Below, in pieces: positions 1-64,000 of a stretch of 64,000 nt of DNA (positions within the stretch are counted from its first letter, which is position 1; each line of letters starts with the position of its first letter). The notes below the pieces were generated by a model, which was not told the DNA's origin, ran no database searches, and saw only the letters and a list, made by a program, of their open reading frames with translations. This stretch comes from Peptoniphilus stercorisuis (GTDB lineage Bacteria > Bacillota > Clostridia > Tissierellales > Peptoniphilaceae): assembly GCF_017874395.1 (NCBI RefSeq), contig NZ_JAGGLJ010000007.1, positions 1-64,000 on the forward strand, in the 5' to 3' direction. The translations under genes and the position numbers were made by a program.

Positions 1-57
1 TTATTTTATCACTAGAGGTTTTTTAATTTTTAGAGAATTAACGCTAAAGCTTTACGG

Positions 58-80
58 AACCCCCAGTCTAACTGGGGGTT
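58..80 (+). mobile_element. Possible right-end hairpin of an IS200/IS605 (TnpB-type) element
   Basis: A perfect 10-bp stem, AACCCCCAGT (58-67) with loop CTA and ACTGGGGGTT (71-80), stands out as GC-rich in this AT-rich DNA. It is preceded by CGCTAAAGCTTTACGG. From memory, IS605-family elements often end just after tnpB in a CCCC(C)-AGTCTAACT-GGGG(G) hairpin with this kind of lead-in, which also forms the 3' part of the TnpB guide RNA. The transposase gene would lie left of the window, so this is a resemblance only. It could equally be a strong plain terminator for a gene reading in from the left. Confidence 0.35.
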
Positions 81-90
81 TTCTATTTAC

Positions 91-113
91 AAAAAAAGGG
101 CTTTTAAGCCCTT
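91..113 (-). terminator. Terminator of the PPOX-like gene
   Basis: Stem AAGGGCTT (96-103) pairs with AAGCCCTT (106-113). On the minus strand it is followed by the T-run that complements 91-97. It lies about 20 bp past the stop codon of the gene at 133-606. Weak T-richness on the other side may let it work in both directions. Confidence 0.75.
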
Positions 114-132
114 ATTTTTAATATTATGTAAT

Positions 133-606
133 TTAATTATAATATTTTCCAGTTATTTCATCTATTTCAATTTCTATTACACCCGTTCCCTTTATCATAT
201 TTTCAGGAATTTCTTTATCTGCTAAATGAGGTGTATATTTTTCTACTATTTTCTTTAATACAGATTTTTTAAGTTCTAAATTCTCAATTATCTTTGCATC
301 TCCATTTAAAACTACACTTTTATATTCCGTATTAGTATCACAAGGTTTTTCATCTTTATCTAATAAAAATCCTTGAACTTCATAGGCAGTAAAACCAACT
401 TTACTATTTCTTTTTATATTGTCAATTTTTTCTCCTTTAGGAAGTCCATGTATATATATTTTATTGTCCATATATACAAAGTGTACTGCAAGCACATAGG
501 GAATATTATTTTCATTTAATGTTGCAATACTTCCTGTTTGTACTTTTAATAGTAATTCTTTTATCTCTTCATCTTTTAAAGGATGCGTCTTCATTCTATT
601 TTGCAT
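133..606 (-). CDS. Pyridoxamine 5'-phosphate oxidase-like FMN-binding protein (NimA-type)
   Basis: 157 aa. The fold signature is the split-barrel PPOX/NimA family: an N-terminal MKTHPLKDEEI helix, GSIATLNENNIPYVLAVHF (first barrel strands) and IYIHGLPKGEKIDNIKRN, the usual flavin-phosphate-binding stretch. Family members bind FMN or F420/heme; some reduce nitroimidazoles, most have no known substrate. The start was set at 606, since AATGGAGG with a short spacer precedes that ATG; an in-frame ATG four codons earlier is inside the Shine-Dalgarno sequence. It is a single-gene unit with its own terminator. Specific function unknown. Confidence 0.8.
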   Translation of the reverse strand: MQNRMKTHPLKDEEIKELLLKVQTGSIATLNENNIPYVLAVHFVYMDNKIYIHGLPKGEKIDNIKRNSKVGFTAYEVQGFLLDKDEKPCDTNTEYKSVVLNGDAKIIENLELKKSVLKKIVEKYTPHLADKEIPENMIKGTGVIEIEIDEITGKYYN

Positions 607-704
607 ATATACCTCCATTAATATAAAAATAATACATCTTCTTAAATTAAAGTATATATTAGCTATACTTATCTTACAACTTTTATCTAATTAAATAATA
701 AAAA

Positions 705-726
705 ACCTTAGAAATTAATCTAAGGT
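705..726 (-). terminator. Terminator of the SLH-domain gene
   Basis: Stem ACCTTAGA (705-712) pairs with TCTAAGGT (719-726), followed on the minus strand by a T-run complementary to 700-705, immediately after the stop codon at 732-734. Confidence 0.7.
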
Positions 727-731
727 CAATT

Positions 732-1988
732 TTATTTATATATAACTTTTGCATAAGTATCTTCACTTATTAAAAAGATAAACTCATCTCCAATTACTCT
801 TTTTTCACGATTATTTATCATAAATTTATCTATTTCTTTTTCCCTTGGAATATCAAATTTAATAGTTACCCTTTCATTTTTCTTGAAAGTATTTCCATTA
901 TCTGTATATAGTCCCTCTGATAAAGTTAATTTAAATAAATCATTATCTTCATCTTCTAATATTATATTAATTTCTTTTTCTTCATCATCTACTATTACAT
1001 AAGTTTGATAATCTTTTTTTCCTTTTGCAGATATTATGACAAAATATCTTCCTGGTTCTATTTTATCCCCATTTATAAATTCTCTATTATTAATTAAAAT
1101 ATTTGCATCTATCTTTTCATTATCTTCATCTCTTATATTAAATATAAGTTTTGGATTTTCTTCAATATATTTTAATCTTCTTATAGCTTCTTCTATCTCC
1201 TCAATACTTCTATTTAATTCAATATAATCGCTATTTTCTCTTAATACTCTTTCTGCATTAAATATTTTAGCATTTAAATTAGAAATACTTTCTTGAGAAT
1301 ATCTTTTTTTGTCAATATTTTTTGCCTCTTCTATTAAATCTTTAAGTTTTTCTTTAGACTCTTTTTCTTCATCTGAGTCTTTGTCTTTTTCAATGTCTTT
1401 TTCAGGAAGTTTTAACTCTTGTTGAGATATAGAAATAATCTTAGAAAATTCAGCTCTTGTTAATTTTCCATAAGGTCTAAAATTATTTTTGTATCCCATT
1501 ACTATTTTATTTTCTACAAGTGATGAAATTGCATTTTTTTCACTTAAACTTAAAGAGTCACAATCATTAAAATAATCTAAATTATTATTCGTACTATTTA
1601 AATTATAAATTTTTGAAATTATTTTAGATATTTCAAGTCTTGAAATCGCCTCTATTTTAAAATCACTATTTATATTTACATATCCTGCAGCTTGTGCTTT
1701 TTTTAAGTCTTCATAATACCATTTTGCAGTTTTTTCATCTTTTAAGTTTATTTCTTCCTCTTGATTAAAATCTGCAATTTTATTAATTATTGAATAAACT
1801 TCTACATTTAGAATTTCATTGTCTGGTTTAAAAGTATTATTTTCATAACCTTTTATTAACTGATTTTCATTTAAATCTTCTATGTATTCTCTTGCCCAAT
1901 GATCTTTCGTATCTACAAAGTCCACCTTGGCTTCTACACTAGAAAATAAAAACAAAAAAGTTAATAATAACAAAGTTTTCTTTTTCAT
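732..1988 (-). CDS. S-layer homology (SLH) domain surface protein with FIVAR-like segment
   Basis: 418 aa, exported. A signal peptide (residues 1-20, MKKK then a Leu/Phe-rich core ending SSVEA) is followed by three SLH repeats at about 22-62, 82-128 and 140-190, recognised by the DHWAREYIEDL, KWYYEDLKKAQAAGYV and NNFRPYGKLTRAEFSKII segments. Residues about 195-275 are a charged helical stretch resembling a FIVAR domain; the remaining 140 residues look beta-rich and have no family I recognise. SLH repeats normally hold proteins to pyruvylated wall polymers, so it is probably a wall-anchored structural or adhesive protein. A GAAAGGAT ribosome site precedes the ATG. Confidence 0.85.
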   Translation of the reverse strand: MKKKTLLLLTFLFLFSSVEAKVDFVDTKDHWAREYIEDLNENQLIKGYENNTFKPDNEILNVEVYSIINKIADFNQEEEINLKDEKTAKWYYEDLKKAQAAGYVNINSDFKIEAISRLEISKIISKIYNLNSTNNNLDYFNDCDSLSLSEKNAISSLVENKIVMGYKNNFRPYGKLTRAEFSKIISISQQELKLPEKDIEKDKDSDEEKESKEKLKDLIEEAKNIDKKRYSQESISNLNAKIFNAERVLRENSDYIELNRSIEEIEEAIRRLKYIEENPKLIFNIRDEDNEKIDANILINNREFINGDKIEPGRYFVIISAKGKKDYQTYVIVDDEEKEINIILEDEDNDLFKLTLSEGLYTDNGNTFKKNERVTIKFDIPREKEIDKFMINNREKRVIGDEFIFLISEDTYAKVIYK

Positions 1989-2144
1989 AATTTTATCCTT
2001 TCACTTCCTAAATAAGCTACTTCTATAATTATATAATAACCTTTTCAATAAAATAAATCAATTTATGTTTAAATTCCTTAAATAATGGTATTTAGTATCT
2101 TGTAGGCTTAAATTTCGTTAAATTATATAACTAGGAGGTAAAAA

Positions 2145-3146
2145 ATGTTAGATTACATCAGAAAATTACAGGATAATATTTATTTGGCAGAAATCCCACT
2201 AAAAGGTAACCCTTTAAAGGCTATTAATATCTACATTATTAAAACAGATGATAAAAATATGATCATAGATACTGGATTTAATACTGAAGAAATATTAGAT
2301 TATACTAAGGCATTTATTAAAGATCTAGATCTAGATTTAGATAAAACAGAACTTTTTTTAACACATCTACATTCAGATCATACAGGACTTGCAAACTTCT
2401 ATGATGATTTAGGCGTTAAAATTCGTGTTAGCTCTGTTGATGAACAAATACTTGAAGAAAGTATGGAAAAAGAAGATCCACATTGGGTTTTAACTCAAGA
2501 ATTAGGACATATGCAAGGTCTTGATATTGATGGATTAGATATTGAAGATCACCCTGGATTTAAATTTAGACCTAGAAAGAAATTTAACTTTACACCAGCA
2601 AACCCAGGAGATCATATACAAGTTGGAGATTTCAACTTTGAAGTTGTAGATCTTTCAGGACATACACCAGGAATGGTTGGACTTTATGATAAAGAAAAGT
2701 CAACTCTATTTTGTGGAGACCATATTCTTGGAAAAATTACACCTAATATTCAATTTTGGAATTATGAAGTAGGCGATAGTTTAGGTACTTATTTAAAAAA
2801 TTTAGAAAAAGTACGTGATTTAAATATTAAACACCTATACAGTTCTCATAGATTTTTAATTGATGATGTAGCAGAAAGAGTTGAAGAACTTAAAGCACAT
2901 CACCAAAAAAGACTTGATGAGGCAGTAAATGCAATGACTAAAAAAGACTGTACAGTAAGAGATATTACTAAATCACTACAATGGGATATTTCAGCTAAAA
3001 ACTGGGATGAGTTTCCAAAATCTCAAAAATGGTTTGCAGCAGGAGAAGCTCATGCACATGTTGAGCATTTAAGAGCTCTTGGCATTTGCGATTTTTATAA
3101 AGATGATGATGGTGTTTTATACTATTATTTAACAGATAAAAAATAG
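2145..3146 (+). CDS. MBL-fold metallo-hydrolase
   Basis: 333 aa, cytoplasmic. The metallo-beta-lactamase motif THLHSDHTG (about residues 83-91) supplies the dinuclear zinc ligands; later ligands are in DLSGHTPGMV, FCGDHIL and YSSHRF. The last 80 residues (RDITKSLQWD through HVEHLRALGICDFYKDDDG) look like the winged-helix tail of LACTB2-type hydrolases. Family members act on thioesters, lactones or RNA, and the substrate here cannot be told. AGGAGG precedes the ATG. It lies about 95 bp before pta in the same orientation, with a possible promoter between them. Confidence 0.85.
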   Translation: MLDYIRKLQDNIYLAEIPLKGNPLKAINIYIIKTDDKNMIIDTGFNTEEILDYTKAFIKDLDLDLDKTELFLTHLHSDHTGLANFYDDLGVKIRVSSVDEQILEESMEKEDPHWVLTQELGHMQGLDIDGLDIEDHPGFKFRPRKKFNFTPANPGDHIQVGDFNFEVVDLSGHTPGMVGLYDKEKSTLFCGDHILGKITPNIQFWNYEVGDSLGTYLKNLEKVRDLNIKHLYSSHRFLIDDVAERVEELKAHHQKRLDEAVNAMTKKDCTVRDITKSLQWDISAKNWDEFPKSQKWFAAGEAHAHVEHLRALGICDFYKDDDGVLYYYLTDKK

Positions 3147-3150
3147 TTAT

Positions 3151-3179
3151 TTTAAAAATCTTGAAATATGTTATATAAT
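3151..3179 (+). promoter_or_regulatory. Possible sigma-A promoter of pta
   Basis: TTTAAA (3151-3156), 17 bp, then a consensus TATAAT (3174-3179). The -35 is weak. The predicted start of transcription, near 3186, falls inside the 5' arm of the adjacent dyad at 3183-3230. Confidence 0.35.
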
Positions 3180-3182
3180 AAA

Positions 3183-3230
3183 GTTTAAGTTAAATTCCAA
3201 AAGGGAATTTTAAAATTTGTATACTTAAAC
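3183..3230 (+). promoter_or_regulatory. Nested inverted repeats directly before the pta ribosome site
   Basis: Outer arms GTTTAAGT (3183-3190) and ACTTAAAC (3223-3230) are perfectly complementary. Inside them AAATTCC (3192-3198) pairs with GGAATTT (3204-3210). The outer right arm touches the Shine-Dalgarno GGAGGG (3231-3236). It could be an mRNA structure that controls or protects the transcript, or a DNA operator at the transcription start. No named riboswitch matches. Confidence 0.4.
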
Positions 3231-3242
3231 GGAGGGAATAAA

Positions 3243-4214
3243 ATGTCTTTAATTGAAGAATTAAAAGCACAAGTAAAAGAAAAAATGCCAGTAATTGTTT
3301 TTCCAGAAGGGGAAGACGAAAGAATCTTAGCAGCAGCTGTTAGACTAAATAACGATAAGGTTTTAAAACCTATTGTTCTTGGTAATCTAGCTGAAATTGA
3401 AGAAACAGCTAAATCAGAAAATATTAATATTGAAGGACTTGAAATTATTGAACCTGTTAAATACGAAGGTTTTGATGAATTAGTTCAAAAATTTGTTGAA
3501 AGAAGAAAAGGAAAAGTAGACGAAGCAGGAGCTAAAGATATTCTTAAAGATCCTAACTACTTTGGAACTATGCTTGTTTATACAGGAAAAGCTCATGGAA
3601 TGGTTTCAGGTGCAAACCATACAACAGGAGAAACTGTAAGACCAGCTCTACAAATTATTAAAACTAAACCTGGATTTAATAGAACAAGTGGATCTTTCGT
3701 TATGTTAAGAGGCGATGAAAAATATTTAATGGCTGATTGTGCTATTAATATTGAACTTGATGAAGATGGCCTTGCTGAAGTAGCTGTTATTTCAGAAGAA
3801 ACTGCAAGACTTTTCGGTATTGATCCAAAAGTTGCTATGCTTTCATTCTCAACAAGAGGCTCTGCTTCTCATGACTTAGTTACAAAAGTAGCTAATGCAA
3901 CAGAAAAAGCAAAAAAACTAAACCCTAATATGGCTATAGATGGAGAACTTCAATTTGACGCTGCTTTTGTTCCAGAAGTTGGAAATAAAAAAGCTCCTGG
4001 CTCAGAAGTTGCAGGACATGCAAATGTATTTATATTCCCAAGTCTTGAAGCTGGAAATATTGGATACAAAATAGCTCAAAGATTTGGTGGATTTGAAGCA
4101 ATAGGACCTATCTTACAAGGACTTAATAGCCCAGTAAATGACTTATCACGTGGATGTAACACTGAAGAAGTTTATTCACTTGCTATTATTACTGCAGCTC
4201 AAGCTGTATTATAA
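3243..4214 (+). CDS. pta: Phosphate acetyltransferase
   Basis: 323 aa, the usual length of the short Pta form. It converts acetyl-CoA and phosphate to acetyl phosphate and CoA in the cytoplasm, the step before ATP formation by acetate kinase. Signatures are IVFPEGEDERILAAA near the N-terminus and MVSGANHTTGETVRPAL (about 120-136) with LMADCAIN and GSASHDLV further on. Phosphate butyryltransferase belongs to the same superfamily, but the Thr-Thr-containing active-site segment and length favour Pta. ackA is not in the window. The gene has its own leader and terminator, so it is probably monocistronic. Confidence 0.9.
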   Translation: MSLIEELKAQVKEKMPVIVFPEGEDERILAAAVRLNNDKVLKPIVLGNLAEIEETAKSENINIEGLEIIEPVKYEGFDELVQKFVERRKGKVDEAGAKDILKDPNYFGTMLVYTGKAHGMVSGANHTTGETVRPALQIIKTKPGFNRTSGSFVMLRGDEKYLMADCAINIELDEDGLAEVAVISEETARLFGIDPKVAMLSFSTRGSASHDLVTKVANATEKAKKLNPNMAIDGELQFDAAFVPEVGNKKAPGSEVAGHANVFIFPSLEAGNIGYKIAQRFGGFEAIGPILQGLNSPVNDLSRGCNTEEVYSLAIITAAQAVL

Positions 4215-4226
4215 TTGAAATTTAAA

Positions 4227-4248
4227 AGAGACACATTAATGTGTCTCT
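4227..4248. terminator. Bidirectional terminator between pta and pdxR
   Basis: Stem AGAGACACAT (4227-4236) / ATGTGTCTCT (4239-4248), followed by T's on the plus strand and by a short T-run on the minus strand. The stop codon of the opposing gene (4236-4238) lies in the hairpin itself. Confidence 0.85.
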
Positions 4249-5648
4249 TTTTTTATATATTTTTCTAAAGATTTAATTAAAATATTTAATGCATATTCAA
4301 TATCTTCATTCTTCATATTTCCAAATCCAATTATTATTTTTGGTTTCTCATAATTTTTTATTCCATTTACATAATATTTACTTAATCCCTCAATATAAAT
4401 ATCATTTTCAGATGCAATTCCAACAAGCTCCTCCTCTGATAAATCTGTATTAAGCTCTATTATAAAATGAAGCCCTGCTTTAGAATCTATTATTTTAAAT
4501 TCTTTATGTTTTTTAAATACATCTATTGCAACTTTTCTCTTTTCTTTATAAATATTTCTCATTCTATTTAAATGTCTTTCAAAATATCCCTCTTCCATAA
4601 ATTTTGCAAGACTTAATTGCACATGACTTGCAACAGGGCAATTCATAAAGGGAACTCTATCATAATATATTTTTAAAAGTTCATCAGGGAGCACCATATA
4701 ACTTACCCTTAAAAGCGGAGAGATAGCCTTAGAGAAATTTCCTATGTAAATTACATTATCTTGCCTATCTAAACTTTTAAGCGCTGGTATTGGCTTTCCA
4801 TAGTATTTAAACTCACTATCATAATCATCTTCTATAATATAATTTCTTTTATTTTTATCAGCCCAGTTTAAAAGCTTAATTCTTCTATTAATTTGCATAA
4901 TCTCCCCTGTTGGAAATTGATGAGATGGAGTTACTAAAACTATATTTGCAGGACTATTTTTAAGCTCTTTATAATTCATTCCATTTTTATCTATAGAAAT
5001 AGGAGTATATCCTACATTATTTATCTCAAAAATTGCATTTAATACTCTATATCCTGGATTTTCAACAGCAAATACAGAGTCCTTTGGCAAAATATATAAA
5101 AGAATTTGCATTAAATATTCCGTTCCAGAACTTATTATAATATTTTCTGCATTTGTCTTAACTCCTCTAGATTGATTTAAATACTCTTTTATATTATTCC
5201 TAAGTATGTATAAACCTTGTGGATCTCTACTTTTAAGCCAAGTATCCTCATAGTCATTTATTATTTCAGAATTTAATTTTCTAAAAGTGTATTTCGGGAA
5301 ATTATCTGTATCAATATTATTTATTTTAAAATTATATTTATATTTCTTCTTTTTCTTTTTATTTATTTTAGATTTTTTTGTATCAATTTCTAAGCTAAGT
5401 AAATTATCTATATTTGAAACAAAATATCCCTTTCTTTCAACTGAATATAAATACCCCTCATCTATTAAAATTTCATAGGCTTTAGTCACTGTATTAATAC
5501 TTATGTCTAAGTGATTTGAAAGGTTTCGCTTAGATGGCAAAGCTTGATCACTTTTTAAATGAGTAAGTCTTATTTCATCTTTTATATATTCATAAAGCTG
5601 TTCATATAATGGTTTTTCAATATTTTCTACTAAATTTGGACTTAACAT
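4236..5648 (-). CDS. pdxR: MocR/PdxR-type regulator (GntR HTH fused to aminotransferase fold)
   Basis: 470 aa. Residues about 10-78 form a GntR winged helix (LPSKRNLSNHLDISINTVTKAYEIL); a Lys-rich linker (about 90-105) leads to an aspartate-aminotransferase fold. The PLP-binding lysine is K307 in GNFSKAISPLLRVSYM, with DDYDSEF and NPGYRV also present. MocR proteins sense PLP; those beside pdxS are usually PdxR, activators of PLP synthesis. It is divergent from pdxS across 133 bp, which supports that role. The ATG is preceded by AGAGGTG. An assignment as a true aminotransferase is unlikely given the HTH. Confidence 0.85.
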   Translation of the reverse strand: MLSPNLVENIEKPLYEQLYEYIKDEIRLTHLKSDQALPSKRNLSNHLDISINTVTKAYEILIDEGYLYSVERKGYFVSNIDNLLSLEIDTKKSKINKKKKKKYKYNFKINNIDTDNFPKYTFRKLNSEIINDYEDTWLKSRDPQGLYILRNNIKEYLNQSRGVKTNAENIIISSGTEYLMQILLYILPKDSVFAVENPGYRVLNAIFEINNVGYTPISIDKNGMNYKELKNSPANIVLVTPSHQFPTGEIMQINRRIKLLNWADKNKRNYIIEDDYDSEFKYYGKPIPALKSLDRQDNVIYIGNFSKAISPLLRVSYMVLPDELLKIYYDRVPFMNCPVASHVQLSLAKFMEEGYFERHLNRMRNIYKEKRKVAIDVFKKHKEFKIIDSKAGLHFIIELNTDLSEEELVGIASENDIYIEGLSKYYVNGIKNYEKPKIIIGFGNMKNEDIEYALNILIKSLEKYIKKETH

Positions 5649-5688
5649 ATTTCACCTCTGGTACCTATTATTTAAAGCGTTTTGATAC

Positions 5689-5717
5689 TTTTCATAATAT
5701 CAGATAGTGAATATAAT
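5689..5717 (+). promoter_or_regulatory. Possible pdxS promoter in the pdxR-pdxS intergenic region
   Basis: TTTTCA (5689-5694), 17 bp, TATAAT (5712-5717). The poor -35 fits an activator-dependent promoter. I could not find clear direct repeats of the kind MocR proteins bind. Confidence 0.35.
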
Positions 5718-5781
5718 GTCATTAAAGAGTTAAAGAAAAAAAGAAATACATAAATAAACTAAAATTTCGGAGGTTAATTAA

Positions 5782-6648
5782 ATGATAAATACAAAATTTG
5801 TTGAACTTACTCAGTCCCTTAAAGGTGGCGTTATAATGGATGTTACAAATCCAGAACAAGCTAAAATTGCTGAAGAAGCTGGTGCTTGTGCAGTAATGGC
5901 ACTTGAAAGAATTCCTGCAGATATTAGAGTTGCTGGTGGAATATCTCGAATGAGTGATCCTAAGATGATTAAAGAAATTATGGACACAGTAAGTATTCCA
6001 GTTATGGCAAAAGTTAGAATAGGTCATTTTATGGAAGCAAAAATCCTTGAAGCAATTAATATTGACTATATAGATGAATCAGAAGTACTTAGCCCTGCTG
6101 ATAATGTATACCATATTAACAAAAAAGAATTTAATGCTCCTTTTGTATGTGGCGCAAGAAATATTGGCGAAGCACTTAGAAGAATTCAAGAAGGTGCTAG
6201 TATGATTAGAACTAAAGGCGAACCAGGAACAGGAGATGTTTGCCAAGCTGTTACACATATGAGAGCAATTCACCAAGGAATGAATGAAATAATAAATAAA
6301 AGAGAAGATGAACTTTATGTAGTTGCAAAGGAACTTGGTGTTTCTTATGAACTTGTAAAATATGTTTATGACAATAAAAAATTACCAGTAATAAACTTCT
6401 CTGCTGGTGGAGTTGCAACACCTGCTGATGCTGCTCTTATGATGGCACTTGGAGCTGAGGGAGTATTTGTAGGATCTGGAATATTCAAATCAAATAATCC
6501 AGAAAAAAGAGCTCGTGCAATAGTTGAAGCTGTTAAAAATTATAATAATCCAGAAATAGTAGCTAAAGTTTCAGAAGACCTTGGCGGAGCTATGGTTGGT
6601 ATAAATGAAGATGAAATTGAAATAATAATGTCTGAAAGAGGAATCTAA
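5782..6648 (+). CDS. pdxS: Pyridoxal 5'-phosphate synthase, PdxS subunit
   Basis: 288 aa, normal length for the family. PdxS condenses ribose 5-phosphate, glyceraldehyde 3-phosphate and ammonia to PLP. Expected motifs are present: [34 protein letters not shown], the lysine in [10 protein letters not shown] (K77) and the second lysine in [10 protein letters not shown] (K145). The strong site CGGAGG precedes the ATG. The glutaminase partner pdxT, usually next in the operon, is not here: pdxS is followed at once by a terminator. PdxT may be elsewhere, or PdxS may use free ammonia, which is plentiful in an amino-acid fermenter. Confidence 0.95.
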
Positions 6649-6687
6649 AAAAACTAATTAAATCCTAATTAAATTAACTAATAAAAA

Positions 6688-6708
6688 AACTGCCCATTAT
6701 GGGCAGTT
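6688..6708. terminator. Bidirectional terminator after pdxS
   Basis: Stem AACTGCCCA (6688-6696) / TGGGCAGTT (6700-6708), flanked by A's on the left and T's on the right. It serves pdxS and the opposing gene, whose stop codon begins two bases away. Confidence 0.85.
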
Positions 6709-6709
6709 T

Positions 6710-7126
6710 TTATGCTGTTCTTAATAATTCATCATATATTTCACAAATTTCTTCAGGAATTCTAAAATTATATAAATCCCCACCATTTTCAGTAAATAAA
6801 AATATAAGTCCAAGTCTTGAAAATTTCTTTAGATTTATGTAAATATTCTCATCTGAATAATCTACCATTCCTCTATAAAGTTCATTAAAAGACTTATGTT
6901 CTACTTCATTAAAATCCATTATATTCTTTTTAAAATCTAATATAATTTTTTTATTTAATAATTCAATTAATTGATTTCTATTATGATCTTCTACATCCAT
7001 AGAATAGTTTTTAGCTATAATCTCTAAATAATTATCTTGTATTATTTCTAAAATATCTTTTAAATCATCAACTAAGGGATGTTCTATTGTCTCTTCTTTA
7101 AAAAACTCATATACAAAGTTACTCAT
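6710..7126 (-). CDS. Hypothetical protein, 138 aa
   Basis: I do not recognise this family. The protein is acidic, soluble (no signal peptide or membrane segment) and mostly helical; the last 40 residues (LKKFSRLGLIFLFTENGG then a strand and PEEICEIYDELL) look like the helix-strand-helix end of a small winged-helix domain. AGGAGAG sits seven bases before the ATG, and codon use matches its neighbours, so it is a real gene. It is transcribed alone between hpf and the shared terminator with pdxS; the context gives no role. Confidence 0.7.
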   Translation of the reverse strand: MSNFVYEFFKEETIEHPLVDDLKDILEIIQDNYLEIIAKNYSMDVEDHNRNQLIELLNKKIILDFKKNIMDFNEVEHKSFNELYRGMVDYSDENIYINLKKFSRLGLIFLFTENGGDLYNFRIPEEICEIYDELLRTA

Positions 7127-7186
7127 TTTATCTCTCCTATTTATGATATACTTCTATTTTAATAGAAAAATAAAATAAATCAAAAG

Positions 7187-7220
7187 TTTTCCACAAAAAA
7201 AGAAGAGGTTTCCCTCTTCT
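7187..7220 (-). terminator. Terminator of hpf
   Basis: Stem AGAAGAGG (7201-7208) / CCTCTTCT (7213-7220), followed on the minus strand by the T-run complementary to 7195-7200. The stop codon of hpf follows about 18 bp away. Confidence 0.8.
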
Positions 7221-7237
7221 TATGTTCCCCTATTGCA

Positions 7238-7771
7238 TTAATCAACTTGAATAATACCGTAGTTTTTATCTTTTCTTCTGTATAATACTTCTACTAATTC
7301 TGTTTCAGCATTTAAAAATATAAAGAAATTATGATTTAAAAGCTCCATTTGAAGAATAGCTTCTTCTTCATGCATAGGTCTTAGATCAAATTTTTTACGT
7401 CTTACAATTTTTCCAGCTTCTTCTTTTTCTTCAGCTTTTAATTCTTCAATATTTTCAAATCTAATTGTCTTTTCAGAATTTTGATATCTATTTTTAAGTC
7501 TTGTTTTATATTTTCTAATTTGTCTTGCAAGTGAATCTACTACTTTATCCATGGAAGCATATAAATCTGTTGTTGATTCTTCTGCTCTTAAGATAGTACC
7601 TGGTAAAGAAATTGTAACTTCAACCTTTTGATTTATTTTTTGAGTAGATAAAACAACCCTTGCTTGAACTTCTTCATCAAAATATTTGTCTAATTTAGCA
7701 AATTTTCTTTCTGCTTGTTCCTTTATAGCATCTGTTAATTCTATGTTTTTTCCAACTAAATTTAATTTCAT
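7238..7771 (-). CDS. hpf: Ribosome hibernation promoting factor, long form
   Basis: 177 aa, the length of long HPF, which pairs 70S ribosomes into inactive 100S dimers when growth slows. The N-terminal 100 residues (MKLNLVGKNIELTDAIK, VEVTISLPGTILRAEE, DLYASMDKVVDSLARQIRKYK) are the YfiA/S30AE domain that sits in the decoding centre. A linker rich in Glu/Lys leads to the dimerisation domain (IVRRKKFDLRPMHEEEAILQ to the C-terminus). GGAAGGAG precedes the ATG. The unit has its own promoter and terminator. Confidence 0.95.
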   Translation of the reverse strand: MKLNLVGKNIELTDAIKEQAERKFAKLDKYFDEEVQARVVLSTQKINQKVEVTISLPGTILRAEESTTDLYASMDKVVDSLARQIRKYKTRLKNRYQNSEKTIRFENIEELKAEEKEEAGKIVRRKKFDLRPMHEEEAILQMELLNHNFFIFLNAETELVEVLYRRKDKNYGIIQVD

Positions 7772-7812
7772 AAAAACACTCCTTCCGAAATAACTTTGTT
7801 GTTATTTATGTT

Positions 7813-7841
7813 GTTATATTTAATATACCCTATTTAAACAA
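7813..7841 (-). promoter_or_regulatory. Sigma-A-type promoter of hpf
   Basis: Read on the minus strand: TTGTTT (7836-7841), 17 bp, TATAAC (7813-7818), about 40 bp before the start codon. I looked for the stress-sigma form (GTTTAA and GGGTAT); both hexamers occur but only 3 bp apart, so they are probably fortuitous. Confidence 0.45.
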
Positions 7842-7877
7842 TTTTAAAATATTTTATTTTTCCCCTTAAAATAAAGT

Positions 7878-7895
7878 TGTGGATAATGTTGATAA
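7878..7895 (-). promoter_or_regulatory. Two abutting DnaA-box-like 9-mers
   Basis: TGTGGATAA (7878-7886) is the exact complement of the DnaA box TTATCCACA. Directly next to it TGTTGATAA (7887-7895) differs at one base. Weaker two-mismatch copies lie at 7940-7948 and 7951-7959. They sit in the AT-rich hpf/exporter intergenic region. Binding of DnaA is plausible; an origin is not supported by the gene context. Confidence 0.4.
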
Positions 7896-7998
7896 CTTTG
7901 TTAATATTGTCTATTACTAGTCTTTATATGTGTATTATTTGTTAATAAGCTGTTGATTATAAAGAAATGTCTAATTGTGATAAATATAAACATTTTTT

Positions 7999-8007
7999 TG
8001 GTATAAT
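7999..8007 (+). promoter_or_regulatory. Extended -10 promoter of the exporter gene
   Basis: TGG-TATAAT (7999-8007), a consensus extended -10, 21 bp before the start codon, with no good -35. The ribosome site GGAGG follows. Confidence 0.45.
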
Positions 8008-8028
8008 TAGACTAATGGAGGAATATTT

Positions 8029-8973
8029 ATGAAAATTAAAAATATTCAATTCAAACAAACTATTGGAATGAGAGTTATAAAAACAGCTCTTGCTGTTACA
8101 ATTGGGCTTTATCTATCTATGTTATTTAATTTAAACTCACCAATATTTACATCAATTGCATCTATTACATCTATGAAACCTTCCTTTGCAGAAAGTTTTA
8201 AAGATGTTAAGAAAAGAATGTTTTCATCAATCTTTGGTGTATCTCTTGGTTTTATTTTAAGTAATGTTCCTGTAGATGATTATATTAAGCCCTTTATTGC
8301 AGGATTTGGAATAATACTTGTAATATATATACTTCAAGTATTTCACATGAAGGAAATGTCTCTTTTATCATCTATTGTTTTTACAGCATCTTTTCTATCT
8401 AAATCTGACAAACTAATATATGGAGTTAATAGAATTATTGGAACTTTTCTTGGAATTATTATTGGAGTTACTATTAATTATTTAATATCTTCTCCAAATA
8501 TATACGAAGATTTTTTAAATTCCGCAAGAAAAACAACAGACATTTGTCTAAAAACCTGTGAACAACTATTCTTATCCACAAAAGATTTTGATTTTTATGA
8601 ATTTGAAAGAGCATATACACACACAGAGGAAATCTACGAACTACTACTTTTAGAAATAGACACTCCCTTTCATGGCGAAATAAACTTAAAACTTTCAACA
8701 GATATTATAAAACTACTAACAGAAATCTATTTAAGACTTCATCTTATTAACAATATTAGTAAAGAGCCTGATATAAATGAGGATAATAGACAACATATTT
8801 CTGATTTATATAAATATACTATTTTATATTCAGGTAATCTTTCTGGAGACTTAAATACTGTTTATAATTATCATATAAATATTATATTTAAAAATATAAA
8901 TGAATTACAAAAACTTATAGGAGTAAATAATGGAAAAAGACGTAAACAAGTTAATAGCACAAAGAAAATTTAA
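8029..8973 (+). CDS. Aromatic acid exporter family (ArAE/FUSC-like) membrane protein
   Basis: 314 aa. The first 150 residues carry four to five membrane segments with the family features RVIKTALAVTIGLYLS, SIASITSMKPSFAESFKD and NRIIGTFLGIIIGVTINYL; the last 150 residues are soluble and helical (about residues 165-314). Relatives (Bacillus YqjA/YgaE type) are thought to export aromatic or other organic acids, with few tested. GGAGG precedes the ATG, and an extended -10 promoter lies just upstream. Its 3' end overlaps the next gene by 44 bp, so the two are probably made together. Confidence 0.8.
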   Translation: MKIKNIQFKQTIGMRVIKTALAVTIGLYLSMLFNLNSPIFTSIASITSMKPSFAESFKDVKKRMFSSIFGVSLGFILSNVPVDDYIKPFIAGFGIILVIYILQVFHMKEMSLLSSIVFTASFLSKSDKLIYGVNRIIGTFLGIIIGVTINYLISSPNIYEDFLNSARKTTDICLKTCEQLFLSTKDFDFYEFERAYTHTEEIYELLLLEIDTPFHGEINLKLSTDIIKLLTEIYLRLHLINNISKEPDINEDNRQHISDLYKYTILYSGNLSGDLNTVYNYHINIIFKNINELQKLIGVNNGKRRKQVNSTKKI

Positions 8974-10639
8974 TATAGCAATTAACTTTATTGACAAACT
9001 TGATATATTAATGGCCCTTCAAGATAAAAGTGAAGATAATGAAGAATCTAAACTTATTAATTTTACTAGAAATAGCAAAGACTTAAAGGTTCATTTTTTA
9101 CTAGATAATAATAATTATAGAATTTCTTCTGAAAAAGTTTTTGACAATTTCTTTAATACTTTTACTAATATTAATGACGATTTAAAAATAGAAATAAAGG
9201 AATCTCTATATCTTAGTCACTCAAGTCTATATAAGGTTAAAAAAATTGAAGATGACTATATAATCCTCTTTGATCTACTTTTATATAAAGAGGAAAAAGT
9301 ATCAAAAGACTTACTTGAAAATGTTGAATTAAATGACTATCTATTTGCAAGAATTGCACAATTTAATAATTATAATTATATAATCCATATTTTGAATATA
9401 TTAAATAAAGAAATTGGAGAAATTTTTTATAGTATGATTTTAGAATTTTTAGCAAGTAGCTTTAATAAAAATATAAAAGAAAATAGAAAAATTTTATTTT
9501 TAAAGGAAAACTTAATCGATATATTTATTATCTTTGGTGTTGCAATTAAATCCTATGAAGAAATCAACTCTGAACTTGAAGATATTGCAGAAAAAGAGAG
9601 AATAAAAAAGTATTTTTTTAAGGAAAAAGACTCCTATTTATTTGATCTGTATATTTCTTATATTTTAGCAAATACAAATTTTGAAGAAGATGATATATAT
9701 TATTTATTAGATCTTATGTATCGTGAATATTTAGAAGATTTAGGAGAAAATTATTCTACTTTTGAAAACTTTTCTTTTATAGATATGTATAAATCACTAT
9801 CTGAAAATGGAATATTTCTAACAAATAGCGAATTTTATAATAGTATTTATATCCTTAAAAAATTATATTATTTTTTAGAAAAACATAAAATTAATACTTC
9901 AAAGGCAATTAAAGAACTTAATTATATTTCAAATAATATTTTTATATTCCAAAATATGTTAAAAAATTCAATTAATGGATTTTATTTTGATGAAAATCTA
10001 TTAGATATTATTCCCTATGATATTGAATGTGAGTTTTTAAAAGATTTTGAAGATTTCTTAAAATATATTGAACTTTTAAATGTTCTAAAAAGTGAAACTA
10101 AAGATATGATAATACCAACTCATGTTAAAAAGCTAAGTGATGAACTTAATTTAAAACCAATTAAGTCTGTTAAAAATATAAACCAAAATCACTTTCCACT
10201 TATAAATCTATTTTATAATTTTGCAAAAACTAAATCTCTTATTGAGATAGAGCGAATTTATGTACTTCCCTCTTTAGAGATAGAAAAATATTTATATTTA
10301 ACTAATCAGGAAAAATATTCTTTATTTATTTATTATATTTTAAAAGAAGAATTTTTAAAGACATTTTTAAGTGATCAAAGATATAAAAGTTTAATTAATA
10401 CATCAAAACTAATTGTTGAAACTATTATAGAAAATAAATTTATAAGTTTAGTTAGTTTAAATCTTAAAAAAGATAAAAGATATATTTTAGATATTCTTAA
10501 AAGACTTAATCTAATTAATATTGATATGTCAAATATTATAAATATTACACCTCTTGGTGAAGATATTTATAATTTCTATATTGGAAAAAATAAAAATAAT
10601 AAAATAATACAATTAAAAGATTACAAAAAAGACCTTTAA
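8930..10639 (+). CDS. Uncharacterised 569-aa protein coupled to the exporter
   Basis: I recognise no family. The protein is soluble, very rich in Lys, Asn, Ile, Glu and aromatic residues, and almost wholly helical. There is no signal peptide or membrane segment. Its final 70 residues (about 500-569: SLNLKKDKRYILDILKRLN, then ITPLGEDIYNFYI) look like a winged-helix module. The start overlaps the exporter gene by 44 bp; TAGGAG placed seven bases before ATG argues for a true overlapping start and translational coupling, not a frameshift. It may sense a metabolite or assist the exporter; that is inference. A terminator overlaps the stop codon. Confidence 0.75.
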   Translation: MEKDVNKLIAQRKFNIAINFIDKLDILMALQDKSEDNEESKLINFTRNSKDLKVHFLLDNNNYRISSEKVFDNFFNTFTNINDDLKIEIKESLYLSHSSLYKVKKIEDDYIILFDLLLYKEEKVSKDLLENVELNDYLFARIAQFNNYNYIIHILNILNKEIGEIFYSMILEFLASSFNKNIKENRKILFLKENLIDIFIIFGVAIKSYEEINSELEDIAEKERIKKYFFKEKDSYLFDLYISYILANTNFEEDDIYYLLDLMYREYLEDLGENYSTFENFSFIDMYKSLSENGIFLTNSEFYNSIYILKKLYYFLEKHKINTSKAIKELNYISNNIFIFQNMLKNSINGFYFDENLLDIIPYDIECEFLKDFEDFLKYIELLNVLKSETKDMIIPTHVKKLSDELNLKPIKSVKNINQNHFPLINLFYNFAKTKSLIEIERIYVLPSLEIEKYLYLTNQEKYSLFIYYILKEEFLKTFLSDQRYKSLINTSKLIVETIIENKFISLVSLNLKKDKRYILDILKRLNLINIDMSNIINITPLGEDIYNFYIGKNKNNKIIQLKDYKKDL

Positions 10640-10652
10640 AAAAGGTCTTTTT
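10626..10652. terminator. Bidirectional terminator, 569-aa gene / histidine kinase
   Basis: Stem AAAAAGACCTTT (10626-10637) / AAAGGTCTTTTT (10641-10652) with T's following on both strands. It overlaps the stop codon at 10637-10639 and abuts the opposing stop at 10653. Confidence 0.85.
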
Positions 10653-11864
10653 TTAATTATCTCTATCTAGTTCTAAATATACTTTAAATAAGTCTGCTTC
10701 TATTTCAATTGAAAATTTACCACCTAAAATCTCAACTAAATTTCTAGTTATATATAGTCCAAGACCTGATCCCTCTGTGGTTCTTGATTTTTCAGTCTTT
10801 ACCATTTCTTCCATTAGTTCATCTACTGTAAAATCATCAAGATCTAGTTTTTTATCAGATAAATTTGCAATTGTAAAATAAATCTTATCAAGAGTTGAAA
10901 CTGTATTTGCATAAATTTTTGTTCCAGGCATTGAGTATTTATAAGTATTTGATACAAGATTTTGAATTATTCTAGATAAAATATTTCCATCTGTATAGAG
11001 TTTTATATCTTCATTGTCAAAGGTATATACAAATTCCAAGTCCTTTTTTTGAAAAGAAGCATCAAAATCTCCATATATTTGAGATACAAGTTCATTAAAA
11101 TCTATAAAGCTTTTTTCAACCTTTACATTTCCAGCACCTGTTTTAGATGCATATATTAAATCCGTTATAAGACTCATTAATCTCTCTGAATTTCTTCCAA
11201 GTATTTCAATATACTTCTTAGCCTCATCATCCATTATGTCTTTCTTAGACAATATATCTGTATAGCTTATTATAGATGTAAGAGGAGTTTTTAAGTCATG
11301 AGAAATATTTGTAATCAGCTCTGTTTTTAGCTTTTCTGTTTCAACTTTTTTCTCAACTGCTACTTTTACATCTTCTTTAATTAATTGTAAAAACTCTAGA
11401 CTTTCAATCGTCTTTTTGTCTGCAAGTTTTGAAATCCTCTTAAGCTCACCTTCACTATACATATCTTCAATTGTATTGTATAAAATATAATTTTGAACAT
11501 ATATATTTTCTGTTGCAAAAATAATTCTAAATACAATTATTGCAACAAATGTATGAAATCTTCTTACATCTAGCTGAACTAATGCAAGGGCTAAAATTAT
11601 ATTTATTATTCCAAACATTAAAAATCTGTAATTTTCCTTATGTTGTTCTAATAAATTTAATGTAAAAGTTGAATCTTTAAATCCTTTTTTTCTGTACTTT
11701 AAAAACATAACTGGCAAAAAGAAAATAAATCCAATTAAATATCCAGATTTTCCTAATAATAGTGAGAAAAATATAAGACAATCTAATAAAATCCACTCTA
11801 AATAAACTTCATCCATTAAATAATAATATATTCTTCTAAGTATTCTTTTAAAAGTAAAAATCAT
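10653..11864 (-). CDS. Membrane histidine kinase of a two-component system
   Basis: 403 aa. Hydrophobic segments at about 22-55, 80-98 and 103-118 anchor it with almost no extracellular domain, suggesting a signal in or at the membrane. After a coiled linker comes the dimerisation domain with phospho-accepting H189 (ITNISHDLKTPLTSI), then the N box (NLVSNTYKYS) and G box (TEGSGLGLYITRNLV) of the ATPase domain. The intramembrane-sensing layout resembles kinases answering cell-wall stress or antimicrobial peptides. The start codon overlaps the regulator's stop by one base, so the pair forms one operon. Confidence 0.9.
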   Translation of the reverse strand: MIFTFKRILRRIYYYLMDEVYLEWILLDCLIFFSLLLGKSGYLIGFIFFLPVMFLKYRKKGFKDSTFTLNLLEQHKENYRFLMFGIINIILALALVQLDVRRFHTFVAIIVFRIIFATENIYVQNYILYNTIEDMYSEGELKRISKLADKKTIESLEFLQLIKEDVKVAVEKKVETEKLKTELITNISHDLKTPLTSIISYTDILSKKDIMDDEAKKYIEILGRNSERLMSLITDLIYASKTGAGNVKVEKSFIDFNELVSQIYGDFDASFQKKDLEFVYTFDNEDIKLYTDGNILSRIIQNLVSNTYKYSMPGTKIYANTVSTLDKIYFTIANLSDKKLDLDDFTVDELMEEMVKTEKSRTTEGSGLGLYITRNLVEILGGKFSIEIEADLFKVYLELDRDN

Positions 11865-12556
11865 TATTTATCCTCTATTTTATATCCCATTCCATAAACT
11901 GACTTTATTAAATCAGGTTTTCTTGGATTAATTTCAATTTTATCTCTTAAATGAGAAATGTGAACAGAAATTACTTTTTTTACATCATGAGCTTCTTCTT
12001 CCCATACATTTTCATATATTTCATCTGAAGAAAATACTCTACCTTTATTTCTAATTAGAAGTAGTAAAATTTTATATTCATAAGGTGTTAAGCTCACTGC
12101 AACACTATCTACTAATACTTCCTTTGCTGTATCATTTACAACAACTCTACCTACTGCATATTGATTTTTGTCTATATCTGCACTTCCAAGACTCATATAT
12201 CTTCTAAGTGTAGAATTAACTCTAGCAACAAGTTCTATTGCATTAAATGGCTTTACAATATAATCATCAGCTCCAATATTTAGTCCTATTATCTTATCTG
12301 TTATTTCAGATTTTGCAGATAGGATTATTATTGGAATATTTTTATCTTCTCTGATTTTTAATATTGTTGATATTCCATCCATATTTGGCATCATTAGATC
12401 CATAAGAACTAGGTGAATTTCTTCTTTATCTAAGATTTCTAACGCTTCTAGTCCATCATATGCTTTAAAAACATTATATCCCTCTGCCACTAAATATATT
12501 TCAATAGCTGATACAATATCTTTTTCATCATCACATACTAATATATTATATTTCAT
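11864..12556 (-). CDS. OmpR/PhoB-family response regulator
   Basis: 230 aa. Receiver domain with acidic pocket D9/D10, phosphorylated D53 (VLMDLMMPNMDG) and conserved lysine in DDYIVKPF; from about residue 130 an OmpR-type winged helix (LTPYEYKILLLLIRNKG, VHISHLRDKIE, VYGMGYKIE at the C-terminus). It is the first gene of the operon with the adjacent kinase and would bind DNA when phosphorylated. A clear AGGAGG lies seven bases before ATG. It is divergent from the YihY-like gene; that gene could be a target, but no direct-repeat box is clear in the 85-bp gap. Confidence 0.93.
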   Translation of the reverse strand: MKYNILVCDDEKDIVSAIEIYLVAEGYNVFKAYDGLEALEILDKEEIHLVLMDLMMPNMDGISTILKIREDKNIPIIILSAKSEITDKIIGLNIGADDYIVKPFNAIELVARVNSTLRRYMSLGSADIDKNQYAVGRVVVNDTAKEVLVDSVAVSLTPYEYKILLLLIRNKGRVFSSDEIYENVWEEEAHDVKKVISVHISHLRDKIEINPRKPDLIKSVYGMGYKIEDK

Positions 12557-12611
12557 AGAAACCTCCTATTATAATGATATTCTATCACAATATATACATT
12601 TTTTTAATATA

Positions 12612-12620
12612 TGGTATAAT
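12612..12620 (+). promoter_or_regulatory. Extended -10 promoter of the YihY-like gene
   Basis: TGG-TATAAT (12612-12620), the same nonamer as at 7999-8007, 21 bp before a TTG start, with no recognisable -35. Confidence 0.45.
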
Positions 12621-12641
12621 TTTATTTGAGGTGTTAGCCTA

Positions 12642-13562
12642 TTGAAAAAAATAAAAAATTTTTTAAATCAAAATAAAAATAATAAATTAATTGTCTTTTT
12701 TGACAAATTACTATATAGATTTACAGATCATCAACTTATTAGTGTAAGTGGAAGCCTTGTGTATTTTATAATACTTTCAGTATTTCCCTTCCTAATAGCT
12801 TTATTAAATATTTTAAATTTTACAGATGTTTTAAGTTCAGAGTCAATTATGGAACTCATTGTATTTTTACCTAATGAAATCTCTACAATTGTAACTAATT
12901 TTTTAAATGAAATTTCTCTTACATCATCTGGAGAATTATTATCTTTTTCTGTTATTTTAGGTTTTTGGTCTGCTTCTAAGGGAATAAAACAATTAATAAG
13001 AAATATAAATCGTGCCTATGGCTTTGAAGAAAAAAGAGGATATATTAAAATAAGTTTAATTTCACTTGGTTTTACTATCTCTCTTGCATTTATGATTATC
13101 CTTCTTCTTTTGACACAGGTCTTTGGAAAGCTAATTCTAAAAACTCTAGTTTATTACATAGGTTTTGAAGAAAAAACACAATCTCTTTTTAGAATTTTAA
13201 ACTTTGCAGTTCCAATATCCTATATGATTGTAACTTTTGCACTTTTATACAAATATAGCCCTAGTTATAATTATAGAAATAAACTAAAACTTAAGACAAT
13301 AATCCCAGGAGCACTTTTTGCAACTATTGGAACTATTGTTGTAACTAAGCTTTTTTCTTTTTATGTAGGGAATTTTGGAAACTACTCTGTAACATATGGA
13401 TCTATTGGAGGTATGATTATTCTTCTTGTTTGGTTATGGCTTATGAGCTTAATAATACTTCTTGGTGGAGAAGTAAATGCAATTATATTTTCTATGGAAA
13501 TGACTAAAAATAACAATTATTGGCCTCGTGAAGAATCTATAATCAAAAAAATCTTAAATTAA
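12642..13562 (+). CDS. YihY/BrkB-family inner-membrane protein
   Basis: 306 aa with about six membrane segments. Family marks are SVSGSLVYFIILSVFPFLIA, SVILGFWSASKGIKQLIRNINRAYG and YGSIGGMIILLVWLW with LLGGEVNAI. The family was once annotated as RNase BN in error; its real function is unsettled. The start is TTG at 12642, with GAGGTG eight bases upstream; no ATG of comparable quality is nearby. Its stop codon overlaps that of the opposing comFC-like gene (13559-13562), so there is no room for a terminator between them. Confidence 0.88.
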   Translation: MKKIKNFLNQNKNNKLIVFFDKLLYRFTDHQLISVSGSLVYFIILSVFPFLIALLNILNFTDVLSSESIMELIVFLPNEISTIVTNFLNEISLTSSGELLSFSVILGFWSASKGIKQLIRNINRAYGFEEKRGYIKISLISLGFTISLAFMIILLLLTQVFGKLILKTLVYYIGFEEKTQSLFRILNFAVPISYMIVTFALLYKYSPSYNYRNKLKLKTIIPGALFATIGTIVVTKLFSFYVGNFGNYSVTYGSIGGMIILLVWLWLMSLIILLGGEVNAIIFSMEMTKNNNYWPREESIIKKILN

Positions 13563-14182
13563 TTTTTAGCTGCTACTATGGCAGCTACTTTTTTTGCTCC
13601 TTTTTCCTTAAGAGCCTTTGCTGCAAAATCTAATGTATAACCTGTAGTAATTACATCATCTACTACTAATATACTTTTGTCTTTTAAACTAGAATTTGCT
13701 ACAAATATATCTTTAACATTTTCATATCTTTCTTTTCTACTTAGATTTGCCTGTCTTTTATTATTTCTATTTTTATATAAAATATCCCTAAATTCCATCA
13801 ATGTATTATCACATATATATTCAGCCATTAGCCTTGATTGATTATATCCTCTTTCCTTTAAAGTCAAAGTACTTAAGGGAATAAATGTTATAAAATCATA
13901 CTTTTTATTTAATCTATATTTAAAAATCTCACTTATTAAAATCTCCCCAAAAAATTCATACAAATAAGTCTTTTCCCTATATTTATAATCCCAAATTTCA
14001 GACTTTAAAAATTTATTATAATTAAGAACAATATATAATTCATCTAAATATTTAAAATCATAGTGATATCCCTCTTTAAAGGACAAATTATCATAACAAT
14101 CTCTACATATTTTAAATTTATAAATCTCTTTATTATTACAGATTAAACACTTCTTTTCATAAATATTAATATCTCTAAACAT
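13559..14182 (-). CDS. comFC: ComF-family phosphoribosyltransferase-like protein
   Basis: 207 aa. An N-terminal zinc-ribbon-like segment with paired cysteines (CLICNN and CRDCYDN, about 17-35) precedes a type I phosphoribosyltransferase fold; GYNQSRLMAEYI and the PRPP loop VVDDVITTGYTLD (about 173-185) are diagnostic. ComFC is needed for DNA uptake in competent bacteria, but the family is found widely without other competence genes, and none are seen here. It overlaps recD2 by 8 bp with its GGGAGG site inside recD2, so the two are co-transcribed, which suits a role in DNA processing. Confidence 0.85.
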   Translation of the reverse strand: MFRDINIYEKKCLICNNKEIYKFKICRDCYDNLSFKEGYHYDFKYLDELYIVLNYNKFLKSEIWDYKYREKTYLYEFFGEILISEIFKYRLNKKYDFITFIPLSTLTLKERGYNQSRLMAEYICDNTLMEFRDILYKNRNNKRQANLSRKERYENVKDIFVANSSLKDKSILVVDDVITTGYTLDFAAKALKEKGAKKVAAIVAAKN

Positions 14183-16364
14183 TGTCCTCCCTTAGCTTTT
14201 CACATAAATTAGAATACCTTTTAGAAATCCTATTATTTTTAATCATAATATCTAAATACCTATACTCTCCAACTAGTACTACAAGCTCCTTAGCACGAGT
14301 TATAGCAGTGTAAATTAGATTTCTAGTAAGAAGTATATAAGGAGCATAAGTAATTGGAATTAAAACTACCTTAAACTCTGATCCTTGAGATTTATGAATA
14401 GTTGATGCATAAGAAAGTGTAAGCTCATCTAAATCTTCATATTTGTACTTTACTTTTTTCACATCATCATAAAGAACAACTAATTCTCTTTCCTCTTCAT
14501 CAACTTCAATAATATATCCAATATCTCCATTGAAAACTCCCTCTCCCTCTTCCTTATAGAATTCATTTTCAATTTTATATTCTAAATTATAATTATTTTT
14601 AATTTGCATTACTTTATCATTTAATCTAAATATAGTATCGGCAACTTTTATCTCTCTATTTTTAGGATTTAATTTCTTTTGCAGGTTTTTATTTAAATTA
14701 TTTACTCCAACTACTCCTCTTCTCATAGGAGAAAGCACTTGAATATCCTTTGGCGAAAAACCATAATATCCAGGAAGTCGTCTATTTACAAGATCAGTTA
14801 TTATTTCTAAAGTTTTAGCCTCATTACTTTCTGTAATAAAGAAAAAATCACTATCCTTTACAAATTCTGGCCTTTGTCCTTTATTTATTAAATGGGCATT
14901 TTTAATAATCATAGAAGAATCAGATTGTCTAAATATTTCATCTAAATTTACAGTTTTAATTCTTTTAGACTCTATTAAATCAGACAATACATTTCCTGCA
15001 CCAACAGAAGGAAGCTGATCCTTATCTCCAACTAAAATAAGTCTTGTACCACGCTTTATAGATCTAAGTAATGTCTCCATTAAAATTAAATCTACCATAC
15101 TCATCTCATCTACAATTAAAATATCACAATCAAGAACAGACTCCTCTTCATAGCCATAATTAATTCTCTCATCATCAGAAAAGGATAAATCTAGTAATTT
15201 ATGAATTGTAGAAGCATCTCTTCCCGTTGCCTCTTTCATTCTCTTAGCAGCACGACCTGTTGGAGCTGCAAGATAAATTTTCTTTTCAAGCTTTTCAAAT
15301 ACATCAATTATAGCCTTTAAAGTTGTAGTCTTACCAGTTCCTGGACCTCCAGTAATAATAAGACAGGCATTATTTAAAGATTCACTAACTGCAAGTCTTT
15401 GATTTTTTGCAAATTTTATATCTTGTTTATTTTCAATTTCATCTAAATATTTTTCCACATCAATATTTTCACTATAAGTAATTTTAGAAGCTTCCTTTAA
15501 TTTTCCTGCTATATAATTTTCAGCTCTTAAAAGTGGTGCATAATAACAATTTATCTCATCATTTTTCTTTTCAATATAAAACTTATCATCAATAGAAAGA
15601 CTTAATATTTCAGGCTCAAGTTCCTCTTCATTAATATTAATAAGCATCTTAGTCTTTTTTATAAGCTCATCCTTAGGCAAAAAACTATGCCCTTCCCCAG
15701 CAGCTGAGGACAAAGTATATTTAAGAGCAGATTGCTTTCTAAAACTTGAATTAAAATCAAGCCCCATCATTGAAGCTATTTGATCTGCTTTTTTAAATCC
15801 TATTCCCTGTATATCTTCAGCAAGTTTATAGGGATTCTTCGTAATTATATCTATGGAATTATTTTCATACTCCTTATAGATTTTAAGTGCAAGATTAGTT
15901 CCAAGGTCATATTTATTTAAAAATACCATTAAATCACGAAGCTCTTTTCCATCAGCTAAGGACTCTTTGATTTTCTTAAGTTTTCCCTTTCCAATACCCT
16001 CTATTCTTAAAAGTTTATCTGTATCTTCTTCAATGATTTTTAAAGTATCTTCCTTAAATTCATCTACAATTTTTTTTGCAGTTTTTTCTCCAATAAAAGG
16101 AATTATTCCACTAGATAAATATTTAATAATCCCCTCTTCAGATTTTGGAAGAATTTTTTCAATTTCTAAAAATTCAAATTGTTCCCCAAATTTTTTATGA
16201 AAGGTAAAATCTCCACTAAGTTCATAGTCCATAGAAGTTTTAAGTTCAAGACAATTTCCAACAATAGTTAAATCATCGCCATCAGAAATAAACTTTGCAA
16301 CAGTATATCCATTTTCATCATTTCTAAATATAATTTTATCTACAACACCAGTTATTTTTATCAT
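14175..16364 (-). CDS. recD2: RecD2-family ATP-dependent 5'-3' DNA helicase
   Basis: 729 aa, the normal length of RecD2, which works without RecB/RecC in DNA repair and replication-fork maintenance. Residues about 80-200 carry helix-hairpin-helix repeats (IEGIGKGKLKKI, IQGIGFKKADQIA). The superfamily 1B motor has Walker A GGPGTGKT (339-346), Walker B DILIVDEMSMVD, GDKDQLPSVGAG, and C-terminal TIHKSQGSEF with YTAITRAKELVVLVG. AAGGAG precedes the ATG. It is the first gene of the recD2-comFC operon. Confidence 0.95.
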   Translation of the reverse strand: MIKITGVVDKIIFRNDENGYTVAKFISDGDDLTIVGNCLELKTSMDYELSGDFTFHKKFGEQFEFLEIEKILPKSEEGIIKYLSSGIIPFIGEKTAKKIVDEFKEDTLKIIEEDTDKLLRIEGIGKGKLKKIKESLADGKELRDLMVFLNKYDLGTNLALKIYKEYENNSIDIITKNPYKLAEDIQGIGFKKADQIASMMGLDFNSSFRKQSALKYTLSSAAGEGHSFLPKDELIKKTKMLININEEELEPEILSLSIDDKFYIEKKNDEINCYYAPLLRAENYIAGKLKEASKITYSENIDVEKYLDEIENKQDIKFAKNQRLAVSESLNNACLIITGGPGTGKTTTLKAIIDVFEKLEKKIYLAAPTGRAAKRMKEATGRDASTIHKLLDLSFSDDERINYGYEEESVLDCDILIVDEMSMVDLILMETLLRSIKRGTRLILVGDKDQLPSVGAGNVLSDLIESKRIKTVNLDEIFRQSDSSMIIKNAHLINKGQRPEFVKDSDFFFITESNEAKTLEIITDLVNRRLPGYYGFSPKDIQVLSPMRRGVVGVNNLNKNLQKKLNPKNREIKVADTIFRLNDKVMQIKNNYNLEYKIENEFYKEEGEGVFNGDIGYIIEVDEEERELVVLYDDVKKVKYKYEDLDELTLSYASTIHKSQGSEFKVVLIPITYAPYILLTRNLIYTAITRAKELVVLVGEYRYLDIMIKNNRISKRYSNLCEKLREDNV

Positions 16365-16401
16365 AATTACTCCTTATGGATATTTTATCATAAGTATATA
16401 C

Positions 16402-16434
16402 AAAAATAAAAAGCCCCTTTAAATTAAGGGACTT
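16402..16434 (-). terminator. Terminator of metK
   Basis: AAGCCCCTT (16411-16419) pairs with AAGGGACTT (16426-16434) with one G:U, followed on the minus strand by a T-rich run complementary to 16402-16410. Confidence 0.75.
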
Positions 16435-16441
16435 TCTTATA

Positions 16442-17611
16442 TTATAAATATTTTTTTAAATCATTAGCCTTATTAGTTTCTTCCCATTTTAGATTTAGAT
16501 CATCTCTACCAAAATGTCCATAACTTGCAGTTTGTTTAAATACTGGTTTTCTAAGATCTAATTCTTTAATAATTGCAGCTGGTCTTGCATCAAACTCTTT
16601 CATTACTATTTCTTCAATTTCATTGTCTGATAACTTTCCAGTTCCAAAAGTTTCTACATATACAGAAGTAGGTCTTGCAACTCCAATTGCATAGGCAAGT
16701 CCAATTTCACATTTGTCTGCAATTCCTGCAGCTACTAAGTTTTTAGCAATATATCTTGCATAATAAGCAGCAGATCTATCTACCTTTGTAGCATCTTTTC
16801 CAGAAAAAGCTCCTCCACCATGTCTTGCATATCCACCATAAGTATCTACTATGATTTTTCTACCAGTAAGACCTGCATCTGCCATAGGTCCTCCCATAAC
16901 AAATCTACCAGTTGGATTTACATAATACTTTGTGTTTTCATCAATCATATTTTGTGGAACTATTTTTTCTATAACTTCTTGAATAATATCTTTTCTAATT
17001 GTCTCAATATCTATATCCTCATCATGTTGAGTTGATACAACTACATTTTCAATTCTAGATGGAACTCCATCTACATATTCAACAGTTACTTGAGTCTTGC
17101 CATCAGGACGAAGATAATCATAACCTTCATACTTTCTTATATCACTAAGTCTTTTTGACATCTTATGTGCAAGTGATATTGGAAGTGGCATTAACTCCTT
17201 AGTTTCATTACAAGCATATCCAAACATCATACCTTGGTCTCCAGCACCAAAAGCATCATATTCATCAATACCTTCTTCTTTATATCTATCAACGCCCATT
17301 GCAATATCAGGGCTTTGTTCTTTAATTGCACTTAATACAGAGCAAGTTTCACAGTCAAAACCATATTTAGCTCTATCATATCCAATTTCTCTAAGAGTTT
17401 CTCTTACAATATGTGTGAAATCAACATAAGCATTTGTTGATATTTCTCCTGTAATTAAAATAAGTCCAGTAGTTGCAAGTGTTTCACAAGCAACTCTTGC
17501 ATTTTCATCTTTTTCTAAAATCGCATCTAAAATCGCATCTGAGATTTGATCACATACCTTGTCAGGGTGACCTTCAGTTACTGATTCTGATGTAAATAAC
17601 CATTTGTTCAT
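16442..17611 (-). CDS. metK: S-adenosylmethionine synthetase
   Basis: 389 aa, typical length. It makes S-adenosylmethionine from methionine and ATP as a cytoplasmic tetramer. Motifs: [20 protein letters not shown] at the N-terminus, the loop [12 protein letters not shown] (about 118-129) and [25 protein letters not shown] lies six bases before the ATG. It is transcribed alone under a SAM-I riboswitch that ends 18 bp upstream of the start, so it is repressed when its own product is plentiful. Confidence 0.97.
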
Positions 17612-17628
17612 CTTTTACCTCCTAAAAT

Positions 17629-17763
17629 AAAAAAAACCTCATCTAGAGGAATAAGGTAATAAAAAAAGGACCTCATCTTCCAGATTTACTCTGTGGGATT
17701 TGGCACCACTTAAAGGTTGCCGGGTTTCATCGTGCCCATTCACTCCACCACTCTTAATAAGGT
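17629..17763 (-). ncRNA. SAM-I (S-box) riboswitch with intrinsic terminator before metK
   Basis: On the minus strand the aptamer (17763 down to 17670) contains the S-box core GATGAAACCCGGCAACC (17715-17731), followed by GTGGTGCCAAATCCC. P1 forms between ACCTTAT (17757-17763) and ATGAGGT (17670-17676). Downstream the terminator uses ACCTTAT (17651-17657) and ATGAGGT (17636-17642), the same two heptamers, followed by eight T's (17629-17636). So the 3' arm of P1 can pair with the 5' arm of the terminator as antiterminator: SAM binding keeps P1 formed and lets the terminator fold. Confidence 0.95.
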
Positions 17764-17784
17764 TAAATATTAAATTGTGCATTT

Positions 17785-17813
17785 AGTATATCATTAAGAA
17801 CTTAAAAAGTAAA
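17785..17813 (-). promoter_or_regulatory. Promoter of the metK leader
   Basis: Minus strand: TTTACT (17808-17813), 17 bp, TATACT (17785-17790), about 20 bp before the riboswitch P1 arm. Confidence 0.5.
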
Positions 17814-17820
17814 GGAATCT

Positions 17821-18756
17821 TTATAATATCCCTCTACTTTTCAAAAGGCTAATTCCAATAGAATAAGTAATAATACTTAGCGCAAAACTCATAGTTACTA
17901 TCTTTGATGTAAGCTTTGCATCTGAGCCCATTTGTTTTCCCATTATAAAACAATTTACAGCACAAGGACTTGCAAAAAATACAAAAGCAACTACTAATTG
18001 AGAAGAAGTAAAATCAAGCATAACTCCAATAGGAATTGCAATTAATGCAATTAGTGCATCTTTTATAATAGAAGATGTTAAAACAATACCTAAATCTTCT
18101 CTTCCAGCTGAAAAATCTAGTGATCCCCCAATTAAAATAAGTGAAAGTGGAGTACATAATTTAGAAAGCATAATTGCACCATCTTCAATACCTGAATATA
18201 TAGGAAGATTTATAAACTTAGCAAAAAGTCCAAGTAAAGTTCCAATTATCATTGGATTTTTTAAAACTTTTATTATAAAACTTGAAATACTTAACTTTCC
18301 ATCTCCATAATATGTAAGTATAAATGTAGCTAATATATTATAAAGTGTAGGTCCAAAAATCATAGCTGCTATTACAGAATCCATTGGAAGATTTCCCATT
18401 ATTGCCTCTATTACAGGAATTCCTATAAATACAAAATTCGATCTAAAAGAACAATGCACAAAAGCAGATAATTTAGTGTTTTCCTTAATCAAAATCCTTC
18501 CTAATGCCCATGATAAAAAAAACGCAACTAATATTACTACTAATAAATAAATTACATATTTAAAATCAAATCCCCTTGACTCTGAATTTTTAATATCAAA
18601 AAATAATTTAATAGGAAGAACTATATAAAACACAAATTTCGTACTTGTCGCAATAAAAGAATCATCTATAATATTTATTTTCTTTAAAATATATGCAAGT
18701 ATTATTATAAAAAATACAGGAAATATCAAATTAAAACCCATTATTAAATTTTCCAA
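17821..18756 (-). CDS. AEC-family (auxin efflux carrier-type) transporter
   Basis: 311 aa with about ten membrane segments in two halves. Family features are the N-terminal FPVFFIIILAYILKKINIID, NSNFVFIGIPVIEAIMG-like crossing (here RSNFVFIGIPVIEAIMG) and CTPLSLILIGGSLDF. Bacterial members include malate and other organic-anion carriers. It starts with TTG at 18754-18756, placed seven bases after GAGGAGG; an ATG five codons later is the alternative. It follows the 2-hydroxyglutarate dehydrogenase-like gene across a terminator, so movement of a fermentation acid is a reasonable guess, no more. Confidence 0.85.
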   Translation of the reverse strand: MENLIMGFNLIFPVFFIIILAYILKKINIIDDSFIATSTKFVFYIVLPIKLFFDIKNSESRGFDFKYVIYLLVVILVAFFLSWALGRILIKENTKLSAFVHCSFRSNFVFIGIPVIEAIMGNLPMDSVIAAMIFGPTLYNILATFILTYYGDGKLSISSFIIKVLKNPMIIGTLLGLFAKFINLPIYSGIEDGAIMLSKLCTPLSLILIGGSLDFSAGREDLGIVLTSSIIKDALIALIAIPIGVMLDFTSSQLVVAFVFFASPCAVNCFIMGKQMGSDAKLTSKIVTMSFALSIITYSIGISLLKSRGIL

Positions 18757-18814
18757 TATATTACCTCCTCAATAGATAATATATATTGTATAATATAAAA
18801 TCCATAAATAAAAT

Positions 18815-18842
18815 AAAAAAATCTCTTTAATATTAAAGAGAT
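18815..18842 (-). terminator. Terminator of the 2-hydroxyglutarate dehydrogenase gene
   Basis: ATCTCTTTAA (18821-18830) / TTAAAGAGAT (18833-18842), with T's following on the minus strand (complement of 18815-18820). T's on the plus side make it symmetric. Confidence 0.75.
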
Positions 18843-18857
18843 TTTTTTATTAATTAA

Positions 18858-19940
18858 TTATCCTTCATAATAAGGTAGTTGTTCTGCAAATCCTTTTTTA
18901 TTATTAGAATACCAATAAGCAACATGCATCATAGCTTCATGCGCTTTATCTACAGCTGCACAATCAGAGTTAAATCCTTGATGTGCTTGTACATAAAAGT
19001 TTTCGCTTTTATCTATTGAACATTCTATTATTTCTTTACTAGCTAAGATATCTTTATTTTCACATCCAGTGAAATCATTTTTTCTTAGATAGTCAGTTAA
19101 AATTGCTTCATTACTAAATACATCTAGACCAATTCCTCTAATTTTTCCAGATTTATATAAGTCTAAAATTACTGCTTCAGGAGCTATTTCACCTCTAGTT
19201 ACATTGATGAACATTATTCCTTCTTTTGCTTTTGATAAATATTCTTCATTGAAATAGTTCATATTATAAAATCTACTATCCTCAATCTTAGTTAAGTTCA
19301 TAACATTTACAAGAATATCACTATTTTTTATAGCTTCTTCTTTAGATATAAATGTTACATTCTTATATTCATCAAGCTCTTTTAATTCTTCTGCACGTAT
19401 ATCTACAGCTTGTGTTGTTAGACCATTAGCTTGTAATAAGTCATAAGTTCTTTTACCTATTTTTCCAACGCCATAAACTGTTGCCACTCTATTTTCATTA
19501 AGCTCCATAAATGATGAAGTCTTATTTCTTTCAAATACAGCAGTATTTCTGATATATTCGTTAAATTCACCACAAGTAGCATATACAAATTTAATTGCTG
19601 TTTGAGCTACTGCATTTATACAGTATTCTCTAAGAGATGCTATATTTACTTTATCTGCTAAATCTTCGTAATGATCATATCCAGCACTTCTTGTTATAAC
19701 ACTTTTTTTATTACCTGAATTTATATAGTCTTCTGGTAATCTTGAATGTGTTTTTGTACTTATAATATCTGGAAGTTCAATATCTTTATTTTCTTCTAAA
19801 TATTCTTGAACTGTTAAAGGTGTTATAACATATTTTATATCTTTATCTAACTTTCCTGCCTCAATTAGTTTATTTGTTTCTTCCTCTAAATGAGTTGATT
19901 CTGCTCCAAGTGCTTCAAAGTGCATTACATCGTATTTCAT
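18858..19940 (-). CDS. hgdH: D-2-hydroxyacid dehydrogenase, probably (R)-2-hydroxyglutarate dehydrogenase
   Basis: 360 aa, NAD-dependent D-isomer-specific dehydrogenase. The Rossmann motif is VYGVGKIGKRTYDLL with a following acidic residue (AVDIR); catalytic Arg is in NVTRGEIAPE, and His in VQAHQGFNSD. In glutamate fermenters HgdH reduces 2-oxoglutarate to (R)-2-hydroxyglutarate. Sequence alone cannot exclude D-lactate or another 2-hydroxyacid as substrate; the position in a cluster with hgdABC, gctAB, gcdABCD and gltS is what points to 2-hydroxyglutarate. AAAGGAAG precedes the ATG. It lies about 80 bp after gltS with no clear terminator, so the two may be co-transcribed. Confidence 0.85.
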   Translation of the reverse strand: MKYDVMHFEALGAESTHLEEETNKLIEAGKLDKDIKYVITPLTVQEYLEENKDIELPDIISTKTHSRLPEDYINSGNKKSVITRSAGYDHYEDLADKVNIASLREYCINAVAQTAIKFVYATCGEFNEYIRNTAVFERNKTSSFMELNENRVATVYGVGKIGKRTYDLLQANGLTTQAVDIRAEELKELDEYKNVTFISKEEAIKNSDILVNVMNLTKIEDSRFYNMNYFNEEYLSKAKEGIMFINVTRGEIAPEAVILDLYKSGKIRGIGLDVFSNEAILTDYLRKNDFTGCENKDILASKEIIECSIDKSENFYVQAHQGFNSDCAAVDKAHEAMMHVAYWYSNNKKGFAEQLPYYEG

Positions 19941-20021
19941 GCTTATCTTCCTTTCTACTTCCCTAATAATTTAATCTTTTAATTCTTATTATTATTTAAT
20001 AATTTGTTATTATAACTTATT

Positions 20022-21377
20022 CTATTTTTTTTGATTACCTTGCATTTTACCTGGTGTCCACCATTTAAATACAAGTGCTAGTATTGTAAGAACTATAAAT
20101 GCTGCACACATTGCAAGTGTTGTATATAGAGGATATCTTCCTCCCATTCCTATAAATAGTGGGGGTAACACTTGTAAAGCGATTGCAATTGGTCTATTCA
20201 TAAGGTCTGTTATACCAGTATCTTCAAGTCCTCTTGATTTTTGATCAGGATCAACTACACGGTTTAATAAAACTCCTGTAGCTACAACACCATTTGAACG
20301 TCCAAAGTTCATAATTCCTCTTTCAAACCAATCTTTAGATGAAGAATATTTACTTACTAATAAGAACCAACCAACATTTAATGCAAATCCTAATACAAAT
20401 GTGATTGCAAGAGGTGCAAAATTATCTTTTATAACTCCTAGATTTAAAGAAGCTATTGCTGATATAACAAGTAAATCGGTTGCAGATCCACTTATTCTTT
20501 GCATCGTTTGTCTGTCTACATATTGATCAGTTTTAGTTTTTCTTAAAATAAATTGAATTACATATCCAAATGCAAGTGCTAAAACAAACACTGGAATTTG
20601 TAACCAACTAATTTTACTATTTATAAATTTAGATGCTAGTTTACCTGCATAAGCTGCTATTAATGCAATTGATAAATGGAAAACTAGTGGGTCTATTGTC
20701 ATATTTGAAACTGTAATTTTTCCAGCTGGTTTTTGTTTTTCTTTTGGAATAATACCTTTTTTAATTTCTTCTGGCAGTTCTTCAGGTGAACTTACATAGT
20801 TTGTATATTTTTTACGAGTTCCCCAGTTTATTATTGCAATTCCAATAAGTATTCCACCAATAAGTCCAATAGTAGCAGAAGTATTTCCTAGGTCAAAAAA
20901 TTCATTATAACCCATATCTTTAAACATATCTCCTACTGCAACAGCTGTACCATGTCCTCCATAATATCCTGTCGCAAGTATAAGACCAAAAGAATCATGT
21001 AAATCCCAAAATTTATTTAAAAGTCCTAAAGATAACACCATTCCAAATGCATATTGAAGAATTAATATTCCTGTATTTTGGTAGAAAAATCCACCTATTC
21101 CCTTCATTTCTTCTTTAGTTATAGGATCGTCTCCTATTGGCGTACAAGCAAAAACTATCGCTATTAATATTCCAGCATATGCAGGAAGTTGACTAGAAAA
21201 AGGTAAAATATTTAATACACTTGGTCCTAAAATAAGCCCTAAAAATCCACCTATCAAAGACGCTGGCATAAGTAAGTTTTGTAATAACTTTACTTTTGCT
21301 CTTAAAAATTGACCAATTATCATTAAAAATCCTAAAATCGCAATATCTTGTAAGATATCCCATAATGTAAATTGCAT
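20022..21377 (-). CDS. gltS: Sodium/glutamate symporter (ESS family)
   Basis: 451 aa with about ten to twelve membrane segments. GltS family segments: DIAILGFLMIIGQFLRAKV, LLMPASLIGGFLGLILG, ATGYYGGHGTAVAVGD and FGRSNGVVATGVLLNRV. It imports glutamate with Na+, which fits the downstream pathway in this cluster. The start was set at 21377, where GGAGATGG stands a few bases before ATG; a reading from 21467 would add 30 residues with no ribosome site and would start inside the promoter region. A promoter and a 33-bp dyad lie upstream, suggesting repression, possibly by the neighbouring TetR protein. Confidence 0.92.
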   Translation of the reverse strand: MQFTLWDILQDIAILGFLMIIGQFLRAKVKLLQNLLMPASLIGGFLGLILGPSVLNILPFSSQLPAYAGILIAIVFACTPIGDDPITKEEMKGIGGFFYQNTGILILQYAFGMVLSLGLLNKFWDLHDSFGLILATGYYGGHGTAVAVGDMFKDMGYNEFFDLGNTSATIGLIGGILIGIAIINWGTRKKYTNYVSSPEELPEEIKKGIIPKEKQKPAGKITVSNMTIDPLVFHLSIALIAAYAGKLASKFINSKISWLQIPVFVLALAFGYVIQFILRKTKTDQYVDRQTMQRISGSATDLLVISAIASLNLGVIKDNFAPLAITFVLGFALNVGWFLLVSKYSSSKDWFERGIMNFGRSNGVVATGVLLNRVVDPDQKSRGLEDTGITDLMNRPIAIALQVLPPLFIGMGGRYPLYTTLAMCAAFIVLTILALVFKWWTPGKMQGNQKK

Positions 21378-21438
21378 AATCCATCTCCTTAATTTATTTA
21401 GTTTTGAACTTAAAAAATATAACTGACCCCCTTTCAGT

Positions 21439-21467
21439 TTTATATGTAACGTTTTCAAGTTCCACAA
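21439..21467 (-). promoter_or_regulatory. Probable gltS promoter
   Basis: Minus strand: TTGTGG (21462-21467), 17 bp, TATAAA (21439-21444). The -35 directly abuts the dyad at 21468-21500. Confidence 0.45.
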
Positions 21468-21500
21468 TCCAAAATAATAGAATCGATTCTACTATTTGGA
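21468..21500. promoter_or_regulatory. 33-bp dyad upstream of gltS (candidate operator)
   Basis: The centre TAGAATCGATTCTA (21478-21491) is a perfect 14-bp palindrome; the arms extend as TCCAAAATA on the left and CTATTTGGA on the right, imperfectly symmetric. It directly abuts the -35 of the gltS promoter. The rest of the 363-bp gap between gltS and the TetR gene holds that promoter, about 150 bp of AT-rich DNA in which I see nothing, and two terminators (21649-21677 and 21713-21742). Confidence 0.5.
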
Positions 21501-21648
21501 ATCTGTTATTATCTTACTATTTATCACACTAAAAGTCAATATTAATAAAGTAGTCTATTATACAATTTTTTTATAATTATTATTTATATATAAACGATTT
21601 CAATACTTCTAAAATCTCATTTTTCTTATTCAAAGGTTCTATTATTTA

Positions 21649-21677
21649 AAAAATAAAAAAAACACCTTTTAGGTGTT
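21649..21677 (-). terminator. Second (tandem) terminator after the TetR gene
   Basis: AACACCT (21661-21667) / AGGTGTT (21671-21677), followed on the minus strand by a long T-run complementary to 21649-21660. Confidence 0.65.
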
Positions 21678-21712
21678 TATAATTATATTTTTTTGTTTTC
21701 CGAAAAATTTTA

Positions 21713-21742
21713 AAACAAAAAATCCCAAGGATCCTTGGGATT
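21713..21742 (-). terminator. Terminator of the TetR gene
   Basis: AATCCCAAG (21721-21729) / CTTGGGATT (21734-21742), followed by T's on the minus strand (complement of 21713-21720). It includes the first bases of the stop codon at 21741. Confidence 0.75.
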
Positions 21743-22364
21743 AACTTAAAATTTTTTTAATACATTTAAAAAGTATCGGTTTCATTTCATCTATACTACA
21801 AGGTTCATTAATAATAATAGAGTTATAACAAACTGCTCCAACCATCTCAAGAATTATAAATAAAGTTTGTTTGGATTCACTAGGGTCTATTGCATGTTTA
21901 AATGAACTTCCAAATTCTTCAACTATTTTATCTACTGATTGTCTTTCTTGTTCATAACCTTCCTGATTTAATATTGTATTAAAAATACCCTTTGATAAAT
22001 TTTTGTAAATAGTCTTTAACATTTGAGTATTTTTTTCTAAGTAATTAATTATTTCATTTAAAAAGTAAATGAATTCTTCAGTTTTATCTTCTATGTTTTT
22101 TTCTCTACTTATTTTTAAACTTTGTTGTATTACTCCATAACTTTTATATAAAGTAACTACATTTTGAATTTGTGTTTTGTCTTTAAAGTATAAATAAAAC
22201 GTTCCCTTTGCTACTCCTGCACCTTCTGTAATATCACCTATAGTTGTCTTTTCAAAACCTTTTTCTAAAAAACAATTATAAGCACTTTCAATTAGTCTTT
22301 TTCTCTTCTTTATTTTGTTTATTTCCTTTTTTGAAAGGTTTTCATAATCAATAGATTTATTCAT
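21741..22364 (-). CDS. TetR/AcrR-family transcriptional regulator
   Basis: 207 aa. A long basic N-terminus (KKEINKIKKRKRLIESAYNC) leads to the TetR helix-turn-helix at about 28-65: GFEKTTIGDITEGAGVAKGT followed by FYLYFKDK. The rest is a helical ligand-binding domain. AGGGAG precedes the ATG. It sits between hgdB and gltS within the glutamate fermentation cluster, so it may control that cluster; the palindrome before gltS is the obvious candidate site. The ligand is unknown. Terminators on both sides make it a separate unit, with only about 35 bp for its own promoter after the hgdB terminator. Confidence 0.88.
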   Translation of the reverse strand: MNKSIDYENLSKKEINKIKKRKRLIESAYNCFLEKGFEKTTIGDITEGAGVAKGTFYLYFKDKTQIQNVVTLYKSYGVIQQSLKISREKNIEDKTEEFIYFLNEIINYLEKNTQMLKTIYKNLSKGIFNTILNQEGYEQERQSVDKIVEEFGSSFKHAIDPSESKQTLFIILEMVGAVCYNSIIINEPCSIDEMKPILFKCIKKILS

Positions 22365-22399
22365 AATAACTCCCTATTTTATCCTTATATACTTAGTAC

Positions 22400-22429
22400 A
22401 AAAAGCACTTCCCTTTAAGGAGTGCTTTT
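22400..22429 (-). terminator. Terminator of the hgdCAB operon
   Basis: AAAAAGCACTTCC (22400-22412) pairs, with one bulged base, with GGAGTGCTTTT (22419-22429), with a short T-run following on the minus strand. Confidence 0.65.
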
Positions 22430-22456
22430 CATAACTAAATACAATAGTCTCAAATA

Positions 22457-23599
22457 TTATAAACTCATTACATCAGTAAATGCTTGTATTTGAGTTTCAG
22501 CTTGACCAAAGTCAACCATTTGTTGATCATATCCTAGTTTGATACTTGGGATACTCTCATTATCTAATGCTTCTTTTAAATGTGGGTATTCAACTTCTTC
22601 AGGGTCACAGAATTGCATCATTACAATTACTGCTCCATCTGCTCCAGATTCCTTAGCAAGTTTAGCTACATTTCTTGGTCTACTATAAATTGTAGGATCA
22701 TATAAAAGTACATCATCATCACAATTTGCAAACCAAGTAGCAAGGCCTTCCATAGGGTTTTTCTTAGCAATTTCCATGTCAATATCCACTTTAATAGTTC
22801 TTGACTCATGAGCAACATCATCTGCTACTATTGCAACTTTATTATCGTCAAATATTTTTAGAAGTTTTCTTGAATCACATAGAATTCCTGAAGTCATAAC
22901 TTTAGTTCCTGTCCATTCAACAACTTCTAATTTTTCAAGTTCATTATTTAGTTCTTTTAATAAAGCAGTATGCTCTTCTTTTTCCATAAAGTAAGAACTT
23001 TTAAATACTGCACTTCTAAGTGTAGCAGAAATTACTTCAGGATGTAAAGCAGCAAGTTTTGAGAATCTTCTTTTTTCTTGTCTATTTGCATTATAAATTT
23101 CAAATGCTTTTAAAAGATCTTCTTCAGTTGCTTTTTTGCCTGATATTTCTTCAAGTTCATTTAATACTCTTGTAAATACTTGTTCTGAGTATTTTATACC
23201 AAATTCTTTTTTTCTATTTTGTGGATGTGCTAAATAGATAAATGGAATTTGTGGAACTCCTACTCTAAAGTTTTGAGATAGTGGTCTTAATGTATCACAC
23301 ATTGTAGTTACAATAACTCCACTAAGTCTATCAAGTGTTCCATTAAGTCCAAGTTCTAAATTCATTTGAGCAATTGTACAATAATAACTTGCAAAATATT
23401 CTTTTGCTTTATTAATTTCTTTTGCTCCTCCCCAAACTCCCATTGGAACCATTCCACAAGCAACAACTAATTCTTCAGGAACATAATAAGGGAATACTCC
23501 TATTACTTTTTTTCCTTCTTCTATGAATTTGTCTAACTGCTCTTTAGGATTTTGGGAAATGTGATCTAATTGTTCTAATATTTCATTAATTCTACTCAT
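22457..23599 (-). CDS. hgdB: (R)-2-hydroxyglutaryl-CoA dehydratase, beta subunit
   Basis: 380 aa, the family's usual size. With HgdA it forms the dehydratase that makes glutaconyl-CoA from 2-hydroxyglutaryl-CoA by ketyl-radical chemistry, holding a [4Fe-4S] cluster. Recognisable are VIGVFPYYVPEELVVACGMV, a cysteine in VTTMCDTLRPLSQNF, GILCDSRKLLKIFDDNKV and MMQFCDPEEVEYPHLKEAL near the C-terminus, where conserved cysteines provide cluster ligands. Its start overlaps the hgdA stop (TAATG), a mark of coupled translation of two subunits in equal amounts. A terminator follows. Confidence 0.93.
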   Translation of the reverse strand: MSRINEILEQLDHISQNPKEQLDKFIEEGKKVIGVFPYYVPEELVVACGMVPMGVWGGAKEINKAKEYFASYYCTIAQMNLELGLNGTLDRLSGVIVTTMCDTLRPLSQNFRVGVPQIPFIYLAHPQNRKKEFGIKYSEQVFTRVLNELEEISGKKATEEDLLKAFEIYNANRQEKRRFSKLAALHPEVISATLRSAVFKSSYFMEKEEHTALLKELNNELEKLEVVEWTGTKVMTSGILCDSRKLLKIFDDNKVAIVADDVAHESRTIKVDIDMEIAKKNPMEGLATWFANCDDDVLLYDPTIYSRPRNVAKLAKESGADGAVIVMMQFCDPEEVEYPHLKEALDNESIPSIKLGYDQQMVDFGQAETQIQAFTDVMSL

Positions 23600-24885
23600 T
23601 AGTTAGCACCATCCTTTGCAGCTTCTTTTCTAAGTCTTTCTTCTTCCATGATTTCAAATAATCCATCTACTCTAGTTCTGTATTGTTCTTCTGAGAAGTT
23701 TCTTGGGTCAGCTTGATCTCCATCAAAGGATACCACTGGAATTCCAAGGTTTTTTCTCCAACGTCTTTCCATTTCAGGCATATATCCTGACCATGGTTTA
23801 CATGATCTATTGTAATGAACTAAGATACCATCTACTTGGTTTTCACGGCAAAGGTCTTCTCTCCATTTTACTCCTGTTTCAAGACAAACTGAGTTTGGAG
23901 CTTTACAATATGCTCTAGCCATTTCATCGATATTGTTGTAAACAAATCCAAATGCTGGACCATAAACAACAGCAACAGTATTCATTCCACGAGCTTTTAG
24001 TGGCTCAAATAGTGTACGAAGTACTGGCCAACATGGAATACCTTCAAACATAATTCTATAGTTTTCATCATATGACCATGTTGAAGTTCCGTCTTTAACT
24101 TGTTGTTCAAGTTCTTCTGCAAGTTCTTCAAAAGCAATTCCTGTTTCAGGTTTACATCTTGCAGTTACAATATCTGCCATATGGTTGAACATATCAAATC
24201 CAGCCATTGGTGATGGTTTGTATTGTAAGTATGAACAAACCTTTAACCAACCTTTAGCTGATCTATTTGCATTAGCACATGCTTGGTCAAATTTCTCTTG
24301 ATCAAATTTCTTTCCAGAAATTTCTTCAAGTTGTGAAATTGCATCCCAGAATTGTGCTTTCATATAATCTACTTGTTCTTGTGTAGTTTCTTCTGTGTTG
24401 TTAAATGGAACATCTATCATAACTAATGGAATATCATGCATTCTTGCAATATTTTGATACCATACAGTCATAGTATTACAAATGTTGTTACAACATAACA
24501 TGAAATCTGGTTGTGGCATAGGTTTTTCATCAGAATCTGCACCATCTGCATAAGCTAATGAAATTCTCTCATATCCACATATATCATTGTCATATCCTAA
24601 TCCTTCAGCATGTTCACAAAGTCTTTGTCCACCTTTTTTAGCTGCAATTGCTGCTGCTTGATTTTCAGGATAAACTACTCTTAAATCAAAAGTTTCAGCA
24701 AGTTCCATTGGGAATTTTGATGATGACCAACCTACTGGTTCACCTTTTTCTTTTGCTTCCCAAGCTTGTCTATAAACCATATCTACAACTGCTCTAAGTT
24801 TCTTTTTAGCTTCTTGTACTTTAGGTTTTTTCTCTTCTCTTTTTTCTGCAACTGGAAGTTCAGTTACTATTTTTTCTTCACTCAT
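23599..24885 (-). CDS. hgdA: (R)-2-hydroxyglutaryl-CoA dehydratase, alpha subunit
   Basis: 428 aa. This is the partner of HgdB and likely also binds a [4Fe-4S] cluster. Candidate cysteines are C90, C103, C131/C132 and C136 (MLCCNNICNTMTVW) and C362 (HYNRSCKPWSGYMPEM). The N-terminal 30 residues are charged and variable. GGGGAG precedes the ATG. It is the second gene of the hgdC-hgdA-hgdB operon. The pathway context makes 2-hydroxyglutaryl-CoA the probable substrate; related dehydratases act on lactyl-, phenyllactyl- or 2-hydroxyisocaproyl-CoA. Confidence 0.93.
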   Translation of the reverse strand: MSEEKIVTELPVAEKREEKKPKVQEAKKKLRAVVDMVYRQAWEAKEKGEPVGWSSSKFPMELAETFDLRVVYPENQAAAIAAKKGGQRLCEHAEGLGYDNDICGYERISLAYADGADSDEKPMPQPDFMLCCNNICNTMTVWYQNIARMHDIPLVMIDVPFNNTEETTQEQVDYMKAQFWDAISQLEEISGKKFDQEKFDQACANANRSAKGWLKVCSYLQYKPSPMAGFDMFNHMADIVTARCKPETGIAFEELAEELEQQVKDGTSTWSYDENYRIMFEGIPCWPVLRTLFEPLKARGMNTVAVVYGPAFGFVYNNIDEMARAYCKAPNSVCLETGVKWREDLCRENQVDGILVHYNRSCKPWSGYMPEMERRWRKNLGIPVVSFDGDQADPRNFSEEQYRTRVDGLFEIMEEERLRKEAAKDGAN

Positions 24886-24912
24886 TTGGCTCCCCTTTCA
24901 CAAATATACCAC

Positions 24913-25710
24913 TTATTTATTATTTTTACTATATTTTTGATATGCAAATATTGCAGCACCTAATGCTCCATTATATTGAGCAAGAGGACTAGTTAAAACC
25001 TTATGTCCAAGTTCTTTTTCAAGAGAATCAACTATTCCTGCATTTTGCGCAACTCCACCAGTCATTACAATATCATCTACAAGTCCAATTCTCTTAGCAA
25101 GGCCTCCAGCACGAGCTGCTACAGCTCTGTGAATACCATTGATAATATCTCTTTTATCAGTACTTTGAGCAAGTTGAGACACAACCTCAGACTCTGCAAA
25201 TACTGTACATGTTGAAGAAATATTTATTTTTTTAGTAGATTCAAAATGAAGTTTTCCAAGATCATCTACTTCAACCTCAAGCACTCTAGACATTACATCT
25301 AAAAATCTTCCTGTACCTGCTGCACATTTATCATTCATTACAAAGTTTTCTAAGATACCATTAGTACCTATTTTTAAAACTTTCGCATCTTGTCCACCTA
25401 TATCTATTACTGTATGAACATTTGGAAACAAGAAATAAGCTCCCTTTGCATGACATGATAATTCTGACATTTGGAAGTTTGCTCTTTCCATAGAGTTTCT
25501 ACCATATCCAGTTGCCAGTGTATAGTTAATATCATCTTCAGTTAGATTAGCATCTTTCATTACTGCTTCAATTGCTCTTTTCGGACCAGTTGTACCTGCT
25601 CCTACTTCTACTACTGCTTTTCCAACTATATCTTTTCCATCTTTTAAAATGACACATTTAGAAGCTGTTGAACCTATATCAATTCCTAATGTGTACACAG
25701 AATCACCCAT
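24913..25710 (-). CDS. hgdC: 2-hydroxyglutaryl-CoA dehydratase activator (component A)
   Basis: 265 aa, a homodimeric ASKHA-fold ATPase that injects one electron into the dehydratase using ATP. Nucleotide-binding segments are [13 protein letters not shown] and [11 protein letters not shown]. One [4Fe-4S] cluster bridges the dimer through two cysteines per subunit: C129 ([14 protein letters not shown]) and C168 ([12 protein letters not shown]), matching C127 and C166 of Acidaminococcus. Start set at 25710 since GAGGAG stands five bases upstream; a reading from 25731 adds seven unlikely residues. First gene of its operon, with a near-consensus promoter. Confidence 0.95.
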
Positions 25711-25760
25711 GTTTTCTCCTCTTCTATACATATTTTATCTAATATTCTAAATCCAATTTT

Positions 25761-25789
25761 ATTGTACTCTTTATTATATTTTTTGTCAA
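25761..25789 (-). promoter_or_regulatory. Strong sigma-A promoter of hgdCAB
   Basis: Minus strand: TTGACA (25784-25789), exactly 17 bp, TACAAT (25761-25766), about 50 bp before the hgdC start. It is one of the best promoter matches in the window. Confidence 0.65.
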
Positions 25790-25915
25790 AATGTAAAAGT
25801 CCCTAATCTCTTGCTATTATCAGATATAGCGTTAATTTACTTAAATGGTAAATTTACTTATAAACAACTAATTATTTATAATAAATACTTTTATTTTTCT
25901 TAAAAATCCTTATAA

Positions 25916-25941
25916 AAAGGAGCAGTTTTTTCTGCCCCTTT
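25916..25941 (-). terminator. Terminator of the gcd-gct operon
   Basis: AAAGGAGCAG (25916-25925) / CTGCCCCTTT (25932-25941) with one G:U, just past the gcdA stop, with a modest T/A run after it on the minus strand. It separates gcdA from hgdC. Confidence 0.7.
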
Positions 25942-25953
25942 ATCTAATAGTTT

Positions 25954-27714
25954 TTATTTATTATATAGATTATCATAATCTCTAATACATCTTGGTAAAA
26001 GCATTTGATGTACTGGGCAAATTGATTTAGGATTTTGATAAGCACTATCTGCAAATGCAACTATATAATGTCTTAACATATTCATATTTACAATTTCATC
26101 TACAAGTCCATGAACAGCACAATATATTGGTTTTGATTTTTCAACATATTCATTTATAAGTTTATTCATTTTATCAATTGTAGGTTGAAGATCTGCTCCT
26201 GATTTTTTGTCTTTTGCAAGTCTTCTTGAGTACATTGCATTAGCAGCAGTTTCTCCATTCATTACATTAATTTCAGTTGCAGCTGTTCCTACAGAAAATA
26301 CATTTGTATCATTTCCTTGAGGTCCACCAAGTACATAGTGAGCAGCAGCTGTTCCTTTTCTTAGTGTAATTTCAAATTGTGGAAGATCTGATTTTTGAAT
26401 TGAATATATAAGTGATTGTCCAAGACCTAGAAGTTCAGCTCTTTCTGCTTCATCTCCTACATCAATACCTGTTGTATCTTGAATCCAAATAATTGGAAGT
26501 CTATCTCTTGAACAAAGTGTTACAAATTCATTCATTTTAATTAAACCTTGTCTATATAGTTTTCCACCTATACCAACACTTTTTTCTTTATATTCAGGAT
26601 AATTTAAAAGTAGTCCTTGAGTATTAGCTACAACTCCTACTGGAAGTCCATCAACTTTAGCAATTCCTGCTACAATTTCAGGTCCATATCCTTTTTTATA
26701 TTCCATAAATTCTGAACCATCAAAAAGTCTTGAAATAACATCATAAATGTCATAAGTTTTTTTAGGATTCATTGGAACTATTGAATACATATCATTTTGG
26801 TCATATGCTGGCATTTTTGGATCATCTACTCTAAAGAAGTCAAGATCATAACTTGGAAGCATATCAACATATTTTTTAATACCTTCAATTACGCCTTCTT
26901 CTTCAACATAAACTTCTCTCATAAATCCAGTTTGTGCAAAGTGAACTCCAACTGATCCTGGAGCTGCAACTTTCTTTTGATTCATAGTCATATCAGCAAT
27001 TTGATTAGCTGATTCATCATCTATAAATCCTTTTGGATTCATACCACCTAAGATTCCTGCTCCACCTACTGCCATATTTGCATCTTTATGAGCAATTAAA
27101 ACAGTTGGTGAAATTGAGTGATATCCACCACCAGCAGGGTTAGTTCCATAAATTCCTACTACTACTGGAACTCCAAGTTGGTTAAGTTGTGCATTTCTAT
27201 AAAATGGAGTACCTCCTCCACGTCTATTTGCATATACTTTTTCTTGTTCATCAAGTTTTACACCTGAACAGTTTAGAATATATACAAGAGGTATTCCAAG
27301 TCTTTTTGCAGTATCTGATCCTCTTAAAAGATCATCAGCTTGTCCTGCAATCCAAGCACCAGCAAGTTTTTTGTTATCAGATGCAATAATCATTGTCCAC
27401 TTGCCATTTACTCTTCCAAGTCCCTTTACAATACCAGTAGATCCATGTTTATTTCCTTCTGGATTATAAATAGTATTTAATGGACACCATGTTCCCTCAT
27501 CAATAAGTTCAGCTATTCTTTGAAGAGCAGTCATCTCTCCTTTAGCATTTATAGCATCATCAGCTTTTCCTGCTTGAAGAACCTCTTCTACATGTTTCAT
27601 TATTTCTTCTTCAACTTCTCTAACTGCCTTAAAGTTTTCTTGATCAGTAGCCTTTAAAGGACTACCTATTTGACCCATATTTTTAAAATATGAGTTCATT
27701 GAATATAGACCCAT
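25954..27714 (-). CDS. gcdA: Glutaconyl-CoA decarboxylase alpha subunit (carboxyltransferase)
   Basis: 586 aa, against 587 in Acidaminococcus fermentans as I recall it, and similar throughout from MGLYSMNSYFKNMGQIG to the end. GcdA moves the carboxyl group of glutaconyl-CoA to biotin on GcdC, leaving crotonyl-CoA. Two crotonase-type carboxyltransferase halves are visible: GRVNGKWTMIIASDNK with NRRGGGTPFYRNAQLNQLG in the first, and GIGGKLYRQGLIKMNEFVT with TLRKGTAAAHYVLGGPQGND in the second. AAGGAG precedes the ATG. It closes the six-gene gcd-gct operon. Confidence 0.97.
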   Translation of the reverse strand: MGLYSMNSYFKNMGQIGSPLKATDQENFKAVREVEEEIMKHVEEVLQAGKADDAINAKGEMTALQRIAELIDEGTWCPLNTIYNPEGNKHGSTGIVKGLGRVNGKWTMIIASDNKKLAGAWIAGQADDLLRGSDTAKRLGIPLVYILNCSGVKLDEQEKVYANRRGGGTPFYRNAQLNQLGVPVVVGIYGTNPAGGGYHSISPTVLIAHKDANMAVGGAGILGGMNPKGFIDDESANQIADMTMNQKKVAAPGSVGVHFAQTGFMREVYVEEEGVIEGIKKYVDMLPSYDLDFFRVDDPKMPAYDQNDMYSIVPMNPKKTYDIYDVISRLFDGSEFMEYKKGYGPEIVAGIAKVDGLPVGVVANTQGLLLNYPEYKEKSVGIGGKLYRQGLIKMNEFVTLCSRDRLPIIWIQDTTGIDVGDEAERAELLGLGQSLIYSIQKSDLPQFEITLRKGTAAAHYVLGGPQGNDTNVFSVGTAATEINVMNGETAANAMYSRRLAKDKKSGADLQPTIDKMNKLINEYVEKSKPIYCAVHGLVDEIVNMNMLRHYIVAFADSAYQNPKSICPVHQMLLPRCIRDYDNLYNK

Positions 27715-27744
27715 AATATTATTTCTCCTTATTTATATCTAAAA

Positions 27745-28539
27745 TTAATCTCTTGGCACTTTAATAAATGCTTCACCTGGATCAATTTCTTCACGAATCA
27801 TTTTAATTACCATTTCATCAGGTTCTTCAAGAAGTACTGCTCTTGAAACATCTAGATCAAATCCAGTATTTTCTAGAACATCTTCTGGTGATGATGATGG
27901 ATAATATCCAGCAAGATACATTTTTTTAGTATCTTCATCGAATTTTAAAATACCTCTATCAGTTACTACCATTTGTGGTCCAACATTTTCTGGAATACCT
28001 GCTTTAGTACGTCCTCCAGGTCCGTCCATCCATCCTGGTGATGTAATGTAGTCAACTTGTTCCATAAATCTTCTTTTTTCATGTTGCATCATAATAATAG
28101 TATTTACATAAGAAGCAATACCATTTGCTCCACCTGATCCTGTAAATCTTGTCTTTGGATTATTATAATCTCCAATTACAGTTGAGTTTACATTTCCGTA
28201 TGGATCGATTTGAGCTCCACCAATAAATGCGATCATTCTTTCTTTATTGTGTAACCATTCACATGCTTCAAAACCAATAAATCTAATATTTGGCCATTGT
28301 ACAGCACAGTGAGCCATAAATCTATTATCTCCAACTGATCTTGGAACTTCTATTGGATCACAATCCATAAGTCCACTTTCAACTATTAGATTACAATCTG
28401 GTGCAAAGTGTTTTTTTGCAAGAGATGCACCTATTAGAGGAAGACCTGTTCCTACTATTACTATATTGTCATCTTTAATTTGTTTTGCAATTGTTACTGC
28501 TTGCATTTCTTTATTTGTATAATTATCATATCTAGCCAT
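27745..28539 (-). CDS. gctB: Glutaconate CoA-transferase, subunit B
   Basis: 264 aa, near the 266 known for Acidaminococcus. It is the small subunit of the enzyme that transfers CoA from acetyl-CoA (or glutaconyl-CoA) to 2-hydroxyglutarate; the catalytic Glu of this family lies in this subunit, probably E67 or the following one within NLIVESGLMDCDP. The start is 28539, with GGAGG upstream; the longer reading from 28578 would overlap gctA and has no ribosome site. Its Shine-Dalgarno lies inside the end of gctA and the two genes are one base apart, so translation is coupled. Confidence 0.93.
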   Translation of the reverse strand: MARYDNYTNKEMQAVTIAKQIKDDNIVIVGTGLPLIGASLAKKHFAPDCNLIVESGLMDCDPIEVPRSVGDNRFMAHCAVQWPNIRFIGFEACEWLHNKERMIAFIGGAQIDPYGNVNSTVIGDYNNPKTRFTGSGGANGIASYVNTIIMMQHEKRRFMEQVDYITSPGWMDGPGGRTKAGIPENVGPQMVVTDRGILKFDEDTKKMYLAGYYPSSSPEDVLENTGFDLDVSRAVLLEEPDEMVIKMIREEIDPGEAFIKVPRD

Positions 28540-28540
28540 A

Positions 28541-29503
28541 TTATTTAACCTCCTTAAGGACATTTGTTGCATATCCAAATCCTGGTACTGATTTTAGGTT
28601 AATTAATCTCATTGCTCCAAGTTTATTTAAATATTCTTCATGATCCGCAATGTCATAAACCCATTCTTTCATAAATGCATTGTAGTCTTCATCTGCTTTA
28701 GATTCTACATTATACATTTTATAAAATGCTGAATCATAATCATAATAGTCATAACATTGTGATGGATGAGCTCCATATGGTGCATGAACTACTGCATCAA
28801 CACAAAATCCTGGAATTGAGTTTTGAGTAGGATCAAGTCTAATTTCTTCATTACTTACAAGTTCTTCACAAGTAACAATAACTTTTCTAGCTGCTACTGC
28901 AATATCAACATCATGGAATTCATCTCCAATAATTCTACAAGTTCCATCAGGTGATGCCACTTGAACGTGAATTATTGCTGTATCTAATACAGGAACTGGA
29001 CAAGCTATTACTTTATCTCCAGGTACAAATGGGTTTTCCATTTCAACAAATTTGTCATTTGGAAGTTTATCTATTTTTTGTCTTTCTTCTTTAGAAATTC
29101 CCCAGAAATCTGTAAGTCCTGTTCCCATCATTAATTTTACTGGTAAAAATGGAAGTCCTAGTGATGCTGCATGAAGTCTTAGCATTTCAACATCTTGTGA
29201 ATAATCTTCATATAGAAGTTCTCCAGCTTCAATTGATTTTCTAAATCTTCTTGATACATTTGTGAATCCTGAGTTTGCTGTATAACAGTTAATGTAAGCT
29301 TTAACTCTGTTTTCGCCTATCATCATATCCCAATCTCCACCAGCTGGTCCTGCTTCTGCTATAAAGTCTTTTTTGCCTTGACGAATAATTTCGTAAACTG
29401 CTGCATAAGGTTTTCTATTTGTTGTAAATCCACCAAAGGATATAGTATCGCCGTCTTCTACAAATTTTGCAACAGCATCTTTAAGATTATAAATTTTACT
29501 CAA
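28541..29503 (-). CDS. gctA: Glutaconate CoA-transferase, subunit A
   Basis: 320 aa, the large subunit of the CoA-transferase. It shows the CoA-transferase type I fold (DTISFGGFTTNRKPYAAVYE at the N-terminus; DTAIIHVQVASPDGTCRI in the middle). Together with GctB it activates 2-hydroxyglutarate to its CoA ester. The start is TTG (29501-29503), nine bases after GAGGAGG; no ATG is better placed. A hairpin lies between gcdB and this gene, so part of the transcription could stop or be processed there. Confidence 0.93.
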   Translation of the reverse strand: MSKIYNLKDAVAKFVEDGDTISFGGFTTNRKPYAAVYEIIRQGKKDFIAEAGPAGGDWDMMIGENRVKAYINCYTANSGFTNVSRRFRKSIEAGELLYEDYSQDVEMLRLHAASLGLPFLPVKLMMGTGLTDFWGISKEERQKIDKLPNDKFVEMENPFVPGDKVIACPVPVLDTAIIHVQVASPDGTCRIIGDEFHDVDIAVAARKVIVTCEELVSNEEIRLDPTQNSIPGFCVDAVVHAPYGAHPSQCYDYYDYDSAFYKMYNVESKADEDYNAFMKEWVYDIADHEEYLNKLGAMRLINLKSVPGFGYATNVLKEVK

Positions 29504-29607
29504 TGTAAAATACCTCCTCGTTTTTAATAAAACATTTTATAATTTCTTAATTAAAACTTTTCTATATTATATACTAAAATATTAATTAACTTTTTAAATA
29601 TAGATAA

Positions 29608-29630
29608 GGAACAACCAAACTAGTTGCTCC
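29608..29630 (-). terminator. Hairpin between gcdB and gctA (weak terminator or processing site)
   Basis: GGAACAAC (29608-29615) / GTTGCTCC (29623-29630) with one G:U pair. The following minus-strand sequence is AT-rich but has no proper T-run, so read-through or RNA processing seems likelier than full termination. Confidence 0.45.
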
Positions 29631-29637
29631 TACTACA

Positions 29638-30789
29638 CTAAGCTCCAAAAACTAGTAAGAATACTCCAGCTGCTACTGCAGATCCTATAACACCTGCAAC
29701 GTTTGGTCCCATTGCATGCATTAATAAAAAGTTTGTTGGATTATATTTTCTACCTTCTACTTGAGATACACGAGCTGCCATTGGTACAGCTGAAACTCCT
29801 GCAGATCCTATTAGAGGGTTTATTTTTCCACCTGTTAAGTAGTATAAAATTTTACCAAATATAACTCCACCTGTTGTTGCCATTGTAAAAGCAAATAGTC
29901 CAAGTGCAATAATTGCAATTGTTTGAACTCTTAAGAAGATTTCTCCATTTGCTGTTGCTCCAACAGTTGTTCCAAGCATAATTGTAATAATATTCATTAG
30001 TGCATTTTGAGCTGTATCTGTAAGTCTTTCTACTACGCCTGATTCTTTAAATAAGTTTCCTAGCATAAGCATTCCTAGAAGAGGTGCTACTGATGGTAAT
30101 AGTAATGCTACAAAAAGTGTAACAACTATTGGGAATACTATTTTTTCTACTTTTGAAACTTTTCTTAGAGGAACCATTACAGTTTCTCTTTCTTTTTTAG
30201 TTGTAAGAGCTTTCATAATTGGTGGTTGTATCATTGGAATTAACGCCATATATGAATAAGCTGCTACTGCTATTGGTGCTACTAAATCTTTAGCTAATGT
30301 ATTTGCTACATAAATTGCTGTAGGTCCATCAGCTCCACCAATAATACCGATTGCCGCACATTCTCCTGGAGTAAATAGTCCTGTTGCATTAGCAACTAAA
30401 AATGCTACATATATTCCAAGTTGTGCTGCTGATCCAAGTAATAGTGAAATTGGATTTGCTATTAAAGGTGAAAAGTCAGTCATTGTTCCTACACCCATAA
30501 ATATTAAACATGGGAATAGATTTGATTTAACTCCACCATATATTATTCTTAAAACACCTTGTGTATACCAAGGTTCTCCTGGTGCTGCTTCTGCCATAAG
30601 TCCAGCCATTGGTAAGTTAGCAAGTAACATACCAAATGCAATTGGTAGAAGAAGTAGTGGTTCAAATTGCTTTTTAATCGCTAAATATATAAGTATAAAA
30701 GAAATTAAAAACATTACACAATTTTCCCAACCCAGGTTTGCGAAGCCTGATTCGGCTAAAATTCCTGATATTGTTGAAAATATATTCAA
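29638..30789 (-). CDS. gcdB: Na+-translocating glutaconyl-CoA decarboxylase beta subunit
   Basis: 383 aa with about nine to eleven membrane segments, the carboxybiotin decarboxylase that couples CO2 release to Na+ export. OadB/GcdB family features: [36 protein letters not shown] (a conserved re-entrant loop with Na+-coupling residues), [23 protein letters not shown] and [18 protein letters not shown] near the end. The start is TTG at 30787-30789 with GGAGG seven bases upstream. In this operon glutaconyl-CoA, not oxaloacetate or malonyl-CoA, is the expected substrate. Confidence 0.95.
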
Positions 30790-30814
30790 AATAATGCCTC
30801 CTAAAAATTCTTAA

Positions 30815-31195
30815 CTATTTAATTTCTGCTAAAAGTTGGTCAGTATCTACTGTATCTCCTGCTTTAACTTTTACTGAAACAGTTCCTGCACATGATGCTA
30901 CAATTTCGTTTTCCATCTTCATAGCTTCAAGAATTAAAATTACATCTCCTGCATTTACTTGTTGTCCTTCAGAAACATTAACTTTTAATATATTTCCTGG
31001 CATTGGTGACATAACTTGTTCTCCACCTGTTGATGCTGCTGGTGCTGCTTGTTGAACTGGAGCTTGTTGTACTGGTTGAACTGGTTGTGCTGGTGCCATT
31101 CCAAAATCTGACATTGATAATGATTTATGTGCTGCTCCTACTTTTTCTACTTCTACTTCATAAACTTTTCCATCTACTGTAACTTGATATTTCAT
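30815..31195 (-). CDS. gcdC: Glutaconyl-CoA decarboxylase gamma subunit (biotin carrier)
   Basis: 126 aa. Residues 1-30 form a short N-terminal domain; an Ala/Pro/Gln-rich flexible linker (about 33-58) carries the C-terminal biotinyl domain with the target lysine K93 in [11 protein letters not shown]. The carrier swings between GcdA (loading) and GcdB (Na+-coupled decarboxylation). The linker is short; GcdC proteins of some relatives have much longer Ala/Pro linkers. The ribosome site (AAGGGATGAG) is mediocre. Confidence 0.95.
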
Positions 31196-31229
31196 TTAAA
31201 TCTCATCCCTTCTTTATTTTACCTATTTT

Positions 31230-31532
31230 TTAGTTTTTTTCCTTAATAGATACTATTTTAAATTTATCTACTGGAAGTTTCATTTCTTCACTTACTGCTG
31301 CAATAATAGCTGCTATTACTGCTGCATCTTTCTTATTCTCTACTCTTGGTGCTGCTGCTTGTTGCGGAGATTTTTGTGTTACTTCCTTATCACCTTTAGT
31401 AATTGAATTTACTACTACTGAAGTAAGTTTAATCATAATTGCTATTACTATTAGTGTTAAAAAGACAATACATAAACCTGTTAAAGAAATCATAAGTGCT
31501 TCCTTATTTGTCATAACTTCTTTTCCAAACAT
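31230..31532 (-). CDS. gcdD: Glutaconyl-CoA decarboxylase delta subunit (OadG-like)
   Basis: 100 aa. One N-terminal membrane segment (about 13-38, Ile/Leu/Val-rich) is followed by a linker and a C-terminal segment (DAAVIAAIIAAVSEEMKL, then FKIVSIKEK) typical of GcdD/OadG subunits, which hold the complex together. Start at 31532, eight bases after GGAGGGG; an upstream ATG at 31586 would lie at the transcription start and has no ribosome site. It is the first gene of the gcdDCB-gctAB-gcdA operon. Confidence 0.88.
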   Translation of the reverse strand: MFGKEVMTNKEALMISLTGLCIVFLTLIVIAIMIKLTSVVVNSITKGDKEVTQKSPQQAAAPRVENKKDAAVIAAIIAAVSEEMKLPVDKFKIVSIKEKN

Positions 31533-31958
31533 AAAATACACCCCTCCTTTTATGTATATTCCATTATATGAAATCAATTCCATCAATTAAGTTTATTATA
31601 ACAAATATATTTTACAATATCAATAATGGAATAGGAAATTATTCAGTTTTTTAAATGATTTTTCATATAAATTTCATAGAAAAAATCAATACTTACACTT
31701 AACTAACTAAAGTTAAATAAATTAGTGTAATTTAAATAACTATTTAACTTAAATACTTTTTTGTTTTTTAAATACCTACTTCTTTTCAATTCACTTATAT
31801 AATCCAGCGTTTAATTTCTACTTTTTATTTATCTTCTATTATATATGTTTAAATTTATGTAATTTACCAAAGTTTTTCCCTGTTTTTTCCATATTATTAT
31901 AGGTTTTTAGTCTTTTTGTATGTATAATGTAGATGAATATATATTTATGGAGGTATTT
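31533..31958. other. 426-bp intergenic region between gcdD and the PhnD-like gene
   Basis: This divergent region holds the gcdD promoter (31595-31623) and leader. The remainder is very AT-rich. Around 31694-31729 are weak nested inverted repeats: TACACT with AGTGTA, enclosing TTAACT with AGTTAA. A TATAAT at 31923-31928 may be the -10 of the plus-strand operon, without a convincing -35. I see no RNA gene and no conserved ORF. Confidence 0.5.
31595..31623 (-). promoter_or_regulatory. Strong sigma-A promoter of the gcd-gct operon
   Basis: Minus strand: TTGATA (31618-31623), exactly 17 bp, consensus TATAAT (31595-31600), about 65 bp before gcdD. Confidence 0.65.
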
Positions 31959-32999
31959 ATGAAAAAGACAACTTTTCTACTAGCTTGCGTTTTAGCATTA
32001 GCTACACTTGTAGGCTGTGGAAACAACAAAGATGTAAGCAGTGCTGAAGGAGATAATACTATTGAAACTTTAAAAGTACAATTTGTTCCTTCAAGAGACC
32101 CTAAAGAAATAACTACTCAAACAGAACCACTTAAAGAAATTCTTAAAAAAGAATTATCTAATGAAGGTTTTGAAGTAAATAATATTGATATTTCAGTAGG
32201 AACTAGTTTTGAATCAACTGGAGAAGCTTTAGCAGCAGGAACTGTTGATGTTGGATTTATTCCTGGAAGTACTTATGTGCTTTATGATGATGGAGCTGAT
32301 GTAATTCTTACAGCTACAAGAAATGCTCTATCAACTGACAATGATGATCCAAAATTCTGGAACGAAAACAAACCATCTAAATTTATTGAAGATCAAACAA
32401 CATATTACAGAACTTTAATAATTGCAGGACCTTCTGAAAAAGGCCAAGAACTTTCAGCTAAAGTAAACAATGGCGAAAAACTTACTTGGGAAGATTTAAA
32501 TTCTGCTAAATGGTCTGTAATGGGATCATCATCACCAGCTGGATATATTTATCCATATATATGGTTACAAAATAACTTTGACAAGGGAATAACTGATCTT
32601 GCTACTACTGTACAATCTGATTCTTATGCATCAGCTGCAGCTAGACTTGCATCAGGTCAAGTTGATATTGTAGTTGGATATTCTGATCTTCGTCTTGACT
32701 ATGAAGACCAATGGAAAAATGAATTTGGAAGAAATGCATCTATTTGGGATGAAACAAATGTAATTGGCGTATCAGATAAAATCTACAATGATACAATTTC
32801 AGTTTCTAAAAACTCAAAAATCATGAATGATGACTTCAAAAAAGCTCTTTCAAATGCATTTATAAATATTGGTAATTCTGAAGAAGGAAAAGAAATCATA
32901 GCCATTTATAACCACAATGGATATAAAGAAGCAGATTCTGCTGATTACGATTCAGAAAGAGAAGCACAAAAATTATTAAAAGAACTTAAAAATAATTAA
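31959..32999 (+). CDS. phnD: PhnD-type substrate-binding lipoprotein of an ABC transporter
   Basis: 346 aa. A lipoprotein signal peptide (MKKTTFLLACVLALATLVGC) places Cys20 at the membrane. The remainder is a type II periplasmic-binding fold of the phosphate/phosphite/phosphonate group: LKVQFVPSRDPKEI, DVGFIPGSTYVLY, ASAAARLASGQVDIVVGYSD. Start at 31959, with GGAGG upstream; an in-frame ATG 13 codons earlier spoils the signal peptide. It is the first gene of a phnD-phnC-phnE-phnE-nucleotidase operon. Real ligand unknown: phosphonate, phosphite, phosphate or a phosphorylated sugar/nucleotide are all possible. Confidence 0.88.
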   Translation: MKKTTFLLACVLALATLVGCGNNKDVSSAEGDNTIETLKVQFVPSRDPKEITTQTEPLKEILKKELSNEGFEVNNIDISVGTSFESTGEALAAGTVDVGFIPGSTYVLYDDGADVILTATRNALSTDNDDPKFWNENKPSKFIEDQTTYYRTLIIAGPSEKGQELSAKVNNGEKLTWEDLNSAKWSVMGSSSPAGYIYPYIWLQNNFDKGITDLATTVQSDSYASAAARLASGQVDIVVGYSDLRLDYEDQWKNEFGRNASIWDETNVIGVSDKIYNDTISVSKNSKIMNDDFKKALSNAFINIGNSEEGKEIIAIYNHNGYKEADSADYDSEREAQKLLKELKNN

Positions 33000-33079
33000 T
33001 TAAAATTTAAAAATGACATTAATTAAGCTAAGATTAGGTTTTCCTTTCTTAGCTTAATTAATATGTAGGAAGGAAAACA

Positions 33080-33847
33080 ATGATAGAATTTAAAAATGTT
33101 GACAAAGTTTATCCCGGAGGATTCAAAGCTCTTAATGATATAAACTTAACTATTAACGATGGCGAATTTGTTGCCATAATAGGAAGATCTGGCGCTGGTA
33201 AATCCACACTTATTAGAACTATAAATAAAATGCACGATATAAACTCAGGAACTCTTCTTGTAGATGGAGTTAATGTTTCTGATTTAAAAGGTAAAGATTT
33301 AAGACAATTTAGAAGAAAAGTTGGAATGATATTTCAATCCTTTAATCTTGTAGATAGAACTACTGTTATTAAAAATGTTCTTGCGGCTTTTGTTCCTGAA
33401 CTAAGCACTATAAGATCTATTTTTGGATTATTTCCTGAAGAATATAAATTAAAAGCACTTGATTCACTAGAACAAGTAGATATTTTAGACAAAGCCTATG
33501 TAAGAGCAGATCAACTATCAGGTGGTCAACAGCAAAGAGTTGCCCTTGCAAGAACTCTTTCTCAAAATCCAAGTATTATTCTTGCAGATGAACCTGTTGC
33601 AAGTCTTGATCCTGTTACAGCAAAACAAGTAATGGACTATTTCAAAAAAATAAACCAAAAGAAAAATATAGCTATTTTAATTAATATACATCATGTTGAT
33701 TTAGCACTTGAGTATGCAGATCGTGTAATAGGAATTAAAGATGGAAGTATAGTTTATGATGGACCATCTTCTCAAGTTGATGATGCTGTTCTTACTAAAA
33801 TATATGGTGAAAAACTAGAAGACCTTACATTTAATGAGGAGGAATAA
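33080..33847 (+). CDS. phnC: PhnC-type ABC transporter ATP-binding protein
   Basis: 255 aa, cytoplasmic ATPase subunit. Walker A is IGRSGAGKSTLIRTI, the signature LSGGQQQRVALARTL, and Walker B IILADEPVASLDP, with the switch histidine in INIHHVDLALEYADR. All catalytic residues are intact. The family (PhnC) pairs with PhnD/PhnE components, as here. It lies 80 bp after phnD and ends one base before the first permease gene. Confidence 0.93.
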   Translation: MIEFKNVDKVYPGGFKALNDINLTINDGEFVAIIGRSGAGKSTLIRTINKMHDINSGTLLVDGVNVSDLKGKDLRQFRRKVGMIFQSFNLVDRTTVIKNVLAAFVPELSTIRSIFGLFPEEYKLKALDSLEQVDILDKAYVRADQLSGGQQQRVALARTLSQNPSIILADEPVASLDPVTAKQVMDYFKKINQKKNIAILINIHHVDLALEYADRVIGIKDGSIVYDGPSSQVDDAVLTKIYGEKLEDLTFNEEE

Positions 33848-33848
33848 T

Positions 33849-34670
33849 ATGAGTCTTTTCGATAAAATATTCCCACCAAAAAAGCATAAGCTTTCAAGTG
33901 GAAGCATTGTATATGAAAAAAGAACTAGAAATATTATAATAATTCCATTAATCCTTATTATGTTTTTTGTATCCATTAAAATTACAGGATTTAACTTTAC
34001 AATGCTAATAGAAAATGGAAAAAACTTCTTTACTATATTAAAAGACATTTTTAGACCAAATATGTCCTATTTAAAAAATGTTATTAATCCCTTAATAGAT
34101 ACTATTAAAATGAGTTTTTTAGGATCTTTCTTAGGAGCTATACTTTCAGTACCCTTTGCTTTTTTAGCTTCTACAAATATGGTTAATAACAAATTTATAA
34201 ATTGGATTGTAAGAATATTATTTTCTATAATGAGAACTATTCCAACTCTTGTAAATGCACTTATTGCAACTTATATATTTGGACTTGGAACTTTTGCAGG
34301 TACTGTTGCTATATTTATATTTTCTTTTTCATATGTTGGAAAATTAACTTATGAACAAATAGAAACTGTAAATATGGGTGCCTTTGAAGCAATGATTTCA
34401 ATGGGATATACAAAATCCATGGCATTTATTAAGGGAATTATTCCACAAATACTGCCTGTATATTTATCTACTGCCCTTTATAACTTTGAAGGTAATGTAA
34501 GATATGCAGCAATTCTAGGATATGTAGGAGCTGGTGGACTTGGACTTCTTCTAAACGAAAATGTAGCTTGGAGAGAATACCAAAACACAGGTACAATACT
34601 ATTATGCCTACTTGCAACAGTATTTGTTATTGAAACTATTACTTCTCATTTCAGAAGAAAATTAAATTAG
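33849..34670 (+). CDS. phnE: PhnE-type ABC transporter permease (first copy)
   Basis: 273 aa with about six membrane segments and the binding-protein-dependent permease loop near EAMISMGYTKSMAFIKGIIPQILP that docks on the ATPase. FLGSFLGAILSVPFAFLAS and VGAGGLGLLLNE are typical of PhnE. Start at 33849; the ORF could begin at 33834, but that ATG overlaps the Shine-Dalgarno GAGGAGG. It forms a heterodimeric channel with the second permease. Confidence 0.92.
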   Translation: MSLFDKIFPPKKHKLSSGSIVYEKRTRNIIIIPLILIMFFVSIKITGFNFTMLIENGKNFFTILKDIFRPNMSYLKNVINPLIDTIKMSFLGSFLGAILSVPFAFLASTNMVNNKFINWIVRILFSIMRTIPTLVNALIATYIFGLGTFAGTVAIFIFSFSYVGKLTYEQIETVNMGAFEAMISMGYTKSMAFIKGIIPQILPVYLSTALYNFEGNVRYAAILGYVGAGGLGLLLNENVAWREYQNTGTILLCLLATVFVIETITSHFRRKLN

Positions 34671-34679
34671 AGGTGGATT

Positions 34680-35492
34680 ATGTCAGAAAAAGTAAAAAAG
34701 AAATTAAATGAAGAACCCAACTCTAGAGCTTATATTATAGTATCAAGTCTTATAATTCTTGCAATGTTAATTTGGTCATTATCAGCTGTTCAAGGAAGAG
34801 ATACAACAGGAACAGGTGGACTTACAATTGCAAAAAATATAATTCGTGGAATTTTCAATCCAGATACTGCACTACTATTGAACTTTACAAAACAAGGTGT
34901 AATATATATGCTTCTTGAAACTATATGTATTGCCTTTTTAGGAACTATTATTGGAGCGATAATTTCAATACCACTTAGCTTTTTAGCATCATCAAATATA
35001 GTTCCAGTTCCAGTAAGTTTAGCTACTAGATTTTTAATAATGATGATTAGAACAATTCCATCACTTATATATGGACTAATGTTTATAAAAGTAACAGGAC
35101 CTGGACCATTTGCAGGACTTCTTACAATGAGTTTTACATCTATTGGAATGCTTACTAAATTATTTTCAGATACAATTGCAGATTTAAATAAATCAATTTT
35201 AGAATCCCTTGCAGCACTTGGATGTAATACTTTTGAAAAAATAAGATATGGAGTAATTCCTCAACTTAAACCAAACTTTTTATCAACTACTATTTATAGA
35301 TTTGATATGAACTTAAGAGATGCAACAACACTTGGTCTTGTTGGAGCTGGAGGTATTGGTTCTCCACTTATATTTGCAATGAACTCATATAGATGGAATC
35401 AAGTAGGAGCTATATTACTTGGACTTATAATACTTGTTTTATTAATTGAATTTTTCTCAACAAAAATCAGAACAAAACTTGTTAGAGGGTAG
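34680..35492 (+). CDS. phnE: PhnE-type ABC transporter permease (second copy)
   Basis: 270 aa, paralogous to the preceding permease (ISIPLSFLASSNIVP, IMMIRTIPSLIYGL, ESLAALGCNTFEKIRYGVIPQ for the ATPase-docking loop, LVGAGGIGSPL). Six or so membrane segments. GAGGTGG precedes the ATG, nine bases after the first permease. Two different PhnE genes in one operon are common in Gram-positive PhnDCE systems. Confidence 0.92.
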   Translation: MSEKVKKKLNEEPNSRAYIIVSSLIILAMLIWSLSAVQGRDTTGTGGLTIAKNIIRGIFNPDTALLLNFTKQGVIYMLLETICIAFLGTIIGAIISIPLSFLASSNIVPVPVSLATRFLIMMIRTIPSLIYGLMFIKVTGPGPFAGLLTMSFTSIGMLTKLFSDTIADLNKSILESLAALGCNTFEKIRYGVIPQLKPNFLSTTIYRFDMNLRDATTLGLVGAGGIGSPLIFAMNSYRWNQVGAILLGLIILVLLIEFFSTKIRTKLVRG

Positions 35493-35494
35493 CT

Positions 35495-36943
35495 ATGAAA
35501 ATATACTATACATCAGATGTTCATGGATACTTTTATCCAACAGATTATTTAGATAAAGACTTTAAAAGTACAGGTCTATTATGTTGTGCAAATAATTATA
35601 AAAAAGATGAAAACACATTAATAATTGATGGTGGAGATATTCTTCAAGGCTCCGCTTTTGATTATTATTTAAGCAAAAATAAAGGATCTAAGCATATTGC
35701 AGAAATAATGTCTATGGTTGGAGTAGATTATTTTACACTGGGAAATCATGATTTTAATTATGGATATGACTATTTAAAAGAATATTTACTAAATCATTCT
35801 GGAAAATGTATCTGCGCAAATGTAGTAGATAAGAAAAATATTCTTCCAATATATGACCATGAGATTATTGAAATAGACGGCAAAAAAATTGGAATAATCG
35901 GAGTAGTAACAGATTGGATTAATCTTTGGGAAAAAGAAGAAAATCTTATTAACTTTGAAATTAAAAATAGTTTTGAATCTGCAAAAATCGCCTTTGAAAA
36001 AATAAAAGATACAGACTATAAAATTTGCATCTATCATGGTGGATATGAAATAGATCTTGATACACTTAATAAAAATTCAAATACAGATGAAAATGTAGGT
36101 GCAAAAATAGCAAAAGAAATGGACATTGATCTACTTCTTACAGGACATCAACATATGAGTGTAGAAAATAAAAATATTTATAATACACATACATTACAAC
36201 CACCTTCAAATGCAAGTGAATATATGCAAATTAATATTGATCTTAATAATAATACAACTACTTCTAAACTTGAAAAACCAAATGAAAAACCAAGAAAAGA
36301 TATATATGATAAATTCTTATATATTGAAGAAGAAGTACAAAAATATCTTGATACAACTATTGCAACACTTGATAAAGACTATCTTCCAAGTGAGAAATTA
36401 GATATGGCAATAAATGGATCAGAACTTGCTGATTTTATAAATAAAATACAATTATCTGTATCAAAAGCTGATATATCAATTACATCTTTCGCAAATGAAA
36501 TAAAAGGATTTACAAAAAATATTACAGTAAGAGATGTTCTTACAACTTATAGATTTCCAAATACATTAACTGTACTTGAAATAAATGGCAAAAATTTAAG
36601 ACTTGCCCTTGAGAAGAACTATTCTTATATTGAATTTGAAAATAATGAGTTTAAAATTTCTGATAAATATTTACATCCAAAAGTTGAACACTATAACTTT
36701 GATTTCTTCTATAATTTAGACTTTGAAATAGATCTAAAAAAAGAAATAGGTAATAGAATTGGAAAAATAAACTTTAAAAATAAAGAAATAAAAGATGATG
36801 ATAAATTATCAATTGTAATGAACAACTATCGCTCAAGTGGTGCTGGAGACTTCCCTATGTATAAGGAATCAAAAGTTCTACAAATGATAAATATGGAAGT
36901 TTCTGAGATAATAATTGACTATTTAGAAAGTCATTATAATTAG
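35495..36943 (+). CDS. Cytoplasmic 5'-nucleotidase/cyclic phosphodiesterase-like metallophosphatase
   Basis: 482 aa. Calcineurin-like metal site: YTSDVHGYFYP (residues 4-14), DGGDILQGS, TLGNHDFNYGYDYL and DLLLTGHQHM; the last 180 residues are the 5'-nucleotidase substrate domain (PNTLTVLEINGKNLRLALE, MNNYRSSGAGDFP). UshA-type enzymes are normally exported, but this one has no signal peptide and starts at the motif itself, so it should act inside the cell. It begins two bases after the transporter permease and is probably its metabolic partner, releasing phosphate from an imported ester. This points away from a C-P-bond substrate, since no C-P lyase gene is present. Confidence 0.88.
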   Translation: MKIYYTSDVHGYFYPTDYLDKDFKSTGLLCCANNYKKDENTLIIDGGDILQGSAFDYYLSKNKGSKHIAEIMSMVGVDYFTLGNHDFNYGYDYLKEYLLNHSGKCICANVVDKKNILPIYDHEIIEIDGKKIGIIGVVTDWINLWEKEENLINFEIKNSFESAKIAFEKIKDTDYKICIYHGGYEIDLDTLNKNSNTDENVGAKIAKEMDIDLLLTGHQHMSVENKNIYNTHTLQPPSNASEYMQINIDLNNNTTTSKLEKPNEKPRKDIYDKFLYIEEEVQKYLDTTIATLDKDYLPSEKLDMAINGSELADFINKIQLSVSKADISITSFANEIKGFTKNITVRDVLTTYRFPNTLTVLEINGKNLRLALEKNYSYIEFENNEFKISDKYLHPKVEHYNFDFFYNLDFEIDLKKEIGNRIGKINFKNKEIKDDDKLSIVMNNYRSSGAGDFPMYKESKVLQMINMEVSEIIIDYLESHYN

Positions 36944-36948
36944 GTTTC

Positions 36949-36977
36949 TTTACATCTTGTGAAAAACTTTATATAAT
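36949..36977 (+). promoter_or_regulatory. Sigma-A promoter of the secreted-protein gene
   Basis: TTTACA (36949-36954), exactly 17 bp, TATAAT (36972-36977), 25 bp before the start codon with AAGGAGG between. Confidence 0.6.
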
Positions 36978-37001
36978 CATATAAAAAGGAGGATTTTTTA
37001 T

Positions 37002-37937
37002 ATGAAAAAAAGCATTATACTATCTATACTTTTAACATTTATTTTAACAACTTCAGTTTTTGCTGGAGCAAATATTACAGATCAAGATGTAACTCTTGAT
37101 GGAGAAAAGGTTGAAATTGCAGGATATAATATCAATGGAAATAATTATTTTAAACTAAGAGATATTGCAGCACTACTATCAGGTACAGAAGCAGAGTTTG
37201 ATGTATCTTATAATAGTATGAAAAATTCAGTTGAAATAACTAGAAATGCACATTATGAAAAACTACCTACTGATTTAACTAAGGTGGATACAACTGAAAT
37301 AAATAGTAAAAAATCATCTCAAAAAGTTTATCTTGATAATGAACATGTAGTATTTAGTTCCTACTCAATAAATAATAATAATTATTTTAAATTAAGAGAT
37401 TTAGGAAAAACAATTGGTTTTTATGTTGACTTTGATGAAAAAAGTAATACAATAATTGTGAAATCAGAAAAAACTACACCTAAAGATCTTATAGAAACAG
37501 AAACTGTTTCCTTTAAAAGTTTTGCAACAGATGTTGGAAATAATATAACAAAATATGAATTTGACAAAAAAGAAATATTAACACCTGATGATTTTATAAA
37601 ACAAATGCAAAGAATTGTGTTATTATCTAAAGATGAAAGACAATTCTCAGGAAAAGCAGAATATAATGAATCAAATAATACTGTTGAGTTCTCTGCACTT
37701 GGAACTAAAATAAAAGGTAAAATTTATTTTGATCCAAAAATTAAAGTAGAACAAGGTAATAAAAAAGATTTCTTTGACTTTAATAAAAGTATAAATGTTA
37801 ATGAACTTATTAAAGATTTTTCTAAAGATGAAAATTTAACTATTACTATGGGATATTACTTAGGTGATGAAAAACCTGAGAATTTCAGAAGTATTTCAAC
37901 TATCGAGTTTACAAATACCCCTATGGGTATAGAATAA
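37002..37937 (+). CDS. Secreted protein with two copper-amine-oxidase N-terminal-like repeats
   Basis: 311 aa. A signal peptide (1-21, ending SVFA) is followed by two related repeats: GYNINGNNYFKLRDIAALL (about 44-62) and SYSINNNNYFKLRDLGKTI (about 124-142), each ending in a hydrophobic strand. This is the copper amine oxidase N-domain repeat that is widespread in secreted Clostridia proteins and carries no oxidase activity. The C-terminal 140 residues are unfamiliar and beta-rich. Function is unknown, possibly wall binding. The DUF1858 gene follows by 15 bp and is probably co-transcribed. Confidence 0.8.
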   Translation: MKKSIILSILLTFILTTSVFAGANITDQDVTLDGEKVEIAGYNINGNNYFKLRDIAALLSGTEAEFDVSYNSMKNSVEITRNAHYEKLPTDLTKVDTTEINSKKSSQKVYLDNEHVVFSSYSINNNNYFKLRDLGKTIGFYVDFDEKSNTIIVKSEKTTPKDLIETETVSFKSFATDVGNNITKYEFDKKEILTPDDFIKQMQRIVLLSKDERQFSGKAEYNESNNTVEFSALGTKIKGKIYFDPKIKVEQGNKKDFFDFNKSINVNELIKDFSKDENLTITMGYYLGDEKPENFRSISTIEFTNTPMGIE

Positions 37938-37952
37938 TGGGAGGTAATAAAG

Positions 37953-38153
37953 ATGAATGTTAATAAAGATACAGTTATAGGTGATATTTTAATGACTAAA
38001 CCAGAAGCTATTGGAACACTAATGAGCTTTGGTATGGGATGTGTAATGTGTCCTGCAAGTCAAACTGAAACTCTTGAAGAAGCTTGCCTTGTTCATGGAA
38101 TGCAAGTTGAACCACTTGTTGAAGCTATTAATAATATCAAAAAAGAAGACTAA
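37953..38153 (+). CDS. DUF1858 domain protein (CxxC redox-type)
   Basis: 66 aa. The single DUF1858 domain has the pattern VIGDILMTKPEAIGTLMSFG followed by MGCVMCPAS, where C30 and C33 form the conserved CxxC. Stand-alone DUF1858 proteins are common in anaerobes, sometimes beside hybrid-cluster or iron-sulfur proteins, and are proposed to be redox or metal-cofactor helpers; none has a settled role. GGGAGG precedes the ATG. Terminator follows immediately. Confidence 0.88.
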   Translation: MNVNKDTVIGDILMTKPEAIGTLMSFGMGCVMCPASQTETLEEACLVHGMQVEPLVEAINNIKKED

Positions 38154-38155
38154 TT

Positions 38156-38181
38156 AAAGGCCTGTTTAAAGGCCTTTTTTT
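38156..38181 (+). terminator. Terminator after the DUF1858 gene
   Basis: AAAGGCC (38156-38162) / GGCCTTT (38171-38177), then T's, just past the stop codon. Confidence 0.8.
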
Positions 38182-38318
38182 ATTTTACATATCTAATCAA
38201 ACTACATTAAAATAATGTATCAAATATTTTTATAATTCTATCACCATAAAATTTAGCATAGTAATATAATTAAGTTAAGAAAGCGTTACCTTGAAAATTA
38301 TAGAAAGAAGGGATTTAA

Positions 38319-39737
38319 ATGGTAACTTTTTTTATTGCACTTATTTTATTAATTGTAGGTTACTTTACCTATGGTAAATTTGTAGAAAAAGTATTTGGAC
38401 CTACAGACGAAGCTACTCCCGCAATAACAAGTGAAGATGGAGTTGACTATGTGCCAATGGATACTAAAAAAGTATTCTTAATCCAACTACTTAATATTGC
38501 AGGACTTGGACCAATATTTGGAGCACTTGCAGGAGCACAATGGGGCCCTGTAGTATTCTTATGGATAGTCTTTGGTACTATATTTGCAGGTGGAGTTCAC
38601 GACTTCTTAACAGGTATGATTTCCCTAAGACATAATGGAGCATCTGTTTCAGAACTTACAGGAATATATCTTGGTAAAACTATGAAAAATATAATGAGAG
38701 TATTCTCTGTTATTTTGCTTATTTTAGTAGGAACTGTTTTTGCAACTGGTCCTGCCAAATTACTATCAATGCTAACTAATATGAATGCTGGAGTTTGGCT
38801 TGGAATAGTTCTTGTATATTATTTTCTTGCAACACTTCTACCAATTGACAAAATAATTGGAAAAATCTATCCATTTTTTGGAATGTGTCTAATTATAATA
38901 TGTATTGGTGTAGCTGGTGGAATTATTGTAAAGGGATATAAAATTCCAGAAATGACTCTTGCAAATCTACATCCAGATAATACTCCTATTTGGCCATTTA
39001 TGTTTATAACAGTTGCCTGTGGAGCAATATCAGGATTTCATGCCACCCAATCCCCTATGATGGCAAGATGTATTAAAACGGAAAAAGACGGCAGAAAAGT
39101 ATTTTATGGAGCTATGGTTGCAGAAGGTGTAATCGCACTTATTTGGGCAGCAGCAGGCGTTGCATTCTATGGTTCAACAGGTGGACTATCTAATGCTATT
39201 AATGCACAAACTCAAAATGGTGTAGTATATGAAATATGTAAGACACTTCTTGGACCAGTTGGATCAGTTCTTGCAATGATAGGTGTAATAGCTTGTCCTA
39301 TTACATCTGGAGATACAGCCTTTAGATCTGCTCGTTTAACTATTGCAGACTGGTTTAAAGTTGATCAAAAAGATGGAAAGAAAAGATTATATTTAACAGC
39401 TCCCCTTTTAGTTATTGGAGCACTTCTTTCTCAAATTGATTTTAATATAATTTGGAGATACTTCTCTTGGTCAAACCAAACTTTAGCTATGATTGCACTT
39501 TGGACTGCTAGTGCTTATTTATTTAAAAATAATAAAAACTATATTATGACAGTTATTCCAGCTACATTTATGTCTGCTGTAACATCAACTTATATCTTAA
39601 TGGCTGATGAAGGATTTAAACTATCTAAAAATATTTCCTATATTGCAGGAATAATATTTGCAATAATTTGTTTAGGACTATTTATTAGATATATTAAACA
39701 TAATGAAGCTACAAATCTAAGTGAAAAAAATGCTTAA
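38319..39737 (+). CDS. cstA: CstA-family carbon-starvation/peptide or pyruvate transporter
   Basis: 472 aa with about twelve membrane segments; shorter than E. coli CstA (about 700 aa) but typical for Firmicute forms. Family marks: IAGLGPIFGALAGAQWGP near residue 65, GGVHDFLTGMISLRHNG, SGFHATQSPMMARCIKTEKD and CPITSGDTAFRSARL. CstA proteins import peptides or pyruvate when carbon is short. A GAAGGG site precedes the ATG. The 140-bp upstream gap contains TATAAT at 38265-38270 without a good -35. It is transcribed alone. Confidence 0.9.
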   Translation: MVTFFIALILLIVGYFTYGKFVEKVFGPTDEATPAITSEDGVDYVPMDTKKVFLIQLLNIAGLGPIFGALAGAQWGPVVFLWIVFGTIFAGGVHDFLTGMISLRHNGASVSELTGIYLGKTMKNIMRVFSVILLILVGTVFATGPAKLLSMLTNMNAGVWLGIVLVYYFLATLLPIDKIIGKIYPFFGMCLIIICIGVAGGIIVKGYKIPEMTLANLHPDNTPIWPFMFITVACGAISGFHATQSPMMARCIKTEKDGRKVFYGAMVAEGVIALIWAAAGVAFYGSTGGLSNAINAQTQNGVVYEICKTLLGPVGSVLAMIGVIACPITSGDTAFRSARLTIADWFKVDQKDGKKRLYLTAPLLVIGALLSQIDFNIIWRYFSWSNQTLAMIALWTASAYLFKNNKNYIMTVIPATFMSAVTSTYILMADEGFKLSKNISYIAGIIFAIICLGLFIRYIKHNEATNLSEKNA

Positions 39738-39772
39738 ATTTTATTAATTTTATTTTAAAATATTTAAACAAT

Positions 39773-39805
39773 AAAAAAAGAGTTATTAATTTAACTCTTT
39801 TTTTA
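39773..39805. terminator. Bidirectional terminator, cstA / 141-aa gene
   Basis: AGAGTTA (39779-39785) / TAACTCT (39792-39798), extended by seven A's on the left and T's on the right, so U-runs exist in both directions. The opposing stop codon (39786-39788) is in the loop. Confidence 0.8.
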
Positions 39806-40211
39806 TATTTATAACTTCACTTCTAACTTTTTCTATATCTCTTTTTAGAAATTTCAACTTATCTAAATTATCATTAATATTTTTTTGTGTAATAAAATCA
39901 GAAAATATATTGTCAAAGACTATATCTAAAAATGTATTAAGACTTGATAAATTATCATATTTTACAAAATCAATATTAATATCTGAAAGTTCTTTTTGAA
40001 GAACTACAAGTTGATTGTTTATTTTATTAAATATTTTTGATGCATCATTTATTTTTCCATGCTTTATCAAACTTGAAAAAAGTCCTCCATCAAAAAAAGT
40101 GTCATATATTCCCCAACCTCTTGCACTACCTAATTTTTTCATTCCACTATTAATTAAATCTATCGTATCATCACAGGCTCTTATAGCTTCATTTATCTCT
40201 TTAATATCCAT
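39786..40211 (-). CDS. Conserved hypothetical coiled-coil protein, 141 aa
   Basis: Soluble, helical, with heptad-like C-terminal half. Residues about 22-55 hold a Trp/Gly-rich motif (LGSARGWGIYDTFFDGG then SSLIKHGKINDA) that I believe recurs in Firmicute hypothetical proteins, but I cannot name the family or a function. AGGAGG lies seven bases before ATG. It shares a terminator with cstA and precedes, on the minus strand, no further gene in an operon. Confidence 0.7.
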   Translation of the reverse strand: MDIKEINEAIRACDDTIDLINSGMKKLGSARGWGIYDTFFDGGLFSSLIKHGKINDASKIFNKINNQLVVLQKELSDINIDFVKYDNLSSLNTFLDIVFDNIFSDFITQKNINDNLDKLKFLKRDIEKVRSEVINIKKELN

Positions 40212-40255
40212 AGCTACCTCCTATTATATTTATATCCAAAAAATTAGTTTTTATG

Positions 40256-40287
40256 TAAAAAATGCCAGCTTAAAAAAAGCTGACATT
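40256..40287 (-). terminator. Terminator of the iron alcohol dehydrogenase gene
   Basis: AATGCCAGCTT (40261-40271) pairs with AAGCTGACATT (40277-40287) with one G:U, followed by T's on the minus strand. Confidence 0.75.
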
Positions 40288-40306
40288 TAAATTTTATTTT
40301 ATTTAA

Positions 40307-41458
40307 TTAGAAATCTACTTTTTCACCATAATAAGCGCATTTGTAGATTTTTTTAATATCTTCTGGAGATGTTTCTCTTGGGTTTGTTAATGTACAAGCA
40401 TCTTCAAAAGCATTTTTACTCATAGTATCTAATACTTTTACAAAAGCATCTTCTTCTATTATCGTATTTTTTCCAGCTTTTATGCTTTCTGCAATACCAA
40501 TTTTTTTATTTAGTTCCCAAATTGCCTTTTCAATATTTTCAATACCAAGTCTTTCTTCAAGCTCTTTGTATTTGTCAGTTGATTTTTTATTATATTGAAT
40601 AATATATGGTAACATTATTGCATTTGCTTCTCCATGAGTTAGATGGAATATTCCTCCAATTTTATGAGCCATTGAATGAACTATTCCCAGTGAAACATTA
40701 GAAAATGCCATTCCTGCAATTGTTGATGCAGTGTGCATTTTAGCTCTTACGTCTAAATCATCTGGATTTTCTACTGCTTTTTGTAAATATTCAAATACAA
40801 TTTCAACTGCTCTTATTGCATATGGATCTGTAAAGTCATTAGCATTTGTTGAAACAAAAGCTTCTATTGCATGTGTCATTACATCCATTCCTGTTTGAGC
40901 TGTAATTTTAGCTGGCATCTTTGATGGAATTCTATTATCAAGAATTGCTACATCTGGAATTAAATCTGGTGATACTAATGGATATTTTATATCATTTTCT
41001 ACATCTGTTATTACTGAGAAAGCTGTAATTTCTGATGCAGTTCCACTAGTTGATGGAATTCCTATTAATTTTGCCTTTGTTCTTAATTTTGGAAAATTAA
41101 ATTTAACAAGTTCATAAAAATCATAATCTGGATATTCATAGAAAACCCACATTATTTTAGCAGCGTCCATTGCTGAACCTCCGCCAAGAGCAATAATCCA
41201 GTCTGGATTAAATTCAGCCATTTTCTTTCCACCATTAATACAAGTTTCAATTGATGGATCTGGTTCAACACCATCTATAATTTGAACTTCCATTCCTGCT
41301 TTTTCAAGCTCTTTAGTAGCTTCATCTAAAAAGCCAAATCTTCTCATTGAACTTCCACCAGTTACAATAGATGCTTTCTTTCCTTCAAGAGATGCAAGAT
41401 ATTCTAATGCATTATCCCCTTGAATTATTTCCTTTGGTACTGAAAAAACATTATACAT
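40307..41458 (-). CDS. Iron-containing alcohol dehydrogenase
   Basis: 383 aa, group III (Fe-dependent) ADH. Cofactor-binding: IIALGGGSAMDAAKIMW; PSTSGTASEITAFSVI; metal ligands Asp and His in TGMDVMTHAIEAFV, then His in SLGIVHSMAHKIGG and HLTHGEANAIMLP. The substrate is not decided by sequence; butanol/ethanol formation or 4-hydroxybutyrate oxidation are typical in fermenters. Start set at 41458, six bases after GAGGTG; a GTG three codons earlier overlaps that site. It stands alone between the 141-aa gene and the V-ATPase operon. Confidence 0.9.
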   Translation of the reverse strand: MYNVFSVPKEIIQGDNALEYLASLEGKKASIVTGGSSMRRFGFLDEATKELEKAGMEVQIIDGVEPDPSIETCINGGKKMAEFNPDWIIALGGGSAMDAAKIMWVFYEYPDYDFYELVKFNFPKLRTKAKLIGIPSTSGTASEITAFSVITDVENDIKYPLVSPDLIPDVAILDNRIPSKMPAKITAQTGMDVMTHAIEAFVSTNANDFTDPYAIRAVEIVFEYLQKAVENPDDLDVRAKMHTASTIAGMAFSNVSLGIVHSMAHKIGGIFHLTHGEANAIMLPYIIQYNKKSTDKYKELEERLGIENIEKAIWELNKKIGIAESIKAGKNTIIEEDAFVKVLDTMSKNAFEDACTLTNPRETSPEDIKKIYKCAYYGEKVDF

Positions 41459-41527
41459 TTGATTCACCTCATAATTTAATATTAAACTAATAGTTTTTTA
41501 TTTAACAAACTTTCTATATCTAGTTTA

Positions 41528-42217
41528 TCACAATATTAAATTATTTACATCTGGCATTTCAGATTTTGGTTTTTTTATTTCATCTTTAGAAATTATATCC
41601 TTAACCTTCATAAGTCTTGTAATATTAGCTCTTTCATTCTCATCAAGTTTACCTACTATATACTTTATAGTATCTTTTAAATCTGGAATTGTCTTATATT
41701 CAAGAGCATTTACTCTTCTTCTTGTCTTTTCTATTTCATCAGCCATAAGTTGAGCAGACTTTTCAATTTGAGCAAGTTTTAGAAGTTTATCCATTACATT
41801 ATTTAACTTAAGAATAGCTTCATCTAAATCTGCAGTAGTCTGTGCATATCCATAGGGATATATACTTCCTGATTCAGATAATTTTTCTGTTTTAAATTCC
41901 ATTATTGGAATCTCAACACTCATTATATTCTTTTTAGTTATTTCAACAGTTGTCTTTTGAGTGGGAAGTGCTACTGCTTCTTCTAGCATTTCAGGACTCA
42001 TAATAGCAGATGCAAGTAAAAAGTCTTTAAAAGAAGAACCTAGTTCTTCTTCTACTTCTTCTCTTAAAGCTTTATTTTCTTTAATAATTTCAATAAATCT
42101 TCTCATAAGCTCATCTTGTTTATCTTTTAAAAGCTTATGTCCTCTTGTTGAAGTTTCAAGTCTCTTCTTTAGAGTTGAAAGATTCATCCTTGTAGGATTG
42201 ACATTTAGTCTTGCCAT
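41528..42217 (-). CDS. ntpD: V-type ATPase subunit D (central stalk)
   Basis: 229 aa. The N-terminal [20 protein letters not shown] is the family signature; long coiled-coil helices at both ends (about 5-70 and 140-205) form the rotor shaft. Its start codon overlaps the stop of ntpB (TAATG). Last gene of the V-ATPase operon; no strong terminator is seen in the 70 bp before the next gene. Confidence 0.95.
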
Positions 42218-43608
42218 TATTCATCAGCTCCAACATCTCTTTTTCCTAAATATTTATCGATATAATCATCACGAATTCTCTTAAGCTCTGCTCTTGGAAT
42301 CATTGAAAGTAAATCCCAACCAGTATCTAATGTATCTTCTATAGATCTATTTGTATAATATCCTTGATTTACATATTTTGCTTCAAATTCAGTTGCAAAT
42401 TTAGCAAAGGCCTTATCTGCATTAGAAAGTGCTGAATCTCCAAGAATTACTGCAAGTTCTTTTGCCTCTTTACCTGAAGTATAACCTGCATAGATTTGGT
42501 TCATTGTATCAGCATGGTCTTCTCTAGTTTTACCTTCTCCAATACCTTTATCCTTAAGTCTTGAAAGTGAAGGTATTGCATTTATAGGTGGCTCTATACC
42601 TTGTTTGTAAAGTTCTCTTGATAAGATAATTTGACCTTCTGTAATATATCCTGTTAAGTCTGGAATTGGATGAGTTATATCATCTTCTGGCATTGTTAAT
42701 ATTGGAATTTGAGTAATAGATCCATCTCTTCCCTTAATTCTTCCTGCCCTTTCATATATTCCTGCAAGGTCTGTATATAAATAACCTGGATATCCACGTC
42801 TTCCTGGTACTTCCTTACGAGCTGCAGATACTTCACGAAGTGCCTCTGCATAATTTGTCATATCAGTCATTATAACAAGTACATGCATTCCCAGTTCAAA
42901 AGCTAAATACTCAGCACAAGTAAGTGCCATTTTTGGAGTTGCAAGTCTTTCAATAGCAGGGTCATCAGCAAGGTTCATAAATAAAACAGCTCTATCTATT
43001 GCTCCTGTTTCTGTAAAGTCATCAATAAAATATTGAGCCTCTTCAAAAGTAATTCCCATTGCAGTAAATACAACAGCAAACTTTTCTCCAGTTCCAAGAA
43101 CCTTAGCTTGTCTTGCAATTTGTGCAGCTACATTATTATGAGGAAGTCCTGCTCCTGAAAATATTGGAAGCTTTTGTCCTCTTACTAATGTATTAAGTCC
43201 ATCAATTGTAGAAATTCCAGTTTGAATAAATTCAGATGGATAATCACGACTTACTGGATTTATTGCAGTACCATTAATATCTATTTTTTTCTTTGGCATT
43301 ATTTTAGGACCATCATCTATTGGATTTCCTAGTCCATCAAATACACGACCTATCATATCAGGGCTTACTCCAAGCTCAAGAGGTCTTCCTAAAAATCTAA
43401 CACTAGTATTTTTAAGATTTATTCCTGCAGTTCCTTCAAAAACTTGAACCATAGCCTTGTCATTTTCAATTTCAATAACACGACCACGTCGTCTTTCGCC
43501 ATCTTGAAGTTCAATATCTACAAGCTCTTCATAAGATACTCCCTCAACGCCTTCTACCATCATTAGAGGTCCTACTACTTCTGTAACTGATTTATATTCC
43601 TTAAGCAT
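42217..43608 (-). CDS. ntpB: V-type ATPase subunit B (non-catalytic)
   Basis: 463 aa, regulatory nucleotide-site subunit. Recognisable from [35 protein letters not shown] (the altered P-loop lacking GKT), [20 protein letters not shown] and [14 protein letters not shown]. It overlaps ntpA by 8 bp and ntpD by one base. It forms the A3B3 head with subunit A. Confidence 0.97.
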
Positions 43609-45373
43609 TTATAGTACCTCCTTTAGTTAATTTTTCCATTTCTTTTTCTAAATTCTCACTTAATTCATCTAATAAAAATAATTTATCTTCTGGAGTATTT
43701 TTAGATCTTGCTATATCTTCACGAATTGGCATAACTTCTATCTCAGATAAATAAGCTCCCTTATCAATAGCCTTTAATGCCTCATCATAGAATTTTAACA
43801 TTATATCAAGCATTTTATATTGTTTCTCTAAAGAACAATAAGTATCTATTTCATGAAAGGCATTTTGTTGTAAAAAGTCTTCACGAATTGATTTTGTAAC
43901 CTCAAGTTTTAGTTGGTCTTGTTCTGAAAGTGAATCACGACCTACAAGTCTTACTATTTCTTGAAGTGCTTTTTCTTCTTGTAAAAGTGCCATTGCACGA
44001 ACTCTATTTTTAGAGAAATTACTATTAACTTGCTCATCTAAATATTTATCTATCTTAGTTTGATAAAGTGAATAGGAATCTAGCCAATTTATTGCTGGGA
44101 AATGTCGTCTATAAGATAAATCATAATCAAGTTTCCAGAATATTTTTACAATTCTTAAAGTTGATTGAGTAACTGGTTCTGAAACATCTCCTCCTGGAGG
44201 TGATACTGCTCCAATTACAGAAAGTGCCCCTTCACGTTTATCATCTCCAAGACAAACAACTCTTCCTGCTCTTTCATAGAACTGTGCAATTCTTGATGCA
44301 AGATATGCAGGATAACCCTCATCACCAGGCATCTCTTCAAGACGACCACTCATCTCACGAAGAGCCTCAGCCCATCTTGATGTAGAATCTGCCATCATAG
44401 CTACAGAATAACCCATATCTCTATAGTATTCTGAGATAGTAATACCTGTATATATAGAAGCTTCACGAGCTGCTACTGGCATATTTGAAGTATTTGCAAT
44501 TAAAACTGTACGCTTCATAATTGATTCCCCAGTTTTTTGATCTATTAGTTCTGGGAATTCCATTAGTACATCAGTCATCTCATTTCCACGTTCTCCACAA
44601 CCAACATACACTACAATTTGAGCATCTGCCCATTTTGCAAGTTGATGTTGCACAACTGTTTTTCCACTACCAAAAGGTCCAGGAATTGCAGCTGTTCCTC
44701 CCTTTGTAATTGGGAAGAATGTATCTATAACTCTTTGTCCTGTAACAAGTGGAGTATTTGGGTCTATTTTTTTACTATATTTACGTCCACGTCTTACTGG
44801 CCATTTTTGTATCATATTAAATTCTTTTTCTTCACCATTTTCAAGTTCTAATACATAGACAGTTTCATCTATTGTATGATCTCCTTCAAAAATTTTCTTT
44901 ATAGTTCCACTTTCTCCATAAGGAACCATTATTTTGTGAAGAACAACTGGAGTTTCTTGCACAACTCCTATAATATCTCCTTCTGAAACCTTGTCGCCAA
45001 CTTTTTTCTCAGCTTTAAAGTTCCAGATTTTTTCTCTATTTAATTTAGGTACAATTGCACCTTTAATTAAAAAATCTCCTGCTTCGTCTTTAAGTGCTTG
45101 AAGAGGTCTTTGAATTCCATCAAACATTTGCTCAATAAGTCCAGGTCCTAGCTCTACTGATAGAGGGGATCCTGTTGTGAATACTTCGTCTCCAGGACCT
45201 ATTCCTGTTGTTTCCTCGTATACTTGAATTGAAGCTTCATCAGCTCTCATTTCAATGATTTCACCAATCAATCTATCTTTTGATACTTCAACAACATCAT
45301 ATACATTGGCATTTTCCATACCACCGGCTATAACTAGAGGTCCGGAAACTTTAATTACTTTTCCTGATTTCAA
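43601..45373 (-). CDS. ntpA: V-type ATPase subunit A (catalytic)
   Basis: 590 aa, the catalytic subunit. P-loop GPFGSGKT is at residues 232-239, as in Enterococcus hirae NtpA; the V-type insertion lies at about 110-190. Other marks: [18 protein letters not shown] and [23 protein letters not shown]. The start is TTG (45371-45373) with GGAGGAG six bases upstream. It follows subunit F (NtpG) by 14 bp. Confidence 0.97.
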
Positions 45374-45387
45374 AAAAGCTCCTCCTT

Positions 45388-45696
45388 TTATAAAATATTA
45401 GATCCAACTGCTTTTTCAACATTCTTATTAATATTATTCATTCCAATATTTAAAGTTCCCTGATTAGATGGAATTAAAATTACAGCTGGTATTGTTTCAT
45501 TGTTATATCTTTCAATTGTTTCTGGTACTAAGGCTGCAAGTTGTTCTGTAATAAAGATTACTCCATATCCATCTCTTGCAAGTGTATCTATTTTTCTTCT
45601 ACACTCCATTGCTTCATAGGCAATATGAACATCTACACCTAAAGCTTTAAAAGCAAGTACTGAATCCTTATCTCCAATTACTGCTATTTTATACAT
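45388..45696 (-). CDS. ntpG: V-type ATPase subunit F (NtpG, rotor tip)
   Basis: 102 aa. A compact Rossmann-like subunit bound to subunit [21 protein letters not shown], followed by [19 protein letters not shown]. Start at 45696; the reading can be extended to 45741, but that would overlap the end of subunit C by 53 bp and add residues foreign to the family. The preferred start overlaps subunit C by 8 bp. Confidence 0.93.
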
Positions 45697-46690
45697 AAGT
45701 TTCACGCAACCTTTCCCTAATGAAAGAAGATGATAGACCATTTAATTTAGAAACTAAAATTATTCTTATATTTTTAATCTCTATTTCCTTTGCAATAATA
45801 TATGCAAGTACTACCTCTGGTCCATAGGTAATTTTTTTAACTTCTTTTATTTGTTCTATAAAATAGTTATCTCTTTCACGTTCAAATTTTGCAAGTGAGC
45901 CAGTCTCATTAAAGTACTCCACTCCAACTTTTGCAGCTTTATAAATCTTTTCATATTTAAATAATGTACTTTCAGCTTCAATTTTTGAATTTAAATAGTC
46001 CTCATATTTTTCAGCTGGAATATTTCCACCATCAATGATTACCTTTCTTAAAAATTCAATATCACGGCCTTGAGCTTGGCATCTTAAAATAGTCTTTAAA
46101 TTTGTAAAATCTATTAAATCATTTATATATCTACTTACAAAATCTAAATCCATTTCATATGCAATTTCTTTTATCTTTTTAAAATAAGCCTTATCTACAT
46201 TTATATCTATAATCTGAGCATCATGAGTCTGTTCATATAGATTATAAGTTTCCATTACAACATCATAATAGTTGTCATCATCAGAAATTCTCTTTCCAAT
46301 ACTTATTTCTTCTCTTAATCTTGGAAGATTAAAATCTCCAAATTCAATTATTATATGACTTAAATCCTCTCCTGATATTTGTTCTTTAACTATAACTTTA
46401 ATATTATGATAATAATATTTTAAAGCTACTAAATCTACAATTTTTCTATCAGGTGAATGAGAATAAATTTCTTCTAAAAATATTAATTTTTCATTTTTAA
46501 GTGCTCTTTCATAATCTTGAGGTTTCTCTAGCTTTGCAATTTCCCTTTGATATACTGAATCACTTAAAAATCTTAAAGCTTCTTCAAGATCTCTTGCTTC
46601 TACTAATCTTTCCAAGTCCGCTTTATTAAGAAGCTTTTTTTCTAAAACTCTTATTGTAGCAGATAATTGGATAAATTTATTTCTATCCAT
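45689..46690 (-). CDS. ntpC: V-type ATPase subunit C/AC39 (NtpC)
   Basis: 333 aa, helical, links the central rotor to the membrane ring. Family pattern: N-terminal [42 protein letters not shown], and C-terminal [28 protein letters not shown] stands six bases before ATG. It lies between subunits E and F as in the Enterococcus ntp operon. Confidence 0.92.
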
Positions 46691-46699
46691 AACTACCTC

Positions 46700-47251
46700 C
46701 TAATTAAATAGCTTCTCAACAACTTCAAATTCTAAATCGCCCTTATTTGCATTTACAAGACTTGAAAACTCATTATTATACATTACTTTTCCACTTAATA
46801 TAGAAAAACCACTTTCTACTGTTTCATCAGATACTTTAATATTAAGATTTTCACTAAGAACTGCATCTTTGTATTTTTCAGGTACAAATAAAACAGCATC
46901 ATCTTTTATATTTATATTTTTAAGTTTTTCTTTTAAATACTTTATATAATCCTCTGTACTTAAATTTTCAAGTTCTTTAATAGCTAGAGAAAATACTCTA
47001 TCTACTACTTTTTCTTTAGCATCTAAAACTATATCTCTAGCTTCTAAATTTGCAGAAGACAGTGTCTTTTCAATAACATCCTTAGCTTCAATAGATGCCT
47101 TATTTAATAACTTTTCAGCTTTTTTATTTGCCTCAAGTTCCTCTTTTTCTATAATAGTTTTTGCCTTTTCTTCAGCATTTTTTACTAATTCAACAGATTC
47201 TTTTTCAGCATCATTTATTATTTTTTCAGTAATATTTTCTAAATTAGACAC
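46700..47251 (-). CDS. ntpE: V-type ATPase subunit E (peripheral stalk)
   Basis: 183 aa. The first 90 residues form a long Ala/Lys/Glu-rich coiled coil; the C-terminal half (KLKNINIKDDAVLFVPEKY through FSILSGKVMYNNEFSSLV) is the globular tip that touches the A/B head. The start is GTG at 47249-47251; the ribosome site is weak, so the exact start is less sure. It pairs with the small coiled-coil subunit at 49677-50003. Confidence 0.88.
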   Translation of the reverse strand: MSNLENITEKIINDAEKESVELVKNAEEKAKTIIEKEELEANKKAEKLLNKASIEAKDVIEKTLSSANLEARDIVLDAKEKVVDRVFSLAIKELENLSTEDYIKYLKEKLKNINIKDDAVLFVPEKYKDAVLSENLNIKVSDETVESGFSILSGKVMYNNEFSSLVNANKGDLEFEVVEKLFN

Positions 47252-47263
47252 CTTATCAACCCC

Positions 47264-47740
<477 letters not shown>

Positions 47741-49690
47741 TTATTCCTCCTCAATATTAAAATATTTTGCTTTTTCAATCATTTCTCTAAAAGGGATTCC
47801 TCCACCTTCATAGAATTTATTAAACATCTCTACATATATAAGTCTTGCAGAGTGAACATATGCTGATAAATATGATAAAAACATATTAAATAATTGGAAT
47901 ATTAAAAATACTAATACTCCCACAATTATTCCCACAATGCCTTTTTCCATTAAAATTCTAACTATTATATTAACTGCAATTGCAATAAATGAACCTGATA
48001 ATGCAAGAGCCATAAGACGTAAATAAGAAACAAAATCTCCGAAATAAGATGTAATTCCATATAGAGAATAAATTCCCCAACCAATCTTACCTCCTATTGA
48101 TTTTTCTTCACGTCCTCCAGTTAAGACTATTCCAAGCATACCAAGAATCATTACAATCTTTGAAATCCTTACAACTAGTGGATTTATACCAACACTTGCA
48201 TTTACAATTAAAACTATTACACCAACAAGTGCCATATACCAAAATCCAACATCATATAATGCATCAAGTGGTTTTTTGTCACGAATATCCATATATGCCT
48301 TTATTCCAAGAGCAAAGAATATGTGAATTCCACCAAATATAAGAGACATAAGTATCATTTCAATATAATCTGTTGCTGGATCTATAATATTTTTCAAAGG
48401 AATTATATCTCCAAAGAAAGAACCAAATATTAGTCCCCACATAATTGTAGATATTCCCAAATAATTAAAAAATGTTATAAACTTTCTTTTCTTTTCATCT
48501 AGATTAAATTTCTTTAGAGCAAAAAGTGTTCCAAAGAAAAGTAATAATCCATATCCTAAATCTCCAACCATAATTCCTGCAAATATACAATAAAATGGTG
48601 CAAAAAGTGGTGTTGGATCTATTTCATTATATCTAGGCATAGAATACATTTCTGTAAGTGATTCAAAAGCTCCTGCAAACTTCTTATTTTTAAGCATTAT
48701 TGGTACCTTTGGATCATCAATATCTGCTTCATTTAATTCTATATAATAATTATTCTGAAGTATTTCATCTAATAAACTTAAAAATTCTTTTTCTCTATCT
48801 AAAGGGATATATCCCTCAATAAGATCAACCTGTTCAGTCTTTAAAAAGTTTTCACTAGCTGCATATCTAAGTTTAGCATTTCTTAGATACTCATAATAAA
48901 TTCTAAAGTTTTCTAATTGATCAAATCTCTTAAAAATACAATCATCAATTTCAACAATTTTTGTTTTTCTAAGACGTTTTTCTTCCTCTAAGAAGACAAT
49001 TTTATCCTTAACTAATTTATCAACCTTTAAAATACTTTGTGAAAAACCATTTTTTCTCATTGCATCTTCAAGCTCATCACTTTCATCAATAGATGCAATA
49101 ATAGCTAAATAAGTCATTTTTAAAGCTTTACTAATTTCAACAACCTCAGTTAACTCTAAATCTTTAATATCACTATAAAAATCAGGAAGATATTTACTTG
49201 GAATTGTTCCAATACTTATCTTCGTATTTTTAAAATTATCCATTTCAGATAACTGAACTGGAAGTGCCTCCCATGGTTTAAGTTCAGAAATTTGTGCATC
49301 TAAAGACTGTATTTCTTGCTCGAAAGAAACTCTTTTTTCACTTAATTCATAAAGCTCATCATAGTATTTATTAAAATCAAATGCCTCTGCTTTTTCTGTA
49401 AGTTCTAAAAGAGTATAGGATTTATTTCCTTCTTTTAAATTTTGTATTGCACCTTTTTTTGCTTCAAACCTTCTTAAAAGATTAATCGCCCAAGTTGCCT
49501 TTGCAATATCCTCATCAATCTTTAGAAGCTTATCTGGTATTTCTACCTCTTCTAAAAACTCGATTTCGTCCTCACTTTTTTCTAGATCATTAAAATGTAC
49601 ATACTTGAATTTTTGAAGAGCCTTTAATAGATATTCTCGATTTGAGTCAAAAGAATATAAGTTGAATTTATTCATTTTAACTATTGCCAT
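47741..49690 (-). CDS. ntpI: V-type ATPase membrane subunit I (a-subunit)
   Basis: 649 aa. The N-terminal half (about 1-330) is soluble with coiled coils; the C-terminal half has seven to eight membrane segments, starting at FAPFYCIFAGIMVGDLGYGLLL. The arginine essential for ion transfer is probably in YLRLMALALSGSFIAIAVN (LRLMALALS motif). Start at 49690 overlaps the upstream gene by 14 bp; a second ATG five codons later is possible. It forms the stator half-channel opposite the K ring. Confidence 0.95.
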   Translation of the reverse strand: MAIVKMNKFNLYSFDSNREYLLKALQKFKYVHFNDLEKSEDEIEFLEEVEIPDKLLKIDEDIAKATWAINLLRRFEAKKGAIQNLKEGNKSYTLLELTEKAEAFDFNKYYDELYELSEKRVSFEQEIQSLDAQISELKPWEALPVQLSEMDNFKNTKISIGTIPSKYLPDFYSDIKDLELTEVVEISKALKMTYLAIIASIDESDELEDAMRKNGFSQSILKVDKLVKDKIVFLEEEKRLRKTKIVEIDDCIFKRFDQLENFRIYYEYLRNAKLRYAASENFLKTEQVDLIEGYIPLDREKEFLSLLDEILQNNYYIELNEADIDDPKVPIMLKNKKFAGAFESLTEMYSMPRYNEIDPTPLFAPFYCIFAGIMVGDLGYGLLLFFGTLFALKKFNLDEKKRKFITFFNYLGISTIMWGLIFGSFFGDIIPLKNIIDPATDYIEMILMSLIFGGIHIFFALGIKAYMDIRDKKPLDALYDVGFWYMALVGVIVLIVNASVGINPLVVRISKIVMILGMLGIVLTGGREEKSIGGKIGWGIYSLYGITSYFGDFVSYLRLMALALSGSFIAIAVNIIVRILMEKGIVGIIVGVLVFLIFQLFNMFLSYLSAYVHSARLIYVEMFNKFYEGGGIPFREMIEKAKYFNIEEE

Positions 49691-50003
49691 TATCTATCAC
49701 AACCCTTTTTATGACTAAGTTTACAATTTCCGATAAATTTTCATCAGATATTTTAGAAATTTTCTCTGCATCTTCTTTTGATTTCTTAATTATTGGTTCT
49801 GCAGATAAGTTCCCCTCTTCTTTTGCTTTTTCAAGAATTTCACTTCTCTTTTCATAAGCATTTTCTAAAATTTTATTTGCCTTTTCTTTTGCTGTCACAT
49901 TAGCAACGCCAAGAATTTTTTCCACATCATCTTTTGCTAAAGATAATTTATTACGAGCAAAATCCTCAGCCTCTTTTACTTTTACTATCGCTTCAACTGA
50001 CAC
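49677..50003 (-). CDS. ntpF: V-type ATPase peripheral-stalk subunit (AhaH/NtpF-like)
   Basis: 108 aa, almost entirely a charged coiled coil with Ala/Lys/Glu repeats (VEKILGVANVTAKEKANKIL, and so on), matching the archaeal/V-type subunit H (G) that pairs with subunit E in the peripheral stalk. The start is GTG at 50001-50003, seven bases after GGGAGG. First gene of the operon F-I-K-E-C-G-A-B-D, the same order as the Enterococcus ntp operon. Confidence 0.88.
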   Translation of the reverse strand: MSVEAIVKVKEAEDFARNKLSLAKDDVEKILGVANVTAKEKANKILENAYEKRSEILEKAKEEGNLSAEPIIKKSKEDAEKISKISDENLSEIVNLVIKRVVIDNGNS

Positions 50004-50342
50004 CTAATCACCTCCCAAAACTAAATTATGAATAAATTTTGTTTTCGCCTAAAAAACAATTATAAAATTCATTACATAATAATTACCCAATTTACTCTAA
50101 TAACCTATACAATTTAAGAAAACTACTATAATTTTTTTTAAAAATAACGTTTTTTTGAGAATTTTTTATTAAATAGTATTTATTTTAATATTTAATTTAA
50201 TACTTTAATTAATTATCCATAGATATAACAATATACTTGTTTATGAATTATATTCATAATTCTATCTCTTTAGTTATTTATTAAGAAAGAAGTTTTTGAT
50301 ATATTATTTTTTTGCAATAAAAAAAGATGTCTAAGACATCTT
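50004..50342 (-). promoter_or_regulatory. 339-bp region before the V-ATPase operon, with a 19-bp inverted repeat
   Basis: Very AT-rich. TTATGAAT and ATTCATAA form a perfect dyad at 50241-50259 (three-base centre). On the minus strand a TATAAT (complement of 50059-50064) is the best -10 candidate, with a poor -35. The terminator of the LCP gene occupies 50322-50344. I see no gene or known RNA in the rest. Confidence 0.4.
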
Positions 50343-50344
50343 TT
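50315..50344 (-). terminator. Terminator of the bofA-like/LCP operon
   Basis: AAAAGATGTC (50322-50331) / GACATCTTTT (50335-50344), with T's on the minus strand. The stop codon of the LCP gene begins inside it (50343). Confidence 0.8.
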
Positions 50345-51404
50345 ATTTTTTATTTATCTTTTTAATTTCAGTTTCTTTTACATCTTCAGTAATATCTTTA
50401 GCTTCAGAATTTTCTTCTTCTATTACATTTTCAGGAAATCCATGTACAATTTCTCTTGCCTTAATTGGATCTACTATATAGAAGGATAAATCATATTTAC
50501 CTTGTTTCATCATCTTTGCATATCCATCAACTGTTGCTGTGTGAATATCTTCTCTATTTAAAGATAAACCATAATATGCAAGTTTTGAAATTTCTCCATA
50601 ATTTAAATCTGTCTCTACATATTTATCTACAATATCTAATAGTTTTGGAACTTTTAATATTATAGCTGGAGTTTTTAATTTATCAAATAATTTTAAAAGA
50701 AAATCTTGTTGAGCACCTATTCTTCCTATATCTTGATTTGAATAAGCCTTTCTAGTTCTTAAATAGGCAACAGCTCCTGCTCCATCTAAGTGATTTTCTC
50801 CTCTTTTAAGATCTACTACAAGAGGTGGCACAACCCAATTATCTTCATAATGATAATCATCATGTTCCCAATTTATATCTATTCCACCTACTGCATCTAC
50901 AACACCAACTACTGCCTTATAATCAACTATTCCATAGTGATCAATCTTCACATCAAAGAAATCTTCTATTGTCTTTACTGTAAGACCTATTCCTCCACCT
51001 GGATAGACTTTGTCATTAAAAGCAGAGTTTACTTTATTTTTATCAAATCCATGTATTCTAATATAAGAATCTCTTGGTATTGACACTATTTGAGCCTTAT
51101 CATTTTTTGGATCAAGTGTTACAAGCATCATAGTATCTGTTCTCATTCCATTTTCTTCTTCTGATGCATCAAGTGTTGCAGATTTATCTACTCCTAAAAC
51201 TAAAATTCTAAGAGGATTATCTCCATCAAAAACTTTTACATTTTCATTTACTTTATTAACATTTTTTGCCTGTTCTTCACTTTCATTTACTACTTTATCT
51301 AATCCCTTATTGCCACTACTTGGCTTAATTGCATGTGTAAATACAACAAGACCACTTAAGCAGGCAACACTTAGAATAATAAAGATTCTGTATATATGTT
51401 TCAA
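50343..51404 (-). CDS. LytR-CpsA-Psr (LCP) family wall-polymer ligase
   Basis: 353 aa. One N-terminal membrane anchor (about 5-26) and an extracellular LCP domain: FDGDNPLRILVLGVDKSA, RTDTMMLVTLDPKND, SIPRDSYIRIHG, KVNSAFN, GGIDINW and AYLRTRKAYSNQDIGRI, with the Arg/Asp residues that hold the polyprenyl pyrophosphate. LCP enzymes attach teichoic acids or capsule to peptidoglycan. The start is TTG (51402-51404) after GAGGTGG. The C-terminal 25 residues are Lys/Glu-rich. Co-oriented with the BofA-like gene 20 bp upstream. Confidence 0.9.
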   Translation of the reverse strand: MKHIYRIFIILSVACLSGLVVFTHAIKPSSGNKGLDKVVNESEEQAKNVNKVNENVKVFDGDNPLRILVLGVDKSATLDASEEENGMRTDTMMLVTLDPKNDKAQIVSIPRDSYIRIHGFDKNKVNSAFNDKVYPGGGIGLTVKTIEDFFDVKIDHYGIVDYKAVVGVVDAVGGIDINWEHDDYHYEDNWVVPPLVVDLKRGENHLDGAGAVAYLRTRKAYSNQDIGRIGAQQDFLLKLFDKLKTPAIILKVPKLLDIVDKYVETDLNYGEISKLAYYGLSLNREDIHTATVDGYAKMMKQGKYDLSFYIVDPIKAREIVHGFPENVIEEENSEAKDITEDVKETEIKKINKK

Positions 51405-51424
51405 AATACCACCTCAAATATGTA

Positions 51425-51670
51425 TTATAGAAATAACTTTAAAATTACTAAGGCAATTACTCCTGGAAGTCCAAAAAATCCAACTAAAAATGATGTTATT
51501 GGATTAATTATAATAGTAAGTCCAAAACCTGAAAAAATTAGATTAAAAATATATAATGCTATTACACCTACTAAAATATTTATAAGTAATTTTACAATGA
51601 TCTTAACTGATTTTAAAAAAATTCCTGCTAGAAATATAGCAGTTATTGCACCTAAAATTAAGGCTATCAT
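51425..51670 (-). CDS. BofA-family small membrane protein
   Basis: 81 aa with two to three hydrophobic segments. The C-terminal pattern INPITSFLVGFFGLPGVIAL matches the BofA family; in Bacillus BofA inhibits SpoIVFB, the sigma-K processing protease, in sporulation. Homologues occur in non-sporulating Firmicutes with no known job. A GAGGTG site precedes the ATG, and the opposite-strand reading frame at this place has none, so the minus strand is the coding one. Co-transcribed with the LCP gene. Confidence 0.75.
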   Translation of the reverse strand: MIALILGAITAIFLAGIFLKSVKIIVKLLINILVGVIALYIFNLIFSGFGLTIIINPITSFLVGFFGLPGVIALVILKLFL

Positions 51671-51753
51671 ATTTTCACCTCATAACTAATAAATTATATC
51701 ATTATTTAAATTAATTTTAAACTCTTTATAGTATAATTGAAGTGGTGATTAAA

Positions 51754-52191
51754 ATGAAGATATTTTTAGATGCAGATGCATCTCCTGTTACAGAAGATGT
51801 AATTCATATTGCATCAAATAAAAACATACCACTAACTATAGTAAAGAATTATTCACAAAATATTTCATCAGATTATCCTGAGATAATAAGTGTGGATATT
51901 GACAAGGAGTCTGCTGATTTATATATTGTAAATCACTTAAACAAAAATGACTTAGTAATAACCCAAGACAGAGGTCTTTCTGCACTTTGCATTGGAAAGG
52001 GATCCTATGTTATGGATTTTTTTGGAAACCTTGTAAATAATGATAATATTGATGTATATCTTGGCATTCGCCATGTGAATACAGTTCTAAGAAAACAGGG
52101 TATATATTCTAAGAATAAAAAAAGAAATAAAAAAGATAATCTTTTATTTAAACAAAATTTAATTGATTTCTTGGAGGAAAAAAACTTATGA
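51754..52191 (+). CDS. YaiI/YqxD family protein (DUF188)
   Basis: 145 aa. Family motifs: MKIFLDADASPVTEDV at the start, NDLVITQDRGLSALCIGKG and VYLGIRHVN. The fold is PIN-like, so a nuclease activity is conceivable; function unknown. The start at 51754 is favoured because GGTGAT, which matches the 16S tail, precedes that ATG; GTG codons at 51742 and 51745 form part of the site. A TATAAT lies at 51732-51737. It overlaps the next gene by 4 bp (ATGA). Confidence 0.88.
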   Translation: MKIFLDADASPVTEDVIHIASNKNIPLTIVKNYSQNISSDYPEIISVDIDKESADLYIVNHLNKNDLVITQDRGLSALCIGKGSYVMDFFGNLVNNDNIDVYLGIRHVNTVLRKQGIYSKNKKRNKKDNLLFKQNLIDFLEEKNL

Positions 52192-52463
52192 TAACACTAT
52201 TTATATCAGATAAATGTTCTAATAGTAAAAAAGCTATTGAAGCTTTTCAAAATTCAAACTTAAATTACGAAACAATTAATATAACTGAGAATATGGATAA
52301 TTTAAGATACTTCTTACACTTTAGAGATAGTTCAAAATTCTTTAAAACTACAAGAAGACAAAACAAAGTTGGTATTCCAACAATTATGATTAATAATGGT
52401 GAACATTTTATTGAATTTAATGATAGTATTAATTTAGATAATCTTGAAAAATTTAATAAATAA
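52188..52463 (+). CDS. Glutaredoxin-like thioredoxin-fold protein with CSNS motif
   Basis: 91 aa. Thioredoxin fold: N-terminal strand ITLFISDKCSNSKKAIEAF, where the usual CxxC is CSNS (one cysteine, C9), and the cis-proline loop KVGIPTIMINNG (about 62-73). Monothiol proteins of this kind could handle glutathione-like thiols or serve in cluster transfer; the activity cannot be told. Translation is coupled to the YqxD gene through the ATGA overlap, and GGAGG lies in the end of that gene. Confidence 0.75.
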   Translation: MITLFISDKCSNSKKAIEAFQNSNLNYETINITENMDNLRYFLHFRDSSKFFKTTRRQNKVGIPTIMINNGEHFIEFNDSINLDNLEKFNK

Positions 52464-52467
52464 AAAG

Positions 52468-52497
52468 AAATAAATGGTGAATTCACCATTTATTTTT
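52468..52497. terminator. Bidirectional terminator, glutaredoxin-like / cytidylate-kinase-like genes
   Basis: AAATAAATGGTG (52468-52479) / CACCATTTATTT (52484-52495), then T's on the plus strand. The opposing stop codon (52490-52492) lies within the right arm. Confidence 0.75.
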
Positions 52498-53128
52498 TTA
52501 ATTTAGCAGATTCTAATATAATATTTACAATATCTTCAAAGGAATATTTAGAAGAATTTATAATTAAATCATATTCATCTCCCATTCCCCATTCTCCATT
52601 TGTAAATCTATTATAGTGATTTTTTCTTCTTAAATCTTTTTTTCTCATTTTATATATAGCTTTTTCATCAGTTGAATCATAAAACTCCATTAATCTATTA
52701 ATTCTAAACTCTTCATCTGCCGATATAAAAACATTAAATATATTGTCATATTCTCTTAAAACATAATTTGAGCATTTTCCCATAATTATACAAGAACCAC
52801 TTTTTGCAAAATCTCTTATAGTCTTTGAATTTGCAAGAAAAGCAGCATCTACATTTGTTATATCTTCTTGTGAATAAGAATAGTTTTCTCTATATAAATC
52901 ATAAATAGTTCCTTGTAAAAAGGAATCTTCCTTAGAAATATTATCAGGATTTACCTTACCTTCTAGGGTTTTAAGCTCTATTAAATTCTCATCATATAGA
53001 GGTATATTTAATTTTTTACTTAATAAATTTGCTATTTCATATCCACCACTGCCATGTTGTCTGTCAATAGTATATATTGTATTTTTATTTTTTGGATTAC
53101 CTCTTATTAAATCTTCTAAAAAACCCAT
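52490..53128 (-). CDS. Cytidylate-kinase-like family protein
   Basis: 212 aa, P-loop kinase fold. TIDRQHGSGGYEIANLLSKKL stands where a P-loop is expected, but in the cytidylate-kinase-like family form (GSGG without the GKS). GKCSNYVLREYDNIFNVFI and EEFRINRLMEFY are the typical following segments. The family includes putative nucleotide kinases of unproven specificity. Start at 53128, seven bases after GAGGGG; an ATG two codons before is too close to that site. No operon partner. Confidence 0.85.
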   Translation of the reverse strand: MGFLEDLIRGNPKNKNTIYTIDRQHGSGGYEIANLLSKKLNIPLYDENLIELKTLEGKVNPDNISKEDSFLQGTIYDLYRENYSYSQEDITNVDAAFLANSKTIRDFAKSGSCIIMGKCSNYVLREYDNIFNVFISADEEFRINRLMEFYDSTDEKAIYKMRKKDLRRKNHYNRFTNGEWGMGDEYDLIINSSKYSFEDIVNIILESAKLKK

Positions 53129-53236
53129 AGTCATTCCCCTCTTTCTTCTTACATTATGCCATAAAGAATAAACTTTTATGTATAATCTATTTGAAAAAAG
53201 TCAAAGATACATTTAAGAATTAATTAAATTAGAATA

Positions 53237-54580
53237 TTACTTCATTAATTTTCTAATTATACTCACTTTATCCTTCTTTGGCGGATATCTAAGCATAATT
53301 TCTGGAAAATAATTTTTATCTAAAATACTCTTACTTCTAGAAAAAGTATAAAAGCTATATTTACCATGATATTTTCCAAAACCACTTTCTCCATTTCCTC
53401 CAAAGGGAAGATTTGGATTTGAAAGATGCACTATCGTATCATTAACACAGCCTCCACCAAAGGAGATATTCTTCATTACTTTATTTACAAAATTTTTATT
53501 CTTTGAAAAAACATATAATGCAAGAGATACATCTTTTTTATTTAGTTCTTCAATTACATCATCTATATCATCATATAAAATAATTGGAAGTATTGGCCCA
53601 AAAATTTCCTCTTTCATAGAAGGACTATCAAAGGATGCTAAAAATATATGAGGAGCTATTTTTAAATCTTCACGACTACAAATAAGCTCTTGTTTTTCCT
53701 TAATTAAAATATTAATTAATCTATTATATTCCTTAACATTTACTATCTTGCCATAGTCCTTAGAATTCATTATGTCTTTTCCATAAAATTCCTCTAAAGC
53801 CCTTAATAATTCTTTATATAACTCTTGATAAATACTCCTTTTACATAAAATATAATCAACAGCTACACAGGTTTGTCCACAATTTAAAAACTTACCCCAA
53901 ACAATTCTATTTGCAGCAACTTTTAAATCAATATTATCATCTACAATACAAGGACTTTTTCCACCAAGTTCAAGAACTATTGGAGTTAAATCTAAAGCAG
54001 CTTTTTCATAGACTTTTTTACCAGTTACTTTTCCACCTGTAAAAAATATAAAATCATACTTTTCATTCATTACTCTTTCATTTACGCCAATATCACCTTT
54101 TTCAACCTTTACAAAATCTTCACTAAATATATTAAGAATAATTTCTTCTATAATTAAAGATGTGTATTTACTTGATGAAGATGTCTTAATAACTGCAACA
54201 TTTCCTGCTGCAATTGCTCCAGCAAGAGGAACAATAGAAAGATTAAAAGGATAATTCCAAGGACTTATTATTAAAACTAGTCCATGAGGTTCATATTTTA
54301 TATAACTTTTTGATCTAAAATTAATAATAGATGTAGATACATTTTTATTCTTCATTAATTTTTTTAAATTTTTAATCAAATAATTAATTTCAATTAAGCT
54401 AAAAGAAACCTCACTTATTTCCGATTCAAAATCACTTTTCCCAAGATCTTTATATAGTGCTTCATTAATTTTATCTCTGTATTTTATTATTTCATCTCTT
54501 AACTTTTTTAAGGCCTCTATTCTAAATTCATAGTCCCTTGTAATATTACTTTTATAAAATTCTCTTAAATTATCATACAT
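53237..54580 (-). CDS. Aldehyde dehydrogenase family protein (class 3-like)
   Basis: 447 aa, like the short class 3 / fatty-aldehyde type. Motifs: PHGLVLIISPWNYPFNLS, ELGGKSPCIVDD (catalytic-site Glu), and the nucleophile cysteine in LNCGQTCVAVDY, with the end IFGPILPIILYD and GESGFGKYHG. It oxidises an aldehyde with NAD(P)+; substrate unknown. The start codon overlaps the CorA stop by one base and there is no clear ribosome site, so it depends on translational coupling. Last gene of the EamA-CorA-ALDH operon. Confidence 0.9.
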   Translation of the reverse strand: MYDNLREFYKSNITRDYEFRIEALKKLRDEIIKYRDKINEALYKDLGKSDFESEISEVSFSLIEINYLIKNLKKLMKNKNVSTSIINFRSKSYIKYEPHGLVLIISPWNYPFNLSIVPLAGAIAAGNVAVIKTSSSSKYTSLIIEEIILNIFSEDFVKVEKGDIGVNERVMNEKYDFIFFTGGKVTGKKVYEKAALDLTPIVLELGGKSPCIVDDNIDLKVAANRIVWGKFLNCGQTCVAVDYILCKRSIYQELYKELLRALEEFYGKDIMNSKDYGKIVNVKEYNRLINILIKEKQELICSREDLKIAPHIFLASFDSPSMKEEIFGPILPIILYDDIDDVIEELNKKDVSLALYVFSKNKNFVNKVMKNISFGGGCVNDTIVHLSNPNLPFGGNGESGFGKYHGKYSFYTFSRSKSILDKNYFPEIMLRYPPKKDKVSIIRKLMK

Positions 54581-55515
54581 TATAAAAAGTCTCTTTTCTT
54601 TAGTGCATATATTATAATAAAACTAATTAAAGCAGATAGTCCCAATAAATAGAAAAATGCATATTCCTCATTTGAAAAAGGAAGAGGCGTATTCATTCCC
54701 CAAAGACCTCCTACAATAGTAGGAACTGTAAGTACAATAGTAATAGATGTAAGTATTTTCATAACATCATTTAAATTATTTGAAATTACATTAGAATATA
54801 AATCAGATAAATGTTCTAGCATAGTTGATGATTTTTCAACCATAACTTGAGCTTGTTTATTCTCCACTTGCAAATCACGAATTAAATCTTCTCTATACTC
54901 AGCTGAAAACAATCTATCTGATGCAAACATAGAATCAATAATAGGTCCATTTTCTCTAGTAGCCATTTGAAAAGATATAAGTGATTTTTGAATATTTATC
55001 ATCTTATATAAAAGTTCATTTTTTGTAGAAACTCTCATCTCTTTTTCTAATAAAGTGATTTTTTCTTCTAAATCTCTTACAGCAAGTATAAAAAATTGAG
55101 AAATCCTCCAGGCAATTTCAAGTACAAAATCTTCCCTACTTTGAGTTTTAACAAAACTTTTAAATTTATTTTCCTTTAATACCTCTAATATATTAGACTC
55201 TAAAGCAGTTGCTGTAATTATTACACCATCTGTTAAAATAACACTTATAGGTCTTGTTGCATAATATCCATCTGTTATTTTTAAAGGATATAAAAGCATT
55301 ATTAACTTTGATTTACCCTCATCATTTATTCCCTCTATTCTTGAAATCTCCTGAGGATCACGAACATCATATATATAATCTCTTGGAAGAGAATATTTAT
55401 TTACAATTTCTTCTATTTCTTTTTCTGTTGGAGACTGCATGTCTATCCAAAACAAGTCAAGTCCTTCAACGTATTCTACAATTTTTTCATCTTTTATTGA
55501 ATAGTAATTTATCAT
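54580..55515 (-). CDS. corA: CorA-family divalent cation transporter
   Basis: 311 aa. Large N-terminal cytoplasmic domain and two membrane helices at the C-terminus. The selectivity motif GMN is present in GGLWGMNTPLPF at the end of the first helix (about 265-276). It carries Mg2+ (or Co2+/Ni2+). AAGGAG precedes the ATG, which overlaps the EamA stop codon (ATGA). The pairing with EamA and aldehyde dehydrogenase genes gives no obvious joint role. Confidence 0.93.
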   Translation of the reverse strand: MINYYSIKDEKIVEYVEGLDLFWIDMQSPTEKEIEEIVNKYSLPRDYIYDVRDPQEISRIEGINDEGKSKLIMLLYPLKITDGYYATRPISVILTDGVIITATALESNILEVLKENKFKSFVKTQSREDFVLEIAWRISQFFILAVRDLEEKITLLEKEMRVSTKNELLYKMINIQKSLISFQMATRENGPIIDSMFASDRLFSAEYREDLIRDLQVENKQAQVMVEKSSTMLEHLSDLYSNVISNNLNDVMKILTSITIVLTVPTIVGGLWGMNTPLPFSNEEYAFFYLLGLSALISFIIIYALKKRDFL

Positions 55516-56411
55516 TTTATCTCCTTTCTACTTGGTATTTGTGCAATTATAGTAGATGCAAACATAATTAAACAACCAATAGCCTCTCTACTACTAAGAA
55601 GTTGTCCAAGTATTAACCATCCACCTAATACTGCAAAAATAGACTCTAAGCTATTTAATAAAGAAGCAATAGTTGCATCAATATGTCTTAATGCTATTAT
55701 CTGAAGAGTATATGCAACTCCACTAGATAATATACCAACATATAAAATCGAACTTAATGCCATCATTAAATTATCTAATGAAATATTTTCTTTTGCAACA
55801 AAAGCTGCCACTAAACTTATTAATCCACATACTAAAAATTGAAACATATTAAGTCTAAGACCATCAGTCCTAGTAGAATAATAAGACAATATCAAAGTGT
55901 GAAAAGAATAAAATATCGCAGAAATAAACACAATAATATCTCCAATACTTACTACGAAATTTTCCTTAACTGATAAAAAATACATTCCTATCATTGCAAA
56001 TATTACGCAAAATAAAATCTTTTTTTCAATTTTTTCGCCCATTACTCTTCTAATTATTGGAATAATAACAATATATAAAGTCGTAATAAATCCAGCCTTT
56101 CCTGGAGTTGTATATTTTAATCCAATTTGTTGAGCATTCATTGCAAAAAAAAGAATAATTCCACAAATAATACCAGCCTTTAAATCTATACTATTGTCAA
56201 AATAAGATTCAACCCTTTCCTTCTCAAACTTAATAAATTTAGGAGAAAATAAAGTAATTAAAAACATAAATCCTCCACCTACAAAAGATCTTGCCATTGT
56301 AAAAGTGTAAGGTCCTATATATTTCATTCCCGTTGACTGAGCTACAAAAGCAAGCCCCCAAATAAGGGCAACTAATATTAATGCAATACTCGATACAATT
56401 TTTTTATTCAT
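55512..56411 (-). CDS. EamA-family (drug/metabolite transporter) permease, copy 1
   Basis: 299 aa with ten membrane segments in two EamA halves: ALIWGLAFVAQSTGM in the first and TPGKAGFITTLYIVIIPII, then LLNSLESIFAVLGGWLIL in the second. Exporter of unknown metabolite, amino-acid-like in relatives. Clearly paralogous to the gene at 56852-57745 (shared MNAQQ.GL, GMYFLSVKENF, LQIIALR.ID), so this is a local duplication. GAGGT precedes the ATG. First gene of a three-gene operon. Confidence 0.9.
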   Translation of the reverse strand: MNKKIVSSIALILVALIWGLAFVAQSTGMKYIGPYTFTMARSFVGGGFMFLITLFSPKFIKFEKERVESYFDNSIDLKAGIICGIILFFAMNAQQIGLKYTTPGKAGFITTLYIVIIPIIRRVMGEKIEKKILFCVIFAMIGMYFLSVKENFVVSIGDIIVFISAIFYSFHTLILSYYSTRTDGLRLNMFQFLVCGLISLVAAFVAKENISLDNLMMALSSILYVGILSSGVAYTLQIIALRHIDATIASLLNSLESIFAVLGGWLILGQLLSSREAIGCLIMFASTIIAQIPSRKEIK

Positions 56412-56532
56412 AATTTACCTCTTTATTAATTTATCTATATATAAAATACTATCAGATTAAATCCACATTTCATAGTTATATCCTCTTAATTAATATCTTT
56501 TATTTGGAAATTTTAAAATTATATATTGTTTT

Positions 56533-56817
56533 AAAAAATCTGGTAGTGGTAAAGCTATGGCACTTATGCCTTTATTAATTCCTCTTGGAGATTTAATTGG
56601 ACTTACTAGACAAACTACAATACTTGCTTACCAATTTGGTGATGGTATATCTAATATGATATGGTTCACATATGGAACTCTTTTAATATTCCTTAACTAT
56701 GGAAAAGTTCCTCTTCAAAAATGGTACAAATTTGTTTGGCCTTTAATTGTTACATTATTTGTTGTAGCTGTATTTTTCTTAATGCTTGCTACAAAAATCA
56801 ATTATGGTCCATTTTAA
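56533..56817 (+). pseudogene. 3' remnant of a YfcC-family (C4-dicarboxylate carrier-like) transporter gene
   Basis: The reading frame from 56533 encodes KKSGSGKA, then MALMPLLIPLGDLIGLTRQT, QFGDGISN and two hydrophobic segments, to a stop at 56815-56817. This matches only the C-terminal part (about 90 residues) of YfcC-type transporters, which are about 470-500 aa. The conserved SGSGKA lies upstream of the only ATG (56557) and there is no ribosome site, so it is a truncated remnant. DNA upstream (56412-56532) is not recognisable as the missing part. It sits on the opposite strand between the two EamA paralogues. Confidence 0.75.
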
Positions 56818-56825
56818 TAAAAATA

Positions 56826-56851
56826 AAAAATCACTCCTAGGAGTGATTTTT
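56826..56851. terminator. Bidirectional terminator, YfcC remnant / EamA copy 2
   Basis: AAAAATCACTCC (56826-56837) / GGAGTGATTTTT (56840-56851), with A's and T's outside. It abuts the stop codon of the EamA gene at 56852. Confidence 0.8.
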
Positions 56852-57745
56852 TTATTGTTCTTTTTTATTTGGCATTTGAGCTAATATAGTTGCTATAAAA
56901 AGTATAATACATCCAAGTATTTCTCTACTATTTAATACTTGATTTAATATTAAATATCCTCCTAATGCTGCAAATATTGATTCTAAACTATTTATTAAAG
57001 CTGCTATTGCAGGATCTATTTCTCTTAGCGCTATTATTTGAAGTGTAAAGGCAATTCCACTTGATAGTATTCCCATATATAAAATTGCAATTCTTGATAT
57101 ATACGCATATTCTAAAGAAATATTTTCTTTAAATATATTTGCAAATATAAAACTTAAAAATGCTGCTACTAAAAACTGCATTAAGTTTAATTTTAATACA
57201 TTTATTTTTGTGGAAAATTTAGATAACATTATTGTGTGAATTGCATAAAATATTGCTGATAGAAATATTATTATATCTCCAATATTTATTGAAAAGTTTT
57301 CTTTTACAGATAAAAAATACATTCCTACTAAGGCTATTAATAGACATATTATTATTCTCTTTTCTACTTTTTTACCAAAAATTCTTTCTATTATTGGAAT
57401 TATTATAATATATAATGTTGCAATAAACCCTGCTTTTCCTGGTGTTGTATGTAATAGTCCTAGTTGCTGAGCATTCATTGCCAAAAATAAAAATATTCCA
57501 CAAAATAGTCCTGATATTAATGTAGTATTTTTACTATATTCTTTTTCTAAATCCTTATTTAATATTTTATTTAAACTTTTAATATTTAATAAAATAATCA
57601 TTGATATAGCTCCTATTATTGAACTATACATTGTAAATCCATAAGGTCCTAGATAGTCCATTCCCTTACTTTGTGCTATAAATGATATTCCCCAAATAAA
57701 TGCTACTATTAATAATGATATACTTGCTATTATTTTTTTATTCAT
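56852..57745 (-). CDS. EamA-family (drug/metabolite transporter) permease, copy 2
   Basis: 297 aa, ten membrane segments. Aligns from end to end with the EamA protein at 55512-56411: the N-terminal MNKKI, AFIWGISFIAQSKGMDYLGPY, TTPGKAGFIATLYIIIIPII, and LINSLESIFAALGGYLIL. The two genes are in the same orientation, separated by the YfcC remnant, pointing to tandem duplication followed by loss of material between. Substrate unknown. GAGGT precedes the ATG; it is a single-gene unit with terminators on both sides. Confidence 0.9.
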   Translation of the reverse strand: MNKKIIASISLLIVAFIWGISFIAQSKGMDYLGPYGFTMYSSIIGAISMIILLNIKSLNKILNKDLEKEYSKNTTLISGLFCGIFLFLAMNAQQLGLLHTTPGKAGFIATLYIIIIPIIERIFGKKVEKRIIICLLIALVGMYFLSVKENFSINIGDIIIFLSAIFYAIHTIMLSKFSTKINVLKLNLMQFLVAAFLSFIFANIFKENISLEYAYISRIAILYMGILSSGIAFTLQIIALREIDPAIAALINSLESIFAALGGYLILNQVLNSREILGCIILFIATILAQMPNKKEQ

Positions 57746-57773
57746 TTCTACCTCTTTTTATGTATTTAAAATT

Positions 57774-57807
57774 AAAAAGAGACTTTCTACTTTTATAGAA
57801 AGTCTCT
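57774..57807 (-). terminator. Terminator of hppA
   Basis: AGAGACTTTCTA (57778-57789) / TAGAAAGTCTCT (57796-57807), followed by T's on the minus strand. Confidence 0.8.
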
Positions 57808-57823
57808 AATATAGAAATTTTAT

Positions 57824-59824
57824 TTAGAATAGAATTCCACCGTATTGTACAAATAATGGTGCAAATACAAGTGAAACTACTGTTATTAGTTTGATTAGTA
57901 TATTAAGTGATGGTCCTGATGTATCTTTAAATGGATCTCCTACAGTATCTCCTGTAACAGCTGCTTTATGAGCTTCTGATCCTTTTCCACCATGATTTCC
58001 ATCTTCAATATATTTCTTTGCATTGTCCCATGCTCCACCAGCGTTTGACATAAATATTGCCATAAGAACACCTGTAATTAGTGCTCCTGCTTGAAGTCCA
58101 CCTAGTGCTTCTGCTCCAAATAATAGACCTACTACTACTGGAACTACTACTGCAATTAGTCCTGGGATAATCATTTCTCTTAGAGCTGCTGTTGTAGAAA
58201 TATCTACACATTTACCATATTCTGGTTTAGCTTTTCCTTCCATAATTCCAGGAATTTCTCTAAATTGACGTCTTACTTCATCAATCATAGCTGATGCTGC
58301 ACGACCTACTGCACTCATTGTAAGTGCTGAGAATGCAAATGGAAGCATACCACCAACAAATGCTCCTGCGATTACTTCTGGTTTTGATATATTAATTCCA
58401 GTAAGTCCTGTTGCTTCAATATATGAAACAAAAAGTGCAAGTGCTGTAAGTGCTGCTGATCCTATAGCAAATCCCTTACCTATAGCTGCTGTAGTGTTAC
58501 CTACTGCATCTAGTGAGTCTGTAATTTCTCTAACTTCTTCTGGTAAGTCACACATTTCTGCAATACCACCAGCATTATCTGCAATTGGTCCGTAAGCATC
58601 TACTGCAATTGTCATACCTGTTGTTGAAAGCATTCCCACTGCTGCTAGTGCTATACCATATAGTCCGTATATTGAGTCTTCACTTCCACCTGATCCAACG
58701 AAAGCAACAATAATTGCTATTGCAATAATTATTATTGGAGCTATTGTTGACATCATTCCAACTGAAAGTCCTGAAATAATATTAGTTGCATGTCCTGTTT
58801 CAGATTCATTTGCAATTGTTTGAACTGGTTTATGATCTGCTGAAGTATAATATTCTGTAAATTTAGAAATAATAAGACCAGCTACTATACCAGTAATTAC
58901 AGGTACAAATGGTTTATATCCACCAAACATTTTTGATGATAATATTGCTGATACTATTATTGTTACACCAGCTGCAATATATTCACCATTGTTAAGTGAT
59001 TTTTGTGGATTTTTATCTCCTCTTACGAAAAATACTGCTACCATTGAAGCTACTATACCTACAACTGCAATTGCAAGTCCATAAGTTACTCCTGTATCTT
59101 GGTAAGCTACTGCTCCAAGAGTAATAACTGATAAAAGTGCTCCTACATAAGATTCAAATAGGTCAGCTCCCATTCCTGCTACGTCTCCAACATTATCTCC
59201 AACATTATCTGCGATAACTGCTGGGTTTCTTGGATCGTCTTCTGGAATTCCTGCTTCTACTTTACCTACAAGGTCAGCTCCAACGTCTGCTGCTTTTGTG
59301 TAGATTCCTCCACCAACTCTTGCAAATAGTGCAATTGATGAAGCTCCTAGTGAAAATCCTGTTACGATTTCTACATTGCCAGTTATTTTATATGCTAATG
59401 AAATACCAATAATTCCAAGACCAACAACGCACATTCCCATAACTACACCACCTGAAAAAGCAACGTCAAGAGCTTTTCCAAGTCCAGATTTCATAGCTGC
59501 ATTAGCTGTTCTAACATTTGCTTTTGTAGCAACTTTCATACCAGCATATCCTGCTAATACTGAAAATATTGCTCCAAAAATAAAACAAACTGCAGTTTGT
59601 ATATTAATTCCAACTGCAAGTATAATTGCTAAAACAATAACAAATACTGTTAATGCTTTATATTCTCTCTTTAAAAATGCCATAGCTCCATCTTCGATGT
59701 AAGATGCAATTTCTTTCATACGATCATTTCCTGCATCTTGGCTAACTACGAATTTTGCCTTCGCAAAGGCAAATAGTAGCGCCACTACACCGACAATAGG
59801 AGCTATTATTAATATATTGTCCAT
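57824..59824 (-). CDS. hppA: K+-dependent membrane pyrophosphatase (Na+ or H+ pump)
   Basis: 666 aa, with about sixteen membrane segments. It hydrolyses pyrophosphate and pumps an ion out. The substrate loop [21 protein letters not shown] followed by [21 protein letters not shown] is intact. The segment [18 protein letters not shown] has alanine where K+-independent H+-pumps have lysine (GNTTKA), which places it in the K+-dependent group that contains all known Na+-pumps. Na+ specificity is likely but not proved. AGGAGG precedes the ATG; it lies nine bases after the SecG-like gene and is surely co-transcribed. Confidence 0.95.
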
Positions 59825-59833
59825 TTCTCCTCC

Positions 59834-60058
59834 TTAAATTGCCGCTAAAATAAGAAGAGCAACTCCAAATACTATTGAAGAAATCTTAACTATCTTATTT
59901 TGCATTTCTTTTTTACTTGTTCCTCTGTGTTCACCCCAAGTAGAAGTTTCATCACCACTTAAAGTTCCAAGACCTGCTTGGTCACTTTCCATAGAAGCAA
60001 CTACAACTATCATTAATATACTTGCAATGGCGATTATAACAGATAAAAAAGTTTCCAT
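59834..60058 (-). CDS. secG: SecG-like small membrane protein
   Basis: 74 aa: a hydrophobic helix at 3-21, a polar loop (GLGTLSGDETSTWGEHRGTS) and a second helix at 56-74. Length, two-helix hairpin and the loop pattern GLG-x-GG/SG-xxxx-WG-xx-G match SecG, the small subunit of the protein translocase. Here the place of the usual LLQxxK is VASMESD, so it is divergent. secG usually precedes rnr or smpB; here it is directly before hppA. A pump accessory protein is the alternative. AGGAGG lies ten bases before ATG. Confidence 0.6.
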   Translation of the reverse strand: METFLSVIIAIASILMIVVVASMESDQAGLGTLSGDETSTWGEHRGTSKKEMQNKIVKISSIVFGVALLILAAI

Positions 60059-60220
60059 AAATTTCCAACCTCCTAAATAAATTTCTATATCTATAACGTA
60101 TCAATTTTATCATAGAAAAATGCAAAAATCAATGAAATCAGCCATTAAAAGACCCTTATATTCTATTGAAATATTTTCACATTTTCTACTTTTTTAGCCT
60201 TATTATATTTATTTATAAAA

Positions 60221-60248
60221 ATAAAAAAGGAGCTTTTTAAAGCCCCTT
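60221..60248 (-). terminator. Terminator of the flavodiiron protein gene
   Basis: AAGGAGCTTT (60227-60236) / AAAGCCCCTT (60239-60248) with one G:U, followed by T's on the minus strand. Confidence 0.75.
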
Positions 60249-60253
60249 AATTT

Positions 60254-61465
60254 TTATTCTTTTGAAGCTAAAATAGCTTTTGCCATTTCTTCTCCAAGTT
60301 TCATAAGTTCTTCCATATCTTCATTATTTGCAGCACCTTTTATTTCAGGTTGAGTTTCTAAAACTTCATATTTGCAATCTTCTGCAAAAGCTTTTAAGTT
60401 TTTCATTGCTCCACCACTCCATGAGTATGAACCAAAGATACCCCAAATATTATTTTTCATTTTTTGATGTTTAAATTCTTCTGTTATAAATTTCATTGGT
60501 GGGAATAAGTCATTGTCATAGGAACATGATCCTAAGATAACTCCTTTATATTTCCATGCATCTGCTAAAAGATAAGAAAATGGTGTCTTAGATACATCTC
60601 TTACTCTTACATCTTTAATTCCACCATGAACGACTCCTCTTGCAACAGCCTCTGCCATTTTTTCTGTATTTCCATACATTGAGCCATATATTATTACTAC
60701 TCCATCTTGTACTTCTTGACTAGCAAGAGATACATATAGATCAATTATTTTTTGTGGATTTTTTCTCCAAACTGGTCCATGAACTGGACAAATTGTCTTT
60801 ATATCTAATGTTGTAGCAAGTTTATTAAGTGATCTTAGAGCTTGTTTTGCATATTTTCCAACTATATTTATAAAATATCTTCTAGTTTCATCTAGATAAT
60901 ATTCATCAAATCTTAGCTCATCATCAAATATTCCACCATCAAGTGTTCCAAATCCTCCAAAAATATCTTGTGAGAAAAGTGTTTTTGTCTCTTCTTCATA
61001 AGATACCATTGATTCTGGCCAATGCACCATAGGAGTCATATAGAAAGTTAGTTTTCTATTTCCTAGTTCAAGAGTTTCGCCATCTTTAACTATAATTAAA
61101 TTATCCTCAATATCATAATAATTTTTAAGAAAATCAACAGTCTTTTTATTACATACGATTTTCACATCTGGATATATGTCTAGAATATTTAAAATTGCTG
61201 ATGAGTGATCTGGTTCAGCATGATGTACTACTATATAATCAAGTGGTTTATCTCCAAGAACTTCTTGTAATTTTTCTACAAAAACACTTACTGTATTAAT
61301 CTTTACAAGATCTAGTAATATATTTTTTTCTCCTGTCATTAAATAAGAATTATAAGCTACTCCATCTGGAAGTGGCCACATTGCTTCAAATAATTCTGTT
61401 TGGCGATCATTTACTCCAATATAGTATAAATGATCATTAATTGGTACTGTTAATAAATTGTCCAT
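60254..61465 (-). CDS. Flavodiiron protein (FprA type)
   Basis: 403 aa. Metallo-beta-lactamase-like diiron domain with ligands H82, E84, D86 (HHAEPDHSSAIL), then His in TPMVHWPESMV, Asp in FSQDIFGGFG and His in CPVHGPVWR; followed by a flavodoxin domain with the FMN loop YGSMYGNTEKMAEAVA (about 255-270). No rubredoxin tail. Such enzymes reduce O2 to water or NO to N2O and protect anaerobes. Start at 61465, ten bases after GGAGGT; extending to 61510 would run into the upstream exonuclease gene. Last gene of the ttcA-xth-fprA run. Confidence 0.93.
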   Translation of the reverse strand: MDNLLTVPINDHLYYIGVNDRQTELFEAMWPLPDGVAYNSYLMTGEKNILLDLVKINTVSVFVEKLQEVLGDKPLDYIVVHHAEPDHSSAILNILDIYPDVKIVCNKKTVDFLKNYYDIEDNLIIVKDGETLELGNRKLTFYMTPMVHWPESMVSYEEETKTLFSQDIFGGFGTLDGGIFDDELRFDEYYLDETRRYFINIVGKYAKQALRSLNKLATTLDIKTICPVHGPVWRKNPQKIIDLYVSLASQEVQDGVVIIYGSMYGNTEKMAEAVARGVVHGGIKDVRVRDVSKTPFSYLLADAWKYKGVILGSCSYDNDLFPPMKFITEEFKHQKMKNNIWGIFGSYSWSGGAMKNLKAFAEDCKYEVLETQPEIKGAANNEDMEELMKLGEEMAKAILASKE

Positions 61466-61482
61466 AAATATACTTACCTCCA

Positions 61483-62235
61483 CTATTTTATTATAAGCTC
61501 TACTGGGCAATGATCTGATCCCATAATATCTTGATGAATTTTTGCATCAACTAATCTATCTTTTAATTTATCAGATGTTACAAAATAGTCAATCCTCCAC
61601 CCAATATTCCTGTCTCTACTTTTTGCAAAGTAACTCCACCAAGAATACTCCTGTGTTTTTTCTGGATAGAAATATCTAAATGTATCAATATATCCTGAAT
61701 CTAAAAGTTCTGTAAATTTAGAACGCTCTTCAATTGTAAATCCTGCACTTTTTTTATTAGTTGATGGATTTGCAAGATCTATCTCTTTATGTGCTACATT
61801 TAAATCTCCACATAAAATAACAGGCTTTATCTCATCAAGTCTATTTAAATACTCTCTAAAAGCATCTTCCCAAACCATTCTATAATCAAGTCTTTCAAGC
61901 CCTCTTTTTGAATTTGGCGTATAGCATGTTATAAAGTAAAAGTCATCAAACTCACAAGTAATAACCCTTCCCTCATCATCATGTTCCTCTATGCCTATTC
62001 CATATTTTACACTTAATGGTTCTTCCTTTGTAAATACAGCTGTTCCTGAATATCCCTTTCTCTGTGCATAATTATAATACATATGGTATCCAGGAAGCTC
62101 AAGATCAAGTTGACCTTCTGATAGTTTAATCTCTTGCAGTGCAAATATATCTGCATCTAATTTATTAAATTCATCTACAAAGCCCTTTTTTACAACGGCT
62201 CTTAAACCATTTACATTCCAAGAAATAAATTTCAT
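61483..62235 (-). CDS. xth: Exodeoxyribonuclease III (AP endonuclease)
   Basis: 250 aa, exonuclease-endonuclease-phosphatase fold. Catalytic signatures: MKFISWNVNGLRAV, ALQEIKLSE (metal-binding Glu), GYSGTAVFTK, CGDLNVAH and GSDHCPVELII at the C-terminus. It removes damaged 3' ends and cuts at abasic sites. AAGGAG precedes the ATG; its start overlaps the end of the TtcA-like gene by 4 bp (ATGA), and the flavodiiron gene starts 17 bp downstream, so the three genes form one operon that may be linked through oxidative stress. Confidence 0.95.
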   Translation of the reverse strand: MKFISWNVNGLRAVVKKGFVDEFNKLDADIFALQEIKLSEGQLDLELPGYHMYYNYAQRKGYSGTAVFTKEEPLSVKYGIGIEEHDDEGRVITCEFDDFYFITCYTPNSKRGLERLDYRMVWEDAFREYLNRLDEIKPVILCGDLNVAHKEIDLANPSTNKKSAGFTIEERSKFTELLDSGYIDTFRYFYPEKTQEYSWWSYFAKSRDRNIGWRIDYFVTSDKLKDRLVDAKIHQDIMGSDHCPVELIIK

Positions 62236-63071
62236 ATATTCTCCTTTTTGTCATAGTCCTCTAAAAATGTATGTTTTTCAGTTCTGTATTTCCAACCAAC
62301 TATGGCACCCATATTTACATTTTCTGCAGATCTTAAAATATTAATATCTGCATTTGGATTTTTTTTCATTATTTCTTCTATTAAATCCTTTATATAAAAT
62401 CTCATATTGCCTTCTTTTTTTTCTGTAACTGTACAAGCACAATCAAGTGCATGAAGTCCTGTTGAATTTATAAATCTAATAATAGACTCCTCTTTTACAT
62501 AGTAAAGAGGCCTAATTAATTCAAGACCTTCAAAATTATCAGAATGAAGTTTTGGCATCATAGTTTTGAAATTTCCTGCAAACAAAACATTTAACATAAT
62601 TGTTTCAATCACATCATTAAAATGATGTCCTAAAGCAAGTTTGTTACAACCTAATTCCTTTGCTTTATTATATAAATTTCCACGTCTCATTCTTGCACAC
62701 ATATAACAAGGATTTTCTCCTGCTACTTTATCTGCTACCTGAAAAACATCTGAATCATGTATTTTTACAGGTATTCCTAGATAATTGCAATTATATTCTA
62801 AAAGCTCTCTATTTTCTTTTTTATATCCTGGGTCCATTGCAATAAATTCAAGATCAAAATCCATTTTTCCATGTTTCTTTAACTCTTGAAAACACTTTGC
62901 AAGAAGAAGGGAATCCTTACCTCCAGATATTGCAACTGCGATTTTATCTCCATCTTGAATCATGTCATATTCATTAATGGCCTTTACAAATTTAACCCAT
63001 ATATATTTTCTATAATTTTTTATAATTGATCTTTCAATCTCATGTAATGATTTTAACTCTTTTTCTTCCAT
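62232..63071 (-). CDS. TtcA-family PP-loop ATPase (tRNA 2-thiolation-like)
   Basis: 279 aa. The PP-loop SGGKDS (in IAVAISGGKDSLLLAKCF) activates a tRNA base with ATP; cysteine pairs CYMCARMRRGNLY and CAC near LDCACTVTEKK are typical of TtcA relatives that use a [4Fe-4S] cluster to insert sulfur. TtcA itself thiolates C32 of tRNA; this shorter Firmicute form is not proved to do the same. The start at 63071 has GGTGA just before it and gives the usual N-terminus; an ATG at 63101 with ten more residues is possible. Confidence 0.85.
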   Translation of the reverse strand: MEEKELKSLHEIERSIIKNYRKYIWVKFVKAINEYDMIQDGDKIAVAISGGKDSLLLAKCFQELKKHGKMDFDLEFIAMDPGYKKENRELLEYNCNYLGIPVKIHDSDVFQVADKVAGENPCYMCARMRRGNLYNKAKELGCNKLALGHHFNDVIETIMLNVLFAGNFKTMMPKLHSDNFEGLELIRPLYYVKEESIIRFINSTGLHALDCACTVTEKKEGNMRFYIKDLIEEIMKKNPNADINILRSAENVNMGAIVGWKYRTEKHTFLEDYDKKENI

Positions 63072-63210
63072 ATTCACCATTCTTCTAATATTAATATACA
63101 ATTAATTATAACATATTAAATTTGTGCATTTGTGTTTTTTTGTTGTAAATAAGTTAAATTAATATCTAACTTGCAGTCATATAAATAGCCTAATTTATTT
63201 AATACCCTAA

Positions 63211-63241
63211 AACAAAGAAAAGGACCAGAAATCTGGCCCTT
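63211..63241 (-). terminator. Terminator of the peroxiredoxin gene
   Basis: AAGGACCAGA (63220-63229) / TCTGGCCCTT (63232-63241) with one A:C-type exception read as G:U on the RNA, followed on the minus strand by a T-rich stretch. Confidence 0.7.
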
Positions 63242-63248
63242 ATAAATA

Positions 63249-63815
63249 TTAAATTTGACCTACTAAATCAATTCCTGGTGTTAAAGTTTCTTCACCTGGC
63301 TCCCAATTTGCTGGACAAACTTGATCTCCATGTTTATATACAAATTGTGCAGCTTCAGTCTTTCTTAAAAGTTCCTTAGCATTTCTACCAATACCTGGTG
63401 AATGAATTTCATAGGCAACTATTTCAAGTTCTGGATTTATAATAAATGTTCCTCTAAGAGCTTGTCCCTCATCTTCCATTAAGACGCCAAACTCCTTTGA
63501 GATTTTAAAGTTTCTATCTGCTACCATTGGAAATTCTACTTTTCCAACTGCATCAGATGACTCATGCCACTCTTTGTGAGTAAATTCTGAATCAGTTGAA
63601 ACTGAATAAATTTCACAGCCAATTTCCTTAAACTTATTATAATTATTTGCTAAATCTTCAAGTTCAGTAGGGCAGACAAAAGTGAAATCTCCAGGATAAA
63701 AGAAAAATATTGACCATTTTCCCTCTAGATCCTCTGTTTTTAATTCTCCAAAAGCCTTATTTACATAAATAGGAGCTTTAATATTTTCTATCTTCTTATT
63801 AATTAAATTTTCCAT
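63249..63815 (-). CDS. ahpC: AhpC/Prx1-type peroxiredoxin
   Basis: 188 aa, typical 2-Cys peroxiredoxin. The peroxidatic cysteine is C48 in FYPGDFTFVCPTELED; the resolving one is C167 in DQVCPANWEPGEE. RGTFIINPE contains the conserved Arg. It removes hydrogen peroxide and organic peroxides; its reductase (AhpF or thioredoxin system) is not in the window. Start at 63815 with AGGAGG nine bases upstream; a longer reading from 63851 has no ribosome site and would run over the promoter. Confidence 0.95.
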   Translation of the reverse strand: MENLINKKIENIKAPIYVNKAFGELKTEDLEGKWSIFFFYPGDFTFVCPTELEDLANNYNKFKEIGCEIYSVSTDSEFTHKEWHESSDAVGKVEFPMVADRNFKISKEFGVLMEDEGQALRGTFIINPELEIVAYEIHSPGIGRNAKELLRKTEAAQFVYKHGDQVCPANWEPGEETLTPGIDLVGQI

Positions 63816-63836
63816 AATATATAACCTCCTAAAATC

Positions 63837-63888
63837 ATTATACCACACCAAAAAGGTATTGATTAAATATATTACAATAATTTTGTAA
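63837..63888 (-). promoter_or_regulatory. Extended -10 promoter and upstream dyad of the peroxiredoxin gene
   Basis: Minus strand: TGG-TATAAT (63837-63845), the same nonamer as at 7999 and 12612. About 27 bp further upstream is a dyad TTACAA-N5-TTGTAA (63872-63888), a possible operator; it does not match the usual PerR box well. Confidence 0.4.
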
Positions 63889-63890
63889 AA

Positions 63891-64000
63891 TTATATATTT
63901 TTTTCAATTTTATCTAATAAATAGCTCATATAATATTCCATATTTCTAAAGTTATTTATTTTTTCCATTGCTTCATCACTAGGATTTTTTGTATATTCTC
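63891..64000 (-). CDS. C-terminal end of a gene cut by the window edge
   Basis: One minus-strand frame stays open from the right edge to a TAA at 63891-63893 and encodes about 35 residues ending MSYLLDKIEKNI, with an amphipathic, charged composition like the neighbouring proteins; the other two frames have stops. Both start and most of the protein lie outside. No family can be named. Confidence 0.5.
   Translation of the reverse strand, partial: EYTKNPSDEAMEKINNFRNMEYYMSYLLDKIEKNI

Follow-up and report, generated by a model that had tools for sequence, protein, structure and literature searches.

Two overlapping genes

Does a gene overlap denote a two-protein machine? In the window, i.e., the whole 64,000-nt stretch of Peptoniphilus stercorisuis DNA that was analysed, the gene of a 569-aa protein (hereafter P569) begins inside the gene of a predicted exporter, and the pair lies next to a divergent hpf gene, in the following arrangement:

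7238-7771, minus strand: hpf (ribosome hibernation factor), the divergent neighbour, with a Pfam Ribosom_S30AE_C match at 7253-7420; also found in relatives
7772-8028, no strand assigned: hpf/exporter spacer, with the putative DnaA-box core TGTGGATAATGTTGATAA at 7878-7895
8029-8973, plus strand: ArAE_1-type exporter ORF, 314 aa (ORF, Pfam ArAE_1 match, orthologues across the family)
8930-8973, plus strand: exporter/P569 overlap, 44 nt (direct reading)
8930-10639, plus strand: P569, 569-aa protein of an unnamed family (ORF, homologues, AlphaFold model, fold matches)
10625-10653, no strand assigned: intrinsic terminator directly 3' of the P569 stop (1 found vs. 0.2 expected)

Judged by its sequence, the upstream gene is an ArAE_1-type exporter (Pfam PF06081; 69.6 bits against a cut-off of 22, over residues 11-152), with the export of aromatic acids as its predicted activity. 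The original prediction had placed the start of P569 44 bp inside this gene, with a good ribosome site of its own, and both are found as described: an AGGAG lies about 6 nt 5' of the ATG (ATAGGAGTAAATA-ATG), and the ATG itself gains credibility from a relative with 48% identity, whose alignment with P569 starts at residue 1. The P569 ORF is a real gene, and the protein a member of a real family, since homologues are spread through the order (Tissierellales relatives), with lengths of about 500-630 aa. Because the two genes overlap, they are probably made together, and the coordinated synthesis that was proposed from the overlap and the ribosome site is plausible. The terminator downstream was called on the minus strand and is near-symmetric, being common to P569 and the convergent histidine kinase gene.

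An unnamed family composed of recurrent modules

Relatives of P569 were found in 24 of 101 genomes by single-sequence search, and a 23-row profile recovered them in 43 of the 130 genomes of the window's own family. Named carriers, reached via the exporter alignment, include Anaerosphaera, Peptoniphilus and Aedoeadaptatus species, and further members occur in relatives of Soehngenia, Gudongella, Tissierella and Anaerosalibacter. In agreement with the claim that P569 belongs to no recognised family, Pfam, NCBIfam, PADLOC and PHROGs gave no accepted match and a profile search of PDB sequences found nothing; likewise, none of the phage records encodes a relative, and nothing relevant on the family or the locus was found in the literature. 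The candidates PV_NSP1, XerC, Phage_int_SAM_4, HTH_45 and SelB_WH1 were rejected, as their matches were weak and scattered, i.e., below cut-off or limited to single members.

Full-length members were seen only in the window's order, and the class sample otherwise gave mostly partial matches of two kinds. The N-terminal matches are mostly to SEC-C-motif proteins of Clostridia (L101, L103-L107), which have in common with P569 a module of about residues 6-250 (e.g., in L101 and L106); P569, in contrast, has no SEC-C motif (no Pfam match among 23 members; P569 itself has one cysteine) and has in its place a helical middle and, at the C-terminus, winged helices. The C-terminal matches are to proteins that end in PRiA4_ORF3 (PF07929; L099, L102 and L108) and that share a module of about residues 370-560, after which P569 stops, whereas they continue into the PRiA4_ORF3 domain (no match to that domain among the 23 members). 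Modules otherwise met apart, in SEC-C and in PRiA4_ORF3 proteins, are joined here in an unnamed family that extends over several bacterial families within one order. The module common to the SEC-C proteins and P569 is covered by no Pfam domain, and in the six SEC-C proteins above it is followed by a short, HTH-like C-terminal end.

Predicted structure of P569

The AlphaFold2 model, which is confident (mean pLDDT 88.1 over all of P569; 88.5 when residues 172-455 were folded on their own), predicts a multi-domain protein made of an OB-like barrel, a helical middle resembling integrase SAM-like domains, and two winged helices. From the model and the fold matches, the predicted domains are:

P569 residues ~94-159: barrel
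P569 residues ~230-346: SAM-like middle
P569 residues ~366-455 and ~481-556: winged helices

Since no Foldseek E-value reached significance (best 0.015), these assignments are based on the Z-scores of VIA-align together with predicted secondary structure, and the matches are resemblances of predicted fold that do not show function. The barrel is small and five-stranded, like OB-type cold-shock, EF-P and CusF domains (Z 7-8.6). The winged-helix C-terminus that had been suspected from the sequence is borne out by the model, in which residues 471-552 align with the MarR-type regulator NadR (5aiq; Z 9.8, rmsd 1.4, 63 residues aligned), and residues 366-455 form the other winged helix (retron effector, Z 7.6; CggR, Z 7.3). 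The helical middle aligns with YopR (8bj6; Z 6.7, rmsd 3.4, 102 aligned), which would suit a core-binding domain like that of tyrosine recombinases and agrees with weak matches of XerC-type and SAM-like models to one family member each, but is no proof, as the similarity is weak and perhaps reflects a common helical arrangement; none of the 23 members matched the catalytic Phage_integrase domain at an E-value of 0.1 or better.

The likeness to MarR-type regulators (i.e., NadR and the DNA-binding domain of CggR) for residues 481-556 appears to be one of fold only. P569 has a net charge of -14 and its relatives range from 0 to -47 (23 homologues), and among the same homologues a basic second winged helix is not a consistent feature and the putative recognition helix changes freely, so that no conserved, basic DNA-contacting helix was found in them. 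For an acidic protein with so variable a putative recognition helix, specific DNA binding is unsupported. P569 has one hydrophobic stretch, which is not kept as a membrane segment in relatives; that is, the family has no conserved transmembrane segment.

Gene neighbourhood and independent loss

The usual layout of the locus is a divergent hpf followed by the exporter and P569, and often by yihY, comFC and recD2; some loci also contain an inserted histidine kinase and response regulator. A survey of whether P569 always accompanies the exporter had been suggested as a check, and its outcome was divided. Judged from coordinates, the two are adjacent in all 38 own-family genomes that carry both strict orthologues, and they co-occur strongly (Fisher p ~7e-25, kinship among genomes being ignored); however, five of the 130 genomes have P569 without a strict exporter orthologue and two have that exporter without P569. 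P569 lies directly beside hpf without the exporter in G160, G163, G031 and G037, and in the hpf region of G039 with no exporter beside it, whereas in G035 and G060 the exporter occupies the same slot and P569 is absent. More distant hpf-linked ArAE loci also lack P569 (L065, L068, L070, L072 and L074), and none was found within the flanks examined of ArAE homologues in Clostridium and Paenibacillus. In four of the former loci (L065, L070, L072 and L074), the exporter is followed by an S9-peptidase-like gene (by motif only) and then by yihY. The possibility that the ~600-aa ORFs after the exporter in these four loci are diverged P569 genes was rejected, as HMMER and HHalign show no relation.

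Furthermore, the two genes are separated in many Tissierellaceae-type relatives that have both. In L142, L143, L144, L146 and L147, an opposite-strand M3 peptidase gene lies between them; the genomes with this arrangement, in which the pair is about 1.9 kb apart, are like those of Gudongella, Tissierella and Anaerosalibacter, apart from one that is a Soehngenia MAG. In L150 they are 5.4 kb apart, with a set of ABC-transporter genes in between. Among tight pairs, the spacing ranges from -44 to +21 nt overall (-32 to +21 nt in most pairs other than that of the window), and in most tight relatives, as in the window, P569 has a good ribosome site of its own. Tight pairing occurs in two separate clades of the tree, and the tight clade L140/L151/L161 is nested among separated ones. 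The root of the tree, and hence the direction of change, is uncertain, but repeated insertion of the same opposite-strand M3 gene is less likely than its loss.

What the overlap may mean

The comparison with relatives does not support the reading of the locus as an exporter-plus-sensor module, because the genes were lost independently in both directions and are separated in many relatives, and no sign of sensing was found. Hence, we lean, by a little more than even chances, towards the hypothesis that P569 is a soluble adaptor or binding protein that is not specific to the exporter and that the pair lies in a compacted part of an old hpf neighbourhood. Under this hypothesis, P569 would be a soluble cytoplasmic protein of an unnamed, order-restricted family that might bind nucleic acid or protein as an adaptor (a guess from the fold classes of the model) in some process that is not confined to the exporter. 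Its gene would be part of an old neighbourhood that reaches from hpf to comFC/recD2, of which the tight pair is probably a compacted stretch, given the M3 and ABC-transporter genes that intervene in many relatives. In the window's lineage, the intervening genes would have gone, leaving the overlap; the two proteins would probably be made together, with no obligate module. Consistent with this hypothesis, the model is confident, the N-terminal module recurs with SEC-C and the C-terminal one with PRiA4_ORF3, and the family has no conserved transmembrane segment. Since the two genes have long been neighbours and yet either can be lost without the other, the overlap is probably due to genome compaction and is no proof of an exporter-sensor machine; more generally, a tight overlap can be a lineage-specific end state. 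The adjacency in 38 of 38 genomes, the strong co-occurrence and the tight pairing in two clades, which selection for co-expression could explain, speak against the adaptor hypothesis.

The adjacency and the tight pairing in two clades, together with the recurrence in relatives of overlaps with good ribosome sites, would fit a P569 that serves the exporter as its dedicated partner or sensor in the cytoplasm, with the overlap setting their stoichiometry. We consider this unlikely, as each gene is lost alone, an opposite-strand M3 peptidase gene or ABC-transporter genes separate the pair in many relatives, and the Clostridium and Paenibacillus homologues lack P569 within the flanks examined. No feature of the ArAE_1 family (PF06081) accounts for P569. 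A less exclusive version, in which P569 acts as a cytoplasmic gate or cargo adaptor for some ArAE exporters, at a ratio fixed by coupled translation, and has a further function that would keep it when the exporter is lost, would mean a new kind of accessory subunit for these exporters, but seems to us quite improbable. We think much the same of the idea that P569 binds DNA and regulates the divergent hpf/exporter region: the two predicted winged helices, of MarR/CggR-like shape, and the persistence of P569 beside hpf after exporter loss are in keeping with it, but the protein is acidic, its second winged helix is neither consistently basic nor conserved in the putative recognition helix, and the boxes in the spacer are DnaA-like and lie upstream of hpf even where the exporter and P569 are kilobases away. 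Finally, the overlap might be incidental gene packing with no regulatory meaning. The variable overlap length among tight pairs would fit this, but the strong separate ribosome site before P569, in the window and most tight relatives, makes it very doubtful.

Putative DnaA boxes upstream of hpf

The boxes themselves may be worth more than the observation on P569. By sequence, they look like DnaA boxes, and the tandem TGTGGATARTGTKGATAA, which matches the spacer core, occurs exactly once in each of five genomes of the genus (at 7878-7895 in G000 and near hpf in the other four). In relatives (L224-L252), including some in which the exporter lies kilobases off, hpf is preceded by a putative DnaA-box array of fixed spacing, with typical offsets of 0, 32, 44, 53, 76 and 103 and the last box inverted; the window retains only the core of this array. 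A strict core pattern was found once each in 19 of 60 genomes of the order, with 0 control hits, and always upstream of hpf and on the hpf strand, 473-859 nt before the C-terminal domain of hpf. The array is mainly an order-level feature, since the strict array pattern occurred in 1 of 391 genomes of the class sample. That the array is oriC was rejected: dnaA of G000 is on another contig, and dnaA is far from hpf in the complete genomes compared. With this array, it can be tested directly whether the control of replication might be linked to ribosome hibernation.

Two minor observations concern the genes on the other side of hpf. A pdxS homologue (SOR/SNZ; 5782-6648) adjoins a GntR/aminotransferase (PdxR-like) regulator, and no ORF of pdxT size follows it directly on its own strand. 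A 138-aa ORF (6710-7126), with no accepted family, is kept near hpf in genus mates.
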